Source: a virus. Taken from it: a stretch of DNA of 64,000 nucleotides. Shown here one piece after another: positions 1-64,000 of the stretch (position 1 is the stretch's first letter; the number at the start of each line of letters is the position of its first letter). Location of the stretch: positions 62,001 to 126,000 of IMG/VR virus record IMGVR_UViG_3300030117_007612. One strand, 5' to 3'. The notes under the pieces were generated by a model. The model was not told the DNA's origin and ran no database searches. It worked only from the letters and a program-made list of their open reading frames with translations. A program made the position numbers and the translations under genes.

Positions 1-336
1 GATTACTGTTCACATGGTCACTATCAAATGAATATCTGCGGCAAGACCTACGCCGGCAGCGAGTACATCAGGTGGGCTAGCAATGGCACAGTTGATCCTG
101 CAAAGGATAAGGTTGAAACAGCTAAGCTAATGTGGAATTGGAAAGGTCAGAGTGAATATGTTAAATACTGGATGGAATCGCAAGGCGCAGATCCGACGAG
201 CAGCCGACCCCCTCGCTATGGCAGCTGGACAGAATTTATTATGAGAGACTTTGAAAATTGCCTGACATGCGACCACGACGGCCATATTGCTAAACGGGAA
301 GCCGCATCCAGACAATTACGAAATCAATTAAATTAG
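1..336 (+). CDS. Hypothetical protein, 5' end probably outside the window
   Basis: The frame is open from base 1 without a stop, so the first ATG (base 28) may be internal and the real start may lie upstream. The visible part is about 111 residues, rich in Trp, Tyr and Cys (two Cys near residues 92-95 counted from the ATG, in CLTC) and ends with a basic-polar helix-like tail. I recognise no family. It sits just ahead of a run of tail/baseplate-type genes in the same direction, so it is probably part of the virion module, but that is only context. It could also be the C-terminal end of a larger enzyme such as a baseplate lysozyme; nothing seen proves that. Confidence 0.6.
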   Translation, partial: DYCSHGHYQMNICGKTYAGSEYIRWASNGTVDPAKDKVETAKLMWNWKGQSEYVKYWMESQGADPTSSRPPRYGSWTEFIMRDFENCLTCDHDGHIAKREAASRQLRNQLN

Positions 337-354
337 AATAATAAGGAGTAAATT

Positions 355-1365
355 ATGAGCATTATTGGAGGAGACAAGCGCCCGATGCACGACGTCGGAG
401 ACGCTAGCAAACTTCAACAAGAAAACCTTGCCATGGCCAAAACGGCAATGCAGAAAATGAATGCTGTGCCGGCAGGCTCTGGCCTCTTTCACACGAAGGG
501 GGTAGAACCAACTTGCAACCCTGTGAGAGCACCGGCAGAGAAATGGCTGACGTCTCCCGGTGCACCAAATGCTGCAGTTAGAATAGGTAAAGACCGCCCA
601 CACCATATTACATCGGGCTACGGCGCCAAGGGCGCCACTGGCTGTAGTACTATTGATATTGTTGCCGGCATGGGCGCTAAACATAACACAGCATCAGGCA
701 CCGGCCCTAGAGACGGGGAGTATCTTAATCCTAGCCCGCATGGCGATGCAGCACGAATATTGTGTACTGCGATGACTGATGTTGATACAAACTTTAGATT
801 AGATCCCGGCACAATTGGTAGTTCTGTAGCAAGATCAGCATGCGCCATGAAGGCGGACGCAATTAGGCTTATGGGCGCCGACGGCGGTATTAAACTTGTT
901 ACTGGTAAAGATGATGGAGTTGAGGGTGCTGGATATAACGCCCGCGGCGGCAAGATTAAACAACCCGCCCCCGGTATTGAATTGATTGCTGGGAACAACT
1001 CAGAGCCTAAAAAAGCATACATTAGGATACCAGAGTTTAAAGTTGAAACAATCAGGTCTTTGCAGCCAGTAGCCATGGCTGACAACGTAAGGGATTGCCT
1101 TCAAGAATTATGCACCAATTTACAACAGTTTCAGAGTCATGTTTATTTGTTTATGACAAATCAAATAATTTACAATGCTAACAACAATATCGACCTTTTA
1201 AGACCATGGGTAGCTGCAGTTGGAACACCAGCGACTGTAGGACAAATTGTTAATGCTTGGGTGCCTGATGTCCCTACAAGATATAATTGGTTTGCTTGGG
1301 AGGCTAACTATTTAGTCGCCGGTTCATACAAATATGTTGGGAGCCATAATGTACGCGTTACGTAA
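355..1365 (+). CDS. Hypothetical virion-type protein, 336 aa
   Basis: The start ATG has a good ribosome binding site (AGGAG at 344-348). The protein is Gly/Ala-rich in its first 220 residues (for example around residues 85-120 and 150-210), with turns and short beta-type stretches, and has a more helical C-terminal third with several Trp. No enzymatic motif is visible. It is followed 14 bases later by a 2186-aa protein and lies upstream of gp25 and gp6 homologues, which suggests a baseplate or tail component. I do not recognise the family, and the function is open. Confidence 0.7.
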   Translation: MSIIGGDKRPMHDVGDASKLQQENLAMAKTAMQKMNAVPAGSGLFHTKGVEPTCNPVRAPAEKWLTSPGAPNAAVRIGKDRPHHITSGYGAKGATGCSTIDIVAGMGAKHNTASGTGPRDGEYLNPSPHGDAARILCTAMTDVDTNFRLDPGTIGSSVARSACAMKADAIRLMGADGGIKLVTGKDDGVEGAGYNARGGKIKQPAPGIELIAGNNSEPKKAYIRIPEFKVETIRSLQPVAMADNVRDCLQELCTNLQQFQSHVYLFMTNQIIYNANNNIDLLRPWVAAVGTPATVGQIVNAWVPDVPTRYNWFAWEANYLVAGSYKYVGSHNVRVT

Positions 1366-1379
1366 GCCCAGAGGAAGAA

Positions 1380-4300
1380 ATGGCAAAATTTTCTGATTTT
1401 CAAGATTTAAACAACGATGGATTAGTAGATAAATGCGTGGTGGAGCTTCCAATAAAGCAGGATCCATGCCCTACGTGTATTCCAAACCCGCATGCCATAA
1501 GGCCAGATTGGACTAAAAAATCACATCTTGAATCGTATTTAAACCAAAGAACATGTGAATATACGATTATTTTTAGGAGTAACTACAAAGATACCGGCGG
1601 TACCGGCAACTCAGTAAAAGACGAGCAAACTATAGTCGATCGCTGGGAGGAATACAAAGAAGATGCAGTAAAGGAGATACTGGAAGCATATGCAAAAGAC
1701 ACATCTCCCACATATGTGTCGACAACATCGTCGAGTGTAAAATACGATAAAAAAGATTGGTACCTATCCGTAATACCAAACTCTAGAATAAAGTTTAAAT
1801 ATAGAATACCCGCAGAAGTCCTCAATTCAATTCCGGAGGCCCCCCAGCATGCTGAGGCCCCGACAGCACCAATAGAGGTGGAATACGATGTCAATGAATT
1901 AAGATTGGCCTTAATAAGAATAAGCAAAGGTCTGCATCTGTATTCGAGATACATAAGAGTATTTCAGGCCGTTGAGGGAGGTAGGGTTACGTGGGCCCGC
2001 ACAGGTGCGCGCTTCAACTTAGATCCGTACGGAGATAAGACGGGCAAGCTTAGGAGAATCTTGCCTGAGCTTTTAAAATTTTATTGGTCCAAGGGTTGGG
2101 TATTGAACGGTTCTTTACTCCCCGGCTTCGGCAAGAAAGACGCCGAAAAAATTGCAATTGGCTTTAATGAAAATTACACTATAAAATACATGTCTGTGTG
2201 GCAATATGGATGTGAGCACGCAGCCTACACACTTAAAGAAGGACAACTATCTTCGCTTAAAAATAAGACTCCCTTTAATGATCCGACCGCCATGGCATAT
2301 CTTTCTAAAGTTTTCGAAATGGAAAATGATTTAATTTCGAGAGTTCCCAAAGATTGGCTAGAGTTCCTAGAAGAATATACTTACCCAGCATTGCTTGTAA
2401 GACATGCGAATCCGGGAGAATATGATCCATTTGCTCCCGGCGGCCCAATCCAACAGCAGACCATGGGCGCCATTAATGATGCGTTAGCTGGTGCCGGCGG
2501 CAGTACTAACATGACCGCTGGTGACTGTATTGCTGATGATTTTGCGCAAGATTTTAAAGAAATAAAAGATTTTGTCCACGATCAGGTAATGGGCTTGGGC
2601 GATGTGATTGCCTATAAATTTAGAGATAAAATATGCGGCACTGAAGATTCGGCAAGACAAGACGCTGAGGATGTTGGATGGTTTAGTGTTTATGATCCAA
2701 AAACAAGAAAGAATAAAAATGTATACCTTATGGCCCAAGAACAGGCTTTTGCTCAATTGGAGGCCAATGATCAGGTCTTTGTTGAATTGTGCGCAAGGCT
2801 TTTTAGTCTTCTTAATGTTAGTGGCGGCTATCAAAAGATGGACGAATTGTGGGCACAAGTATTCAGCCCGCTAAAGGAGTGCGGCCTATCAGAATTGCTA
2901 TCTGACGTCATTAAGTGTCTTTTGGGCGGCTTAAGTTTAGAAGAGGCCATGGCCAAAGCAATCCTTTCTGCTTTAAACGCTATGGGCATTGAGTCCTTTG
3001 GAAAGCTTTTTGTAGGGTTGCCGCCTGATAAGCAGAGAGAAATTGAAGCGATTGTATGGAGAAGATTAGAAAGTGGAGACGTTCCCGGCTTTGAACCAGA
3101 GAGAATGCGAGCTACTCCTCCATGGGAATCTGATGTAGCAAAGGCCGGAGCTTCGCAAAGAGTGGCAACTGGGGTGGAAGATAGCCCAGTGCCGGTCGAT
3201 CGCGGCCCACCATACAGCGCGCCATCCACTAGGAGAACTCTCGGACAACAATTTGACACAGCTATAAACGACCCATATCAAGGAGTCGATCCAAACAACA
3301 TATTGCAGGTTTACATTGCTGCCTTGATAGATGTTTATGGCGACAATTTATTAGACTTGGTCGACGAGATAAACAAAATTCCGGGCGTCCCGGTTATCAC
3401 TGCCATCATCGCCACTTTGGATTGTCCTCGTCCTCCTATTTTTGATCCGGGCCTGTTCGACTGGCTTAAAGATATTCAGCTTCCATGGTGTAGAAACCAA
3501 AAAGATATTGGCTGGCCAAGAATAAATATGGCACCACCCATGTCGCTAGCTGATATTTTTAAGGCACTTCTAGAGGCCGCCAAGGAAGCGCTCTTGGAAA
3601 TGATTATGAACATCTTGACTCAAATAATCATTAAAATATGTGAGATACTTGGTGACATGATATGTAAGGCGCTAGAGGCTGTTGGTGCTTTGGCAGCTGC
3701 TTTACCGAGCTTAATCAGCGGCGAAAACTCCGTATCGAATGTACTGAGAGATGTTTTCTGTGGCCCAGACGCGTCACAAGAACAAATTGAGCAAGTTACG
3801 GCGCGATTAATAGGCACTCTTGGGGGTGGCGGCGCCGCAATGGCAGATCGTGGATTGGTAAACAACTGGACTGCCGGCGTATCTTCGATGATAACACAAA
3901 GAGAGCTAGCAGAATTGTTCACCGGCCGAGCCGATGATTCAACTATAAACATAATACATGAATTTACACAACTGGAGGTTCCAGAATTTGCTGACGCCTT
4001 AGCTTCACCCACTGACATTAGAAATCTTTTTAAGAATATTGGCGACTTATTCCCACCTGAATTTACAGGTGAGCTTTTGGACATTGTTGATGCCGATGAT
4101 TTACTTGCTGATAAGCCGATAAATCCGTCTTTATGTGCCACTCCGGAGAAGCTAGATGATTTTAAAGCCGCTCGTTGTGCGCTATTAGAAGGCCGAGCCA
4201 CCAAAGAACAGTGTGATAAACTTTATGATGACCTAAAAGATCAATTATTGGATGATCTAGAAGATATCAGCACAGTTTTCCAAAAAGGTGTGAAAGCGCA

Positions 4301-7300
4301 CATTGCAGATCAGTTGCCGCCACTTGTTAGCGCACCCGGCTGTCAAGATGGGCTGTTGCCTTTTGAGCCAGAAGAACATAGAGTTGCAAGAGAAAAAGTA
4401 CAAGAAAGCTTATACAAAGAAATCAAAGTTGCATACACACAAGATTTAGTCGGTGACGGACCTTGGGCATTTCAGTGGGGCGCCCTCAATCTAATACTTT
4501 CTGATGTTAATGGGGTAGCCTATACAGCCCACCAGAAAAAAGCACAAAACATGTTTAATTATGTTGACTTTATCAACGAATCCGGACCCGATCCCGGCGG
4601 ATTTCCCGAGATGCCGCCTTTGGTGGGTGAATTGATGGGCGGCCATAATGGCGCGTTCCCTGTTGATGTTGCCGGCTGGCTGCAAGATTACGTGACCTCT
4701 GGCAGCTATAGAGATCCGACAGTGCCAACTGGCATTTTTAAACCAATTGAGGGATGGCACGAATCTCAAAAAAGAAAAATAATCATAGAACCAAGCCCCA
4801 CAATCTATTCAATTTTTGGCGAAACCCAACAAGAGGTTGCATATGTGATGTTACCCGGATATAAGATGGGAGATTTAAGAGCTAAATTCAGAGACAACGC
4901 AAAAGGCATGCCAAATAAATTCAAGATCGCCGGCGTTACAGATTCAACAAAAGGTCTTGATGGAGAAAACGAGGCATATGGATATGGTTTTGACATGTGG
5001 ATGTCGACTTCAGACTTGGAAGTTAATGGCGGCGATATTGTATATAGAGATGGCGACTGGACATCTTTAAGAATATATGAAAGAAGAAACAACGCATACT
5101 CTGATATAATTGTAGCAAACGATAGTTCAATTAGTGCCATGTTCCCCATGGGCGCCCAAGTTGAAGCATCTCTCGGTGGCAGCGAACTAGGTGTTGGTAT
5201 TAGCCGAGTGAGACCCCCCAATTCTAAACTTCCTCATACTGCGATTATTAGAGAGCACATGGCTGCTGAAGTTAATGAAATTTTAAATAGCCTACCCCCA
5301 GTTGAATACGGTCTTCGCGATGGAAAACCTCCAGATACACCCCCATCAAACAAGTACTTACCGCAAGTTCAAAGGCTGGCTAGTTTTCTTGAGGAAAGAA
5401 AGGTATTGCCGGCCGTGGTTCCAGACGCCACCGGCTGGGGGTCTGGGACCGTTCCTTCGTCAACCTCCATTGATTTGCAATCTCTTGAAGATCTTCATGG
5501 AAATGTAATGAATCTGTTCTCCGATTTAGTTTTCCAGAAGATAGCAGAGGGAGGTATCACAAACCCTGCATTTAATTTTGGCGCCGCACCTGACGGCCTT
5601 TCACCTTCCGACATCATGTATGTCAATCCCGACAATTATACAGACGATAACGGAGACTTCCACGCCGCCGGCCAGCCTTACAGTATACCGTCTAGCGAAG
5701 CTGTTATGGGTATCAGTGCTGCTCAGTATAGTAGTTCGCCGATAGCCAATCGAATTCATTATCTAAATCCGGCAACTTTTGGTGGAACGTATGCCTCTCC
5801 GGGTATTTACATAGAACCACCAAAAAATGACGGATGGCTTGGTCTTTTTGATGCGATAATGCCAGAAGAAGATGGGTGTAAGCCTCGAAGATCAGACCTG
5901 ATTGATTTTGCTGATGTTGGTCAAAGAGTCAACGACTTGTATACCAAAATTCCTGATGATCCAAGATTAAGAATGGGTCCCGAATGTCGATTAGAAGTGC
6001 CATACGCAAGAATTCTCGATAGGGCTTCAGCCGCCGGCATCGAAGGAGTTGTAATGATAGCTATCAGAGCGTTTGCCAGCATGCATTTCATTAAAGCAAT
6101 TGCAACTTATTCAAAATTTAAACCCGTCTTTCCCGATAATTTTAGTAGCATTGTGTCTTCATTTATAATTCAAGAGATGGAAACTAGATTTAAAGAAAAC
6201 GAAAATGTTCTAGGTGATACTTTATTTAAAGATGAAAGATTTTGGTACGCCTTTTTGGAACAATGTGTTCAGATTTATGATCGCAAAGTAACTCTTGGCG
6301 AGGTTGAACCACCCGCAGCCGCCATTCAGGCTTTCAGAGCCTTAAATGATCTGCAAGAAACCTATGATTATCCGGACATGAGGGAACTACGAAAAGCCAA
6401 AAGTCAAGGTTTGCAATATTTAGATAAAACAATACACGATGTTCATTCGCTGAGATATATGAGAAATGTAAAAAACCTCCACTATGTCAGGGATACAGAG
6501 ATGCATGCAAAAAATATTATGAAATATCTCGTTGAAGAAGAGTTAAACAAACTTGGAGAGATTTTTACTCAAAACTTGAAAGATATTGGTTTTGGACCAA
6601 GAATAAAACATCTCGGAAAATATTTTATTAGCAGAGATAACGGCGCCGTAATTGCAGGAACATCGCTGCGACTAGATCAGGAGTTCTATATATCGGCCAC
6701 AGGGTTGCCACTCGTAGAGGGAAACTCTTTCTATACCTCTGGGGGGGAGTTTGCGAAACAGGATGGTAGCGAATATATTGGACAATATCATGTGCACGTC
6801 TCCGAAGGCCGCGGCCCGATTGCCATGGAAGGCCCGTTTCATAAATCGACACCCCATGAAGAATTGATACCCATTTCTAAAGACATGAGAGTTATTGGCG
6901 AAAGTGGCGATAGCCTAGGAGACGTCACAGAACTGGGAGACTCTCCAATGACCTTCGCTGCTGACGGCATGCCCGGTGGCTCTGGAGAGATCCGGCCATT
7001 TAAGCTTGAAAAATTAATGAGAATTACCCCTAAAGCCTCCGCAGAAATGGCGGCCGGCCTTCCAGCTTTGACATCCAGCCCTTCTGGATATGTGCAGCCT
7101 AGGGTGTGGACAAACTATATAAACAATCTTCCATCAACGGTTAAGAGTAGAAATATTTCTGATTACTACGGTAATTTGGAATTTGTATATGATCCGCAGA
7201 GCAACTCAGAAGAACCAATTGGCCTCAAGGCAGGTACAAGCATTGGTGTTGAATACGGCTTAAGATTGTCAATTGTGTTTGAAGACGGAACATCACATTC

Positions 7301-7940
7301 GGTTGCTGAAACTTTTGTCGACGCTCTCGATAAGCCGATAGCTCAATTTGAAGAATTCAATGCAGACTCTCGAATACTATACTGTTTGGTGAACAACCTA
7401 GTAGATTCTCCAGAATTTAAATTTATCACGGAATATGTTTTCCCATTACGTAAAATAACCGCTTTCGCAGCAATCTACAATTCTTATGCGTTCTTGCCTT
7501 CTGTTGGAGAATTGGTTACAAAATATGATAGCACTGATGATCTTACGGCCAAAAAGCCCGGCCGTCGAGTTGATGGAAGTGGTGCCTATGACGAGGAAAA
7601 TTCAATTAGAGGTTGGGAGCCGTATGGTAAAAGAATGAGATATCAACAAAACAACAATCCTGCCACGTGGTTTGAAAAGGGTTTTGATGAATGGGATCGC
7701 GAAGTATTAAAAAGCACCGTACCAAAGATCAGAAGCTTGTTTAAATCTTATTATAATGCCAGAGATTTTGACTGGGGAGAAGACGCCGCAGATGGTGTTG
7801 GTCATTTATTAGAACAAATGAGAGAATCAATACGACCCCCAGCCGGCGCAAAGTATTTGCCATGGTGGAAAAAACGCAAACTTAGAAAACGCCCTCTAAA
7901 TAAAAATGGAGGAATGTGCTCTTCATCAGACGAAGATTAA
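1380..7940 (+). CDS. Very large virion/baseplate-type protein, 2186 aa
   Basis: The start ATG has GAGGAA just upstream (1371-1376). Residues 9-17 read D-L-N-N-D-G-L-V-D, which fits the DxNxDGxxD calcium loop of EF-hand/dockerin type. Around residues 725-779 there is a long, strongly hydrophobic helical stretch (IFKALL... to ...AALPSLI) unlike the surrounding polar sequence. The rest mixes helical and beta-type regions and ends in a basic patch (KKRKLRKRP) and an acidic tail. No catalytic motif was found. Directly upstream of the gp25 and gp6 homologues it is probably a tail or baseplate structural protein. A tape-measure role is possible but I see no long regular coiled coil. Confidence 0.75.
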   Translation: MAKFSDFQDLNNDGLVDKCVVELPIKQDPCPTCIPNPHAIRPDWTKKSHLESYLNQRTCEYTIIFRSNYKDTGGTGNSVKDEQTIVDRWEEYKEDAVKEILEAYAKDTSPTYVSTTSSSVKYDKKDWYLSVIPNSRIKFKYRIPAEVLNSIPEAPQHAEAPTAPIEVEYDVNELRLALIRISKGLHLYSRYIRVFQAVEGGRVTWARTGARFNLDPYGDKTGKLRRILPELLKFYWSKGWVLNGSLLPGFGKKDAEKIAIGFNENYTIKYMSVWQYGCEHAAYTLKEGQLSSLKNKTPFNDPTAMAYLSKVFEMENDLISRVPKDWLEFLEEYTYPALLVRHANPGEYDPFAPGGPIQQQTMGAINDALAGAGGSTNMTAGDCIADDFAQDFKEIKDFVHDQVMGLGDVIAYKFRDKICGTEDSARQDAEDVGWFSVYDPKTRKNKNVYLMAQEQAFAQLEANDQVFVELCARLFSLLNVSGGYQKMDELWAQVFSPLKECGLSELLSDVIKCLLGGLSLEEAMAKAILSALNAMGIESFGKLFVGLPPDKQREIEAIVWRRLESGDVPGFEPERMRATPPWESDVAKAGASQRVATGVEDSPVPVDRGPPYSAPSTRRTLGQQFDTAINDPYQGVDPNNILQVYIAALIDVYGDNLLDLVDEINKIPGVPVITAIIATLDCPRPPIFDPGLFDWLKDIQLPWCRNQKDIGWPRINMAPPMSLADIFKALLEAAKEALLEMIMNILTQIIIKICEILGDMICKALEAVGALAAALPSLISGENSVSNVLRDVFCGPDASQEQIEQVTARLIGTLGGGGAAMADRGLVNNWTAGVSSMITQRELAELFTGRADDSTINIIHEFTQLEVPEFADALASPTDIRNLFKNIGDLFPPEFTGELLDIVDADDLLADKPINPSLCATPEKLDDFKAARCALLEGRATKEQCDKLYDDLKDQLLDDLEDISTVFQKGVKAHIADQLPPLVSAPGCQDGLLPFEPEEHRVAREKVQESLYKEIKVAYTQDLVGDGPWAFQWGALNLILSDVNGVAYTAHQKKAQNMFNYVDFINESGPDPGGFPEMPPLVGELMGGHNGAFPVDVAGWLQDYVTSGSYRDPTVPTGIFKPIEGWHESQKRKIIIEPSPTIYSIFGETQQEVAYVMLPGYKMGDLRAKFRDNAKGMPNKFKIAGVTDSTKGLDGENEAYGYGFDMWMSTSDLEVNGGDIVYRDGDWTSLRIYERRNNAYSDIIVANDSSISAMFPMGAQVEASLGGSELGVGISRVRPPNSKLPHTAIIREHMAAEVNEILNSLPPVEYGLRDGKPPDTPPSNKYLPQVQRLASFLEERKVLPAVVPDATGWGSGTVPSSTSIDLQSLEDLHGNVMNLFSDLVFQKIAEGGITNPAFNFGAAPDGLSPSDIMYVNPDNYTDDNGDFHAAGQPYSIPSSEAVMGISAAQYSSSPIANRIHYLNPATFGGTYASPGIYIEPPKNDGWLGLFDAIMPEEDGCKPRRSDLIDFADVGQRVNDLYTKIPDDPRLRMGPECRLEVPYARILDRASAAGIEGVVMIAIRAFASMHFIKAIATYSKFKPVFPDNFSSIVSSFIIQEMETRFKENENVLGDTLFKDERFWYAFLEQCVQIYDRKVTLGEVEPPAAAIQAFRALNDLQETYDYPDMRELRKAKSQGLQYLDKTIHDVHSLRYMRNVKNLHYVRDTEMHAKNIMKYLVEEELNKLGEIFTQNLKDIGFGPRIKHLGKYFISRDNGAVIAGTSLRLDQEFYISATGLPLVEGNSFYTSGGEFAKQDGSEYIGQYHVHVSEGRGPIAMEGPFHKSTPHEELIPISKDMRVIGESGDSLGDVTELGDSPMTFAADGMPGGSGEIRPFKLEKLMRITPKASAEMAAGLPALTSSPSGYVQPRVWTNYINNLPSTVKSRNISDYYGNLEFVYDPQSNSEEPIGLKAGTSIGVEYGLRLSIVFEDGTSHSVAETFVDALDKPIAQFEEFNADSRILYCLVNNLVDSPEFKFITEYVFPLRKITAFAAIYNSYAFLPSVGELVTKYDSTDDLTAKKPGRRVDGSGAYDEENSIRGWEPYGKRMRYQQNNNPATWFEKGFDEWDREVLKSTVPKIRSLFKSYYNARDFDWGEDAADGVGHLLEQMRESIRPPAGAKYLPWWKKRKLRKRPLNKNGGMCSSSDED

Positions 7941-7949
7941 AATTAGTGC

Positions 7950-7956
7950 CTAATTA
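7950..7956 (+). promoter_or_regulatory. CTAWTTA leader element, copy 1 (candidate late promoter)
   Basis: CTAATTA lies 16 bases before the ATG of the gp25-like gene. The same element recurs at similar distances in most of the longer leaders of the structural genes. The promoter role is inferred. Confidence 0.35.
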
Positions 7957-7972
7957 CAGTTAGGGTTTTATA

Positions 7973-8365
7973 ATGGCTGGATTATCACCAAGATTACCAT
8001 TGATGAAAAGTAGTATTGATGGTTTTGAAACAATCAAGACCATCAATGGGTTAGTTTCTCAAAATTTAAAGATGCTAATCTTAACTGCTCCCGGAGAAAG
8101 AGTTATGGAGCCAGACTTTGGCGTTGGCATCCAGTCTTACTTTTTTGAGCCAATGAGGGAAGATACCTATATAAGAATCCAACAAAGAATCAACAGTCAA
8201 GTAAGTATGTATATGCCTTTTGTAACGATAATAAATATTAGCTTTAATTCAATAGCTGATTCACCGGGAAATATTTTTGATTACGATGAGCATTATTTAG
8301 GACTGACAATAGAATACAGCATTGACTCCATAGGGGTCGTTGATGTGTTGGAGATTTTGATTTAA
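7973..8365 (+). CDS. 25: Baseplate wedge protein, gp25-like (GPW/gp25 family)
   Basis: The 130-aa length and core sequence fit the gp25/GpW family of contractile-tail baseplate wedges. The diagnostic stretch is NLKMLILTAPGERVMEPDFG (residues 30-49), where the loop GERVM-PDFG is typical of the family, followed by a two-stranded C-terminal half. In T4, gp25 joins the inner baseplate and helps start sheath assembly. It is followed 44 bases later by the gp6-like gene, the neighbour expected in this module. The protein acts in the virion baseplate. The assignment is confident from sequence and context. Confidence 0.93.
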   Translation: MAGLSPRLPLMKSSIDGFETIKTINGLVSQNLKMLILTAPGERVMEPDFGVGIQSYFFEPMREDTYIRIQQRINSQVSMYMPFVTIINISFNSIADSPGNIFDYDEHYLGLTIEYSIDSIGVVDVLEILI

Positions 8366-8380
8366 TTAATTAATATGAAT

Positions 8381-8387
8381 CTAATTA
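8381..8387 (+). promoter_or_regulatory. CTAWTTA leader element, copy 2 (candidate late promoter)
   Basis: AATCTAATTA ends 22 bases before the ATG of the gp6-like gene. It matches AAATACTAATTA of two other leaders with one or two bases missing. The role is inferred. Confidence 0.35.
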
Positions 8388-8409
8388 TACTGAGAAAGGA
8401 ACATTATTA

Positions 8410-10212
8410 ATGGGAAAGTACGATGATAGAATAATTCCAATTAATTACACCAATAGAGAATTTGCAACCATTCGCGAAGATCTGATACAGCTTGCGGAAA
8501 GGTTTTATCCCGACACATTTAAAGATTTTAGCGAAGCCTCTTTCGGCTCACTTATGATAGACACTGTTGCTTATGTTGGCGATCAGTTGTCATTTTATTT
8601 GGATTACCAAGCCAACGAGGGTTTTCTAAACTCAGCCGTTGAGTACAACAACATTGTCAGACACGCCTTGCAGCTGGGCTACAGATTCGAAGGGCGCCCA
8701 AGCACCTTTGGCAGGGTTGCCCTCTATATTATTGTACCTGCCACCGCAACTGGTATTGGTCCCGATCGGTCTTATATCCCAATCTTAAAAAGAGGAACCT
8801 CGTTTCAATCAATTAACGGGCTGATGTATATGTTGACTGAAAATATAGATTTTTCTGATCCAAAAAACAAAGTCGTGGTAGCCGAAGTGGATACTGATAC
8901 TGGCGCGCCATCTCAATATGCAATTAAGACTTATGGAAATGTTGTTTCTGGTCGTTTTGGTCAAGAAAGGTTTTCAGTCGGCCCATATGAAAAATTCAAG
9001 TCTCTCCTGCTTGAAAATCCTAACATTTCTGAAATAACAAGCGTTTACGACTCAAAGGGCAATGAATATTATGAAGTACCCTATCTTTCGCAAGATGTAA
9101 TCTATAGAGAAGTATCAAACCCAAATTATAGAAACGACAATGTTCCATCAATATTAAAGCCACTTACGGTGCCTAGAAGATTTACAACCCTTTTTGAGCG
9201 CGGCGGCGTAAGGTTGCAGTTTGGAACAGGTAACGAAGACTTGATATCAGAAGACAAGGTACCAGAACCTCAAAAATTAGCGTTAGATCTTTTCGGTAAA
9301 AATTATGTTACCAGCACGTCTTTCGATCCGTCCAATTTAGTTAGTAGCGATTACATGGGAATAGTCCCGTCAGATACTACCTTAACAGTCTCTTATCGTG
9401 CGACAAATCCAACCAATTCAAATGCTGCAGTGGGCGCTTTAAGAAGCGTTGCGGAGCCGATAGCTGAATTTGAAGATCGGACTGTTTTGGATAGTACAAA
9501 AATAGACAACGTTATTAGATCGATTGAAGTCTTTAATGAAGAGCCAATTGTGGGAGATGTCTCACTGCCTTCGTCAAATGAAATCAAAAGACGAGTTATC
9601 GATAATTTTGCAACTCAAAATAGAGCCGTAACAAGATTAGATTATGAGGCGCTGGCGCAAAGAATGCCCATTAAATTTGGCGCTATAAAAAGAGTTGCTG
9701 CACTTAAGGATCCAGATTCTCAAAAAAGAAACGTAAATTTGTATGTTTTATCTGAAGATACTGGCGGCAAACTAGCAACAGCTAATGATACTATAAAATT
9801 AAATTTAAAAACTTGGCTAAATAATTATAAAATGATTAACGACACTGTTGACATATTGGATGCAAAAATTGTCAATATAGGAATTAATTTCACAATGAAG
9901 ATTAGCAAAGATGTCGATAAGTATGTGACTATGGCCGCAGCCCTACAGGCGCTAAAAGACAAATACAGACAAGCAAGTTATATCGGGGAGCCCTTTTATC
10001 TTTCTGATGTCTACACAACCGTAAACAGATTAAAGGGGGTTGTAGATGTCGTCAATGTGCAAATAGTCAGAAAGCAGGGCAACAACTATTCATCGCATTC
10101 TTTCAACATTCACAGGAACTTATCATCCGATGGAAGATTTGTGCAGGTGCCAAAAAATGTCGCCTTAGAAGTTAAATTTCCCGACGAAGACATTAGAGGT
10201 ACTATAGTATAA
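8410..10212 (+). CDS. 6: Baseplate wedge protein, gp6-like
   Basis: 600 aa, close to the length of T4 gp6 (about 660). The N-terminal stretch (residues 30-90) contains FPD-F--FSEASFGSLMIDTVAYVGDQLSFYLDYQANE-like sequence, which is characteristic of gp6 and baseplate J-type wedge proteins. The C-terminal region (residues 390-560) has the repeated alpha/beta pattern used for dimer contacts in this family. In the virion, gp6 forms the continuous wedge ring of the baseplate. The start ATG has AAGGA upstream and follows the gp25 gene. Confidence is high for the family, lower for detailed architecture. Confidence 0.9.
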   Translation: MGKYDDRIIPINYTNREFATIREDLIQLAERFYPDTFKDFSEASFGSLMIDTVAYVGDQLSFYLDYQANEGFLNSAVEYNNIVRHALQLGYRFEGRPSTFGRVALYIIVPATATGIGPDRSYIPILKRGTSFQSINGLMYMLTENIDFSDPKNKVVVAEVDTDTGAPSQYAIKTYGNVVSGRFGQERFSVGPYEKFKSLLLENPNISEITSVYDSKGNEYYEVPYLSQDVIYREVSNPNYRNDNVPSILKPLTVPRRFTTLFERGGVRLQFGTGNEDLISEDKVPEPQKLALDLFGKNYVTSTSFDPSNLVSSDYMGIVPSDTTLTVSYRATNPTNSNAAVGALRSVAEPIAEFEDRTVLDSTKIDNVIRSIEVFNEEPIVGDVSLPSSNEIKRRVIDNFATQNRAVTRLDYEALAQRMPIKFGAIKRVAALKDPDSQKRNVNLYVLSEDTGGKLATANDTIKLNLKTWLNNYKMINDTVDILDAKIVNIGINFTMKISKDVDKYVTMAAALQALKDKYRQASYIGEPFYLSDVYTTVNRLKGVVDVVNVQIVRKQGNNYSSHSFNIHRNLSSDGRFVQVPKNVALEVKFPDEDIRGTIV

Positions 10213-10213
10213 A

Positions 10214-11851
10214 ATGGCAATTAAAAGATATTTTGCATTAAATGATAATACAATTACAAATGCCTATATGTCAGATCTTAGCACTTTGGCTACTGGATCT
10301 AATATGGGCGCCGCCGATATTCTAGAGGTCTTCTCTATTTACGGGCAAACAATATCCGCTTCTGCCACATCATCAGCGGAATTGTCAAGAGTTTTGATCA
10401 AATTCGATGTAACTGGATCTGGATTTGATAGCATAAAGTCAGAACGTACGGCTGGAAGGATTCCAAGCAGCGGTAGTGTTAACTTTTACTTAAGACTATT
10501 CAATGCACAACACGCAAGAACCGTGCCAGTAGATTATACCCTTGATATCGCCCCGGTTCAACACCACTGGCAGGAGGGCTCAGGTCTGGATATGGATACA
10601 TATAAGGATCTTACGAAAGATAGGAATGGCTCAAATTGGATGAGCGCCTCAAATTCTCCAGACAGAGCGTGGACTACTCCGGGCGGCGACTATTTGGCTA
10701 CCTACAATTATAGTCAAGACTTCTCCACCGGGCTGGAACACTTGGAGGTTGATATAACTCCGCTAGTGGAAGGCTGGATTGCCGGCACATTGGCAAACTA
10801 TGGTGTTGGGATCAAGCTTAGCGCCAGCCATGAAGCTTATTATTCAAGTTCGGTTTGGGGCTTTAGTGGCGTAAAATATGTAGACGGTATTTTATTAAAC
10901 ACGACGGGCGCCCAGAAGTCCTACTATACTAAAAGATTTTTTGGCCGCAACTCTCAATACTTTTTTAAACGGCCGGCCATAGAGGCCCGATGGGATTCTT
11001 CCAGAAAAGATAATCGCGGAAGTTTTTATTATAGCAGCTCTCTTGCGCCATCAGAGCTTAACTTAAACACACTATTTTTATATAACAGAATTCGCGGCCG
11101 CTTAACAAATATTCCGGGAATTGGCACTGGTAATATATACGTAAGTATCTATTCTGGCTCAGCTTTAAATACCGAACCATCTGGATCAAGAATTAAACTC
11201 GCAGCAGACGGAACGCACGTTGGCTCAACATATCCCTATGTTGTGACAGGTAGCCATGTTTCTACTGGTATTTATTCTTGCAAATTTGCAATTACTGGAC
11301 ACTCTGGGCCCCGAAGCACCGTCGGAGCAGCATACGATCCGGGCACCGGCTCTCTCACAAAGCTGTTTGATGTTTGGCATGATAACGCAGGAACACAGTT
11401 CTTTACCGGCACCATTGTGCCCAAGAAGCTAGACGCACAAGATTATAACGATTCAGAGCGTTATGTTACAAAGGTGGTTAACCTGAAGTCAGAATATCGC
11501 TCAAATGAGAACGCAAGATTCAGAGTATTCGCAAGACAAAAGGGGTGGAGTCCTACAATTTATACAGTAGCCAGTAGAGCAACCGAGGCCCTCCCAATTG
11601 AAAGCGGATCATACAGAGTTGTTAGATTGATTGATAATTATGAAGTTTTCCCACATGCAACTGGTGCAAACGTTGTATCGCACTCAATGATGTCGTGTGA
11701 CACGTCTGGTAACTATTTTGATCTGGACATGTCTTTGCTTGAGCCGGGCTATGCGTACGGTTTAAAATTTGCGTACTATAATGAGCTATTGCAGGACTGG
11801 GTAGAGCAACCAGAAATATTTAAATTCATGGTAGATGAGTATGAGCGTTAA
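10214..11851 (+). CDS. Virion structural protein, beta-rich, 545 aa
   Basis: The ATG follows the gp6 stop by one base. The sequence is beta-rich and low in charge, with many Ser, Gly, Thr and Tyr. Residues 50-220 (LIKFDVTG..., YLRLFNAQHA..., PLVEGWIAGTLANYGVGIKL) resemble the DNRLRE-type beta-sandwich modules of surface proteins: a conserved V-x-W-I-x-G-x-x-N-x-G-x-x-L pattern is visible. That would suit a carbohydrate- or surface-contacting tail component. The match was judged by eye. The gene overlaps the next, giant gene by 17 bases, suggesting coupled translation of two parts of one structure. Confidence 0.75.
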   Translation: MAIKRYFALNDNTITNAYMSDLSTLATGSNMGAADILEVFSIYGQTISASATSSAELSRVLIKFDVTGSGFDSIKSERTAGRIPSSGSVNFYLRLFNAQHARTVPVDYTLDIAPVQHHWQEGSGLDMDTYKDLTKDRNGSNWMSASNSPDRAWTTPGGDYLATYNYSQDFSTGLEHLEVDITPLVEGWIAGTLANYGVGIKLSASHEAYYSSSVWGFSGVKYVDGILLNTTGAQKSYYTKRFFGRNSQYFFKRPAIEARWDSSRKDNRGSFYYSSSLAPSELNLNTLFLYNRIRGRLTNIPGIGTGNIYVSIYSGSALNTEPSGSRIKLAADGTHVGSTYPYVVTGSHVSTGIYSCKFAITGHSGPRSTVGAAYDPGTGSLTKLFDVWHDNAGTQFFTGTIVPKKLDAQDYNDSERYVTKVVNLKSEYRSNENARFRVFARQKGWSPTIYTVASRATEALPIESGSYRVVRLIDNYEVFPHATGANVVSHSMMSCDTSGNYFDLDMSLLEPGYAYGLKFAYYNELLQDWVEQPEIFKFMVDEYER

Positions 11852-14800
11852 GGATTTATTTGAACACGGGACATCAATTGTAAGCTTAAAAAGTGGTTCG
11901 TTAACGGACTCATTCAAAGCTGTTGAGTCCTATAGTAACATTCAACAAATCATAGAAAAACAAAATAGGTTTATACCTCCGATTGATTTTTCTACGACAT
12001 CAAATTTTGCAAAGTTTGGATCTGCAGAGCTTTATTACGACACCGCTATAAAAAGAATATATGGAAACTATCCATATGATGGTACGGCACAAGAAAAGAA
12101 TAAGTTTGACAATCAATCACTTTATATAGATAAATATATATTTGACTACCTTTACCCAAGGAGTACTGGCTATGCCATATTCTCAGCAGAGGGCTGGGGA
12201 TCTCGTACTGGAATATCAACAGACGGTTATGCGACACCCACCACATTAGAATATGTTCAGTTTAGGGGTGGTCCACATACTTCATCTTACGGTATGGACG
12301 GATTGCGAACTTCGTTTTCTGGCTCGAATGTTTATGACGAAAATATTTACGACAATATTGGCCTGCCATCTAATTTTGGCAAAGGATCTCGCACATCCAA
12401 TCTAAAATTCACAGGCAGCGATGGTGCTACAGTTGAGTTTTGGCTGAAAAAGCCATCATTTGATACCACCACAACTACACGTAGGGAGGTTATTTTTGAC
12501 CTCTGGAACAGTCAAACGGCATCTGGCCATTCGGGATCAACTTGCTATGGACGCATGATGATCGAATTAGACGGGGAGTATTCGACCGGATCTTCGTTTT
12601 TGGTCACACTCATGTCCGGTACCAGCGGATTCCAGCATAGGCGAATTGGTAGCTTGGCCGGCACCTCGTCTCTAGCTGACTGGAACCATTATGCCTTCAC
12701 CTTCTTACAGAGCGGTAGCTATCTAAAAACTAAGTTTTATGTCAACGGAGGCTTAAACGAAGAAGTAGATAGTGAATTTGTGATCGGAGGGTTTGAGCAT
12801 GGACAGCTTCAGGCCCGAATAGGAGCCCTCTTGACAGCACCAACGGGTTCTGCTGCGCCGGCAGCGTCTGGAAAGCTTTCTGCTTCTCTTGATGATTTTA
12901 GATATTGGAAAGCTGCGAGAACTTCTAGAGAGATTTCCGAATTTTATTTTGTTCCTGTTCATGGAGGAACAAATACTGATGTTGCCAACGCCACTTTAGG
13001 CGTCTACTATAAATTTAATGAAGGAATTACGGGCACATCAAGCACCGACTCGATTGTTTTAGATTATTCCGGAAGGGTGTCAAACGGCTATTGGGTTGGA
13101 CTCAACACGTCAAGTCGACATACAGGCTCAGCAATAGTTCAAGCCAGCGCAAGTAATTCAGAATTTCTTGATCCGATTATTCACCCAAACCACACCGAGG
13201 TTAAGGTTCTTAGTGAAAATCTTTCCAAATCTGGCTCGCTTCATGATCATTTGAATAATGCAATGTTGTATAATACGATGCCGACATGGATTACTGATCA
13301 GGCAGATAGAGAAGGATCGGAAGACTTAAGATATCTTTGTCATATATTGGGGGCCTATTTTGATAAGATGTATCTGCAAATTGAAAGCCTATCTGCTTTT
13401 AACAATACTCAATATCTGAGCGCTTCGTATAAAGCATTCCCTTTTTATAAGAGTGCCCTAGAAGGCAAAGGGCTGGAAGCGCCTGAAATGTTTATTGAAT
13501 CAGATATTTTAGAAAAATTTGCCCAAAGGACAGACTCGTATAATTTAAATATCGATTTAACTGAGATTAAGAATCTTATATATCAAAACATCCATTCAAA
13601 CTTAATAAACATATACAAAGCCAAGGGCACCGAAAAGGCCATCAGAAATGTAATGAGATCCTTTGGTATTGGCGATGATTTGATTAAGATGAACTTATAC
13701 GCCAATAATGCAACGTTTGAGTTATCGGATAATATACATAATCAATTTATAAAGAAAAAATATGTTAACTTTTCCAAAAAAGGACAAAGTGGTGGCGTTG
13801 TTTATCAAACTGCAGAAGCAGGCAATACAGATAGTTTTGAATTTATTTCCGGAAGTAAAGGAAATCAATATGAAAAAACACTGGGATTCACCTTGGAAGC
13901 AAATGTTATGTTTCCAAAGTATCTTAGAGATCAAACAGATGATTTTTATGATAGAAATTGGCTAACATCGTCGTTATTTGGAATGCACCGCGCAGATCAC
14001 ACGGCCAGTAGCGATGTGACTACATGGTCACCGAGCGGAAGTGATTATGCAAACTTCCAGATTCAGTTTATTAGAGATTACCCGCGCTCTAGAAGCGGCT
14101 ACTTTAGAATTTCATCCTCTAATTCTCCATATCCAATTCCTGAAATGACATCGAGTATGTTCCATGAAGTGTATGATGATGACAATTGGTTGATATCATT
14201 CACCATGCAGCCAAAACGATATAGAGAATTATCTACTGTGTCAGGCGCTAGTCATCTAGATGTGCAAGGATATGATGCAATATTTGCCGGCTATCACAAG
14301 GTGCTGGGAACGACCATTGATTCTTTCTATCTAACACAGTCCATGGAAACAACTGCGTCCCGGGATTTCTTAAAATCAGACAAAAGAGTTTATGCTGGTG
14401 CATATAGAGACAACATGACAGGAACAATGTTGTATCAAAGTGATATAAAGTTGACAGAGATGAGATATTGGGCATACTCTCTTGAGCCCGAAGAAGTCGA
14501 AAGACATGCTGTTGACATTGAAAATGCCGGAATTTTAAATCCATTTAGAATCATTGGTAACTTGGATCCTAATTTCAAAAACATGGAAGTTAGGAGAAAT
14601 GACACGTTGGCCATGCACTGGAACTTTAACAGCGTAACAACATCAGATGCTAGTGGGGAGTTTATCGTACAAGACGCCTCATCTGGCTCTTCGAATAAAA
14701 GAGATAGGTTGGGAATATTTGGAAAATATAGCGGATATCAACACACGGGTAAGGGAAAATTCTTCATAACATCCAGCAAGGAAGCAATATCATATGAATT

Positions 14801-17800
14801 TGTGAACAATGCAAAATTCAGGCACTATGAGCAGATCGCAAGCTCTGATATGATTAATATCATGAACACAGACGATCATATATTTGGCGCTAACCAAAGA
14901 CCTACAGAGTATCACTTTACAATTGAAAAGAGCATGTACGATGTTATTTCACAAGAGATAATCAATATATTTGCCGGCATCGTCGATTTTAACAACTTAA
15001 TTGGAGAGCCCGTCAATCGATACAGAGATGAATACAAAGATTTAAGTAAATTACGTACAATTTTCTTTGACAAAGTTGGAACAACTCCTGATATAAACAG
15101 GTATTTAGATTTCTATAAGTGGTTTGATGATGCTTTGTCTTTGGTTATTAGACAGTTAGTGCCTGCAACTGCTGAGATCTCAGATGATTTATACAACGTT
15201 GTAGAAGAGCACGCGCTTGAAAGAAACAAATATAAAACACCATTTCCAACTATGGAATTCAAAGATCAAATTCCCGAGACCTTCATAAGAGGTATCGAAG
15301 AACTTGAGTATAGTTGGAAATTTGGGCACTCACCACTGCCCGGATCTAATAGGCCACAATATCAAAAAGGGTTGTATTGGAAATCAAGAGCCGAAAAAGG
15401 CAGCGGCCCATCAGCAACTGTTGCGGAGCTTAGTATTAGATCTGCATCTTTGGGCCCATTCATCACCTCTGCCGCCGGCTCTAAGTATACAAATTCATTT
15501 GCAATTGATATAGGTAGAGAAGAATTAAGAGATATAATCCACTCAAATCCACATTTTAGCCAAAGCCTGCCTACCTTATCTAAAGTTGATGGCACTACGT
15601 ATTCGGGCAACGCCCACGCCATAAGGACATTTGCAAAAACGTACAAGTTTAGAGTTTCTAGTCCAGTTGAATCAGTTTTTAAAGGCGGAGTAAACTTCTC
15701 GCCCGGCAAGAGTATGGAAAAAGCCTACAATGCCGTTGCTCCTCATGGGCCTATAGAGGCACATGGATCAATAGGGGGTGTTGGGTGCGAAAATTGTAAA
15801 CTACCGGTCAACATCCTGTTTGCAAGATCTGAAGACTTTGTGCCGTACAATGATTTGTATGATCCTCTTTCTCCGCATGCAAAAATTAAAATGAAGATGA
15901 AGGTTGCACACGGCCGTGATTCTAACAAAGAGATGTTAGGATATGCTACTGCAAAATCTGCCTTCTTCTTCCCGATGAATATTATAAGCGGTACAGTTAA
16001 CCCTGACATGTTGATAAATACTGATGGCGTCGAGGTCGACCGAAAGACCGGCCGTCGACACTTGGAGACGCCCAACAATGCGTATGAGAAGAGGATCTCA
16101 GGCAGCATAACCAACATTCATAACGATGTCTATGGGCCCCACATGGAGAAGCCGATGCAAGGGCCTTTCACCGAGCATTACGTAGGTGGCCACCAGTCAC
16201 GCCATGTTTCATTAAATACAGGTTCTTGGACCAGTGGGTATAGCCACCAATTAAATCGCCCAGAAGCTTGGAGAATCTACATTGGAAGATGTGGTACTCC
16301 GGGATCCATGCCTGACGGTGCAACTGCTGTTGGAATTGTGGGTCCGGACTATCCGCCCCCTGATTTGAAATTATCACTAACTGGCGACCATCAGGTGTCA
16401 GATGTTTATCCATACATAAAATTCCCTAGGGCAGAATATTATCGCGACGGAACTGCAAAGCGCCCAGTCAATATTGGGAACATCCATCATACTACCGGTT
16501 CGCCTACAATTTTAGGTAACTTTAACCATCGGTATGATTATGTACAAACAGCCGGAAGAGCTAGTCAGAAAAGATATCTCAAAGATACATTTGAGCACAA
16601 TTATGGAGATCGTCCGCCGGGAGTATTCGGCAGCAGCAGCATAGAAACAGTTCACCACCATACATCGTCACTCTTGCCACTTAGGTTCTTGCGAGAAAAC
16701 CCAAAATCAGGATATACTTCTGCACCAACTACAGCTAGTGCGCACTTCTTCGATGTAACGAATATCCACACGCTGATATCTGTAAGCACAGGTTCGAAGG
16801 ATCACAGCATTGGCCCGGGCGGATTCGGAAACGTATTCGGCGGCATGGAGCAATCAAGAGCTGGTGGCCCCATTGAGAATACTAGCAATCGGTATGCCGG
16901 CCAGACGTCCGATTACGACGGCACCATCTTTATAGTTCCCAAGCGCCGCCGCCGAGATGGCATCTTTACAACACGCTTCTCCGCCCCGGGCGGTCCTGAA
17001 ATTATGAGTCCCGGATATTTAGATATCCATACAGGAGAATTCTCGGTATACAACAGCCTTAACTTTAGAAACTACACTGTAAGATCAAGTGGCAGCGGCG
17101 AAACAATAGGTCAAGGAATAGTCTTTAGCGATAATGTTGCCGATAAAACAACAGGCTTTAAGTCAATTAGAATGCACAACCAGATGAATACTGGTTCTGA
17201 AGATGAGAGATTGCAGATTCGTCAAGGCTTGAGAACCTTACTTACTAGACACGCTGGCCATGGATATGCAGACTCTCAGTATGGTTACGTTCCGGAATCG
17301 AGATATATTGACGAGGATGATAAAGCCCCGGCCAGTTACCACAAGATTTATCGAAACCGACGCAAACATTTGCGAGAAAGAAACACAGACATAGAGTTTA
17401 TAGCAAACACTCACCGAGGTACGGAATATACCCATGGAGACGATCGTGGTGCACCCGGCGGCGGCAGAACCATAATTACGGCCTCGAATTACGACAATTA
17501 TTGGGTTCAACATGTTATTCCGCGATCAGATCTTAACTACTCGTGGATTACTGCTTCTATATTACATGATGTCGGATCCGGCCTCGATCATATCCTCCAT
17601 CCATCGGTAGATGATCATTATGGATATCTGCCGCATTACACAGTCGGCGAGTGGCAATGGCTAGGATACCATTATAGCGGCTTTCTTTCTTCATCAACAT
17701 ATGAAATCTTATCGTCAGATCCAAAGCCCGGCAAACACAACGCCGAGGGTCCATGGGGATCGGGCAGTGCATGGAAGATACCTTACAACTTTATAAGCGC

Positions 17801-20800
17801 TAGCGACTATGTGGTTTATCATGAAACCGGAAGTACGAATCCTTTAGTGCTCGGCGCCGACAAATCAACAATTCCAGCAAATACATTGAATCACATCCCA
17901 ATTGATTTTGTTGGTTTAAATACTGTCATTTACGAAAACATCACATCCAGCACGGCACAACTGGGTTTCCATCTCGATCATCTCACAAGTTCTGACGGCC
18001 GCGGCCCATCGGCCGCGTACCTAGGCCTTCCCCAACACCCGGCATATATTAATGATTCGATGATTGATATAGCCACGTTCTCCACGCCCCACGGCCGTTA
18101 TAATGCGAGGCCACTTCTAAACATGCTAACATTGCATCGTCAAGGTCCATATGGATGGCCATCTTGGAAACAAACTAGGGGTACATCTCACCCAATAATG
18201 CGCTATGAGCGAGAAAGAAACATATTAAGGGCACCATGGGATGCCATTGAAGCACATTTTGGACTTGATCCTCAAAACAGATATTATATTCAACCGGTCA
18301 CATCAAAGTACAAACCAATTCAAGCTGACATTGCACATCCCGGCGCCCCGGGCATCGAGCGCACTCCTGATGAATACTGGAAAAGAAGCAAAGAGCCATA
18401 CGCGAGATTCTACAGCACAAACTACAATCAAATAGTCGCATTACAATCGGACAGGAGGGATATGTTATTTTTCATGGCACCTCCTCGCTTTGTCCACAAT
18501 ACTTGGTGGGACTCGCTGGCATCCACCTTGGCCGAAGACTGGGCCTCCCGCAACCCAGCCACACGTCCACCGGGCCACCCGGCACAAGGCGCCTTCTTAT
18601 ATAAAACGTTTTATAGGGAGACTGTTTGGCCAAGCAGCTTAATGACATATATGTCAAGCTCTAGAGGTCGAGTTGGACCAGTGGGCGACGATGGCGTACA
18701 TTCGACGTACGAAGAGCGTAGATGGCGAAGTACTCATGCTGATAGAGTAACGCTTGGCGAAAGCTTGAATAATTACAAAGATAACAACATCCACGTGCCA
18801 TATCACAACAGGCGATACTCGTACACTTCAGGCAGCCGACTGACACAGAGCAGTTGGCCATTGGACGCTCAGCAGGACTTTTTGACTCGCCAAGGTGATG
18901 CGACTGGGTGGGGTACTACTGGTTCTACCTCACTTAGTGGTAGCACCATTGCCGGCGACCGTGGAGTTATTCGAGGAAGCCCGGGCACTGTCAACGGGCC
19001 TCCTCGCGTGATTTTCCAAAGGCATTTGGTTGCTGTTAGTGGTTCCGGAAACACGGGATCGTTTGGTGGTCCCGGCGCCGGCCCGGGCTTGACCGGATAC
19101 AACGAAGCCATGGGTATAAGCGCCACTGGCGTGCCACTAGGCCACTTGGACCACATGAATGGTTATGGGTTTATTAGTGGCGGATATCACAGGGGCGAGG
19201 GAGAGCTGCAGAATGGATACACAATGTTCCACGGTGGCCCAACCGCGCTGTCAGGCACTGCAGTTGCCGGCGGATATTGGTCCAACCACCTAGGATATCC
19301 CATGATATTACAAATATCGCCCACAGCTCTTTATGCTAGAAAACAAACGCTGTCATCTTATCGTTCAGTGGTTGGTCCGCATGGAATTGAAGTTCCAGAA
19401 ACAGCATCAAACAAATTAGTTGCAGATGCGTTCTCTTCCTCTGCCGGATGGACCGGCAGCATGCAACCAACTACAGGATCCCCATACGCATTGTACACCG
19501 GTAGTGTCGGTAGAACTTGTTGGGGTAACATTGATCTCTTTGGAGGGGAGGCAAAATGGCAGGCCCCAGAATTAGCAGGATATGTATCAAGAAGCTTTAC
19601 TGTTACCGATGAGGGTTACTTTGACCCGATCACAATGACAACCGTTGGATTTGAATTCTCTATAGATAAAACTTGGATAAGCGCATCGTCTGAGCCTTGG
19701 TATACTTCATATGAAGATTACATTTTAGATGGGAGAGCGGTTGCCAAAGAATACTCAATTGTGCCAGAATATAACTCTTCTAGATGGATTCCCGCATCCG
19801 CTTCTGAAGCTGTGCCGGCTCCCTTTATTAGACCATTTTATGGAGGTCAGCCATATTACAACTTTATAGAAATCAATCTTGGTCATACTAGCTCGTGGAG
19901 TGAGGCAATTAAACGACATGATGAGGAAGTAGTGTTCAAGGTTTCACGTGGAGATAATCTTAAAGATTTACTTGGGGTACAAGAGAGCCTTAACAGTACC
20001 AACTGGGGAGAAGCCGCTTGGTCTTGGCCGTCCAGATTGAAATTAAAACTTGACGCTTTTGTAAAGTTTATACCATATGAAGGTTTCTACCCCGCACAAA
20101 GAACCTTGCAATTAGCTGATCAATTTTGGAAATCTCACGGCCAACAAGTTCAAGTCCATCCGGGCCGCGGCTTTCCACCGGGCCCGGGCTTTCCCGGTTC
20201 TGTTCCAGAAACGTTTGCAATGGGAGGTGCTGGATATGCAAACAGACTTACTTTTGGCACTGGTGACCCAACCATATCCCCATTTGGGGCGACTTGCAAC
20301 CCAATAGGGGGTCAAATTATACGCCATCCTTACGTCGTCGATTTCAATGGCGGCATTTCACCTTCATATAAGGATTTGTCAAGCGCGTGGCAGGCTCATT
20401 TTACTCCCTCCGGCCGCAGCATTCAATCAGGGTCACAAGGCTGGACCTATCACACGGGCTCAGAATCAATGCTACAAGGCAAGCAACTAGCTCGCCCTCT
20501 TGCCCAGACGCTATTTGCGCCCGGGATTTTATACAACTCAATCAAATCAGGGCTTGCTGTTGATTATCCAATATGTGTGTCAGAGTCTTTCGAAAGGGTT
20601 TGTGTCGCATCACACGAATATGCAGGCACATTTAACCCCACTGACACTACTACAGTTGGCGGTTTTCCTCGCCATGGCGCCGATGGAGACAAGATAGGCA
20701 TAGTGCCAACAGATTATTGGGTTATTTCGGGATCCAGAAAGGCCAACACCGACCCAACACACGGCAGATTCGACTACAGAGTACCATTTGAAGCTATAAT

Positions 20801-23543
20801 TAATCCAGCATTCGCCGGCGGAGCCTTTGATGCCCGGCCGGTGATTGATATGGAGCCACACCCCTCAGCCGCCTTGCCGCACACATATGCAGAATTGATA
20901 CCAGCATTTGACGGCAAACCATCGATCTACTCTCAAAAAGCATCAAACTTCTTCGCCGGCGTTGCTGATTTTTACTTAAAAGACAAAAAGTATACAGTAC
21001 TGCAGAGCGATGTTATTACAACTGTTCCAGTGACATCTGGAAACATATATGCAATGAGGCTTAAGCTTTACCGTTCAATGAACTTACCCAGAAAATATAA
21101 TGGAAATCCGAAAGCGAGAAATGTTATATGGGATCGCGAGGGAGATGGCACATATAACCCTCATGTGCACAATGGAATTCATTGGGGTGGTCTTGGTGTT
21201 ACCAGTTCGGTTACAAAGCTGGAGTATCCAATACCACAGGATCCAGCACCATCAGGTACGTTCCCGGGGTATATACACTGGAATCCAGCGGTTGAAAATA
21301 CTAAATTTGAGTGTGGTTGGCCCGGGGCTTCAGAGTTAAAAGAAACATTTACGATGTATTCTCGACCCACCGCCTTTGGGCCTCCGCTTGTTGGAAGATT
21401 TTTAGGTCCGTTATCTCGCTCTTGCGATCATCCAAACGCCGGCGGCGGTACCGCGGATGCAATGACCATAATGAGTCGCGCGACTAGTTCGTTTAGTAAA
21501 GGCACCCAATGGCATTGGCAATCCGAAGGGAGTGGCACTATGGATTCCATTAATGGCTACAATTGGGCTTACACACCGCCCTATTACCATGGTGAAGCGT
21601 GGATGGACATTGTATATAAGCCAACCGCTAGTGAAGAAGTGAACATAGAACAAATCTTCAATTCACCAAGAACGTACGTTAAACACTGGCGTGTCGATCC
21701 CGGACCAACTGGTTCTATTGCACATCGTGGCGGCGCCAACCAAGACACGCACATGATTGTATATGATCCTCTGCCTCCTTCAGCCAGTATAAATGATTCA
21801 GGTCAATTCTATGCCGGAAACAACATTAACTTTAACGCAATGCAGATATCTGCTTCGATCAACGTTTTCAATATTGAAAGACCACACGAAAATCGAATAT
21901 GGGATGTATCGGATCTTGGCGTATTGTATGCCACAGACCCTAGCCCTATGGGTACCGGCCTAGGCGGATTACAATCATGGGTAATTCAGCCAAAATTTGA
22001 AACACCAATGTTGAACTTCAACGACCAGTATAATATTCGAGCGCTACATGCTCCTAGAAACAATACTGAACGCCTCGCCGACAGTGGGTATATAGACATA
22101 CCAATCTACGCATCTGAATCTGTGCCCCGCGGAATGTGGCATCAATTTGGTACAATACCGCAAGAAGAAGATCAGGGGATCTTCATGTCCGTTGAAAGTA
22201 TCCCGGAAAGTTGGTTAAAAAGCCATCCTGATGTCATTCAACACGAGCCCACGATTTACAACAGTCATTATCCCGGAGACGATCGACCTCAATTGGGCGC
22301 GGCGAGGTATCGTTCTTTAGCTGAATTGATTAAGATGCCTGAGACCCCAGTGCGATTAGGAGAGATGCCATGGAGCAAAGAAGTTTCTGAATGTATTGTT
22401 GCGATACCCTACTATATTGACGAAGTGGGCAACAAACGTCACTTCAAGCTCAAGATTAGTCAACAACAATTAAATGAATATAGAATAAAACGACACTACG
22501 CCGGCTGGAAGAATATTTCAGATACAGCGTTTACTGTGGTTAACCCAGAGTCCGGACACACCATTACAAACACCGGACTAACATATCTTTTTGATAAAAT
22601 GGAAAGATTTGTTTTCCCGCCGCATCTAGACTTTTTGAGATATCCCGAAAATGTTTATAAAGCAACAGAGGAGTTAATACCGACGGGCCCGGATCCGGAG
22701 GACGCAGTTTTCTCTGTTTATGGTCCGAGAGTTATGTATGCGTTTGAAATTAAACACACTTTCGATCAGGACGACTTATCCTACATGTGGCAAAACTTAG
22801 CACCAAGAAATTTCAAATCGTATAGAAAAGTAACAGAAGAAATTAGCCACGATCTACTTTCAAGAGTTAGCATGCCGGGCGGCGGAACCAACAACACGTT
22901 CTTGAGCCGGCAAGATTTCATTGAATTTGGTGATAAGATGCGCTGGATGGTGTTTAAGGTGAAACAAAGAGGCACTCAATCCTATATGGATGTGCTACAA
23001 GGAAACAAAAACTTCAGAGAACTTGCCGACCCGGCCGTTCAGGGGGCCAACACGGAGATAGTGTTTGGTCCAGCGACTGCGGATGGCACAGAATTCCCAC
23101 CCATTCCACCTGATTGGACCGATACCGGCGCCGGCAATCTTTTGCCAGATCATGCCTACATTGTTGAACACAATTGGCCGTATGACTATTTTTCCTTGGT
23201 AGAGTCCGCCAAACTTACAGTTGATATTGAGTTTAGACCACTCCGAACTTTTGAAGATGGAAGCTCCTCGGAGGTCTACAGGCATCACGCCCCATACGGT
23301 AACACAAGTATCGAGATTAAATACCCAGAAATGTGGGAACCTAGAATTTCGTATTCCCCATCTCCCGGAGAGTTTACGGGCCCTGATGAATATATGGGCC
23401 CTGACGACGGTGGAGCGCCCACGGTGACAGATTCGGGAGCTGGCTTTACTAGTCCGACTGGCATGACATGGGCCATGCTAGATGGCTCCCCGGGCATTAT
23501 TGAAGCTTCTATGCTAGTTCTAGGAGATGATGATGATGATTAG
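11835..23543 (+). CDS. Giant tail/adhesion-type protein with two LamG-like domains, 3902 aa
   Basis: An uninterrupted 11.7-kb reading frame. Residues about 185-395 look like a concanavalin A/LamG-type jelly roll (VEFWLKKPS..., WNHYAFTF..., then LDDFRYWKAARTSREI). A second, weaker copy lies at about 680-895, ending DIKLTEMRYWAYSLEPEEVE. The central and C-terminal 2500 residues are rich in Gly, His, Tyr, Trp, Pro and Ser and show no enzyme motif. The protein ends in five Asp. LamG domains commonly bind sugars, so a cell-surface-binding tail or baseplate role is plausible. A second ATG at 11841 could be the true start. Its size is exceptional for a phage virion protein. Confidence 0.85.
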   Translation: MSMSVKDLFEHGTSIVSLKSGSLTDSFKAVESYSNIQQIIEKQNRFIPPIDFSTTSNFAKFGSAELYYDTAIKRIYGNYPYDGTAQEKNKFDNQSLYIDKYIFDYLYPRSTGYAIFSAEGWGSRTGISTDGYATPTTLEYVQFRGGPHTSSYGMDGLRTSFSGSNVYDENIYDNIGLPSNFGKGSRTSNLKFTGSDGATVEFWLKKPSFDTTTTTRREVIFDLWNSQTASGHSGSTCYGRMMIELDGEYSTGSSFLVTLMSGTSGFQHRRIGSLAGTSSLADWNHYAFTFLQSGSYLKTKFYVNGGLNEEVDSEFVIGGFEHGQLQARIGALLTAPTGSAAPAASGKLSASLDDFRYWKAARTSREISEFYFVPVHGGTNTDVANATLGVYYKFNEGITGTSSTDSIVLDYSGRVSNGYWVGLNTSSRHTGSAIVQASASNSEFLDPIIHPNHTEVKVLSENLSKSGSLHDHLNNAMLYNTMPTWITDQADREGSEDLRYLCHILGAYFDKMYLQIESLSAFNNTQYLSASYKAFPFYKSALEGKGLEAPEMFIESDILEKFAQRTDSYNLNIDLTEIKNLIYQNIHSNLINIYKAKGTEKAIRNVMRSFGIGDDLIKMNLYANNATFELSDNIHNQFIKKKYVNFSKKGQSGGVVYQTAEAGNTDSFEFISGSKGNQYEKTLGFTLEANVMFPKYLRDQTDDFYDRNWLTSSLFGMHRADHTASSDVTTWSPSGSDYANFQIQFIRDYPRSRSGYFRISSSNSPYPIPEMTSSMFHEVYDDDNWLISFTMQPKRYRELSTVSGASHLDVQGYDAIFAGYHKVLGTTIDSFYLTQSMETTASRDFLKSDKRVYAGAYRDNMTGTMLYQSDIKLTEMRYWAYSLEPEEVERHAVDIENAGILNPFRIIGNLDPNFKNMEVRRNDTLAMHWNFNSVTTSDASGEFIVQDASSGSSNKRDRLGIFGKYSGYQHTGKGKFFITSSKEAISYEFVNNAKFRHYEQIASSDMINIMNTDDHIFGANQRPTEYHFTIEKSMYDVISQEIINIFAGIVDFNNLIGEPVNRYRDEYKDLSKLRTIFFDKVGTTPDINRYLDFYKWFDDALSLVIRQLVPATAEISDDLYNVVEEHALERNKYKTPFPTMEFKDQIPETFIRGIEELEYSWKFGHSPLPGSNRPQYQKGLYWKSRAEKGSGPSATVAELSIRSASLGPFITSAAGSKYTNSFAIDIGREELRDIIHSNPHFSQSLPTLSKVDGTTYSGNAHAIRTFAKTYKFRVSSPVESVFKGGVNFSPGKSMEKAYNAVAPHGPIEAHGSIGGVGCENCKLPVNILFARSEDFVPYNDLYDPLSPHAKIKMKMKVAHGRDSNKEMLGYATAKSAFFFPMNIISGTVNPDMLINTDGVEVDRKTGRRHLETPNNAYEKRISGSITNIHNDVYGPHMEKPMQGPFTEHYVGGHQSRHVSLNTGSWTSGYSHQLNRPEAWRIYIGRCGTPGSMPDGATAVGIVGPDYPPPDLKLSLTGDHQVSDVYPYIKFPRAEYYRDGTAKRPVNIGNIHHTTGSPTILGNFNHRYDYVQTAGRASQKRYLKDTFEHNYGDRPPGVFGSSSIETVHHHTSSLLPLRFLRENPKSGYTSAPTTASAHFFDVTNIHTLISVSTGSKDHSIGPGGFGNVFGGMEQSRAGGPIENTSNRYAGQTSDYDGTIFIVPKRRRRDGIFTTRFSAPGGPEIMSPGYLDIHTGEFSVYNSLNFRNYTVRSSGSGETIGQGIVFSDNVADKTTGFKSIRMHNQMNTGSEDERLQIRQGLRTLLTRHAGHGYADSQYGYVPESRYIDEDDKAPASYHKIYRNRRKHLRERNTDIEFIANTHRGTEYTHGDDRGAPGGGRTIITASNYDNYWVQHVIPRSDLNYSWITASILHDVGSGLDHILHPSVDDHYGYLPHYTVGEWQWLGYHYSGFLSSSTYEILSSDPKPGKHNAEGPWGSGSAWKIPYNFISASDYVVYHETGSTNPLVLGADKSTIPANTLNHIPIDFVGLNTVIYENITSSTAQLGFHLDHLTSSDGRGPSAAYLGLPQHPAYINDSMIDIATFSTPHGRYNARPLLNMLTLHRQGPYGWPSWKQTRGTSHPIMRYERERNILRAPWDAIEAHFGLDPQNRYYIQPVTSKYKPIQADIAHPGAPGIERTPDEYWKRSKEPYARFYSTNYNQIVALQSDRRDMLFFMAPPRFVHNTWWDSLASTLAEDWASRNPATRPPGHPAQGAFLYKTFYRETVWPSSLMTYMSSSRGRVGPVGDDGVHSTYEERRWRSTHADRVTLGESLNNYKDNNIHVPYHNRRYSYTSGSRLTQSSWPLDAQQDFLTRQGDATGWGTTGSTSLSGSTIAGDRGVIRGSPGTVNGPPRVIFQRHLVAVSGSGNTGSFGGPGAGPGLTGYNEAMGISATGVPLGHLDHMNGYGFISGGYHRGEGELQNGYTMFHGGPTALSGTAVAGGYWSNHLGYPMILQISPTALYARKQTLSSYRSVVGPHGIEVPETASNKLVADAFSSSAGWTGSMQPTTGSPYALYTGSVGRTCWGNIDLFGGEAKWQAPELAGYVSRSFTVTDEGYFDPITMTTVGFEFSIDKTWISASSEPWYTSYEDYILDGRAVAKEYSIVPEYNSSRWIPASASEAVPAPFIRPFYGGQPYYNFIEINLGHTSSWSEAIKRHDEEVVFKVSRGDNLKDLLGVQESLNSTNWGEAAWSWPSRLKLKLDAFVKFIPYEGFYPAQRTLQLADQFWKSHGQQVQVHPGRGFPPGPGFPGSVPETFAMGGAGYANRLTFGTGDPTISPFGATCNPIGGQIIRHPYVVDFNGGISPSYKDLSSAWQAHFTPSGRSIQSGSQGWTYHTGSESMLQGKQLARPLAQTLFAPGILYNSIKSGLAVDYPICVSESFERVCVASHEYAGTFNPTDTTTVGGFPRHGADGDKIGIVPTDYWVISGSRKANTDPTHGRFDYRVPFEAIINPAFAGGAFDARPVIDMEPHPSAALPHTYAELIPAFDGKPSIYSQKASNFFAGVADFYLKDKKYTVLQSDVITTVPVTSGNIYAMRLKLYRSMNLPRKYNGNPKARNVIWDREGDGTYNPHVHNGIHWGGLGVTSSVTKLEYPIPQDPAPSGTFPGYIHWNPAVENTKFECGWPGASELKETFTMYSRPTAFGPPLVGRFLGPLSRSCDHPNAGGGTADAMTIMSRATSSFSKGTQWHWQSEGSGTMDSINGYNWAYTPPYYHGEAWMDIVYKPTASEEVNIEQIFNSPRTYVKHWRVDPGPTGSIAHRGGANQDTHMIVYDPLPPSASINDSGQFYAGNNINFNAMQISASINVFNIERPHENRIWDVSDLGVLYATDPSPMGTGLGGLQSWVIQPKFETPMLNFNDQYNIRALHAPRNNTERLADSGYIDIPIYASESVPRGMWHQFGTIPQEEDQGIFMSVESIPESWLKSHPDVIQHEPTIYNSHYPGDDRPQLGAARYRSLAELIKMPETPVRLGEMPWSKEVSECIVAIPYYIDEVGNKRHFKLKISQQQLNEYRIKRHYAGWKNISDTAFTVVNPESGHTITNTGLTYLFDKMERFVFPPHLDFLRYPENVYKATEELIPTGPDPEDAVFSVYGPRVMYAFEIKHTFDQDDLSYMWQNLAPRNFKSYRKVTEEISHDLLSRVSMPGGGTNNTFLSRQDFIEFGDKMRWMVFKVKQRGTQSYMDVLQGNKNFRELADPAVQGANTEIVFGPATADGTEFPPIPPDWTDTGAGNLLPDHAYIVEHNWPYDYFSLVESAKLTVDIEFRPLRTFEDGSSSEVYRHHAPYGNTSIEIKYPEMWEPRISYSPSPGEFTGPDEYMGPDDGGAPTVTDSGAGFTSPTGMTWAMLDGSPGIIEASMLVLGDDDDD

Positions 23544-23553
23544 TGAAGATTAA

Positions 23554-23581
23554 TTGAATACTAAAACAAAATGGATATAAT
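23554..23581 (+). promoter_or_regulatory. Possible sigma70-type promoter before the 23,600 gene
   Basis: TTGAAT (23554-23559) and a perfect TATAAT (23576-23581) are separated by 16 bases, 18 bases before the ATG at 23600. The -35 is only partial and the leader is AT-rich, so it may be chance. Confidence 0.4.
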
Positions 23582-23599
23582 TATTTGTAGGAACACAAA

Positions 23600-24661
23600 A
23601 TGGCAACGTTTTTAGATAAAAAAGAACAAGTACTAGACATTCAGCTAACATCGCATGGCAAGTATCTGCTTTCTGCCGGCAAGTTTAAGCCCGTGTTTTA
23701 TACATTTTTAGATGATAATATCATATATGATTATAATCATGCCGGCGTCGGCGAAAATCAGAAAGAGATACACAACAGAATTACGCAAAACACTCAATAT
23801 CTCCAAACTCAAACACAGTTTGATAGTCCGGAGGAACATGTAAAAGAAAAAATAGAAAAAATTAGATCTAAGGTGCCGTTATTTTTTAGTGAAGAAAACG
23901 ATATGGGCATAGAAAAGGAAATGAGCCATACAAACTTCAATAGAAAAACATATGTGTTCAACAGCACAATAGGTACAGCACCGCCAACAGGCCGTTTTGC
24001 ACCAGCATGGGAAGTTAGAATGATAAAAGGGCAAATATCCGGCTCGTCACCTTTCTTGAGTGAACCTTATGAATTAATTGATATACCTCAAATAGATATC
24101 GAAGTAACGTACAATATAAGAGAACTTTCATTACATAGCCAAGATGACATGTATGTTTCGGAAGAATTTAAAGAGTTTTATGATGAAGAATTTTACATGT
24201 ATGATATGCACAAAAGCGACACATTTAGCGACGACACCTTTCTTCAGGTCTTTGGAGAGGATCCAATTATTGATATTAAGGAATTGAATTCTTTTAGTGA
24301 GATTGAAAATTTTGAAATTGATGTTTATAGAGTCGAACAGAACTACAATAGAAAAATCGGAGGCAATGAAAAATTGGTACGACTGCATTTCGTGAAAGAC
24401 AAACAAGAAATAGTAGATGGAATACTAGTTGACGATGACGGGTACGATCCAGCAGCAGTACCAATTACGACTGATAATGTAGAATATTATTTTAATTTAC
24501 AAGTCGATTCAGATATCGATAAAAGACAATTATGCAAGGCAGTTGATAAATTGAAATCTGATAATTATTTTGTAGATATTCCAATTAATTGTGAAGATTT
24601 AGAACCTAGGCAAAGAATGGATATATATGCTTCGTCCATCGAGCCAGAGGATTGTGATTAA
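23600..24661 (+). CDS. Structural protein of the LDxxLT-G paralogue family, copy A, 353 aa
   Basis: The first 45 residues (FLDKKEQVLDIQLTSHGKYL... AGKFKPVFYTFLDDNIIYDY) follow the same pattern as the N-termini of the genes at 34036 and 35316: an FL-x5-9-(V/I)-D--LT--G segment, then a G-x-F stretch and a DD-I/V-Y/D-Y turn. This points to a shared domain in three virion proteins. The remainder is acidic (many Asp, Glu, Tyr, Phe) and unlike the other two. It is coupled to the next gene by a TAATG overlap. Such proteins occur near tail genes; the exact role is unknown. Confidence 0.75.
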   Translation: MATFLDKKEQVLDIQLTSHGKYLLSAGKFKPVFYTFLDDNIIYDYNHAGVGENQKEIHNRITQNTQYLQTQTQFDSPEEHVKEKIEKIRSKVPLFFSEENDMGIEKEMSHTNFNRKTYVFNSTIGTAPPTGRFAPAWEVRMIKGQISGSSPFLSEPYELIDIPQIDIEVTYNIRELSLHSQDDMYVSEEFKEFYDEEFYMYDMHKSDTFSDDTFLQVFGEDPIIDIKELNSFSEIENFEIDVYRVEQNYNRKIGGNEKLVRLHFVKDKQEIVDGILVDDDGYDPAAVPITTDNVEYYFNLQVDSDIDKRQLCKAVDKLKSDNYFVDIPINCEDLEPRQRMDIYASSIEPEDCD

Positions 24662-27600
24662 TGAGCAAAAGTTCAGAATACACTAGCGGCAAGGAGATGT
24701 TTGGTGATTTTTTACCAAAAGTTTATATTGACAAAATAACTTTGTCTGGCAGAGAGGATCTGGGAGAGAACATGATGAAGGTTGAGGTGGAAGTGTCATT
24801 AAAAGACAGCTCCAATGCTACTGGAAACTTTTTGCTATTCGATAACCACGAACTTTGGGACCTAATCAATATAGACGTCGCAGTGACATCAGACCCAAAA
24901 GCCCAAGAGTTTATAGAAGGCCAGCGCAGCATACAAAAGCTTGCATATGCACCCGAGTGGCCACTCGGAATTATTGCGGATGACACCGGCGGGCTTGACA
25001 TGGATCCGCAATATGTGTCGCTTTTTGATGGAGAACCGGCCAATAGTTACTGGAAAGTCACTCATTCAGATCGCAGTGCGGGCGCGTGGATCCGACCAGA
25101 ATTATTTAAGGCAAACTACTCTACACAGAACCTTACAGACATTGTGCACGGCCGCTTAGGAGAGAGACCAGAAAGAGGGTTTGTTGGTGAACAAGATGCC
25201 GGCGTAGAATTACTCAAGTTGTTACCTGAAGTCGCCGAAACTCATGATAGTTCTGCTAAAGTTATCAAAACTCTCACATCAACATTTACTTTTTTTATTC
25301 ATAAGAATATGCTTACCAATTTGCAAGATGCAACTGCCCCGGTTGCCGATGATGCCATGAGTGCACTTATGGAGGTGCTCTATGGCTCCGATACCACCAG
25401 CGCCGTACCGGGCGCCCACATTTTTCCAAATGATTTGTATATATTTGCGTACGCGAGAGTAAACACAGATTCCGACTTCTGGGAAGGTGCAAGCACATCT
25501 GCCGGCGGAATAGACAACATAAACGAGATGCCAGAGCTGCAAAATGAATTTATTGGGGAAGTGGCATACGAACACATGATTGACGGTGGTGAGATCAACT
25601 TTAGAGAGTACAAATATTTTACAGAAGATGATCGTCTTTTTCAGGGCCCATTGGTATTGAATACGAATGGGGATTACGTAAAAGCTTTAAATTATGACAA
25701 CGAGAGAATTGCTAATGAAATAGCTGATAGGGTATTGTCTTTGATAGATACGGAAACCGAAAAAGAAAACGCAGCATTGATATATTATTCATACATTGTT
25801 AGCAATTTGGTTGGCTATGCTGAATACCCTGAAATGTTTTTTCAATTATATCAACAACTTAGGCTTATGTCTGATCGTCGGACTACCACATCTGCCGGCA
25901 AAATAGCAAATGCATTTTCCAATGTGATGGAACAACTCAAAGGAATATTTTTGTCGACAGAAAAAGTCTATAAAAAAATGGTTAGAAATTCTAAATATTT
26001 TGATAGGCGCGTACCCGGATCTGCATCTTCGTCTGGAATAAAATTTTGTGCCCCTTCCGAAATAGATGGCGGGTACGGCATGGGCTCGGCGGATATTTCC
26101 ACTCAGCGCAAGCTGCACTCTTGCGTATTGCCAATGTACGATCACGGACATACCGCTTTTAAGTTTGGCCCATCCCCCCACAGTAAAATATGGTTAACTT
26201 CTGACATTCCGGGAGAAAGGTTTGATCCCTCTGGTACTGACTTGAATACCGGACTTGTTACCGCCGGCGATATATCGGACCCGAGAAATCGTTTAAGCTT
26301 TGATAGAGTTAATGCCGATTTTTTGAAAAAAAGAATTAATGGCTGGTTTATGTTAAACTTGGAAAACATGATGTATAAGGCTATATATCACCCGACTGCC
26401 AAACATTTTGTGCTTACTAAGAAATTAGTGCATCATTTTGGTTTTGGTGTTATTTCAAAATACTTTTTTGTCGACCAAGTCACCCTACAAAGAGCGGCGG
26501 TAGATTATAACGATGCGTCCGAAGTTTGGGGCGTCGGCGCTGCCGGCACAGATAGTGTTTCTATGCCTGTTCTTAGTCGCACCCAAGAACACGTATTCAC
26601 ATCAACATTGACTCGTCAAGCTACTGATGATCCGGGCGATGGAACTGATATATCAAAGACTGCGACAAATCTGAGTATGCGCATAGTAAAGCCGTATTTA
26701 GAGCCTTCTATAGCTACAGGCGGTGGTGATGCAACCTTTGGTGATTCTGATATTACAACTGGTGAGGGTTATTATCCTATTGATTGGTTTGGTACCAACA
26801 ATTCCACCGAAAAATTAGGCTTACAGCGCCGGCGAGATACCTTTTCACCTTTTGAGACGGGAGCCACTGCCGATGATGATCTGTACGGCTATCCAGAGGG
26901 CCCCGGGCATTATGGCACTGGATTACATGCTCAAGTAACTCATCCGGCTTTATTAAAAAATCCCGATAAAATGGAAAAAATATTATTTTTCTATTTTTCT
27001 GAGCCTGTGATGGGAATGTTTGGTGTAGAAGATTGTTCAGCAAAAGCATCATTTACCCATAATGGCGCGCCAATAAAAAAGATTCATTTAAAATACGTGG
27101 CAGACTACAATGTAATTAATAATATTGGTGGCATGTGTTATGTTATATGGAACGAATTGAGAAGGCAGAGAAGCATAATCGAAGATTATTTGGCGTTTGC
27201 TGAAAGGGTGTGCTCTTTTGATAACCGCACTGGGAAATTTAATGAATTTTTCGGAGATCAATTTCACCAAATGTTCTATAATAACCTAGGCTATGCTTGG
27301 TGGACAAGGCCCGTAGCATATTATGTATTAGTTCAAGACTTATTGAACAACAGCTACGGCGGCAACAGCGCAGTTATGCGCGAGAAGACACTTAACATAA
27401 TCCAATCGATCGATCCAACATCTGGTACAATATATGCATTGCGTGAATTTATTGAAGACTTTAACGGTTTAGTTAATGGTTGGCATACCAATTTCCGAGG
27501 CATGCACTTGGGTGACAAGTTTGAAGAGTTAGCCGGCGTATATTCATGGCATAAGAACTTTGAACCTCGTGAAAACACGTTCTCATTCAAAAACCCCATT

Positions 27601-28848
27601 TGCGACCCATTGTTTGATTTCCCATATGGTTACGGCGCCGGCTATCATGGTGCCGGCGACTTTGGCCCTTCTACTGGTGCCGGCATGCCCCTGCCTACCG
27701 GAACATACCCAATTACAGATGCGTTTTCAACATATCATACGATTATGGAAAGCGTAGAGTACGAACAATATGCCCGGGCTATTTCACAATTTAATATGGA
27801 GACCATACGGAAATGCTCGGATGAAGGAATTGTCGACAAACAAGTGACTAGTCTCCAGCTGCTCGTAAAAAGAGCGCTCTTCTCGGCGACGTTTGAAACC
27901 CCCGGCGACGAGGTGCTGCACATACACATGACACCAATCACAACTACGGATAATAATTCGGTTAGTTCTGAAAATGTGGATCCCTATCCGCCATCCGGCA
28001 AAGGCATTCGGGCCCCCACCGCTAAACAATTTGAAATATTTGATAAATTCCTTGACGACTATTCTGACGGGTATACATCCGGCACCAACCGTACGGTCGC
28101 GTTCATCGGCGCCGGCGCCACAACTCAGACATACGATGTGCTGAGGAAAATCGAACTGGGTTTGGTCGATGAAGGAACTGCCCCCGGGGGAATGAGAAAA
28201 GGCGCGTGGGAATTATTTATGGAAGCCACATTGGCTTCTGACGGCAAGTCAGGGAATGGCACCGAAAAAGCCCTAGCCGCCGGCGTATCACGTGCAGGAG
28301 GCGGGAACTTTTACCTTCCGGAGAACACTCCCGGCAGCGAATCAGTAGTAAACAAAGCGTACGACTTTCAAGTACTTCGCGAAAGAATTAGAAAAGGTCT
28401 CCGACGCTATGTAGATCTGTATCTGCAACATTTAAAAGAATGTTCTGGCTTAACTGCAAACCAAATTAATAATCGCTATTTTGCCGGCAACTGGCCCTTT
28501 AACGCCTTGGGATATATTCAGAACGGCCCAGATTCTCAAAATCCATTTCGAGGCGCCGAAAATATGTCGAAAACCCGCGGCTGGGGCCAAATCGATCTTC
28601 CAATGCGCGAATTGATAGAAGATTTGCTTGAGGGCGTTAGAAGATTAAGGGTGATGGGCTTTTGGCCATATTTTGACATAAATGATATCCGTAGCTACAT
28701 GGATTTGGGTGCAGAAGGAGAAGGACTCGGCATCGACATCGCCCTAGGCGCCGCCGACGATGAGGGTGGATATTTCTCCCCACCGGGCGACATGATGATT
28801 TCACCCTATTTGGTTCCCGTGGAGTTCGACTTTGGATCTGGCGATTAA
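24661..28848 (+). CDS. Large virion-type protein, 1395 aa
   Basis: The ATG shares a base with the stop of the preceding gene, so translation is likely coupled. The N-terminal 80 residues (KVYIDKITLSGRED, MMKVEVEVSLKDSS) look like a beta domain. The rest mixes helical stretches and Gly-rich loops, without catalytic motifs. The C-terminal part (residues 1200-1395) contains a helical segment, RERIRKGLRRYVDLYLQHL, and a Gly/Pro/Asp-rich end. It sits between paralogous structural genes and is probably a tail or baseplate component. Ala-Gly pairs are almost always written GCC GGC here (see findings). Function is not recognised. Confidence 0.75.
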   Translation: MSKSSEYTSGKEMFGDFLPKVYIDKITLSGREDLGENMMKVEVEVSLKDSSNATGNFLLFDNHELWDLINIDVAVTSDPKAQEFIEGQRSIQKLAYAPEWPLGIIADDTGGLDMDPQYVSLFDGEPANSYWKVTHSDRSAGAWIRPELFKANYSTQNLTDIVHGRLGERPERGFVGEQDAGVELLKLLPEVAETHDSSAKVIKTLTSTFTFFIHKNMLTNLQDATAPVADDAMSALMEVLYGSDTTSAVPGAHIFPNDLYIFAYARVNTDSDFWEGASTSAGGIDNINEMPELQNEFIGEVAYEHMIDGGEINFREYKYFTEDDRLFQGPLVLNTNGDYVKALNYDNERIANEIADRVLSLIDTETEKENAALIYYSYIVSNLVGYAEYPEMFFQLYQQLRLMSDRRTTTSAGKIANAFSNVMEQLKGIFLSTEKVYKKMVRNSKYFDRRVPGSASSSGIKFCAPSEIDGGYGMGSADISTQRKLHSCVLPMYDHGHTAFKFGPSPHSKIWLTSDIPGERFDPSGTDLNTGLVTAGDISDPRNRLSFDRVNADFLKKRINGWFMLNLENMMYKAIYHPTAKHFVLTKKLVHHFGFGVISKYFFVDQVTLQRAAVDYNDASEVWGVGAAGTDSVSMPVLSRTQEHVFTSTLTRQATDDPGDGTDISKTATNLSMRIVKPYLEPSIATGGGDATFGDSDITTGEGYYPIDWFGTNNSTEKLGLQRRRDTFSPFETGATADDDLYGYPEGPGHYGTGLHAQVTHPALLKNPDKMEKILFFYFSEPVMGMFGVEDCSAKASFTHNGAPIKKIHLKYVADYNVINNIGGMCYVIWNELRRQRSIIEDYLAFAERVCSFDNRTGKFNEFFGDQFHQMFYNNLGYAWWTRPVAYYVLVQDLLNNSYGGNSAVMREKTLNIIQSIDPTSGTIYALREFIEDFNGLVNGWHTNFRGMHLGDKFEELAGVYSWHKNFEPRENTFSFKNPICDPLFDFPYGYGAGYHGAGDFGPSTGAGMPLPTGTYPITDAFSTYHTIMESVEYEQYARAISQFNMETIRKCSDEGIVDKQVTSLQLLVKRALFSATFETPGDEVLHIHMTPITTTDNNSVSSENVDPYPPSGKGIRAPTAKQFEIFDKFLDDYSDGYTSGTNRTVAFIGAGATTQTYDVLRKIELGLVDEGTAPGGMRKGAWELFMEATLASDGKSGNGTEKALAAGVSRAGGGNFYLPENTPGSESVVNKAYDFQVLRERIRKGLRRYVDLYLQHLKECSGLTANQINNRYFAGNWPFNALGYIQNGPDSQNPFRGAENMSKTRGWGQIDLPMRELIEDLLEGVRRLRVMGFWPYFDINDIRSYMDLGAEGEGLGIDIALGAADDEGGYFSPPGDMMISPYLVPVEFDFGSGD

Positions 28849-28893
28849 TCCTCTTATAGATTAATTTGGTACAACTAAAGAATAAAGTCTAAA

Positions 28894-28905
28894 AAATACT
28901 AATTA
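28894..28905 (+). promoter_or_regulatory. CTAWTTA leader element, copy 3 (AAATACTAATTA)
   Basis: This 12-mer is identical to the one at 35285-35296 and ends 21 bases before the GTG start at 28927. The shared sequence and position suggest a phage promoter or other leader signal. Confidence 0.45.
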
Positions 28906-28926
28906 ATAACACGGAGGCGACACACA

Positions 28927-29832
28927 GTGCCAAAATCAAGAAGTATTCAATCACTGCAATATTCCTTTAATGAGGATATTGAACATACTAGAAAGGTTGC
29001 CAAATTTCTTTCAAAAAAATTCAGAACAAAAGGCGATCTATCTGTCAGTGAAAGCCAGATGAATAAAAAAGCACCGATTCAAATCAGGCCGAACAAAACA
29101 ATGATTAATGGTAGATCAGTTAGTCTAAAGAATAAAACACCAGATCAGTTGAATCAAATTAATAGAAATGCCGAAATTGAAACTGCATTGGGAGAAATGC
29201 AAAATTTGAGCCTAGAAGGGCTGAGAGACGATCAAAAAGCTATAGCAATGCTTTCATCGATTGGAATTTCTACGCCGGTTAACAGTATTCAATCTATTAA
29301 ACCTATCCGGAATGTATCAACATTCCCCGATGGTCAAGTAAACCCGCTGAAGAAGATTGAGCTTGACGAAACAGTTGGAGATCAAGAGTTCACAAAACTA
29401 TCAAAGAAAAAGCGAAGTCAAGTCAAACAGAACTCTAGACTGACTTCAATGAATCAATCCCAAAGAGATTATCTAATGAGAATCGCCGGCCGAATGTCTG
29501 AGCTACACAACGTTGGCCAAACTGGTTACCCAAACGTCTATAGCGCATATAGGCCGTCTATGGGCGTAACGCCCGAAGCAGTGAAACAGATCACGACAGG
29601 TCGCGGCAGAGTTATTGGATCCGGCGCAACGAGATTTATCGCTAGTCGAGCCGCCGGAATAAACCAAAAGGTGGGAATTCTTTCCTCTGCAGGGACTAGT
29701 GAACTAGATGAAATGTCGACCACAAGACCGGATCGTATTTTGTCTTCCGCCGGCACCACTTCTCCAGATGAGCTTACGGTTGACTCTGGCCCCTTTAAGC
29801 CGGCCATTACTTCCGGGAATACAACATATTAA
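28927..29832 (+). CDS. Hypothetical basic protein, 301 aa, GTG start
   Basis: The GTG start is supported by GGAGG at 28913-28917 with 9-base spacing and by the lack of a better ATG. The protein is basic and polar, rich in Ser, Lys, Arg, Gln and Asn, especially in residues 1-110 and 145-200, with few hydrophobic stretches. The last 60 residues contain an imperfect duplication of (R)ILSSAGTxxxDE(L/M)xx, seen at about residues 250-262 and 270-283. No family was recognised. Its place among tail genes suggests a virion or assembly protein. Confidence 0.7.
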   Translation: MPKSRSIQSLQYSFNEDIEHTRKVAKFLSKKFRTKGDLSVSESQMNKKAPIQIRPNKTMINGRSVSLKNKTPDQLNQINRNAEIETALGEMQNLSLEGLRDDQKAIAMLSSIGISTPVNSIQSIKPIRNVSTFPDGQVNPLKKIELDETVGDQEFTKLSKKKRSQVKQNSRLTSMNQSQRDYLMRIAGRMSELHNVGQTGYPNVYSAYRPSMGVTPEAVKQITTGRGRVIGSGATRFIASRAAGINQKVGILSSAGTSELDEMSTTRPDRILSSAGTTSPDELTVDSGPFKPAITSGNTTY

Positions 29833-29848
29833 CAGGAGCACCTAATCA

Positions 29849-30781
29849 ATGCCAGATTTAGAAGGTTTAGAAGAATTCAGTGAATATTGGGACTCTATTA
29901 CGGGTAAGAGATGGTCTCAATTTTTTTTGCTGTCACATTTTCAAAAATATGGCCCGAAACTCCCAGCGCCTGCAGGTACCATAACACGGGTATTTCCACC
30001 CGGCTGGAGGCACGCTCCCGGCTATAACCTAATTCACATGAGCGAGCCTCAATTTACTGGGATGTCAATAAATATGCTCGATAATATAGCCAATAACATT
30101 GAAATGAGCCACTATCCTGTTTTGGTTGAGGATAGGCTAGCCGAACCGGTTTTTTATGAGGATGTTAAATGGGTTCCGCCTCCCCCGGAGGAGGCGCTGA
30201 TCCACGGGACCCCGGGAGAGCTTGTCGACATCGGCCGATACGAAATTGACGAATATGTTAATAGTATGTTCATGCTCACATCAGCACAGCTTGAGGATGT
30301 GTCCCGCATCGGTGGTGACCCGGCCTTGGCAGCCTTTGTTGAGAAAGGTAGAAAAACGATACACACCCTTAATACTGCCGCATGGCCGGGCCAGATTGCC
30401 GGCGATGCCGACCAAGCTCTTAGAATGCTAGTAGGTGTTATGCTTGAGGGAATTGAGCCACCCATTGCAGGCAGAGAAATATATTCAAAAATTAAAGAAA
30501 AGGAACTCAATATTGACAATTTTATTTCCACCAATTTAAATAATATAAACATTGGAGCAATTCCGGAATATGAACAAATCCCTCTGGGTCCCGGCACCCC
30601 CGGCGCCACAATGTCTTCCGCTACCGATTGGTTTTCGCCGCCAACGGTTATATCGGACTCCGTGATATCAGTGCCCGCGTCCTCCGTATCCGACCCCGGG
30701 ACTGCCGATGGAATCCCTGATGCCGGCTCAGTTGGCGGTGTATTTGGCGGCGGCGGCCCCGTGGGCGGAATGTATGAATAA
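29849..30781 (+). CDS. Hypothetical acidic protein, 310 aa
   Basis: An AGGAGC ribosome binding site lies 12 bases before the ATG. The first 200 residues are globular, with a Trp/Phe-rich start (EYWDSITGKRWSQFFLL) and a Pro-rich loop (WVPPPPEEA). The last 60 residues are low-complexity Gly/Pro/Ser/Asp, ending GGGGPVGGMYE. No known motif was found. It lies between two structural-type genes with gaps of only 11-16 bases, consistent with a co-transcribed tail cluster. The function is unknown. Confidence 0.68.
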   Translation: MPDLEGLEEFSEYWDSITGKRWSQFFLLSHFQKYGPKLPAPAGTITRVFPPGWRHAPGYNLIHMSEPQFTGMSINMLDNIANNIEMSHYPVLVEDRLAEPVFYEDVKWVPPPPEEALIHGTPGELVDIGRYEIDEYVNSMFMLTSAQLEDVSRIGGDPALAAFVEKGRKTIHTLNTAAWPGQIAGDADQALRMLVGVMLEGIEPPIAGREIYSKIKEKELNIDNFISTNLNNINIGAIPEYEQIPLGPGTPGATMSSATDWFSPPTVISDSVISVPASSVSDPGTADGIPDAGSVGGVFGGGGPVGGMYE

Positions 30782-30792
30782 GGGAGAATCAT

Positions 30793-33700
30793 ATGTCTGA
30801 TATACTTTGGGCCCCGACAACTATAGTCGCTCCAGCCGACAGTGCCGATCCGGCTAGTCGACATGACCTTACCGAAGCAGAGAGAGAATTACGATTCTTT
30901 ACAAAAGCAGATCGGCGCCATGGCTTATCGCCTAGGTATTCTGATCATGCTCTGGCCGGCAAGCAATGCACATACGCCGATTCACAAATATATCAGACTC
31001 CAGAGGCAGATAATTTTAGACGTGAATTGAGAAATTTATGGAAGATAAACGAACACAATAGGTTATCAATAGAACCGCTTCCAAAATTGGATGAACTCCT
31101 AGGAGTACCGGGGGCCCCTCCTCGCTATGCTCACACCCCGTATAATTATCGACCGTCAAGTAAGGTTTCTAAAATCATATTTGGCGTTAGCAACGCAATA
31201 GTAACAAATAACACATTTTACAATAAAAGGTCGATGCCAATAAGAGTAGTGGGAGACCCACAATTTTTCCAAACAGATGAACAATGGAGAACTTATGTGG
31301 CCGGCGGAACATACAATGATGTCGAACATAAAGGTATCATACCCAGCACTCAAGTGGCGGATCACCTACACTCATCAATTGTGCCAATGACCGAAGAACA
31401 GCTAGAAAAATATAATTTAGGTGACACAAAGATAAAATATTTTGCTGATTTTAACATGTCATATAATCTTTATAATCCAAAATTTGAATCTAAGAGCAAG
31501 CAAATTTTGGAAATTGCATTGCCAAATTACTATGCTCTTTGGGCTTCTTCAAAAGTTGATCTGACAAAAACAACAAGAGCAGATCTTATTGGAAAAAGGC
31601 TGGATTATGTTATAGATGAAGAGACTGGTGAGGAGGTTTTGGCGCCCGGTCCAGCCGTACCGGTTGGCTCAGATAAGGACGGATTATATCCCTATGCGCT
31701 GTACCGCGATGCTACGTGGTATAGGCATGCAATTTTAAATAATCATATTTCTCCCGGCCGCGTTGCCGACATGTTTAGGGAAAAGAAGACCGTAGTTCCG
31801 GCAGAGACAATATACAGAACAACAAGACAAGAACAACAAATGGCCAAATATTTGGAGGGATACTCAAATAAAATACAACAAGCGGTTACAGATAATCCTG
31901 AAATATACAATTACATGAAAAATATCTTTTTCGACATTGATGCCGCAGACGAATATTTGAAGGAGCGAACTTCCGCGCAAAAAGTTGCAAAATTATTCCC
32001 AGCGAATATAAATCTCAGAATGAGAACTGAAACACCGGGCTTATTTATCGACATGCTGGAAAAAAGCAATTTAGACGGTAAGTTTATGTTGGGGCTTCAT
32101 CACGGATTTGCACAACAGTCCGACATTTATAAAACTAGAAGAAGAGGTTTTGTTAAGACAGTAGAAGAGCCGATTGAAAAAGTTGACGAAGAGGGGTTTT
32201 CATACAATCTTTTTGTGCATGAAAGTGAAGCAGTGGATTTAAATTGTATGAATTTGTTTAGCTGGTGGGACGCGGGATATAGAAATCCCGGCTCGTTTCA
32301 AAATATTAATTTTGTTGGAAGGTCAACTGAAAGCGTAAAACTCGCAACAGATGCGCAAAATCGATATCGATTTGAAAACACAACAAAGCATTTAAAATTT
32401 GCATCGCAATTGAGAAAGTTTTTTGAAGATAAGTTTGATGCGACCAATAGAAATTATGTTGATGTGCTAAAAGCCACTCCAAGCTATGTTGAAACCGTAG
32501 CATATAGAATTGTTAAACGCGGCGGCGCCGCCGAAGGCCCCAACAAGCTTACACCAATAATTCAAAATTTTTGGATTATGAATTCAAAAAGAATGGATGT
32601 GATGAGCTTTTTTGATACGCAAGTAAAATATGGAGCAAATTATAGGTACGATGTCTACGCATACAAAGTAGTTATTGGCACAAAATATAAATATAAAAAG
32701 TTAAAAATTAGCAAAAGAATATCCGGCGAAGTTAGCGCCGGCCGTGTTGATATCGACGGCGAACCGATAGAGGAGACATGTTTGTCATTCTATGATGCAG
32801 AGACGGGAGAAGACGCCGCACCACTGGCAAAGTTTGACCTAATATCCCCAGCGGATACTTCGTATACAGAAACAGTAAAGTTATTCGATTATGAAGTGCC
32901 AAGAGAACTCGGATACGAATCCGGCCGAACAGAGGGTGTGACCATGGCCACGCTAAGTGAATGGGGCGGGGGTGAAGGAAGGTTGGTACCCGATCATATA
33001 CAAGTATCACCAGACCCCTTTCTTGCTGATTTTGAAATTGAATATGAGCCATCTGCTGAGATTATTGAAGTTCCTTTGTTCGCCTATAATGGCACAGTGC
33101 TTGAAAGCCCGACGTCAAAGCCGGGAATTGAGGTTTTCAAAGTTGAAAACAGAGAAGACACGGCAGGATTTAGGATTAGATTTGATGATGTCCCCACATC
33201 AGAAATGCCGCGAATAGTCACAGCAGGCGACGAAGAATACAGAAGGCGATACCTGCTATCAAATGGTTTTCCAACTAATGCAGAAATTAGATATGACTCA
33301 GTTAGTCCTATTGTGGGCTTAGAGGTTTATAGAACTGAAAGAACCCCATACTTATGGTCGGATTTTAATGGCGAAATGCACAATTTCATTCGCACCCAGC
33401 CCGGAACATCAAATTATGTTTTTATGGAAAAAATAAAAACCAACATAAAGTATTATTACATGTTTAGGTCTGTCGATAGCCACGACACACCCGGGCAATG
33501 TTCTGAGATTTATGAAGTGGAATTAGTCAAAAAAGGAGACATTACATATCCAGTTGTCAAGGTTCATGAAATTCCAACAAGAGATGAACTATCAAAACGC
33601 ATGCAGCAGTTATCGAAACCAATTCGAAGACTTATTAGGATATCTCCCTCCATCTCACAAAGAGTTTTAAACCATAAAAAATTAGCAGAATATGGCACAG

Positions 33701-34017
33701 GATACGAAGCTATGCGACATGTCAGAATGGGAGATGAAAATAAATTTACAATCTGGGATGAACAAAAATTTAAAATCCGCTTAACATCTAAGAAAACTGG
33801 TCGTAAAATTGATTTAAATATAAAATTTAAAACAAACAATATAGAAAAAGCAAGAGAGCCGGATTCTCCACTTGAGCCGGAGTCGCCTTCATCGATACTC
33901 GGGTCTTCGACCACGGTATCGTCGGCGGAATTGGGTGCCGACTTGGCTCCGGCCGGGATCGGGTCGGTCGGACCAACCGGGATCGGGTCGGCCGGATCTG
34001 TGACAATTGGGGACTAG
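30793..34017 (+). CDS. Large virion-type protein with Fn3-like segment, 1074 aa
   Basis: The gene starts with an AGGGAG ribosome binding site. The bulk (residues 1-700) is globular with many Tyr, Lys and Arg and no enzyme motif. Residues about 835-915 (GLEVYRTERTPYLWSDFNG... TNIKYYYMFRSVDSHDTPG... IYEVELV) read like a fibronectin type III-like beta-sandwich, a fold common in tail proteins. The C-terminus is low complexity, and its DNA contains two near-identical 20-base units (CCGGGATCGGGTCGG-type, about 33953-33996). It is probably a tail or baseplate structural protein. The Fn3 assignment was made by eye. Confidence 0.72.
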   Translation: MSDILWAPTTIVAPADSADPASRHDLTEAERELRFFTKADRRHGLSPRYSDHALAGKQCTYADSQIYQTPEADNFRRELRNLWKINEHNRLSIEPLPKLDELLGVPGAPPRYAHTPYNYRPSSKVSKIIFGVSNAIVTNNTFYNKRSMPIRVVGDPQFFQTDEQWRTYVAGGTYNDVEHKGIIPSTQVADHLHSSIVPMTEEQLEKYNLGDTKIKYFADFNMSYNLYNPKFESKSKQILEIALPNYYALWASSKVDLTKTTRADLIGKRLDYVIDEETGEEVLAPGPAVPVGSDKDGLYPYALYRDATWYRHAILNNHISPGRVADMFREKKTVVPAETIYRTTRQEQQMAKYLEGYSNKIQQAVTDNPEIYNYMKNIFFDIDAADEYLKERTSAQKVAKLFPANINLRMRTETPGLFIDMLEKSNLDGKFMLGLHHGFAQQSDIYKTRRRGFVKTVEEPIEKVDEEGFSYNLFVHESEAVDLNCMNLFSWWDAGYRNPGSFQNINFVGRSTESVKLATDAQNRYRFENTTKHLKFASQLRKFFEDKFDATNRNYVDVLKATPSYVETVAYRIVKRGGAAEGPNKLTPIIQNFWIMNSKRMDVMSFFDTQVKYGANYRYDVYAYKVVIGTKYKYKKLKISKRISGEVSAGRVDIDGEPIEETCLSFYDAETGEDAAPLAKFDLISPADTSYTETVKLFDYEVPRELGYESGRTEGVTMATLSEWGGGEGRLVPDHIQVSPDPFLADFEIEYEPSAEIIEVPLFAYNGTVLESPTSKPGIEVFKVENREDTAGFRIRFDDVPTSEMPRIVTAGDEEYRRRYLLSNGFPTNAEIRYDSVSPIVGLEVYRTERTPYLWSDFNGEMHNFIRTQPGTSNYVFMEKIKTNIKYYYMFRSVDSHDTPGQCSEIYEVELVKKGDITYPVVKVHEIPTRDELSKRMQQLSKPIRRLIRISPSISQRVLNHKKLAEYGTGYEAMRHVRMGDENKFTIWDEQKFKIRLTSKKTGRKIDLNIKFKTNNIEKAREPDSPLEPESPSSILGSSTTVSSAELGADLAPAGIGSVGPTGIGSAGSVTIGD

Positions 34018-34035
34018 TTAATAAAAGGAATTAAT

Positions 34036-35241
34036 ATGGCATCATTTTTAAAAAATTCACACGATATTATAGTCGACGCCGTGTTGACAACCCAAGGGCG
34101 TTATTATATCGCAGAAGGAAAAGAATCACAAAAAATTACACAATTCGCGCTTTTTGATGATGAAATAGATTATTCGTTGTATAGAAGCAAGTATGGCTGC
34201 TTCGGTGAAGAGCACGCTAGTGGGAGTGCTTATTTTGATTTAGATATTTTACAACGACCTGTGCTTGAAGCATTTACTAGGGGATCTGCAATTGGTAAAA
34301 GCAAGCTGGTTACATTAGATGGTAATCCCGATTATTTACCAATCATAAGACCAAACTACAATAGAAAAGACTATTTTCCACAAGTTGATTCTTCTCCGAC
34401 TTGGGGCGCCGAGTCCACGCGTGGCGAAGCACCGGAAGCCGGCCGAGGAATTGAAGAGGGCTTTGTGGTTATTTTTGATGAAGATACACTGCACAAGTTG
34501 AACGGCCACGACTTCGATGAGGGCATAGCTAACTCATACAGCGTGCTGGGGGAAAGATCTGCAAGAGGGATTAATTTTCTAAATGCATTTCAACCAACGG
34601 CGACGGACTGTGGCGGTTGTATTTCGGTTGAACACGGGATTGATTCAAAGGGTACCGCAATGGATGTGATATCACCATATGATACCGATGAATATTTAAA
34701 TTCTGATTATGGATTGTGGGAAACTGATTTTTACATACAATTTAATCCAATGTTTGGTTTTCCTTGTGATATCGCCGGCTCTCAAAGACAAGGTGGATAT
34801 AACACTTTGGGAGAATTTGATCTTGCAACACCAAAATTTGAAACCAGATTTAGGACAGAGGGGTACACTAGTCTTGCTCCGGGCACAATACAGATGATAG
34901 CTCCCCAAGAAACAACGCCCTTAGAGACCGTAATTCATGGGCCCAGAAGCTATAGATTGAATTTTAAATTAACTTTAGGCAATGGGACATACGTAGATTA
35001 TCCACTATCTCATTATCCATTATCAATCTTACACAATCCGGATGAATTTGATAGAATTGGGGCACTACTAACAACAGAGGTGTCATTAAAGATATTCGGA
35101 GAGGATGTGACGTACGCCACGGCTATAGCCAATTCCAATTATTATGGATACAAGTATGTGGATACAGAAGTAAAAATTATTTCAGGAACAACAGGATACG
35201 GAGTCACGATACCGCTTAGGTATATAAGACTATTTACATGA
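34036..35241 (+). CDS. Structural protein of the LDxxLT-G paralogue family, copy B, 401 aa
   Basis: The N-terminus (MASFLKNSHDIIVDAVLTTQGRYYIAEG then ALFDDEIDYSLY) aligns closely with the protein encoded at 35316 (FLDNSGDIILDAVLTDLGR, ALGDDEVDYGLY). Both also share a GSAY-DL-I-Q-PVLEAFT segment and the C-terminal pattern KYVDT-V-(I/R)---TGY---(I/V)P-R(Y/F)(I/L). They are clear paralogues, with copy B carrying extra insertions. The family is present three times in this window, always among tail genes, which suggests that related subunits occupy different positions in the tail or baseplate. The biochemical role is not known to me. Confidence 0.82.
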   Translation: MASFLKNSHDIIVDAVLTTQGRYYIAEGKESQKITQFALFDDEIDYSLYRSKYGCFGEEHASGSAYFDLDILQRPVLEAFTRGSAIGKSKLVTLDGNPDYLPIIRPNYNRKDYFPQVDSSPTWGAESTRGEAPEAGRGIEEGFVVIFDEDTLHKLNGHDFDEGIANSYSVLGERSARGINFLNAFQPTATDCGGCISVEHGIDSKGTAMDVISPYDTDEYLNSDYGLWETDFYIQFNPMFGFPCDIAGSQRQGGYNTLGEFDLATPKFETRFRTEGYTSLAPGTIQMIAPQETTPLETVIHGPRSYRLNFKLTLGNGTYVDYPLSHYPLSILHNPDEFDRIGALLTTEVSLKIFGEDVTYATAIANSNYYGYKYVDTEVKIISGTTGYGVTIPLRYIRLFT

Positions 35242-35284
35242 GACATAAAATCATAATGCAATATAAGTGGAAGAAAACACTCTT

Positions 35285-35296
35285 AAATACTAATTA
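35285..35296 (+). promoter_or_regulatory. CTAWTTA leader element, copy 4 (AAATACTAATTA)
   Basis: This 12-mer is identical to 28894-28905 and ends 19 bases before the ATG at 35316, inside a 74-base leader that holds no gene. It is the strongest pair supporting the element. Confidence 0.45.
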
Positions 35297-35315
35297 TATT
35301 CAGCGAGGAAAATAA

Positions 35316-36344
35316 ATGGCTTTTTTAGATAACTCAGGCGACATCATACTGGACGCTGTGTTGACTGATTTGGGACGAATGAGAATGGCAGACGGAGACT
35401 TTTCAGTTAATAAGTTTGCACTCGGTGACGATGAGGTTGACTACGGCCTTTACGATATAAATCATGTTAGCGGAAGCGCGTACCATGATTTAAAAATTAT
35501 GCAGACACCGGTACTGGAGGCCTTCACAAATAATACCTCTGTCATCAAAAGTAATCTAATGACAATAGACGGCAGTGCTTTGTATCTCCCGGTGTTAAAG
35601 ATAAACACTGCCGGCGATGGCCACAAGGGCGATCCTGTCAATCCCGGCACTGCCGGCGGCGATGTCTTCTTGGTTATTTATGATGAAAATACGCGAACAA
35701 TGATGGACGGCACAGATTCAGAATCCGCTTCCCCGACCGCCACATCTGTCAAGGTTATCGGAGGCTCTTCTCCCCAGAAAAATTATTTAAATGGATACAG
35801 CCCATCCAGCACCGACGGTCGAATTGTTGTTGATCAGGGGCTCGACAGTCCGGATATATCTAAGTTTAGAACGTCTTATTTAACAGCCGGCTCTATGAAC
35901 TTGGTAGAATCGGACTATCTGATTGAGATCGATAGCCGTTTGGGGAAAATTACCGATGTGAACGGAAGCACACTTCCAACCGGCCCCTCAGATGATGACA
36001 ACATGGCTGCGTACATAATGAATGCAACCACAGCAATGGGAACCAGTTTTGTTAGTATCGATCCGAGCGATGTATACCCAACCGCAACTCCAATACAAGG
36101 CCCTTGCGGAACACGAATTAGATTTAAAATTGATGTCAATGGTACTGAATTAGGCGGAAATGATAATTTGCTAGATAAATTGGGAAAAGACCTCACAACC
36201 GGCGTATCCACCACTATGTTCGATAGCAACATCCTTAGTTCAGGCGGTAGCTACAAGTATGTTGATACGATGGTGAGAGTTCGCGGCATGACAACCGGGT
36301 ACGCCCTTGACATACCAGTGAGATTTTTGAAGAAGTTAACATAA
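35316..36344 (+). CDS. Structural protein of the LDxxLT-G paralogue family, copy C, 342 aa
   Basis: This is the shortest and cleanest member of the paralogous trio (see 23600 and 34036). Residues 1-45 hold FLDNSGDIILDAVLTDLGRMR and ALGDDEVDYGLYD, followed by GSAYHDLKIMQTPVLEAFT. The C-terminal 30 residues repeat the KYVDTMVRVRGMTTGY---IPVRFL pattern found in copy B. The middle is beta-rich and Asp/Gly/Ser-rich. A GCGAGG ribosome binding site precedes the ATG. It is a virion component by context; no enzymatic residues are apparent. Confidence 0.82.
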   Translation: MAFLDNSGDIILDAVLTDLGRMRMADGDFSVNKFALGDDEVDYGLYDINHVSGSAYHDLKIMQTPVLEAFTNNTSVIKSNLMTIDGSALYLPVLKINTAGDGHKGDPVNPGTAGGDVFLVIYDENTRTMMDGTDSESASPTATSVKVIGGSSPQKNYLNGYSPSSTDGRIVVDQGLDSPDISKFRTSYLTAGSMNLVESDYLIEIDSRLGKITDVNGSTLPTGPSDDDNMAAYIMNATTAMGTSFVSIDPSDVYPTATPIQGPCGTRIRFKIDVNGTELGGNDNLLDKLGKDLTTGVSTTMFDSNILSSGGSYKYVDTMVRVRGMTTGYALDIPVRFLKKLT

Positions 36345-36368
36345 TTTATATAACATAAAGAGAATAAG

Positions 36369-37487
36369 ATGGCAAGAATATTTAAAAACTTAGCAGCTGC
36401 AGATAGCACAACAACAAAAACATTATTACATGAAGCAATCCCTATCACTGGGGCGATAATAAATTCCGGAACTTATGCAAATAATAATATTAAAAATTAT
36501 ACTCACGGCATGTTCCAATCAGTTTATGATTATCCTTATTTAAGTTCTTCAGCGAACCATATATTTGATATAACAATGGGTTATTCTGAAACGTCATGCT
36601 TGTCAGCATCGACTAACGTTCAACACGAAAAGAAGACAAATATTTATTATCAAATGGCAAAAATGCTAGTGGGTCATAGCTCATCGGGTGAAATTCAAAA
36701 ATTCGATCCTGACGGCGACTTTAGCACAACCAGCACCAAGATGACTGATGTGTTCTTCCTCAACTTTTCTCGTCTTTTGACAAAAGACGAAATCAAAAAA
36801 GGTTCATTTACTTTAGAGCTTGGCATGGAGCCATCCACTGGCGCCGACCTCCATGAATTAAGAGCAAAAATAATTGATTACAATGCCGCATCGGACTACC
36901 GAGTCAATTCTCCCGCCGGCGAATACGGTTTTTTGTATATCACGAACTCATCCGGTGCACCGGTTTCAGGAACGCACGACCCTACATCTATTAAAGCTGG
37001 TTTAATTTACTATCAAGCCGGCATCGTTGTATTAACTTCCTCAATATTTTCACCAACTGGCTCTAGCCAGATTATTCCTAGTGGCTACTTAAGCAAATCA
37101 ATTGACCTGAACCCCTCGTTTGTTTCAGTTACAGGCTCTCCGCATGCATTGGTTCAGGCAATTACAGGCGGCGCCATTACGGCATCAGCAGACGCGCTCA
37201 GACAGAGAATCTACAACATCTCCTTCAATAACACAACGGAGATTCATTCAAAGATTTACTTCTGCAGATTAGCTCACAATGAATTCAATTACAGCACTAA
37301 TCCAACTTACCTAACCTCGTCCAAGATTGTAGTTAAAAACTCGGCGACGGATACGGCCGTTTCCTATGTTACTGGAATTGGACTCTACAATGCATCCAAC
37401 GAATTGTTAGCTGTAGCCAAGTTGTCCGAGCCATTGAGAAAGGACGAATCAACAGAATTGACGTTAAGAGTGAGATTGGACTACTAA
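36369..37487 (+). CDS. Virion-type protein, paralogue pair member 1, 372 aa
   Basis: Its C-terminal 70 residues (NYSTNPTYLTSSKIVVKN... GIGLYNASNELLAVAKLSEPLRKDE---LTLRVRLDY) match those of the next gene (NYSTNPTYIRSGSVDLRN... RVAIYDKDKNLIGVATVANPVRKPSGRSLTFKLKVDL). The two also share a K-GxxxLxx middle pattern, so they are tandem paralogues. The sequence is beta-rich with many Ser, Thr and Asn. The next ATG follows the stop after four bases. This is probably a tail or baseplate subunit; I could not assign it to sheath, tube or connector. Confidence 0.78.
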   Translation: MARIFKNLAAADSTTTKTLLHEAIPITGAIINSGTYANNNIKNYTHGMFQSVYDYPYLSSSANHIFDITMGYSETSCLSASTNVQHEKKTNIYYQMAKMLVGHSSSGEIQKFDPDGDFSTTSTKMTDVFFLNFSRLLTKDEIKKGSFTLELGMEPSTGADLHELRAKIIDYNAASDYRVNSPAGEYGFLYITNSSGAPVSGTHDPTSIKAGLIYYQAGIVVLTSSIFSPTGSSQIIPSGYLSKSIDLNPSFVSVTGSPHALVQAITGGAITASADALRQRIYNISFNNTTEIHSKIYFCRLAHNEFNYSTNPTYLTSSKIVVKNSATDTAVSYVTGIGLYNASNELLAVAKLSEPLRKDESTELTLRVRLDY

Positions 37488-37491
37488 TGAA

Positions 37492-38706
37492 ATGGCATTT
37501 AAGAAATTCAATCCAGAAGAAGTCTTAATAAATACAATTCAAGCTTATCCGAAGTGTGAATTTTTCATATACAACGGGCGCATATTTTACAACAAAACAC
37601 CAGAATTATCTGGCGCTTTTAATGCTAACGCTAATAGCGTTCCGACCGGCCACATAAGCTTGTATGAAATGAATGTCGATAAACTAAGTGGTTCGAATAA
37701 TTATTCATACCCTTTTATCACAAAAGACAGCACGCTGTCATCATTCAAAACTGTGTCTACAACCGCTTTTCATACCGGATTTGGATTTGGAGACACGCTA
37801 ACTAGTTCGTATCCGCTTTCCGCTAGTATTACGCGAGAATATATCGTATCAGCCGTTGACACATCAAACAGGAAAAGAATACTAGCATTGCAGAGCACGC
37901 TAGATCATTATAAAAAAATAAGTCGCCATTATGCTTTCACTGAGAATGGTCGACCCGATGCGGTCCCTTTGTATGGAGATAAGGCAACCCAAAAAATTAA
38001 TTTGATTTCCATACCTTCTATTTTTTATGGTACAGAAATCAAAAAAGGCACAATTGACCTGAAGTATTATATAAGTGGTACACTTATTGGTCAAATAAAA
38101 GACGAGAAAAGAAATGGTGAGCTTATACAAATAGGCCCCGAAGGCTCTAACGGATCTGGTTCAGTAGCGGGCGTTGCATTATATAAAGAGGGCTTTCTTC
38201 TTTTAACCGGAAGCTGGGCCTTGGACACAAATAGTTTCAATTACGTTTCCGATTTAACAGTTAAAAATAATCCAGCATGGCTATTCTGGGGTGTTGGTGC
38301 GAATGATGGGTTCGCCCCCTCGGACTCCGGAAGGACAAGTTTAATATCCAGTAGTTATAATTTAGCATTTTCTGGTTCGCAACAAATTCAAACCGTGACA
38401 ATGTTGGCACACGCGAAGATAGGGCAAGCAAATTATTCTACAAATCCCACATATATTAGGAGCGGCTCAGTAGATTTGCGAAACACAGGAAGTTTTGGGT
38501 ACGTTGAAAATGAACACAGAGTCTTAAAAAATATAGCCAGTTCTAGTTTTGCAGATGTTCCGGGCGTTTATGAAAAACAAGTATACATTTCCAGAGTTGC
38601 AATTTACGACAAAGACAAAAACTTAATTGGCGTTGCTACAGTTGCTAATCCGGTTAGAAAGCCAAGTGGTCGAAGTTTAACGTTTAAACTTAAGGTTGAT
38701 TTATAG
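37492..38706 (+). CDS. Virion-type protein, paralogue pair member 2, 404 aa
   Basis: This is the tandem paralogue of the preceding gene, with the shared C-terminus described there. Shared mid-protein features include EIKKG(T/S)(I/F)-L and a Gly/Ser-rich turn before -AG(V/I)-(L/V)---G(F/I)--LTGS. The N-terminal 120 residues differ from the neighbour and probably give it a distinct partner. It is the last structural gene before the replication island; the RuvC-like gene starts 12 bases downstream, without a recognisable promoter between them. The function is unknown beyond a likely virion role. Confidence 0.78.
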   Translation: MAFKKFNPEEVLINTIQAYPKCEFFIYNGRIFYNKTPELSGAFNANANSVPTGHISLYEMNVDKLSGSNNYSYPFITKDSTLSSFKTVSTTAFHTGFGFGDTLTSSYPLSASITREYIVSAVDTSNRKRILALQSTLDHYKKISRHYAFTENGRPDAVPLYGDKATQKINLISIPSIFYGTEIKKGTIDLKYYISGTLIGQIKDEKRNGELIQIGPEGSNGSGSVAGVALYKEGFLLLTGSWALDTNSFNYVSDLTVKNNPAWLFWGVGANDGFAPSDSGRTSLISSSYNLAFSGSQQIQTVTMLAHAKIGQANYSTNPTYIRSGSVDLRNTGSFGYVENEHRVLKNIASSSFADVPGVYEKQVYISRVAIYDKDKNLIGVATVANPVRKPSGRSLTFKLKVDL

Positions 38707-38717
38707 TATAGTGAGTT

Positions 38718-39287
38718 ATGATTCTAGGAATTGATATATCAACAAGTATCACGGGCTTCTCCATTGTCGGCGATCAAAAACTGCTGCATTATGGCTCAGT
38801 CGATCTTAGAAAGCATGACGATCTTTTTGACAAAGCGAATTTTCTCAAAGAACACCTAGAAGATTATTTTGAGGCTTACCAGCTTGATAATGATTCAGGT
38901 TGGGGTGGATCAAGATTTCCAATAACAAATATTTACATTGAACAGCCGCTCCATATGTTTATGAAGGGCAAGTCTTCCGCCAGCACCCTGTCTAAATTAA
39001 TGAGATTTAACGGAATAGTATCTTATATTGTATATGAACTCTTTGAAATTAAGCCACAATACATCGCAGCAACCACGGCACGAAAACAATGTGGCATTAA
39101 AGTGAAGCGCGGCGAAAAAGCAAAAGAAGTAGTTTTAGAGCACCTATTGACAAACGAGTCTGCCTTTAAAATAGAATATACAAGATTTGGAAACCCAAAA
39201 CCTGAATCTTATGATAGAGCAGATGCAATTGTTATCGCGAAAGCTGGCGCTATTATAGAGGAAAAAAATACCTTAAATAAACGTTGA
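38718..39287 (+). CDS. RuvC-like Holliday junction resolvase / RNase H-fold nuclease
   Basis: 189 aa, usual for RuvC-type resolvases. The acidic metal-binding residues of the fold are visible: GIDIS at residues 4-8 (D6), IYIEQP at 72-77 (E75), and YDRADA at 165-170 (D166, D169). Residues 124-140 carry a basic CGIKVKRGEKAKEVV segment, as in RuvC-like proteins that contact junction DNA. The protein is expected to cut branched DNA during recombination-dependent replication or before packaging, in the cytoplasm. It heads the replication island and is followed by its own downstream promoters. The family is sure; the precise substrate (junctions versus flaps) is not. Confidence 0.85.
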   Translation: MILGIDISTSITGFSIVGDQKLLHYGSVDLRKHDDLFDKANFLKEHLEDYFEAYQLDNDSGWGGSRFPITNIYIEQPLHMFMKGKSSASTLSKLMRFNGIVSYIVYELFEIKPQYIAATTARKQCGIKVKRGEKAKEVVLEHLLTNESAFKIEYTRFGNPKPESYDRADAIVIAKAGAIIEEKNTLNKR

Positions 39288-39312
39288 CACATTTAATTTT
39301 GTGTGTTATAGT
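39284..39312 (+). promoter_or_regulatory. Sigma70-type promoter before the FKBP gene
   Basis: TTGACA (39284-39289) and TATAGT (39307-39312) are spaced by exactly 17 bases. The -35 box overlaps the stop of the resolvase gene. The AAGGAG and ATG of the FKBP gene follow at 39344. This is a near-consensus host-type promoter. Confidence 0.75.
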
Positions 39313-39343
39313 TGTTAAGCAATTTCATTAAAAAGGAGAAATA

Positions 39344-39787
39344 ATGAAAGTAAAAACTGGAAGCAATGTGAGTGTACACTATCGTGGCACTCTCTTAAAA
39401 GATGGAACCGAATTTGATAATTCGCGCACCCGTGGTCAGACCTTGGATTTTCAAGTGGGCGTTACTGCGATGATTAGTGGATTCACTGACGCTCTAATTG
39501 GAATGACTGAGGGTCAAACAAAGACTGTCACACTAACACCAAGCCAAGCATATGGAGATCGAGATCCCGCGGCACTTCAGCCGGTACCCAAGGATGCCTT
39601 TGGAGAAAACTTTACACAGCTTGAAGTTGGGGAAACCGTTCAAGGTCAACGACCCGATGGCGGCTCTTTTTTGGCCAAGGTGCACGAATTGAATGAAGAG
39701 GTCGCAGTCCTTGATTTGAATCACCCTCTTGCCGGCGAAGATCTCAATTTTGAGATTGAGCTTGTTTCTGTTCAAGAACCTGAATAA
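39344..39787 (+). CDS. FKBP-type peptidyl-prolyl isomerase, SlyD/SlpA-like
   Basis: 147 aa. FKBP core residues are visible: VHYRGTLLKDGTEFDNS (11-27), the MISGFTDALIGMTEGQ segment (43-58) that corresponds to the VIPG-E-AL-GM--G motif, and YGDRD (70-74). Residues about 72-122 form the inserted flap domain typical of SlyD/SlpA, closed by NHPLAGEDLNFEIELV (126-141), the conserved end of that subfamily. There is no His-rich metal-binding tail. It would speed proline isomerisation and chaperone folding in the cytoplasm. It has a good AAGGAG site and its own sigma70-like promoter. Such a gene is uncommon in phages and was probably acquired from a bacterium. Confidence 0.92.
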   Translation: MKVKTGSNVSVHYRGTLLKDGTEFDNSRTRGQTLDFQVGVTAMISGFTDALIGMTEGQTKTVTLTPSQAYGDRDPAALQPVPKDAFGENFTQLEVGETVQGQRPDGGSFLAKVHELNEEVAVLDLNHPLAGEDLNFEIELVSVQEPE

Positions 39788-39792
39788 ATTTC

Positions 39793-39821
39793 TTGACTTA
39801 TTTGGCCTAGCATACTAATAT
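39793..39821 (+). promoter_or_regulatory. Possible sigma70-type promoter before the primase gene
   Basis: TTGACT (39793-39798) is followed after 17 bases by TAATAT (39816-39821). The overlapping ATACTAAT (39812-39819) also resembles the leader element of the structural genes, and a TATAGT (39821-39826) lies next to it at a less favourable spacing. The promoter is likely; its exact -10 is uncertain. Confidence 0.5.
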
Positions 39822-39835
39822 ATAGTTGAGGGCAC

Positions 39836-40774
39836 ATGCATACCAAAGACGCAATAAATACCCTAAGTGCGGTGTTGGGCACTTGTAGAAAACTAAGCAA
39901 TGATGAGTATTATTTCAAATGCCCTGCATGCGATCATCGAAAGCATAAGCTCGCTATTAATTTGGATAAAAATGCTTTTCATTGTTGGATTTGTGATTAT
40001 CGCGGCCGTAATATTCGCCGGCTTGTTAGGCGTTTTGGTACGTTTGCACAATTACAAGCATGGGACAGATTATCAGGCCAAGTTGATCTTACAGTATTTG
40101 ATTCTTTGTTCGATTCGAGCGTCACTGAGCCGGAAGAAATATTACAACTACCGGTAGAATTCAAAAGCTTAGCAAACAATAGGGCGCCCGCCACTGGCAT
40201 TGCTGCCTTATCGTATTTAAAGAACAGAGACATCACTAAAGAAGATATACTTAAATGGAAAATAGGGTACTGCTTTTCAGGCGAATATGAAAACAGAATT
40301 ATAATTCCTTCTTTTAATAAAGATGGAGATTTGAATTATTTTATTGCGAGAAATTATTCCAATGATTATAAAAAATATAAAAATCCCAAAGCCTCTAAGA
40401 ATATCATTTTTAACGAGCTATATATTGACTGGAATACTGACCTTGTTTTAGTTGAAGGAGTTTTTGATGCTATTCGGGCCGGAAACGCTGCTCCTATATT
40501 GGGTTCAACCCTACGGGCAGAATCAAAATTATTACGAAAGATTGTACAAAACGACACCCCAATCTATGTCGCCTTGGATCCCGACGCTGCCGCAAAAGAG
40601 CGTAAAATTATTCAAATGCTCTTGCGATATGATATCGAGGTTTATAAAGTCGATGTATCTGGCTACGAAGACGTAGGTTCCATGCCAAAAGGTGTTTTTG
40701 AAGAAAGAAAAAGCAACGCCAATTTAATAGATAGAGACGATTATTTGCTATTGGATTTGCTGTCCGCAGTATAA
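39836..40774 (+). CDS. DNA primase with zinc finger and Toprim domain
   Basis: 312 aa. Residues 29-53 form a CHC2-like zinc ribbon (C29-P-A-C32 ... H49-C50-W-I-C53) followed by a basic helix, as in DnaG/gp61-type primases. A Toprim core follows: LVLVEGVFDAIRAGNA around residues 202-217 (catalytic Glu) and YVALDPDAA around 242-250 (the D-x-D pair). No helicase domain is attached. It would make RNA primers for lagging-strand synthesis. A Shine-Dalgarno-like GAGGG lies three bases before the ATG, closer than usual. It is well placed next to resolvase and Mre11-Rad50 genes. No helicase or polymerase gene was recognised in the window. Confidence 0.88.
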   Translation: MHTKDAINTLSAVLGTCRKLSNDEYYFKCPACDHRKHKLAINLDKNAFHCWICDYRGRNIRRLVRRFGTFAQLQAWDRLSGQVDLTVFDSLFDSSVTEPEEILQLPVEFKSLANNRAPATGIAALSYLKNRDITKEDILKWKIGYCFSGEYENRIIIPSFNKDGDLNYFIARNYSNDYKKYKNPKASKNIIFNELYIDWNTDLVLVEGVFDAIRAGNAAPILGSTLRAESKLLRKIVQNDTPIYVALDPDAAAKERKIIQMLLRYDIEVYKVDVSGYEDVGSMPKGVFEERKSNANLIDRDDYLLLDLLSAV

Positions 40775-40779
40775 AACGC

Positions 40780-40808
40780 TTGACAGGTCTAAATCAATAA
40801 GATATAAT
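40780..40808 (+). promoter_or_regulatory. Consensus sigma70 promoter before the Mre11-Rad50 fusion gene
   Basis: TTGACA (40780-40785), a 17-base spacer and TATAAT (40803-40808) make a perfect consensus. GGGAGG (818-823 of the 40,000s) and the GTG start at 40828 follow. It is the strongest promoter seen in the window. Confidence 0.85.
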
Positions 40809-40827
40809 CTATGTATAGGGAGGCAGT

Positions 40828-43800
40828 GTGAAATTTGCACATATCAGTGATACTCACATTAAAAATCTAAAGTACCACTACGAATATCGAGTCGTTTTTG
40901 AGCAGCTTTATGAAAAGTTGCGAGAAGAAAAGGTTGACTACATTATTCATTGTGGCGATGTTGCGCATACGAAAACTCAGATATCACCTGAGTATGTTGA
41001 GATGTGTTCATTGTTTTTTGAGAATCTTGCTAATATTGCGCCAACTTACGCAATTTTGGGCAACCACGACGGCAACTTGAAGAACAGTAGTCGTCAAGAT
41101 GCTTTGACGCCGATATTTAACGCGCTTAATCATCCGAACCTTTTCTTGCTAAAAGATTCAGGCGAAACCATTTTGGATGATAAATTTTGCCTTAATGTGT
41201 TGTCTGTTTTTGATCGTGACAATTGGATCAAGCCGTCCGATTCTGACAAGATAAATATTGCACTTTATCATGGTTCTATATCTAATTGCAAGACTGATAT
41301 AAACTGGACGATGACCAATGGCGAGGATGAAATTGGCATCTTTGATGGCTTCGACTTTGCAATGTTGGGAGATATTCATCGGCGCCAATTCTTAGATGAA
41401 GCCGGCCGAGTATGGTATGCAGGTTCCACAGTACAACAGAACCATGGCGAAACAAATGACAAGGGAATATTGATTTGGAATATTGAATCTAAGGACGATT
41501 GGGACATCGACCCTGTTGTTTTCAAGAATCCCAAACCCTTTGTAACGTTGGAGTTAACACAGAAAGGCAGAATGCCTAAAGGTGCAGATGTTCCGGAAGG
41601 CGCGCGCCTTAGACTGGTAAGCAATAACAACTTGCCGTTAAGTGTTATGAAGCGCGCCATTGACATCGCGAAGCATCGTTTTAAACCAGAAAGTGTTACG
41701 TTTCTTAATCGTGCCGCCGGCGAGCGCGGTGATGTGAGTGAAATCACAGACACACTTAAGACTGAGAATCTTCGTGATATAAATATTCAAGAAGAATTGA
41801 TGGATGAGTATCTAAAGGAGTACCAAGTTGACTCTTCCACAATGGAAAAGATTTACGAATTGAATCGAAAATATAAAAAGCTGGTAGAAAATAGCGATGA
41901 TATATCGAGAAACGTGAATTGGAGACTGACAAATTTTGAATTTGATAACTTGTTTAATTACGGAGAAGGCAACAATGTAAGCTTTGAGGATCTCAATGGG
42001 ATTACAGGGATCTTCGGCAAGAACTATTCTGGCAAGAGTAGCATTATTGATGCTGTACTTTGGACACTCTTTAATACAACCTCGAAAAACGAACGTAAGA
42101 ACCTCAATGTCATTAATCAGAACAAAGAGTTCTGCCGCGGCAAACTGACAATCGATGTAGGCCACCTAAGATATACAGTCGAAAGAACAGCTGAAAAATA
42201 TATTAAGCGCCTAAAGGGTGAGGAAACTCTAGAAGCCAAGACCGATTTAAATTTTGAGGTGCATGATCAGGCGACTGGGGAAACTGTATCTTTAAATGGC
42301 CTGAGTCGCAACAACACTGATGCCAACATACGCCGTCATTTTGGTGAGTGCGAAGATTTTCTAATCTCTTCAATGGCCTCACAGCACGGTGCTCTATCAT
42401 TCATTGACGAAGGCTCAACACGCCGTAAAGAAATAATTGCAAAGTTTCTTGATTTAGAGATATTTGAAAAGAAATTTAAATTAGCTAAAGAGGATTCGAC
42501 TGATCTTAAGGGCGCCCTCCGTCGCTTAGAGAGCAGAAATTACGACGAAGAGATAGTCGAGGCCTCCGCCACCTTAGAAGAGAAGAGGGTGGAACTGAAG
42601 CGCCACGAAACTCAATGCGAAATTTTAAAAACAAAAATCGACGATATTACAGAAACGTGTGAATCACTAAAGAATAGTATTGAGGCGATTCCAGAAGAAG
42701 TTATAAATGTAATAGACACAAAGCGGGAAATCAAAAAGAGAAACATGCAGATCGCCTCCTTAGAATTGGAAGGCGCAGAGAACAAAAACATATTAATATC
42801 CAAAAAGGCTACATCTGAAAAGATCATAGAATACCTTGCGAAAATTGATATTGATGCACTGAATCGACAAAACAGCATAATTACAAACCTATCAACACAA
42901 AGACAAGAACAGGAAAACATTTTAAATGATCTGCTCTCCCAAATAGAACAGATTGAGAAAAAGTCAAAATTGCTAGATGGGATTCCTTGCGGCTCTGATT
43001 ATCCTCAGTGTAAGTTTATTAGAGACGCTAATGTCGCTGTTGCAAACTTGCCACACGTGCAACAAGAAAGAGAAAACTCACAAACTCAGTTTAAAATTTT
43101 AGATAAAAAACTATCAAGCATGCGACCGAAAACAGTCGAAGAGCAGCTTGAAAAATACAATCTAGTTTTGCAAAAACAAAACACCGTTACTCATGAGATT
43201 GCGGATTTAAATTTATCAATCGAAAAAGGTCAAGCTTCAATTGAAAGATTAACCTATGAATTGAAAGAGTTTGAGCAGAAAAAACAAAAATATGAAGAAA
43301 ATAAAGAAGTCATCGAAAACTTTGAAGAGTTCTCATCAGAATTAGCAACTTGTCATGCCAACTTAGAGAAGGCAGAGAAACAATACAACAAATGTGAAAA
43401 TCAAAAACTTGAACTTTACAAAGAAATAGGATCATCCGAAGAACGCGTACAAAGCATAAAAGAACAAAAACAGGAATACTTATCTTTACGGGAGGAGTAT
43501 TCAGCCTATGATCTTTATATGCGTTGCATGCATACATCTGGCATTGCTTACGATATTATTAAACGCAAACTTCCAGTTATCAACCAAGAGATCGCGAAAG
43601 TCCTAGCAAACATCGTTGACTTTGAAATATTCTTTGAAGATTCTGGAAAGAAATTTGATATTTTTATCAAGCACCCTCGACACGAACCGAGACCGATTGA
43701 AATGGCATCCGGCGCCGAAAAAACCATGGGGGCCATGGCAATTCGTTTGGCGCTCTTGAGTGTTTCGTCGTTGCCCAAGAGTGATTTATTTATTCTTGAT

Positions 43801-43977
43801 GAACCCGGCACAGCATTAGATGAAGAAAATATGGAAGGTTTTATTCGTATTTTGGAACTAATTAAAGTGTATTTCAAGAACGTCTTGTTGATCTCGCACC
43901 TTGACTCTCTCAAGGACTGTGTTGATATGCAAATTGTGATTGAAAAGAAATCAGGATATGCAAAAGTAAATCAATAG
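40828..43977 (+). CDS. Mre11-Rad50 (gp47-gp46, SbcD-SbcC) fusion protein
   Basis: 1049 aa from a GTG start. Residues 1-345 are an Mre11/SbcD/gp47 phosphodiesterase: DTH 8-10, GD 43-44, GNHD 78-81, YHG 147-149 and GDIH 181-184. From about residue 363 the chain continues as Rad50/SbcC/gp46: Walker A GKNYSGKSS 397-405, a long coiled coil (about 560-950) with a C-x6-C hook at C721/C728, the ABC signature SGAEK near 959 and Walker B LFILDEP near 988. Other systems usually encode two proteins, which process DNA ends for recombination-dependent replication. A perfect promoter precedes it. Fusion would enforce 1:1 assembly. Confidence 0.95.
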   Translation: MKFAHISDTHIKNLKYHYEYRVVFEQLYEKLREEKVDYIIHCGDVAHTKTQISPEYVEMCSLFFENLANIAPTYAILGNHDGNLKNSSRQDALTPIFNALNHPNLFLLKDSGETILDDKFCLNVLSVFDRDNWIKPSDSDKINIALYHGSISNCKTDINWTMTNGEDEIGIFDGFDFAMLGDIHRRQFLDEAGRVWYAGSTVQQNHGETNDKGILIWNIESKDDWDIDPVVFKNPKPFVTLELTQKGRMPKGADVPEGARLRLVSNNNLPLSVMKRAIDIAKHRFKPESVTFLNRAAGERGDVSEITDTLKTENLRDINIQEELMDEYLKEYQVDSSTMEKIYELNRKYKKLVENSDDISRNVNWRLTNFEFDNLFNYGEGNNVSFEDLNGITGIFGKNYSGKSSIIDAVLWTLFNTTSKNERKNLNVINQNKEFCRGKLTIDVGHLRYTVERTAEKYIKRLKGEETLEAKTDLNFEVHDQATGETVSLNGLSRNNTDANIRRHFGECEDFLISSMASQHGALSFIDEGSTRRKEIIAKFLDLEIFEKKFKLAKEDSTDLKGALRRLESRNYDEEIVEASATLEEKRVELKRHETQCEILKTKIDDITETCESLKNSIEAIPEEVINVIDTKREIKKRNMQIASLELEGAENKNILISKKATSEKIIEYLAKIDIDALNRQNSIITNLSTQRQEQENILNDLLSQIEQIEKKSKLLDGIPCGSDYPQCKFIRDANVAVANLPHVQQERENSQTQFKILDKKLSSMRPKTVEEQLEKYNLVLQKQNTVTHEIADLNLSIEKGQASIERLTYELKEFEQKKQKYEENKEVIENFEEFSSELATCHANLEKAEKQYNKCENQKLELYKEIGSSEERVQSIKEQKQEYLSLREEYSAYDLYMRCMHTSGIAYDIIKRKLPVINQEIAKVLANIVDFEIFFEDSGKKFDIFIKHPRHEPRPIEMASGAEKTMGAMAIRLALLSVSSLPKSDLFILDEPGTALDEENMEGFIRILELIKVYFKNVLLISHLDSLKDCVDMQIVIEKKSGYAKVNQ

Positions 43978-43981
43978 GAGG
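43976..43981 (+). promoter_or_regulatory. Ribosome binding site that decides the holin-like start
   Basis: AGGAGG begins at the last bases of the preceding stop and lies 8 bases before ATG 43990, but only 5 before GTG 43987 and none before GTG 43981. The spacing favours 43990 as start. Confidence 0.6.
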
Positions 43982-43989
43982 TGCACGTG

Positions 43990-44187
43990 ATGGCACAAAC
44001 AAAAGCATTTTTAGACACATGGTTGTCAAAGTTGACCTCTCGGAAACTTATGGTCTGGATAACAGCCACTGCCCTTACTTACGTGGGTCATGTGAGCAGC
44101 GAAGATTGGGTTATAATTTCTGCAATTTATATTGGCGGCCAAACAATAATCGATGGCATTGCTCGCCTCCGGGGTCATAATGATTAA
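43990..44187 (+). CDS. Small membrane protein, holin-like, 65 aa
   Basis: 65 aa from ATG 43990. Two hydrophobic segments are predicted by eye: about residues 20-34 (LMVWITATALTYVGH) and 40-56 (WVIISAIYIGGQTIIDG). A basic N-terminal part precedes them and a charged C-terminus follows. Small two-helix proteins with a Y-GG---(I/V)D segment are frequent next to phage lysis genes and act as or resemble holins, forming holes in the inner membrane. The next two genes also encode membrane-anchored proteins and overlap in sequence. No endolysin was recognised in the window, so the lysis role is inferred from context. Confidence 0.65.
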   Translation: MAQTKAFLDTWLSKLTSRKLMVWITATALTYVGHVSSEDWVIISAIYIGGQTIIDGIARLRGHND

Positions 44188-44563
44188 AAAACAAATTGTT
44201 GAATTTGTAATAAAATATTGGAAGGAAATAGCAGTAGCGGCATTGGTGGTGGTGGTGATTTTAAAAATGAAGCATGATTACAAACTGATGCAAACCGCTT
44301 ACGAAACTAGAATAGAATCCACACAAGCCCAAATCGAAGGACTAAAGGAGATTCACAAAAAAGAATTGGAAGAGAAGCGACTCCTGATGGAAAGTTTCCT
44401 AGAATCAATGGCAGCAATTGAAAGCGATTACGAGGAGGCAAGAGCAGAACTTGAAGACCTCCGACGAGATAAGAAAGAAGATTATACAAAAAAGTTCAGA
44501 CAAGACAAGGAACAACTAATTAAAGATATAGAAACAACATTCGGGATTGAGTATGTTCCTTAA
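44180..44563 (+). CDS. Membrane-anchored coiled-coil protein, i-spanin (Rz)-like, 127 aa
   Basis: I place the start at ATG 44180, which overlaps the previous gene by 8 bases; the upstream start at 44153 would only add nine residues. Residues about 10-30 form one hydrophobic helix (IAVAALVVVVIL). The rest is a charged, heptad-like coiled coil with many Glu, Lys and Arg (about residues 35-110). This architecture, an N-in membrane anchor with a periplasmic coiled coil, is that of i-spanins such as lambda Rz, which link the inner to the outer membrane at lysis. The sequence alone is not diagnostic. Confidence 0.6.
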   Translation: MIKKQIVEFVIKYWKEIAVAALVVVVILKMKHDYKLMQTAYETRIESTQAQIEGLKEIHKKELEEKRLLMESFLESMAAIESDYEEARAELEDLRRDKKEDYTKKFRQDKEQLIKDIETTFGIEYVP

Positions 44564-44975
44564 ATTACTACTAATGTTGTCACTGGCGGCAAATGCAACC
44601 GAGCCCGCTAAGTTCACTATGTTAGAGTACAAACAGCCAGCACCCTTTGAGGGTGTTTTGTTTAATGAATTTGCAATATCAACAGTGCTATCTGATTATG
44701 AAATAGCCGCCTATTCATGCGATATAAGAACTGATTATGAATTAAAAAAGTTGCAAGAAAAATATAATTTTGAATTTGAAAATCTAAAAATAGAACACAA
44801 CTCGCTGATCAATGAGTACGATTTATTCATAATGCAGAAGGATAGAGAAATAAATTCTTTAACCACTGCTCTAAAAAAAACTTCGCCCCGCTACAAATGG
44901 CTGTGGTTTGCTGGTGGGATCCTCATTGGTGGTGCAAGTTCATATGGCGTATATAAATTGTACAATGAAAAATGA
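44553..44975 (+). CDS. Signal-peptide plus C-terminal membrane-helix protein, possible spanin partner, 140 aa
   Basis: ATG 44553 is chosen over TTG 44547 because the start then reads MFLKLLLMLSLAANA, a good signal peptide; the gene overlaps the previous one by 11 bases. The middle (about 60-110) is a coiled coil. Residues 117-137 are a hydrophobic helix (KWLWFAGGILIGGASSYGV). The protein would be exported and anchored at its C-terminus, like a one-chain spanin, except that no lipobox Cys follows the signal. Pairing with the preceding gene suggests a role in envelope disruption, but this is inferred. It overlaps the next gene by 11 bases. Confidence 0.58.
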   Translation: MFLKLLLMLSLAANATEPAKFTMLEYKQPAPFEGVLFNEFAISTVLSDYEIAAYSCDIRTDYELKKLQEKYNFEFENLKIEHNSLINEYDLFIMQKDREINSLTTALKKTSPRYKWLWFAGGILIGGASSYGVYKLYNEK

Positions 44976-45351
44976 AAAAGATCTAAATTACATCGCCGCC
45001 GTCGAAAAAGCAATTGCAAAGAAATATGGACAAGAGACGGTACAAAATCCGAAAGGAAATTGGGACGATGAAAAGGAAAAAGAGTACCTTCAACAGATCA
45101 AGGAATTTGCGCAAAAACAACGCAAAATCGAAGAAGGCTCAGAGAAGGTAGATGTTAATGGCATTTTGGTGTCAAAAAAACTACTTAATAAAGAACCCGC
45201 AGGTTCTTGTCCTGTTTGCGGAAAGTATCTTTCTATTGCAAAAGATGACATATGCATCGCAAAATTTAATTGCTGCTTTCAGTGTTACGTAAAATGGGTC
45301 GAGGATCGAGAGGAAAGATGGGCATCTGGATGGCGACCAAATGAAGATTGA
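44965..45351 (+). CDS. Zinc-ribbon protein, 128 aa
   Basis: The start is ATG 44965, inside the end of the preceding gene. The N-terminal two thirds are helical and charged (AAVEKAIAKKYGQE..., EYLQQIKEFAQKQRKIE). The C-terminal part holds a zinc-ribbon-like pattern: CPVCGKYL, then C-I-A-K-F-N-C-C-F-Q-C, followed by a Trp/Arg-rich end (VKWVEDREERWASGW). Zinc ribbons bind nucleic acids or proteins; in this place, at the boundary between lysis and head genes, the role is unknown. Overlaps with both neighbours (11 bases each) suggest translational coupling. Confidence 0.72.
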   Translation: MKNEKDLNYIAAVEKAIAKKYGQETVQNPKGNWDDEKEKEYLQQIKEFAQKQRKIEEGSEKVDVNGILVSKKLLNKEPAGSCPVCGKYLSIAKDDICIAKFNCCFQCYVKWVEDREERWASGWRPNED

Positions 45352-45649
45352 CGACATTAGAGATTTGATAAGACAAGAGCTTCTTAGTAGAACAAATCAT
45401 GACGTACGTGAAATTAAAAACGAAGTAAATGAGCCACAGCCACCCGACAATGAAGGTCGCATGGCGAAGTCGGAATTATATAAGCTTAAGAATTATGCAG
45501 AAAAGGTAAGCGACATGATAAGCGACACAGAACAACTAGAAGGGTGGGTCCAGTCAAAAATAACTAAGGCTGCTGACTACTTAAGCTCAGTTGCGCACTA
45601 TTTAGAGTATGAGAAATCAAGAGAGTTTTCTCAAGAAGGAGAAGAATAA
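45341..45649 (+). CDS. Small protein with N-terminal L..LI+QEL helix, 102 aa
   Basis: The gene starts within the end of the zinc-ribbon gene and shares its last base with the next ATG. Residues 3-14 (IDDIRDLIRQEL) resemble the N-terminal helices of at least six other small proteins encoded in the head module. The rest is charged and helical (residues 42-90), with no known domain. It may belong to the set of head-associated small proteins discussed in the findings. Confidence 0.65.
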   Translation: MKIDDIRDLIRQELLSRTNHDVREIKNEVNEPQPPDNEGRMAKSELYKLKNYAEKVSDMISDTEQLEGWVQSKITKAADYLSSVAHYLEYEKSREFSQEGEE

Positions 45650-46206
45650 TGGCTTCAGTGATGGACGTAATCAAAGGATTATCGCAAGCCGCAGCCAATG
45701 TTTACGACGGAGCATTGGATGAAAATGGTAATTATTTAGACGTTGGACTTAGAAGAGAGGAAGGCAACCCCCTAATTGATGAGAGAGTCATTGATGGTTT
45801 TAATGTGAAATTTCATGGCAATAGAATGATACTTTGTTATCATACCGCCGTCAAATTAAAAGAAATCCACAACGGCGGCTTTGAATCAGAAATAGAAAGT
45901 CAAATAAACCAAATCGCCAAATTTTTAAAAACTGAATATCGCAAAGTTACAGGCGACAATGTTTCGCTCACTGCGGAAGGTGAAGTTGACATTTTGGTGC
46001 AAAGCGCTGGCTATCATCGCTCTTGGATTCAGGCTTACATGACTTATAACATTGGCGGCATTGAAGAAGTTCAAACTGTTGGCCAAGCTAGTGAAGATTC
46101 TATGGAGGCTTCTTATCGAAAATTTCTCGATCAAGGAGGCTTTAAAGAGAAGGAAACAAAATCTCGCAAAGCCAATGTTAAAGCAAAGGATAATAAGGAT
46201 AAATAA
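45649..46206 (+). CDS. Conserved-looking hypothetical protein, 185 aa
   Basis: AAGGAG lies before the ATG, which is fused to the previous stop (TAATG). Residues 1-150 look like one alpha/beta domain with a strand-rich middle (FNVKFHGNRMILCYH, VSLTAEGEVDILVQSAG) and a helix covering the SQINQIAKFLKTEY stretch. The last 35 residues are very basic (KEKETKSRKANVKAKDNKDK), which may bind DNA or RNA. I recognise no family. It sits between the small-protein cluster and the lysis genes. Confidence 0.65.
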   Translation: MASVMDVIKGLSQAAANVYDGALDENGNYLDVGLRREEGNPLIDERVIDGFNVKFHGNRMILCYHTAVKLKEIHNGGFESEIESQINQIAKFLKTEYRKVTGDNVSLTAEGEVDILVQSAGYHRSWIQAYMTYNIGGIEEVQTVGQASEDSMEASYRKFLDQGGFKEKETKSRKANVKAKDNKDK

Positions 46207-46209
46207 ATT

Positions 46210-46659
46210 ATGAAACTTACAAAAGAAATACTTAGAGAGATCATTAAGGAAGAAATAGAGAATGCCCGCGATGTGTCAGAGGGCCCTATTGGCTCCGTTG
46301 CCCCTATGTCCACTACAGGCCAACGACGCCCACGTGGCACTGCTCCAAGTCGACCAGTAGAGGAGCCGGATGCTGCAGTGGGTGGGGAAACGACCATGGA
46401 AATTGGAGCTGTCGAAAACATTAAATCGAGACTGGATCAATATATCGCCCAGCCCGGAAACCAAATGAAAGGAAGATTCAACGGTTTGCTCAATTTTCTT
46501 GATGCATATTTGGCCTCTCAAGGTTTGGGCGTTAAAGGCGATTATAGAAAAGAGCGCGGTACCGATACACAACGTAGAACTAAATCAAGACAGGTTGTGC
46601 AAAGAGGCAAAGGCTCTGCTGCTGGCATTGGATTAAAAGAAGGAGAATCCGAAGAATGA
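46210..46659 (+). CDS. Small protein with N-terminal LREIIKEEI helix, 149 aa
   Basis: Three bases separate it from the previous stop, and its stop overlaps the ATG of the Cys-rich microprotein (ATGA at 46656). Residues 1-18 (MKLTKEILREIIKEEIEN) carry the motif found in several neighbours. A Pro/Arg/Gly-rich linker follows (about 25-65), then a helical domain (EIGAVENIKSRLDQYI... NGLLNFLDAYLASQGL) and a basic tail ending EGESEE. It may be a packaged or scaffold-type head protein whose N-terminal helix targets the prohead; this is inferred from the shared motif. Confidence 0.68.
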   Translation: MKLTKEILREIIKEEIENARDVSEGPIGSVAPMSTTGQRRPRGTAPSRPVEEPDAAVGGETTMEIGAVENIKSRLDQYIAQPGNQMKGRFNGLLNFLDAYLASQGLGVKGDYRKERGTDTQRRTKSRQVVQRGKGSAAGIGLKEGESEE

Positions 46660-46754
46660 AAAACGTACTACACAGATTAGCAAACTTATTTAATAGCGAA
46701 CACTGCTGCTGCTGCTGCGGCTGCTGTAGTTGCGCCGGAGCATGTTGCAAATGA
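46656..46754 (+). CDS. Cysteine-cluster microprotein, 32 aa
   Basis: The ATG at 46656 lies in an ATGA overlap with the previous gene, and AGGAG (46641-46645) precedes it by 10 bases. The stop at 46752-46754 overlaps the next ATG (46751). The product begins MKNVLHRLANLFNSEH, an amphipathic helix-like segment, and then reads CCCCCGCCSCAGACCK: ten Cys in the last 16 residues. The density is that of metallothionein-like metal binders or disulfide-rich peptides. Part of the coding DNA is a CTG/TGC trinucleotide run (46703-46728), which could arise by slippage. Both overlaps and the ribosome binding site support a real gene, but it was not confirmed by homology. Confidence 0.7.
   Translation: MKNVLHRLANLFNSEHCCCCCGCCSCAGACCK
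46737..46740 (+). promoter_or_regulatory. Ribosome binding site deciding the 46751 start
   Basis: GGAG lies 10 bases before ATG 46751, inside the Cys-cluster coding sequence. It favours that ATG over the in-frame TTG at 46730. Confidence 0.5.
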
Positions 46755-46981
46755 AAATCACAAAAGAACAATTGCGTAAGATTATTATGGAGGAGATATC
46801 CTCTGAAGGTGTTGTTGACATGGGCGGCGAGCCAGTTGTCACTGGCCCAGAAGGTGATGCATCCGGAGAGGCCCAAGCCGGCGCTCGCCTTAAAGATGTT
46901 ATTTTATATCTCGAAGGTAATGAAAGAGACGACTTGGCCGAACCACTTCGCAAGATTCAAGAAATGCTAGAGATGCTATAA
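46751..46981 (+). CDS. Small protein with N-terminal LRKIIMEEI helix, 76 aa
   Basis: ATG 46751 overlaps the stop of the Cys-cluster gene and is preferred to TTG 46730 because of GGAG at 46737-46740 and because MKITKEQLRKIIMEEI then begins the protein like its neighbours. A Gly-rich middle (DMGGEPVVTGPEGDASGEAQAG) links it to a helical C-terminal segment (ARLKDVILYLEGNERDDLAEPLRKIQEMLEML). Both segments look helical. No enzyme motif is present. It is a candidate member of the head-associated small-protein family. Confidence 0.7.
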   Translation: MKITKEQLRKIIMEEISSEGVVDMGGEPVVTGPEGDASGEAQAGARLKDVILYLEGNERDDLAEPLRKIQEMLEML

Positions 46982-47009
46982 TTATCGGCAGCAGGATAGG
47001 AGACTCACA

Positions 47010-47438
47010 ATGAAGATTACTGAATCGGAAATCATAAAATATATTAAAGAAGAGATGGAGTCTGATTCGGCTTTAGCTGATGCAATTGTAAAACTGTCCA
47101 ATAAGATAGACAACCTAGACGTGAGCATTGACTATCTGGCATCGGCTCTTACTGGCGAAGATGTTTTAGATATTGGCCTCGCGCAAAAAGCTTTTGGCAG
47201 ATTCAGAGCCGCCCCAACTGTAAGTGTTGGCCGTTCTGACATGTCAGAGGGCCTCGTTACAGAAGATGTCTACGACGAGGCGAAGCAAATTGCTAAAGAT
47301 CCCAAACAGATAGATCATCTCTTCCAGCTTCTACAGGCCGTCGTTAGCGTAGCTGCTGATATGAATATGATGGGTATGCGGCTAATGAAATTAGGAGATC
47401 TTCACAAACATGCGACAGAAAAATTCAAAAACAATTAG
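47010..47438 (+). CDS. Small protein with N-terminal IIKYIKEEM helix, 142 aa
   Basis: AGGAG lies 11 bases before the ATG. Residues 1-16 (MKITESEIIKYIKEEM) carry the shared motif. The remainder is mostly helical (residues 20-45 and 85-135), with a short Gly/Pro-rich stretch. No homologue is recognised. The gene overlaps the next by 29 bases. Its position just upstream of the large terminase makes a small-terminase-like role conceivable, but no helix-turn-helix DNA-binding motif is obvious. Confidence 0.65.
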   Translation: MKITESEIIKYIKEEMESDSALADAIVKLSNKIDNLDVSIDYLASALTGEDVLDIGLAQKAFGRFRAAPTVSVGRSDMSEGLVTEDVYDEAKQIAKDPKQIDHLFQLLQAVVSVAADMNMMGMRLMKLGDLHKHATEKFKNN

Positions 47439-47685
47439 TAAGTTACAACTTAGGCAGATTGTCAAAGAAGAACTTAGGGCCGTTTTGAACGAAGGGCATT
47501 ATCATGACATGGGCGGCGAAGACGAAATGTACGATGCTTTGGATCCACATGGCATTGCAAAGATGTCAGATGCACAATTAGTAGATGCTGCCTACCGTGA
47601 TGGAATTGAAGAAATTCTAGTTTTAGACAACGAAGGCGATCTTGTAAATCGTGAAGAAGTCATAATGGCACTGAAAAATGTATGA
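47410..47685 (+). CDS. Small protein with N-terminal LRQIVKEEL helix, 91 aa
   Basis: The ATG at 47410 lies 29 bases inside the previous gene; no other start is available that keeps the motif. Residues 8-24 (TISKLQLRQIVKEELRA) carry the shared helix and end in VLNE-G, which fits the L-x-E/G cleavage rule of T4-type prohead proteases. The C-terminal 60 residues are acidic (GGEDEMYDALD..., ILVLDNEGDLVNREEV). The stop overlaps the terminase ATG. Its function is unknown. A small-terminase role is possible by position only. Confidence 0.65.
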   Translation: MRQKNSKTISKLQLRQIVKEELRAVLNEGHYHDMGGEDEMYDALDPHGIAKMSDAQLVDAAYRDGIEEILVLDNEGDLVNREEVIMALKNV

Positions 47686-49265
47686 GCTTTCAATTAACCA
47701 AAAAAGATATGATGAAAGAGATCCTAAAGTGCGGCAAGGATCCGACATACTTTCTTAATACATATGCAAGAATTTCACACCCCCTGCACGGCACTATACC
47801 TTTCAGAACATACGATTTTCAACAAGAATTACTAGACGATTTTAATGATTATCGTTTTAATGTGATATTAAAAGCCCGCCAGTTAGGTATTTCGACCATA
47901 ACTGCGGGCTATGTTGTTTGGCTGATGTTGTTTCATCGCGATAAAAACGTTTTGGTTATGGCAACCAAGTTTGGTACCGCCGCAAACCTCGTTAAAAAAG
48001 TCAAAAGCATAATGAAAAACCTGCCTGACTTTATAAAAATTGCAGAAATTTCTGTTGACAACCGTACATCATTCGAATTATCAAATGGATCTTTTATTAA
48101 AGCTTCCTCAACTTCTGGTGATGCTGGTCGTTCTGAATCACTCTCCCTGCTTGTGCTTGATGAGGCTGCTCACATTGAGGGACTAGAAGAGTTGTGGACC
48201 GGTCTATATCCCACGCTGTCAACGGGTGGTAGGTGTATTGCACTATCAACCCCAAATGGTGTTGGAAATTGGTTTCACAAAACATACATGGAAGCTGACT
48301 CTGGGGCAAACAATTTTCACCCCACGAACTTACCATGGGATGTGCATCCAGATCGCGATCAGCAATGGTTTGAAAAAGAGACAGCAAATATGTCTAGACG
48401 ACAAATTGCTCAAGAGCTAGAGTGTAATTTTAATACTTCTGGCGAAACTGTAATTGATCCGGAAGATTTGGAAAAGCTAGCAAAAAACGTGAGAGAGCCA
48501 AAATACAAAACAGCATTTGATAGAAATTTTTGGATTTGGGAAGAGCACGATCCATCGTGCAATTATCTCATGGTTGCTGATGTTGCAAGAGGCGATGGGA
48601 CCGACTATTCTGTATTTCACATTATCAAGCTTGAAACTTTAGAGATCATAGGGGAATACCAAGGGAAACCCACACCAGACTTATTTGGCAATATGATTAA
48701 TCAAATAGGTAGAGAGTTTGGAGATTGTTTGGTTGTTGTTGAAAACAACAGTATCGGATACGCTGTATTGGAAAAATTGGTTGAGTTTGGATATCCGAAT
48801 GTTTACTATTCAGTTAAGTCAACACATGAATATATCGATCAATATCAAGCCGAAAGCCAAACAAATGCGGTGATGGGCTTTTCAACTACTTCAAAGACGC
48901 GTCCTTTAATAGTTGCCAAACTTGAAGAATTCATAAGAAATGAACTAATTACTGTGAATTCTGGTCGTTTAATAAACGAAATGAGGACTTTTATTTGGCA
49001 GTACGGAAAACCACAGGCCATGAGAGGGTACAACGATGACTTGGTTATGTCGTTGGCAATTGCATGTTGGATTAGGGACACCGCACTCCAAGTTAACCAA
49101 AGAAGCATGGATTATCAAAGGGCTTTTTTAAGCTCTATAGTCTACACAAAAACGAGTTTTGATACTACAATTAAGGGAATGGACAAAAACAAAAGCACAA
49201 AAATGACCGATAGAATAGCTGAACAAAAAGAAAGCTATGATCATTTAATGTGGCTAATAAAGTGA
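47682..49265 (+). CDS. 17: Large terminase subunit, gp17-like
   Basis: 527 aa, somewhat shorter than T4 gp17 (610). ATPase motifs: a Walker A-like KARQLGIST (64-72), Walker B LLVLDEAAHI (156-165) with the catalytic Glu at 161, and the STP coupling motif at 189-191. The nuclease domain has D300 in VADVARGDGTDYS, E354 in VVVENNS, and a C-terminal Asp pair in GYNDDLVM (about 454-461). The protein powers DNA translocation into the prohead and cuts concatemers. The start overlaps the previous stop. The portal gene follows immediately. No small subunit was recognised with confidence. Confidence 0.96.
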   Translation: MSFQLTKKDMMKEILKCGKDPTYFLNTYARISHPLHGTIPFRTYDFQQELLDDFNDYRFNVILKARQLGISTITAGYVVWLMLFHRDKNVLVMATKFGTAANLVKKVKSIMKNLPDFIKIAEISVDNRTSFELSNGSFIKASSTSGDAGRSESLSLLVLDEAAHIEGLEELWTGLYPTLSTGGRCIALSTPNGVGNWFHKTYMEADSGANNFHPTNLPWDVHPDRDQQWFEKETANMSRRQIAQELECNFNTSGETVIDPEDLEKLAKNVREPKYKTAFDRNFWIWEEHDPSCNYLMVADVARGDGTDYSVFHIIKLETLEIIGEYQGKPTPDLFGNMINQIGREFGDCLVVVENNSIGYAVLEKLVEFGYPNVYYSVKSTHEYIDQYQAESQTNAVMGFSTTSKTRPLIVAKLEEFIRNELITVNSGRLINEMRTFIWQYGKPQAMRGYNDDLVMSLAIACWIRDTALQVNQRSMDYQRAFLSSIVYTKTSFDTTIKGMDKNKSTKMTDRIAEQKESYDHLMWLIK

Positions 49266-49274
49266 GTTTAAAAT

Positions 49275-51236
49275 ATGGCAATTAATCCTAAAAATCCAAG
49301 AAATCCGCAATCTCAATTATTCAAGAGTTTGACAAGATTGTTTTCCGGACCAATCATTAACTATCGTAGTCAGACCGGTCGAAAGATCAGAAGACAACAC
49401 TTGGATAAATATTCGTCAAGGTTCCGTTCAGCCAGTGGGCAACAGTTTAAACGGAGTACCTACAATCCACTAGACGTCGTTGCTGTTAATGCAATTGCAA
49501 ATCAAAGAAGAAGCGAAAGATATATTGACTTCGATCAAATGGAATACATGCCAGAGATTGCCTCGTCCTTAGACATATACGCAGATGAGATGACAACACA
49601 TTCAAGTCTCCAGCCAATGTTAAAAATACACTGCACCAACGAAGAAATCAAAGCAGTGCTTGATGTTCTGTATCACAACATAATGAACATTAATTACAAT
49701 TTATTTGGATGGTGCCGAACGATGTCTAAATACGGCGACTTCTTTTTGTATTTAGATATCGACGAAAAATATGGAGTTAAGTCAACCATAGCCCTGCCCT
49801 CTCAGGAGGTCGAAAGGCTTGAGGGATTAGACGCAACAAACCCAAATTATATTCAATATCAGTGGAATAATGCCGGAATGACGTTTGAGAATTGGCAGAT
49901 ATCTCACTTTAGAATCTTAGGAAACGATAAGTATGCGCCATACGGTACATCAATTTTAGAGCCGGCCCGAAGGATTTGGCGCCAACTTACTTTAATGGAA
50001 GACGCAATGATGGCATATCGTGTCATTCGCTCACCAGAGAGAAGGGTCTTCAAGATCGATGTTGGTTCAATTCCACCACAAGATGTCGAACAGTATATGC
50101 AAAAAATTGTAACACAGATGAAGCGCCACCAAGTTGTTGATCCTGACACCGGGCGCGTTGACCTTAGATATAATCCATTAAGTATTGAGGAGGATTACTT
50201 TATTCCTGTTCGTGCAAATTCCTCATCTGATATAACAACGCTCCCGGGCGGCTCGAACGCAACAGAGATTGACGATATTAAATATTTAAGAGATAAGCTG
50301 TTTTCTGCATTAAAGGTGCCACAATCTTATTTGTCACGCGGCGAAGGCGCCGATGAAGACAAAACGACATTAGCACAAAAAGATATCAGATTCGCAAGAA
50401 CCATTCAAAGATTACAGCGCGTTGTAGTATCTGAGTTAGAAAAGATTGGAATCATTCACTTATACACATTAGGTTTTAGAGGAGACGATCTTCTCAGTTT
50501 CAAGTTGGCATTAAACAATCCATCAAAAATCGCAGAACTGCAGGAACTTGAACACTGGAGATCTAAATTTGATACGGCCGCTGCAGCAAATGAGGGTTAT
50601 TTTTCGAGACGATGGGTTGCTGAAAAACTATTCAATATGTCCGAAGAAGAATTCCTTCGCAATCAAAGAGAGTTGTTTTATGATCGCAAGCAGGATTCTG
50701 CGTTGCAAGCGATTGCCGAAGCAGGCGCCCTCGGCGCCGAAGGCGGCGGATTGGGTGGCGATTTGGGTGGTGACCTAGGAGGCCTCGAAGCCGCCGAGGG
50801 ACCCGAAGCAGATCTAGAAACCGCACCGCCCCCCGCCGATGAGGTACCCCCGGGTGACGAATCAATGCTTCTCACTTCCCCAGAGGGCCCACCCCCGGGC
50901 CATAGAGATTCGCCTACAATTTATAAATCACCAGACGGCCATGGCACCAGCAAATATCATAGAGTAAAAGTCGACCAACGTCGTCTTGGGGCTTTAAGAA
51001 GAAACATGGCTAGGGCTGCCTCTCCGGAGGTAAATACCTATAGAAAGAACAATCTAGGCGCGCCAGAATTAAGAACCCATGCTCGCGGAAGTATTTACGA
51101 GCAACAAGGCCCTATTTATAATGACAATGAAAATCGTCTGTTCGAAATCAATCACGAAGTTAGGGGCTTAATTAAGTCGCTTGAAGAAAAAGAAAACATA
51201 GTGGAGTTAAAAAAGGATGAAACCAAAGCACAATAA
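49275..51236 (+). CDS. 20: Portal vertex protein, gp20-like
   Basis: 653 aa; T4 gp20 is 524, and the extra length is mainly a C-terminal low-complexity region. Family hallmarks are DAMMAYRVIRSPERRVFKI (residues 247-265) with IDVGSIP, then EDYFIPVR, then GSNATEIDDIKYLRDKLFSA (about 327-346) and LKVPQSYLSRGEG. It would form the dodecameric ring through which DNA enters and to which terminase and the neck attach. Residues about 485-560 are Gly/Glu/Pro-rich (GGLGGDLGGDLGGLEAAEG). It overlaps the next gene by 20 bases. The assignment is confident. Confidence 0.95.
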   Translation: MAINPKNPRNPQSQLFKSLTRLFSGPIINYRSQTGRKIRRQHLDKYSSRFRSASGQQFKRSTYNPLDVVAVNAIANQRRSERYIDFDQMEYMPEIASSLDIYADEMTTHSSLQPMLKIHCTNEEIKAVLDVLYHNIMNINYNLFGWCRTMSKYGDFFLYLDIDEKYGVKSTIALPSQEVERLEGLDATNPNYIQYQWNNAGMTFENWQISHFRILGNDKYAPYGTSILEPARRIWRQLTLMEDAMMAYRVIRSPERRVFKIDVGSIPPQDVEQYMQKIVTQMKRHQVVDPDTGRVDLRYNPLSIEEDYFIPVRANSSSDITTLPGGSNATEIDDIKYLRDKLFSALKVPQSYLSRGEGADEDKTTLAQKDIRFARTIQRLQRVVVSELEKIGIIHLYTLGFRGDDLLSFKLALNNPSKIAELQELEHWRSKFDTAAAANEGYFSRRWVAEKLFNMSEEEFLRNQRELFYDRKQDSALQAIAEAGALGAEGGGLGGDLGGDLGGLEAAEGPEADLETAPPPADEVPPGDESMLLTSPEGPPPGHRDSPTIYKSPDGHGTSKYHRVKVDQRRLGALRRNMARAASPEVNTYRKNNLGAPELRTHARGSIYEQQGPIYNDNENRLFEINHEVRGLIKSLEEKENIVELKKDETKAQ

Positions 51237-52038
51237 AAAAAGAAATACTGCTTTTATATACGAATCTTTAATTAAAGAAATTACTAAAAGTATTATTGAA
51301 AAAAATGATAAAAAGAAAATCAAAACACTGAAGATAGTGAAGAAATATTTTTCAACTGGGTGTATTTTGAGAGAGGAGCTGGAACTTTACAAGAGTCTTT
51401 ATGAAAACTGTGCTTTGGAGAAAGACGAATGCGAAAAAGTTCTCAAAGAAGCTAAACTGCAACATAGATTCCTAAACCCACAGGTAGTGTTTAAGCAGCA
51501 GACAAAACTAATCAACGAGATTAACAAAGAATTAAGCTCGGATGTTTATAACAATTTTATTCCAAACTACAAAACCTTGGCATCCATATCTCAGATATTT
51601 AGTGGAAAACTAAACCCCAAGTCATCGATATTGTTGGAAAAAGAAATAGTTCAATATATGTGTGATACTTCCACTATTGATGAAAAAAATCTCAAACCAA
51701 TTGACAACCTTGTATTAAAGTCGTTTATTGGCAAATTCAATGAAAAGTATTCAAATGATTTATTAAGCGAGCAAAAATTGCTTTTAAGTCATTATATATC
51801 TTCTTTCTCGGATAACGGTGTTCAATTAAAAATGTTTTTGAATGAGGAATTGAGCAGATTAAAAACTGAATTAAAGAAATCACTATCTTTGGATGAGATT
51901 TCAAGCGATTCCATAATGTGTGAAAAAATAAACACCCTAATGGAAAAACTCAATTCTTATTCTAAAGTTGCAATAGATGAGAAAATGCTACGACAGATTT
52001 TAAAAACCCAAAATTTAGTTAAGGGAATTTATGAATAA
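51217..52038 (+). CDS. Helical hypothetical protein downstream of portal, 273 aa
   Basis: A mostly helical, Lys/Glu-rich protein (N-terminus MKPKHNKKRNTAFIYESLIKEITKSIIEK) with coiled-coil-like stretches (LSRLKTELKKSLSLDEIS) and three Cys. It begins inside the portal gene and ends with the TAATG overlap to the next gene, so the three are probably co-translated. No enzyme motif was seen. Position and composition suggest a head-assembly or portal-associated factor, such as a scaffold or chaperone, but this is only contextual. Confidence 0.68.
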   Translation: MKPKHNKKRNTAFIYESLIKEITKSIIEKNDKKKIKTLKIVKKYFSTGCILREELELYKSLYENCALEKDECEKVLKEAKLQHRFLNPQVVFKQQTKLINEINKELSSDVYNNFIPNYKTLASISQIFSGKLNPKSSILLEKEIVQYMCDTSTIDEKNLKPIDNLVLKSFIGKFNEKYSNDLLSEQKLLLSHYISSFSDNGVQLKMFLNEELSRLKTELKKSLSLDEISSDSIMCEKINTLMEKLNSYSKVAIDEKMLRQILKTQNLVKGIYE

Positions 52039-52586
52039 TGTCTGTTAGCGTATCCATTGGAAAAGAACTTAATAAGCCAAAACAAAATCTCATAAGGCTT
52101 GAATTAAATATTCGTAAAGCCCTCAATGGCGATCTTATGATTTTCGATCATGGTGATATTGATATTGTTTTAAGTCCTGATGGCAATAAAATTGTAACGT
52201 TCGCGAAGGAGAACATGTCCGATACGGTATACGGCGCCCAAAATAGATTGTTTACTTTCCTTAGAAAAAAAGGAGTGATTGTTCCTGAGTCAGTTCAAGC
52301 AGGCAATGTGTATGGCTCAATGGAAGCAGTCATATTAGAATCAGTTGATGAAAACTTAAGCTCATCAAAGATTGCATTGTTAAATATTTCAAAATTTATT
52401 GATGATGAGCGGCCTTACTTTGAATTCGTCGATAGTATTGTTGATGAGTTTGAAGATGACATGACGGATCCGGAAAATATCGATAGCACTGATTTGGGAG
52501 ATGTTGAGCACTCTGTTGAAAAGGGCTCTATTAGGAAGGGATATGTGAGAGATCCATATTCTTTAAGTTATTTATACACAATTTAA
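52038..52586 (+). CDS. Hypothetical protein, 182 aa
   Basis: It starts at a TAATG overlap. The first 120 residues look like an alpha/beta domain (LIRLELNIRKALNGDLMIFDHGDIDIVLSPDGNKIVTFA), and an acidic segment follows (DEFEDDMTDPENIDSTDLGD). No family was recognised. It is the last gene before the leader carrying a CTAWTTA-type element. Confidence 0.65.
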   Translation: MSVSVSIGKELNKPKQNLIRLELNIRKALNGDLMIFDHGDIDIVLSPDGNKIVTFAKENMSDTVYGAQNRLFTFLRKKGVIVPESVQAGNVYGSMEAVILESVDENLSSSKIALLNISKFIDDERPYFEFVDSIVDEFEDDMTDPENIDSTDLGDVEHSVEKGSIRKGYVRDPYSLSYLYTI

Positions 52587-52587
52587 A

Positions 52588-52594
52588 CTATTTA
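52588..52594 (+). promoter_or_regulatory. CTAWTTA leader element, copy 5 (CTATTTA)
   Basis: AACTATTTAT (52586-52595) ends 27 bases before the ATG at 52623 and recurs identically at 58371-58380. The complementary strand reads TATAAATA-like, as in the T4 late promoter, but no gene lies in that direction. Confidence 0.35.
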
Positions 52595-52622
52595 TAAGAG
52601 AAAGGTTTTAGGAGATTAAAAA

Positions 52623-53024
52623 ATGCCAGCAAATTCATGGAGATATCCACCCGGCTTAAACAACGTTGGATCATACCAAGTATCGGGTATGCCATATATC
52701 ACAGGCTCGGCTTCATTGACTTCGGGTAGTGAACACAAGATATCGTTCCCGAAAGTAACACGTGCTGTGACGGTGATGAACCACTCAAGTAACACTCTAA
52801 GGTTTTCGTTTGCCCCTACGGGGTCTAACGGAGATAGGGTTCAAACAGGGTTTCATTATATTGAACTAGATAGTGATGAAGATTCATTTAAATTGAATGT
52901 TAAATGTAAGGAGATTTATGTATCTTCTACAGCGGGCACAGTTGAGTATCGTGTTATTGCGGAATTGACCAATATTGATACCAATTCCATGGGTCCAATA
53001 TCCGGCTCTGGACTCACTGATTAA
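52623..53024 (+). CDS. Small beta-rich structural protein, 133 aa
   Basis: AGGAG precedes the ATG. The sequence is beta-rich with alternating hydrophobic residues (AVTVMNHSSNTLRFSF, YIELDSDEDSFKLNVK, GTVEYRVIAELTN) and Gly/Ser turns, like a small beta-sandwich. It is followed by two genes for fibre-like proteins. Possible roles are a head decoration protein, a fibre attachment subunit or a neck component; the sequence does not distinguish them. Confidence 0.65.
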   Translation: MPANSWRYPPGLNNVGSYQVSGMPYITGSASLTSGSEHKISFPKVTRAVTVMNHSSNTLRFSFAPTGSNGDRVQTGFHYIELDSDEDSFKLNVKCKEIYVSSTAGTVEYRVIAELTNIDTNSMGPISGSGLTD

Positions 53025-53038
53025 GAAGGGCAATAACA

Positions 53039-54976
53039 ATGGGGTTCAAACCGGGAAAGGGCGAAATTGCTGAAACTTTTAAAATCAGCGATGGAAGCAT
53101 AAAAGTAAAAGAGCAAGCAAATGCTGAAGCAGATGAAGCTGCTTACGGACAACTTTGGGTTAAATCAAATACTCCGTGCGATTTGTTTTTCACTGACGAC
53201 AGTGGCCAAGATATTCGATTAACTAACGACGGTGCTTTAGCTAGCTCTGGTGGCACGCTATCTGGCCTAGGCAGTACTGACAATGCCGTGCTGCGTGCAA
53301 ATGGCACCGGTGGCGAAACAGCCCAAGGGTCTGCAGCAACGATTACCGATGCCGGCGTTGTGTCTGGCAGCTCATATACGGGCTTTGCAACCCGCACAGA
53401 AAAAGTTGAGGTTACATCAGTCTCTGCATCCAGTGCTCAAGCAGCAACACTTTCTGGATCAGCAGCAACACTTGATAATTTAACCCTTGGAAACACCGCT
53501 GTTACATCAGATGCCGGCGAATTAAACCTACTTGACGGCAGCAGTGCCGGCTCGATTGCAAACAGTAAAGCTGTTGTTTATAGCTCAGTTGGAATTGTAA
53601 CAGGAAGCTCTCACAAAGCTTTCTCTGCAATTGCTACAGAAGGGGAATTTGCAACATCAGTTTCCTCCTCTCTGCATTTAGGCTCTATGATTTCCGCAAG
53701 CTTAACTGTTAGCGGCGGCCAACATCAAGGGTTTAGAGGTGACTTCGCGTTACTGTCTGGGTCTTCTGTCACAGTCGATAACGTCACGATTAAGAACACC
53801 GGCAGAGTAACCGGCAGCTTTATTGATTATAATTACGCTTTCGAACCCGACGCAGTAATCACTGCGCTTGAAATTGACGTTGACAAGGTAACCGCCACTA
53901 CGTCAAGTAATTTAATAACAGGGATTAAGGTTGATCTCGACAACACAACGGCCACTAACGGTACGAACACGATGATTGGCGGAAGCTTTACTCCAACATT
54001 AACGCACGCAGCGGATGCCGGAATATCGATTGTAAAAGGTGTTGAGATTGTGGCAACTGCCGGCGGCAATGGCCAAGGCACAGCCAGAGGCATCGAGATT
54101 AAATCTTCTGGTGGAGACTATAATCAAGGAATTTATATGAACGTTGCTAACGGTGGCGTAGACCTGAAGTGTGTAAGCTCTGCGGACGCTGGTGACTTCT
54201 TTACAATCTCTTGCGGTACCAATGGTGAAACAACACTTAAAACTAATGACGACGATGATGGAAATGCCAATTTTATTTGTGAAGCCGATGGCAATTTTAA
54301 AATTGACGCTAAAAATATCATTAAACTTGATTCTGAAATTGGCGACATACACTTTTTAGATAATGGCACTACTATGCTCGCCATTGATCTTGACAGCACC
54401 TCTGGATCAATCGGCGCCGACTTAATTTTCAAAGTCGAAGATGATGCCAAGAACTTAGTATTCCAGCAGAACAATGGTTCTGAGGTCGCAAGAATTCAAC
54501 ACACTGGTTCACTGGGATCAAACTGGAGAAGTGTAGAGCCGGGCCTCAACCACAAAAGGCAGGTGTTGGAAGTTTTGGCCGACGGCGCATCAGTAACGGC
54601 CACTCTCGCAGCATCGAATAGCGGGTGCATTGTGCTAGCAATACCCGTTAATGATGATATTGTAATTGTTTTACCCGCGGGTACCCCGGGCCTGTTCTAT
54701 GATATTTGGCTGGGTGAAGACGTTCCAAGTGGCAAAACTGTTAAAATTCGAACAAACGGAACAGACAACAATGATAGCATATATGGCTACTTTACTGTGC
54801 CCGCCGGCGGCAGTGGTGACGAAGTGACTTTTGACTTTACTGGCGACGTCTTAACCCTACAGGCAAACACAGCCAAGGGTGCGTGGGTTAAAGTAACCAA
54901 CGTTGTCGGCGGATCAAATGAAATTTGGCATGCTGAAGTCATCTCACAAACTGTTGCTCTGGTTGACAACTCATAG
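53039..54976 (+). CDS. Tail-fibre-type protein, 645 aa
   Basis: The N-terminus (about residues 30-75: YGQLWVKSNTPCDLFFTDDSGQDIRLTN) is a pattern used as the attachment region in many marine phage fibres. The long middle is Ser/Thr/Gly/Ala/Asp-rich with a beta-helix-like repetition. Residues about 295-400 closely match residues about 300-410 of the protein at 58414, through the segments TPTLTHAA-AG, GGGNG and SSAD--D-F-I. The C-terminal domain (residues 500-645) is different and compact and may bind receptors. The protein probably forms a trimeric fibre or adhesin on the virion. Confidence 0.8.
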   Translation: MGFKPGKGEIAETFKISDGSIKVKEQANAEADEAAYGQLWVKSNTPCDLFFTDDSGQDIRLTNDGALASSGGTLSGLGSTDNAVLRANGTGGETAQGSAATITDAGVVSGSSYTGFATRTEKVEVTSVSASSAQAATLSGSAATLDNLTLGNTAVTSDAGELNLLDGSSAGSIANSKAVVYSSVGIVTGSSHKAFSAIATEGEFATSVSSSLHLGSMISASLTVSGGQHQGFRGDFALLSGSSVTVDNVTIKNTGRVTGSFIDYNYAFEPDAVITALEIDVDKVTATTSSNLITGIKVDLDNTTATNGTNTMIGGSFTPTLTHAADAGISIVKGVEIVATAGGNGQGTARGIEIKSSGGDYNQGIYMNVANGGVDLKCVSSADAGDFFTISCGTNGETTLKTNDDDDGNANFICEADGNFKIDAKNIIKLDSEIGDIHFLDNGTTMLAIDLDSTSGSIGADLIFKVEDDAKNLVFQQNNGSEVARIQHTGSLGSNWRSVEPGLNHKRQVLEVLADGASVTATLAASNSGCIVLAIPVNDDIVIVLPAGTPGLFYDIWLGEDVPSGKTVKIRTNGTDNNDSIYGYFTVPAGGSGDEVTFDFTGDVLTLQANTAKGAWVKVTNVVGGSNEIWHAEVISQTVALVDNS

Positions 54977-54992
54977 AGGATATAAGTAGGCG

Positions 54993-55217
54993 ATGCCATA
55001 CACATCATCAGGCAAGTGCGTTTATAAAAAAAACAAAGATGGCTCTCGTGGTAAAAAAGTGGGATGTACAAAGGGTCCCGTAAAGCAGTACCTTAAGGCT
55101 TTGTATGCTAATACCGATGAGGGCTTGGATAAAACTGTAACAGAAGAAACAATGAGACTAATTATTAGAGAAGAATTACAAGAATATCTAAAGGAGATTA
55201 CAAATGACAATGGATGA
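54993..55217 (+). CDS. Small Lys-rich protein with C-terminal LIIREEL helix, 74 aa
   Basis: Residues 1-40 (SGKCVYKKNKDGSRGKKVGC, then TKGPVKQYLKALY) form a compact basic unit with two Cys that might pair or bind metal. Residues 49-66 (VTEETMRLIIREELQEYL) carry the shared helix motif, here at the C-terminus. It overlaps the tubulin-like gene by 14 bases. I have seen similar short basic proteins in marine phages, but the function is unknown to me. The sequence is certain; the role is open. Confidence 0.7.
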   Translation: MPYTSSGKCVYKKNKDGSRGKKVGCTKGPVKQYLKALYANTDEGLDKTVTEETMRLIIREELQEYLKEITNDNG

Positions 55218-56253
55218 TTTTGATTTTATAGATCACTATGGCGAAGCCGAAGAGGTAGCCAACGAAGATCAGCTACCAGATAACGAAGTTGGCTCATCGC
55301 TAAACTGTGCTATTATTGGCGTTGGTGGAGGGGGCGGCAAAATGGCAAAAGCCTTTTTAGATATCGGCTACAATAAAACATTGTTGATTAATACTACTCC
55401 AAAAGATATCCCAAGCGACGTCGATGAATCACATGTAGTGCTGATTCCGGATGCTGATGGGATCGGAAAAGATGTCAGCTTGGGTAAATCCGTACTTGAC
55501 GCCAATAGCGCCGTTGTTGAAGATGCCTTGCGGACAAAACTTGGCAAGGTTGATTGGCTTATCGTATTATCAGGCGGTGGCGGAGGTACTGGTAGTGCCA
55601 CTGCTTCATTGCATTCTGTTTTCGAAAGATACTTAAAATCTGTTCAGGCCGATGGTGACATACTTTATGTCGCATCGTGGCCAACAGCACAAGAGTGCTT
55701 GAATCCCACAATTAGCAAAAATGCACTGTCACTTATTAATGACGTATCAAAGCACTCGCACATTGTGATCGACAATGAAAGGCAGGTTAAGTTACTCAGA
55801 GGCAAGGTTGGCATGCTTGGAATGTTTCCGTTTGCCAATACGGCGTTTGCCAAGCTTTTAACGCAGGTGCTCAGATTGTCTGCAGAACAGTCACCAATCC
55901 AGTCTTTTGATTCAAAAGATCTTGCTAGGTGCTTAAGCACAGATGGTAGAATGTTTATTGGGTCTACGATGATTGCTGACCCGGCCAGTCCCAACCTTGG
56001 ATCGATGATTTTACAAAATTGCCTGAAGCGCTCTCCCTGCCCGCAGCCCTCTGGGCGCCCAAAAACAGGCACACTACTATTGGTGGTGAGCCCTGAGATG
56101 GCGTCTGATCCAGAGATCAGCAAGCACCTAGATAATGCAATTTCGTACGTCGGAGGAAGAACAGAGACACTTTTTTCCGGAGTCTATGTTAAAGAGAACG
56201 TACCGGGCTTGGTTGCTATCTTGTGCATGAATGGTTTACCCAAAGGAAATTAG
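55204..56253 (+). CDS. FtsZ/tubulin-superfamily GTPase
   Basis: 349 aa. The GTP-binding features of the FtsZ/TubZ/tubulin fold are in order: GVGGGGG (39-45, T1-type loop), the tubulin signature SGGGGGTGSA (123-132, T4 loop), IVIDNERQ (187-194, cf. the FtsZ NDR region), and a T7-like FDSKD (235-239) retaining the two acidic positions needed for hydrolysis, followed by GRMFIGS (248-254), which resembles GYAMMGS of FtsZ. The C-terminal domain (285-349) is also FtsZ-like. It lacks the FtsZ C-terminal tail and adds an acidic N-terminus. It should form GTP-dependent filaments. It lies in the head module beside the prohead protease, unlike most phage tubulins I know of. Confidence 0.9.
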   Translation: MTMDDFDFIDHYGEAEEVANEDQLPDNEVGSSLNCAIIGVGGGGGKMAKAFLDIGYNKTLLINTTPKDIPSDVDESHVVLIPDADGIGKDVSLGKSVLDANSAVVEDALRTKLGKVDWLIVLSGGGGGTGSATASLHSVFERYLKSVQADGDILYVASWPTAQECLNPTISKNALSLINDVSKHSHIVIDNERQVKLLRGKVGMLGMFPFANTAFAKLLTQVLRLSAEQSPIQSFDSKDLARCLSTDGRMFIGSTMIADPASPNLGSMILQNCLKRSPCPQPSGRPKTGTLLLVVSPEMASDPEISKHLDNAISYVGGRTETLFSGVYVKENVPGLVAILCMNGLPKGN

Positions 56254-56267
56254 CGGGAGATGTTAAA

Positions 56268-56735
56268 ATGAAAATAAGCAGACACCGCCTCATGCAGATT
56301 ATTCAAGAAGAGTATGATATAATGTTGCGTTCTGAAAAAAAAGAACGACTTGACGAAAGTGTTGTTTTAGAAGCTTCCATGTCTCAAAGCGAGGTGGCTC
56401 TCGCTTCAATTGAATCGGCGATTAACGGCACCTTGCACAATTTGTTAAAAGACTTTGTAGCTGAAACGGAAATTAAAAGCATTGTCGATAGTGCAGCTGA
56501 CGCCGTTGCAGGCAGGATTGGCATTGAGCTAGAAAGCATATATAATGAAAAGCAGGCACCTCTTGAGGAGGTGGTGATGACTCAAGAGCCAATGGATATT
56601 CTAGAAGAATTAAGAAGCTTGACAAATAAGTTATCATCGATATCCGGCAACGCACAGCCGTTTGAAAATATAGCATCGGATATGATAATACAGATTAATG
56701 ATTTAGAGGAAATTTTAACAACGGAGAAGGAATGA
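56268..56735 (+). CDS. Small protein with N-terminal LMQIIQEEY helix, 155 aa
   Basis: ATG 56268 is preferred to 56223 because of the GGGAGA at 56255-56260 and because the protein then begins MKISRHRLMQIIQEEY, like its relatives; the longer start would run into the tubulin-like gene. Residues 35-100 look helical, with a Ser/Ala-rich segment, and a mildly acidic C-terminal helix (ILEELRSLTNKLSS) follows. The stop overlaps the next ATG (ATGA). Its role is unknown, probably a head-associated protein. Confidence 0.68.
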   Translation: MKISRHRLMQIIQEEYDIMLRSEKKERLDESVVLEASMSQSEVALASIESAINGTLHNLLKDFVAETEIKSIVDSAADAVAGRIGIELESIYNEKQAPLEEVVMTQEPMDILEELRSLTNKLSSISGNAQPFENIASDMIIQINDLEEILTTEKE

Positions 56736-57067
56736 TAGAGTTGCTTAATTTATTGTGGTTTGTACTGGCGGCGTATGGTTTAACTCAAATTCTTATTTAC
56801 GGAACAATTTTCAACAAGATAAGGCCGACTAAACAGTGGCTTAATGGATTTGGAGAATTATTCCACTGCCCCATGTGTATGGGTTTTTGGGTTGGCGTAT
56901 TTTTATGCGGCGTTAGTACGTATACGCAACTATTTACGTTTGAGACATCTTTAATAAATTATTTTATTTTAGGTTGTGTTAGTTCAGGTACATCATATAT
57001 CCTGAACGTTTTATTTTGCGATAACGGAATACAAATAGGAGTTAGAAATGGGAAAGACATGGACTAG
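56732..57067 (+). CDS. Small membrane protein, DUF1360-like, 111 aa
   Basis: Three hydrophobic segments (about residues 4-24, 50-66 and 74-97) and a conserved CPMCMGFW motif (46-53) fit the DUF1360-type phage and bacterial membrane proteins. It starts within the end of the preceding gene. No function is known for this family as far as I recall. In this place it could help attach assembly intermediates to the inner membrane, as T4 proheads are assembled on the membrane; that is a guess. Confidence 0.75.
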   Translation: MIELLNLLWFVLAAYGLTQILIYGTIFNKIRPTKQWLNGFGELFHCPMCMGFWVGVFLCGVSTYTQLFTFETSLINYFILGCVSSGTSYILNVLFCDNGIQIGVRNGKDMD

Positions 57068-57101
57068 TAAATGGATGTTGCAGCCAGTTCGCCATTGCTG
57101 C

Positions 57102-57109
57102 AAGGGGAG
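57102..57109 (+). promoter_or_regulatory. Strong ribosome binding site that decides the prohead protease start
   Basis: AAGGGGAG lies 6 bases before ATG 57116. The alternative ATG 57071 has only a poor site and would add 15 residues not needed by the family. Confidence 0.7.
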
Positions 57110-57115
57110 TTAGCT

Positions 57116-57721
57116 ATGGGTAAGGTACTTTTACGAGAATTTTATGAATTATGTGAAGGGGGCGTCTGTCAGGATCTTTTAACCGAGGAAGAGAAGAGGT
57201 TTGTGGCCGGCGGCGGTATGATTTTGTCTGGAATTATGCAAAAATCAGACACTGTTAATGGAAATGGAAGAATTTATCCACACAAAGTTCTTGTTCGTGA
57301 GGTTGAAAACTACTCTAAGCTTGTAAAAGAGCGACGAGCGCTCGGAGAATTAGACCACCCAGACGACTCAGTGATCAATCTTAAGAATGCATCACACCTT
57401 TGCACCAGCATATGGTGGGAGGGGCAAGATGTCATGGGCAAGGTTAGAATTTTGGACACACCATCTGGAAAAGTACTGCAAGAGCTTGTAAAATCAGGTG
57501 TTAGCCTCGGAATTTCTTCAAGAGGAATGGGTTCTGTTAAAGAAAGCCAAAATGGCACAATTGTTGAAGATGATTTTCAGTTAATTTGTTTTGATTTTGT
57601 ATCAGAACCCTCAACACCCGGCGCCTACATGATGAAAGAGTCTAAAAGCTTAAAAGAATCAAACATCTTCACAAAAGCAGATAAAATCAACAGATTAATC
57701 AACGAGGCTCTAGATGAATAA
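57116..57721 (+). CDS. 21: Prohead core protease, gp21-like
   Basis: 201 aa from the well-supported ATG 57116, close to T4 gp21 (212 aa). Catalytic features of this U9/assemblin-type protease are visible: GELDHPDD with the catalytic His at residue 81, and GISSRGMG with the Ser at about 134-135. The NGNGRIYP segment (about 48-55) is also typical. It would cleave scaffold and head proteins inside the prohead after Glu in L/I-x-E sites. The expected scaffold-like genes surround it. It overlaps the next gene by 8 bases. The assignment is confident. Confidence 0.93.
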   Translation: MGKVLLREFYELCEGGVCQDLLTEEEKRFVAGGGMILSGIMQKSDTVNGNGRIYPHKVLVREVENYSKLVKERRALGELDHPDDSVINLKNASHLCTSIWWEGQDVMGKVRILDTPSGKVLQELVKSGVSLGISSRGMGSVKESQNGTIVEDDFQLICFDFVSEPSTPGAYMMKESKSLKESNIFTKADKINRLINEALDE

Positions 57722-58130
57722 GGCAGATTTAAAGAAGCTTATAAAACCACTAGTGAAAGAGTGCGTACAAGAAACCCTTCTAGAAGAAGGGTTGCTTTCT
57801 GGAATTGTAAGTGAGGTGGTAAAAGGAGTTTCCTCGGCACCACCAATCGTCGAGAAGGCAAAAACAGCAAAAACAGCACCGAAACAAGAACTTGATTACA
57901 AAAGAATAGCAGAGACCAAAAAGAAGATAAATCAACACCAAAAAAGACTATTAGACGCCATCGGCTCAGACGCCTACAATGGCGTTGATTTATTTGAGGG
58001 TACAAAACCGATTTCTGATAGCGGTGCCCCCAAGCCGGGCTCAACTGATTTGGGAGAACATGACGATCCGGGTGTTCCTTTCGCCGGACCATTGGCTGAA
58101 GCTTCCAAAATGTGGGGTAAATTAGTTTAA
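57714..58130 (+). CDS. Scaffold/internal head-type protein with N-terminal LKKLIKPLVKE helix, 138 aa
   Basis: It starts inside the protease gene. Residues 4-26 (ADLKKLIKPLVKECVQETLLEEG) carry the shared helix, ending in L-L-E-E-G, which fits the prohead-protease L-x-E/G site. The rest is Lys/Ala-rich, then helical (ETKKKINQHQKRLLDAIG), then Pro/Gly/Asp-rich. Its place next to the protease suits a T4-like core scaffold or small internal head protein (compare gp67/gp68), though length and sequence do not decide this. The stop abuts the bS21 start. Confidence 0.72.
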   Translation: MNKADLKKLIKPLVKECVQETLLEEGLLSGIVSEVVKGVSSAPPIVEKAKTAKTAPKQELDYKRIAETKKKINQHQKRLLDAIGSDAYNGVDLFEGTKPISDSGAPKPGSTDLGEHDDPGVPFAGPLAEASKMWGKLV

Positions 58131-58361
58131 ATGAGAAAAAAATGTAATGTACATTTAAAATCCAGAAGAAACGAGCCGGCAGATCGGCTTATTAGAAGGT
58201 TTATAAAAAAAGTAAAAAAAGAGAAGATTGTTGAAGAAGTTAGAGATCGAAAGCATTATAAAAAGCCATCGGTCAAAAAGAAGCAAAAGAGGATTAAAGC
58301 CCAACGCGAAAGGAAAAGACAAGAAGCCCGACGGTTAAGACGTCGGCAAAGGCGCAAATAG
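58131..58361 (+). CDS. rpsU: Ribosomal protein bS21 homologue
   Basis: 76 aa, close to bacterial bS21 (about 71). The family core is visible: NEP at residues 14-16, D18, LIRRF at 20-24, then KKEKIVEEVRDRKHYKKPS (29-47), corresponding to the K-G-(I/V)--E-R-R-(E)-Y-KP region, followed by an Arg/Lys-rich tail (KAQRERKRQEARRLRRRQRR). It would enter the host 30S subunit near the anti-Shine-Dalgarno region and could bias translation towards phage messages. It begins directly after the previous stop, so coupling is likely. A few marine phages are known to encode bS21. The assignment is strong. Confidence 0.9.
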   Translation: MRKKCNVHLKSRRNEPADRLIRRFIKKVKKEKIVEEVRDRKHYKKPSVKKKQKRIKAQRERKRQEARRLRRRQRRK

Positions 58362-58372
58362 TTTTATTTTAA

Positions 58373-58379
58373 CTATTTA
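58373..58379 (+). promoter_or_regulatory. CTAWTTA leader element, copy 6 (CTATTTA)
   Basis: AACTATTTAT (58371-58380) ends 33 bases before the ATG at 58414 and matches copy 5. It lies in a 52-base leader with no other gene. Confidence 0.35.
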
Positions 58380-58413
58380 TGTTTAAGTATCAGTATGTGG
58401 AGTATGTGAGTAG

Positions 58414-60699
58414 ATGGGAATAGGATGGGCATATATCGATTGTGATCCCGAGATTGTAACGGGATCGACCGGGCCAACTGGCTCAGTTATGTTTAAAGAT
58501 GGCCATAGATCTATTCGTGGTCAAGAAGAGCTTATGTGGATCCGCCCGGCCGCAGCTATCTCTGAGGGATTTACAATTGCATCGGGCAGTGCGTACACAA
58601 GCACACTCGACGTCGGCGCCACCTTCCACCCGCCATTCCTCCAAGTATCAGGAAACATAAGAGTTAGCGGCACAATTTTTGCAAACAGTTTCGATGTTAT
58701 AACAACAACTTTAACTGAGATACATCAGTCTGGATCAACCAGCTTTGGTCAGGGTGTTAACCGCGATAAACACAGCTTTTCAGGTTCCTTACAGGTAACA
58801 GGCGCCAGCACGCTGAATGCAATAAATTCATATGTTTTAGATAGATTTGGAATTGGCGAAAAAGAACCGAAATCTACACCTCACAGCGCAGGGTCTTCGA
58901 ATGATGCGAAGGCAGAAATATCAGTTGCTGATGGCGAGGCTTTAACGGCACTTGTAATCGATGCGAATGATGTCGATGAAGTAGCAATGCACATCGAAGC
59001 AGCACAAACAACCGCTAATGTTTTAGAAATTACAGCAGATGCAGTGACAACAGCAAATGTAATTGATGTTTCAGCAGACGCTCTAACTTCAGGCGCCGCG
59101 ATGAAAATTCAAGACAACTCAGCAAACAACACTTCCAGAGATTTAGTGCTTATTCATCAACAACACGCTAGCGCTACCTCAGCTACTGCATTGAAAGTTA
59201 TATCTGCAGGCGCCCAGACTGGAATGCTCTTGGACAAGAACTATTCGAGCGTTAATGCATCGACCGTCACTGGCTTCACTATTGACTTAGATAAAACTGG
59301 CACTTCGACTACTGCGAACACGATCTATGGGGCTACCATCGACGTGGATAACACAACAGCAACAGCCGGCGTCAATAACATGACTGGTATTCAGGTGACC
59401 CCGACCTTGACACATGCTGCAAACGCCGGCACGCCAACTGTAAAAGGCGCAGTCATTACTGCAACCGGCGGTGGCAACGGCACATCAGCCGCCACCGGCA
59501 TGGAGTTGACTGCTACTGGCGCCGATACCAACAAGGGTCTCATAATCAACTGTGCTGATGGAGGTCAGGATTTGCTAATTGTTAGCTCTGCCGACACCGC
59601 GGACTATTTTGCAATTGAAGTAACAGCCGCCGGCGCAACCACCCTTAAAACGTATGAGGATGGCTCCGATCACGGCGCAGATCTTACAATGGATATTGAT
59701 GGCGCAATTAAGATTGACGGCGACGGGGTTGAGATAGAAAATGATTCAGACTCGGGAGCAACGGCCCTTCTTATTGATAATGATGATACAGACGCGATTG
59801 CCCTTAGTATCGCCGCTGAGAATATTGATGCGAATGTTGTTGATATTGCAGCAGATGCGGTTACAACTGCTAAGGCGCTTAATATTTCAGCGGATGCGCT
59901 CACGACTGGTACTGCGTTTTATGTCGAAAGCGAATCAACGAACAACAGCACTAGAAATGTAGCAGCAGTTGTGCAAAACGCCGGCGCTGCCATTAACGCC
60001 ACTGCGCTACTTGTACAATCTGATAGTAACGGCGGCGTTGCTGGCATTAAAATTGATAGAAATGCAAACGGTACTGCAGCTGTTGATGCTGTAACCGGTC
60101 TTCAAATCGATCTAGATCAGACTGGAGAGATCACAAGCGCCACCGGTGTTGTGGTTGGAATCCAAACAGATATCGAAACCAACGTCGCCGGCGACGGCAC
60201 GTTAAATTCCTATGGTCACAGAATTGTGATGACCGGCGATGCTGATGGAACACATACAAACACTGGCCTTTCAATTAATTTAGGTCAGGCCGACATCAAC
60301 ACTCATATTGAGTTACTTTCTTCCGCCGATACCGGCGATAAATGCACGATTTCAACAGGTCTCGCCGGCGCAACAACAATTTTAACGGTTGATGATGATG
60401 GTGCGGACGCCCATCTTACAATAAATCCCGATGGCAATTTACTTCTTAATGCTGCTGGTGACATTATAGTCGATCCAACTGGCAATGATATTCTTCCTCT
60501 TAACGATAATGACATTAGCTTGGGTTCTGCTTCGAATCGATGGGCGCACATTTATACAACACTTATTACAACTGGTGACCTTCGTTTAAATAATGATAGA
60601 GGCGATTGGTTGATTGTCGAGGAAGCAGACTATTTGAGTATAAGGAATCAAAAAACAGGAAAGCTGTACAAATTCGTATTAGAGGAGATTAAAGAGTAA
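58414..60699 (+). CDS. Tail-fibre-type protein with internal duplication, 761 aa
   Basis: The N-terminal 150 residues contain a VTGS/SGSA-rich attachment-like region. Two homologous blocks of about 230-260 aa follow (about residues 167-425 and 440-670), each with ...ALLIDNDDTD..., ...ADAVTTA..., ...ADALTTG..., ...SSADTGD... patterns. The C-terminus (LNDNDISLGSASNRWAHIY... GKLYKFVLEEIKE) has the D-D--LGS---RW--(I/L)Y motif found before fibre tips and chaperone domains. The middle is paralogous to the protein at 53039. It is probably a trimeric fibre. The stop shares a base with the next ATG (TAATG). Confidence 0.82.
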   Translation: MGIGWAYIDCDPEIVTGSTGPTGSVMFKDGHRSIRGQEELMWIRPAAAISEGFTIASGSAYTSTLDVGATFHPPFLQVSGNIRVSGTIFANSFDVITTTLTEIHQSGSTSFGQGVNRDKHSFSGSLQVTGASTLNAINSYVLDRFGIGEKEPKSTPHSAGSSNDAKAEISVADGEALTALVIDANDVDEVAMHIEAAQTTANVLEITADAVTTANVIDVSADALTSGAAMKIQDNSANNTSRDLVLIHQQHASATSATALKVISAGAQTGMLLDKNYSSVNASTVTGFTIDLDKTGTSTTANTIYGATIDVDNTTATAGVNNMTGIQVTPTLTHAANAGTPTVKGAVITATGGGNGTSAATGMELTATGADTNKGLIINCADGGQDLLIVSSADTADYFAIEVTAAGATTLKTYEDGSDHGADLTMDIDGAIKIDGDGVEIENDSDSGATALLIDNDDTDAIALSIAAENIDANVVDIAADAVTTAKALNISADALTTGTAFYVESESTNNSTRNVAAVVQNAGAAINATALLVQSDSNGGVAGIKIDRNANGTAAVDAVTGLQIDLDQTGEITSATGVVVGIQTDIETNVAGDGTLNSYGHRIVMTGDADGTHTNTGLSINLGQADINTHIELLSSADTGDKCTISTGLAGATTILTVDDDGADAHLTINPDGNLLLNAAGDIIVDPTGNDILPLNDNDISLGSASNRWAHIYTTLITTGDLRLNNDRGDWLIVEEADYLSIRNQKTGKLYKFVLEEIKE
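58912..60430 (+). repeat. Tandem duplicated block inside the 761-aa fibre-type gene
   Basis: The blocks near 58912-59690 and 59728-60430 encode similar series of motifs (SADALT(S/T)G, ...NNTSR/NNSTRN..., ...TTLK/TTIL...), offset by about 816 bases. The copies have diverged at DNA level, so the duplication is old. Confidence 0.7.
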
Positions 60700-63600
60700 T
60701 GGCCAAAATAGTAATAACCTCAGCAGGTATATCCGGTTCAGCAGGATCGGTAGCCATTACAGGCTCATTTGTTGTTACCGGATCCGAAGGCGAAATTACA
60801 GTTTCCGGAAGCGGAACCGAGCTTAGTGGCGCCCATGGATCCTCGACCACCACATCGGGCTCATCTACATTCTACGACGCCGCCGGCAGCAGCACGTCAA
60901 CCTCTGCGACTGGCTCAGTATCTACCGGCTCAGCAGGCTCCGCAACGCACGGCTCTGGTTCCTCAACATACACCGATGCTGATGGCACACACTCAACTTC
61001 TGCAACTGGTTCATACACTACGGGTTCCGGCGGATCAACATCGACAACATCAGGCTCTACATCCCACACAAGTGCTGATGGTAGCACCACTTCGACATCT
61101 GCGACTGGTTCTTATATTAGTGGCTCCGGAGGCGGAGCCGGAACTGGCTCTGGCGGCTCAGCAACCCACAGTTCGGGTTCATCAATTTACACAAGCGCTG
61201 ACGGTAGCACACACTCAACTTCTGCAACTGGCTCATTAACCACAGGCTCAGGAGGTTCCACCGAAACAACATCAGGATCTACATCGTATACAGACGCTGG
61301 TGGAAGCACCACTACTGTTTCTGCAACTGGTTCATATACCACAGGTTCTGGAGGTTCCACCGAAACAACAACGGGATCATCTACATACACAGGCGCTGAT
61401 GGTGGCACAGCCATAGTCTCTTCAGTTGGATACGTAGCTAGTGGTTCCGGTGGAGAGTCATCTACAACATCTGGCTCAACCAGCTACACAGACGCTGGTG
61501 GAAGCAGTACTTCGACATCTGCGACCGGCTCATCTATGACTGGTTCGGGCGGATCTGCAACCCATGGATCGGGTTCATCCACATATACAGACGCCGGCGG
61601 ATGTACTGGGTCGATGTCCGCAACTGGTTCATACACTACGGGTTCCGGCGGATCAACATCGACAACATCAGGCTCGACCACACACACAGACGCTGGTGGA
61701 AGCAGTACTTCGACATCTGCGACCGGCTCATCTATGACTGGTTCGGGCGGATCTGCAACCCATGGATCGGGTTCATCCACATATACAGACGCCGGCGGAA
61801 GTACCACTTCGACATCTGCGACTGGCTCTTATATGAGCGGGTCGACCCCGGGAACCACTACCACAACGCCGGGCGGGACTACATACGAAGACACAGACAG
61901 CACAACTATGCACTCAACCAGTGGTTCGCACTATAGTGGCTCAACGCCGGAAAGCGGCTCTGCCGGCAGCACAACGATTACAGATGGCACAGTTGAGGTA
62001 ACTGGATCCGTCACAATTTCTGGCTCAAGCCCCGCCTTAACAATTATGGCCGGCGAACTAATAGTTAGTGGCTCATCGATACTTGGCTCAACCATCGACC
62101 ACACAACCACTATAGGCAGCCACCTTACAGCATCCTATGGATTGGTTGCGCCAACACACGGAATTAGCGGAGCATATGTTACAGCCTATGATGGTCGTTT
62201 CCCGGGTCACGTGTCATCATCTCTTTATAAAGGCTCGATGGTCTCTGCTAGCTTGTTAGTGACAGGTGGAGAAGTTAAAGCACACCGCGGTACATTCGGC
62301 TTGATGGTTACTGAGTTTCTTACGATGTCAAAGGGCGCCCTTGTTGAGGATGATGACAAAGTCCACTTTGGCACAGATCAAGAATCACACATCAGGTACG
62401 ATGAGGCCGGCCAAGATTTCCTAACAATTTCAGGCTCAGATGCAGGTGGCCTTGTTCTAAGCGGTTCTAGCTTGGTAATCGACACTGACACCGTGGAAAG
62501 CGGTTCCCGCGCCGGCGGCGGAAGCTACTTGGCTATGACAACAACTGGTAAAATTGTGTTGTCGACTCCAGATGGCGGCGGCGGCGGTTCCGCTAGAAGC
62601 GTTTCGGGTGATGACGACGATGGCGTTATAACTTGGAAAACATCTGATAACACTTTTACTGTTGAGGGCAATCTTACTTTTGACGGTAACACACTTACCG
62701 TCGGCGGTCTGGGCGTTGTAACCGGTAGTCAGTTAATGGCGTATGGCATAACCGGATCGCTAGCGACAATTCAAGAGATTACTGGTGGCTGGGCTGATAT
62801 GCATAAGTTTGCCGGCGACAAGGTCGAAGTTGGCACTCACGTTTCATCTTCGCTTCTGTATGGTACAACATTGTCTGCGTCAACTCTTGTAAGTGGCGGT
62901 TTGCATATGGGCCATACCGGCAAATTTGATATTCTGTCAGCATCGACGGTGTATGCTCACGCCTTCTCCCCATCGACCGTATCAGCATCTACAGAAATAA
63001 CCGGCGGCGCCGTCTCGGCATTTGGAATTACTGGAACACTCGGAACATTCAGTGGCGTCGTCAGTGCATCTTCTTACGAAGGTTTTGCTGTGCGAACCAC
63101 ACACGGAGAACACGCTGGTACAGTCTCTGCATCAGTATTCATAGGATCGAATGTATCAGCCTCAACAGAAATCACCGGTGGTTGGCACAGAGGACACACT
63201 GGCAAATTTGATATTCTGTCAGCATCGACGATACATGCTCATGTCTTCTCTCCATCGACTATCTCCGCCTCGCTATATTTAACTGGTGGTCATGTTTATG
63301 CATACGGTATAACCGGCTCAAAAGCGACAATTACAAGCATCAGTGCTACGGAAGTCACATCATCTGTATTGTTGGGATATTCGCATACTGGCGACGAATT
63401 AATTGCACACAGCCATGTATCAGCGGCTCTATTCTTAACCGGTGGGCACGTCTATGCTTACGGCGTTACCGCTTCATTGGGAACATTCAGCGGCGTCGTC
63501 AGTGCGTCTTCTTATGAGGGTTTTGCCGTACGAACTACTCATGGCGAACATGCTGGCACAGTTTCTGCATCAGTATTCATAGGATCGAATGTATCAGCTT

Positions 63601-64000
63601 CTACGGAAATCACCGGTGGTTGGCATAGGGGACACACCGGCAAATTTGACATTCTGTCAGCATCGACGGTGCATGCTCACGTCTTCTCCCCATCGACCGT
63701 ATCAGCATCTATAGAAATAACTGGTGGCGCAGTCTCCGCTTACGGAATTACTGGTACGCTGGGCACATTCAGTGGCGTTGTCAGTGCATCTTCTTATGAA
63801 GGTTTTGCTGTACGAACCACACACGGAGAACATGCCGGCACAGTCTCCGCATCAGTATTCATAGGATCGAACGTGTCAGCTTCTACGGAAATCACCGGTG
63901 GTTGGCATAGAGGATTCAAATTTGAAGGACCCAAGGGTGAATTTGCAACACATGTTTCGTCTTCACTGTTGTTTGGTACAACATTGTCTGCCTCCACTAT
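60699..64000 (+). CDS. Large repeat-rich surface/fibre-type protein, 3' end outside the window
   Basis: The frame starts at ATG 60699 (TAATG overlap) and remains open to the last base, at least 1100 residues. Residues about 60-385 consist of roughly 33-aa Ser/Thr/Gly-rich repeats of the type TSATGSYTTGSGGSTSTTSG. A less repetitive stretch follows (FTVEGNLTFDGN...). From about residue 690 come repeats based on VSAS, ITGG and FDILSAS blocks. Such Ser/Thr/Gly repeats are usual for long trimeric fibres and adhesins. No signal peptide or enzyme was seen. Hence a probable tail fibre; its tip is not visible. Confidence 0.82.
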   Translation, partial: MAKIVITSAGISGSAGSVAITGSFVVTGSEGEITVSGSGTELSGAHGSSTTTSGSSTFYDAAGSSTSTSATGSVSTGSAGSATHGSGSSTYTDADGTHSTSATGSYTTGSGGSTSTTSGSTSHTSADGSTTSTSATGSYISGSGGGAGTGSGGSATHSSGSSIYTSADGSTHSTSATGSLTTGSGGSTETTSGSTSYTDAGGSTTTVSATGSYTTGSGGSTETTTGSSTYTGADGGTAIVSSVGYVASGSGGESSTTSGSTSYTDAGGSSTSTSATGSSMTGSGGSATHGSGSSTYTDAGGCTGSMSATGSYTTGSGGSTSTTSGSTTHTDAGGSSTSTSATGSSMTGSGGSATHGSGSSTYTDAGGSTTSTSATGSYMSGSTPGTTTTTPGGTTYEDTDSTTMHSTSGSHYSGSTPESGSAGSTTITDGTVEVTGSVTISGSSPALTIMAGELIVSGSSILGSTIDHTTTIGSHLTASYGLVAPTHGISGAYVTAYDGRFPGHVSSSLYKGSMVSASLLVTGGEVKAHRGTFGLMVTEFLTMSKGALVEDDDKVHFGTDQESHIRYDEAGQDFLTISGSDAGGLVLSGSSLVIDTDTVESGSRAGGGSYLAMTTTGKIVLSTPDGGGGGSARSVSGDDDDGVITWKTSDNTFTVEGNLTFDGNTLTVGGLGVVTGSQLMAYGITGSLATIQEITGGWADMHKFAGDKVEVGTHVSSSLLYGTTLSASTLVSGGLHMGHTGKFDILSASTVYAHAFSPSTVSASTEITGGAVSAFGITGTLGTFSGVVSASSYEGFAVRTTHGEHAGTVSASVFIGSNVSASTEITGGWHRGHTGKFDILSASTIHAHVFSPSTISASLYLTGGHVYAYGITGSKATITSISATEVTSSVLLGYSHTGDELIAHSHVSAALFLTGGHVYAYGVTASLGTFSGVVSASSYEGFAVRTTHGEHAGTVSASVFIGSNVSASTEITGGWHRGHTGKFDILSASTVHAHVFSPSTVSASIEITGGAVSAYGITGTLGTFSGVVSASSYEGFAVRTTHGEHAGTVSASVFIGSNVSASTEITGGWHRGFKFEGPKGEFATHVSSSLLFGTTLSAST
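60880..61850 (+). repeat. Tandem 99-base (33-aa) Ser/Thr/Gly repeats
   Basis: The core (TCTGCGACTGG or near) recurs about every 96-100 bases from about 60904 to 61815, with one interval near 120 bases; ten units are visible. Confidence 0.8.
61486..61799 (+). repeat. Exact repeat of about 115 bases, spaced 198 bases
   Basis: The stretch 61486-61601 is repeated at 61684-61799 without mismatch that I can find. It encodes two consecutive 33-aa units, so a two-unit block was duplicated recently. Confidence 0.8.
63044..63960 (+). repeat. Long near-identical fibre repeats (three copies)
   Basis: A block beginning ACATTCAG(T/C)GGCGT(C/T)GTCAGTGC starts near 63044, 63482 and 63764. It continues for 170 bases or more through the FAVRTTHGEHAGTV and SASVFIGSNVSAS segments, then ITGGWHRG, with only scattered synonymous changes. 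The copies are in frame. Confidence 0.8.

Follow-up and report, generated by a model that had tools for sequence, protein, structure and literature searches.

The open reading frame at positions 46656–46754 of the window, by which we mean the whole 64,000-nucleotide stretch of a 203-kb virus record analysed here, is a genuine phage gene under protein-level selection. Its 32-aa product belongs to a family that, judged against Pfam, NCBIfam, PHROGs, and PDB, is previously uncatalogued, and scans of 2.9 million viral contigs returned 73 distinct complete proteins related to it. The initial annotation had suggested metal binding or redox packing; a functional microprotein that probably binds metal is a reading well supported by the conserved family, the constancy of its ten cysteines, and the purifying selection acting on it.

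A ten-cysteine microgene coupled to both neighbours

The features on which the argument depends are these, in window coordinates:

46210–46659, + strand: upstream coupled gene, 149 aa, with the shared N-terminal helix MKLTKEILREIIKEE
46640–46645, + strand: Shine-Dalgarno AAGGAG, within the upstream gene and 10 nt before the ATG (from the sequence)
46655–46662, + strand: left copy of the 8-bp direct repeat AATGAAAA bounding the microgene (comparison with the empty site of contig L002)
46656–46754, + strand: ten-cysteine microprotein gene, 32 aa plus stop (translation; 73 distinct relatives; core pN/pS 0.127)
46656–46700, + strand: predicted N-terminal amphipathic helix region MKNVLHRLANLFNSE, with conserved H6 (conservation; AlphaFold2)
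46701–46751, + strand: HCCCCCGCCSCAGACCK cluster of ten Cys and H16, a putative metal-thiolate site (exactly ten Cys in 67/73 members despite differing tail spacing)
46750–46757, + strand: right copy of the direct repeat AATGAAAA (same comparison)
46751–46981, + strand: downstream coupled gene, 76 aa, with the shared N-terminal helix MKITKEQLRKIIMEE
47682–49265, + strand: terminase large subunit, the anchor for finding relatives (PHROG terminase matches; relatives)
57116–57721, + strand: gp21-type prohead protease, Peptidase_S77 (PF03420, E = 5e-34 at C1:119185-119661, which is window 57184–57660)

The frame translates as MKNVLHRLANLFNSEHCCCCCGCCSCAGACCK, and ten Cys do lie in its last 16 residues, as had been noted; at a background of 1% Cys, at least ten in 32 residues would occur by chance with p ~5e-13, a composition well beyond normal. 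Both the Shine-Dalgarno site and the two-sided coupling claimed for the gene were found, the latter as a 4-bp ATGA overlap at each end. Upstream, the stop TGA of the preceding gene (46657–46659) overlaps the microgene ATG (46656–46658), and downstream the microgene's own TGA (46752–46754) overlaps the next ATG (46751–46753). AlphaFold2, which cannot model metals, places a helix at residues 2–11 with low confidence (pLDDT 67.6, pTM 0.25), and a fold search was rejected because this model is too weak.

A conserved family in large phages

Relatives were recovered by searching the 2.9 million viral contigs for FNxxHCCCC with a degenerate-DNA pattern and, exhaustively, for HCCCCCGCC. The longer string is nearly diagnostic for these phages; 79 of its 81 sites lie in open reading frames with an LH[KR]L-type helix just before it, the other two being a chance match and a degenerate second copy. 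Members are 31–49 aa long, nearly all with ten Cys and two His, and follow the consensus MKxxLH[KR]LxNLFNxxH-CCCCC-G-CC-x-C before a variable tail, H6, L8, N10, and F12 of the helix being nearly invariant; the relative in L231, for example, reads MKKVLHKLANLFNSDHCCCCCGCCSCDNCSGACK. The same open reading frame was thus found repeatedly in other phages, its C5-G-C2 core almost unchanged. The family is carried by about 75 contigs, which come from large phages of a T4-like head lineage and are for the most part unrelated to one another; the records in question are mostly fragments. Two tandem copies of the microgene occur in L428 (G041:C1 near 145074-145228), the first of them degenerate (MKKILNKKHCCCCCGCCKWPIPLRYFAHLL).

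Scanning 84,980 prokaryote genomes for FNxxHCCCC gave 75 matches with a single true member, L325, which lies on a 101,404-bp contig of a Halobacteriovorax MAG; this contig has the same length as viral contig L258 and is also recorded as viral. No match to the family was found in Pfam, NCBIfam, PHROGs, or PDB (the last by profile search), and none in cultured phages by tblastn with the peptide, a result weakened by the BLAST low-complexity filter. The string HCCCC is absent from the whole records of Flavobacterium phage immuto, Microcystis phage Mel-JY01, and a 484-kb uncultured phage, and we found no Cys-rich phage microprotein family in the literature searched.

Selection on the protein and constancy of the cysteine count

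Across the family, the core has a pN/pS of 0.127, the helix one of 0.237, and the Cys region one of 0.047, low values that are due in part to the search pattern having fixed some positions. The LH[KR]L, fifth Cys, and G-C2 positions, which FNxxHCCCC leaves free, are likewise highly conserved. The comparison of synonymous and nonsynonymous change called for in the initial annotation therefore gives purifying selection, and the free variation of the CTG-type repeat that it had entertained was not seen, the C5-G-C2 segment being almost invariant. Both TGC and TGT are used at every Cys position, so it is not the DNA repeat that is conserved. A Shine-Dalgarno match of at least 4 bases precedes 59 of 66 relatives, against about 25% of random ATGs.

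The number of cysteines is nearly constant. Exactly ten Cys are present in 67 of the 73 distinct proteins, and the His count is exactly two in 68. If tail columns are permuted among members, ten Cys are expected in 34% on average and 52% at most, a shuffle that does not remove common descent; with two tail layouts accounting for 58/73 members, the constancy is partly due to common descent of these two main tail types. Tail Cys positions nonetheless differ between members, several rarer layouts return to ten Cys, and the divergent L527 (HCCCCCATCGCTNCACC) also reaches ten through a different spacing. In L222 a His replaces the conserved Cys at +10, and in L236 H6 is lost and 11 Cys are present, as would be expected of interchangeable metal ligands. 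A metal cluster would require this combination of constant number, shifting positions, and Cys/His exchange.

Four distinct members (L219, L239, L247, and L252) end in an AT-hook-like extension, RRRGRPRK, which the window copy lacks and for which the Pfam AT_hook match reaches only E = 0.18. These tails suggest that in some phages the putative cluster can be tethered to DNA.

Sporadic presence and genomic setting

The near-identical contig L001 carries the microgene with the single change R7K. In the sister contig L002, with a terminase 96% identical and DNA about 82% identical, the two neighbouring genes are joined directly as GAA-TAATG-AAA with no trace of it. In the window the microgene's own start and the start of the next gene form the 8-bp direct repeat, and this bounding repeat together with the clean empty site in L002 indicates that the microgene was gained or lost as a unit. 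Among the 24 records of the close terminase clade, which include that of L001, only L001's has the microgene, and in a second clade it is present in 3 of 14 long contigs, one of them the genome that supplied the query, which shows the gene to be dispensable. A related genome without the frame had been named in advance as a refutation, and L002 is such a genome; since dozens of other phages carry family members, however, the gene is accessory rather than spurious. A separate insertion or deletion of about 320 bp between two tagged genes (L001:4976-5302 versus window 46980–46983) is another sign of gene-cassette turnover at the locus.

The window's genome has a T4-type head, with a terminase and a portal matching PHROG families and a Peptidase_S77 prohead protease, and by terminase its closest annotated relatives are Flavobacterium phage immuto and Microcystis phage Mel-JY01 (43–47% identity). 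A terminase of the window's clade (47–70% identity) is encoded by 26 of 40 family-bearing records; in roughly half of these the microgene lies 1–14 kb upstream of the terminase, and in the others it is elsewhere. Its location on the terminase strand in 26/26 genomes is probably uninformative because nearly all window genes run one way. Immediate neighbours across genomes include a primase, an M50 protease, IscU/NifU_N, thioredoxin, a PALP enzyme, DNA polymerase III, and a sheath-like protein (tail sheath). At L426:119-1429 the microgene is flanked by a thioredoxin-like gene on one side and a gene for a cysteine-synthase-like PLP enzyme on the other, with an IscU-like gene about 6 kb further on.

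Two N-terminal tags, MK[IL]TKxxLxxIIxEE and MKxLLENWRKFLxE, recur on many unrelated small proteins of these phages; in the window they begin genes within 46210–47685 and 56268–56735, and others occur at loci L426 and L432. When tagged genes are picked on roughly their first eight residues alone, 187 of 232 (81%) have an [LIV]xE that ends precisely at residue 14, whereas the figure for other genes is 5%. In T4, gp21 cuts capsid targeting sequences after [LI]xE (PMC9026906). Because the motif is fixed at residue 14, because gp21 cleaves after such a motif, and because the genome has a gp21-type protease, the shared helix is probably a lineage-wide capsid-targeting tag, borne by more than 10% of genes, and we came across no account of it in the literature searched. 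At the far end of the window (60800–64000), short near-repeated open reading frames on both strands, such as MYQPQQKSPVVGTEDT.. at 63151 and MYQLLRKSPVVGIGDT.. at 63589, suggest that this coding region is repetitive.

The microgene usually lies just ahead of tagged genes, often with an ATGA or TAATG junction: the coupled downstream gene bears one of the two tags in 37 of 55 cases, compared with 122 of 705 background genes (p = 1e-14). The earlier placement of the flanking genes in a shared-helix head module stands insofar as both carry the helix. The microprotein itself does not, and its family is not tied to the head module, given the primase, DNA polymerase III, M50 protease, tail sheath, IscU-like, and thioredoxin neighbours found elsewhere. 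None of 56 microproteins has [LIVF]xE in the first 16 residues, and with both tag profiles their N-termini score like those of ordinary genes. The notion that this N-terminus is an uncleavable variant of the tag, attractive by eye (MKLLLENWRKYLNE versus MKNLLHKLVNLFNSS), failed this profile test.

A possible metal-thiolate peptide and its alternatives

The reading we favour, and judge to be somewhat better than an even bet, is metallothionein-like: an N-terminal helix for docking, followed by a polynuclear metal-thiolate cluster, in which metal binding, docking, late expression, and role are inferred. Residues 1–15 would form a short amphipathic helix by which the peptide docks to a phage or host partner, and the C-terminal H-C5-G-C2-x-C-(x)n-C-C would wrap a polynuclear thiolate cluster of a d10 metal, Zn(II) or Cu(I), with about ten Cys and two His as ligands. 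Expression would be late, and the peptide could act as a miniature metallothionein that buffers, withholds, or delivers metal or thiol reducing power during phage development. The cassette of about 100 bp would move between phages, usually inserting just ahead of capsid-tag-like genes, and a position ahead of coupled tagged genes implies that the microprotein would be co-translated with probable head cargo. Counting against this reading are the weak AlphaFold2 model, the lack of a sequence match to metallothioneins in Pfam or PDB, a Cys spacing unusual for that class, the part played by common descent in the constant Cys count, and the sporadic presence of the gene. A bolder version, which we advance only tentatively and think rather doubtful, is that the docking helix of this horizontally moving family carries a Cys10His2 metal cluster into the developing head or onto DNA, such that phages deliberately handle metal during assembly by means of a dedicated 32-residue metal peptide.

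Two other functions are each unlikely, and about equally so. The cysteines could cross-link in the virion or form a thiol/disulfide reservoir instead of binding metal, which would suit the even number of Cys (ten) in most members, the frequent location in the late/head region beside putative head-cargo genes, and the occasional thioredoxin- and NifU-like neighbours. Five adjacent Cys are, however, poor for intramolecular disulfides, the cytoplasm is reducing, and the conserved H6 and H16 and the His-for-Cys exchange in L222 fit metal ligation better. If instead the helix binds one host protein, which the Cys cluster then blocks as a Zn knuckle, for example in takeover or counter-defence, then a sporadic, mobile, small accessory gene is typical of such proteins, and the conserved helix face would fit. 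The microgene is nevertheless often found among late/head genes (1–14 kb upstream of the terminase in about half of the 26 genomes) and not in early clusters.

Still less probable, to the point of being a long shot, is a regulatory leader that works like the polycysteine attenuators of mycobacteria: as the Cys codons are translated, Cys-tRNA or cysteine supply would be sensed and the coupled downstream gene controlled accordingly. A short Cys-run frame coupled to the next gene has the right form, and in L426 that next gene is the cysteine-synthase-like one and the previous gene is thioredoxin-like. Yet the helix pN/pS and the near invariance of H6, L8, N10, and F12 show that the helix is conserved at the amino-acid level, and so is the Gly, neither of which an attenuator would require; the microgene lies inside operons with a Shine-Dalgarno site; the window site shows neither a terminator nor an unusual RNA fold (z = 0.69); and identified neighbours outside L426 are not cysteine-metabolism genes. 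That the frame arose by chance on a CTG-repeat-rich stretch, for which the CTG-like repeat in the DNA and the absence from L002 might speak, has a negligible probability against 73 distinct family sequences, synonymous mixing of Cys codons, purifying selection, and Shine-Dalgarno sites, and is refuted by the existence of the family.

Whatever its function, the family illustrates cleanly how gene-length cut-offs can keep proteins out of view, being present in dozens of large phage contigs and in none of Pfam, NCBIfam, and PHROGs, among genes that apparently carry capsid-targeting tags. If the metal-binding reading holds, few genetically encoded polynuclear metal sites would be smaller than these peptides, and infection by large phages would seem to involve metal or thiol control.

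Comparison with known systems

Polycysteine leader ORFs (leaderless short ORFs that act as cysteine-responsive mycobacterial attenuators; Canestrari et al. 2020, cited in PMC9094748) resemble the microgene in being short frames with a Cys run in an operon, and differ from it in that the microgene has a Shine-Dalgarno site, overlaps its neighbours within an operon, lacks a terminator, and has a conserved helix outside the Cys. The T4 internal proteins with a capsid targeting sequence (PMC9026906) find their likeness in the microgene's neighbours, with [LIV]xE at a fixed position of the tag and a gp21-type protease in the genome, and not in the microprotein, which has neither tag nor cleavage motif. 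The microgene also resembles the under-annotated small phage ORFs reviewed in PMC11323111, a review from which the words cysteine, zinc, and metal are absent.

From bacterial metallothioneins the microprotein differs in being shorter and phage-borne, in its uninterrupted Cys5 run and conserved N-terminal helix, and in matching none of those known from Pfam, NCBIfam, or PDB by sequence or profile. Bacterial metallothioneins have about 55 residues or more, and metallothionein Cys are usually spaced as CxC or CxxC, five adjacent Cys not being usual. Those of the SmtA/BmtA type are Zn-buffering metal-thiolate proteins that, like the microprotein, are very small and Cys-rich with His (PMC10612145); the chemistry is likely to be the same.
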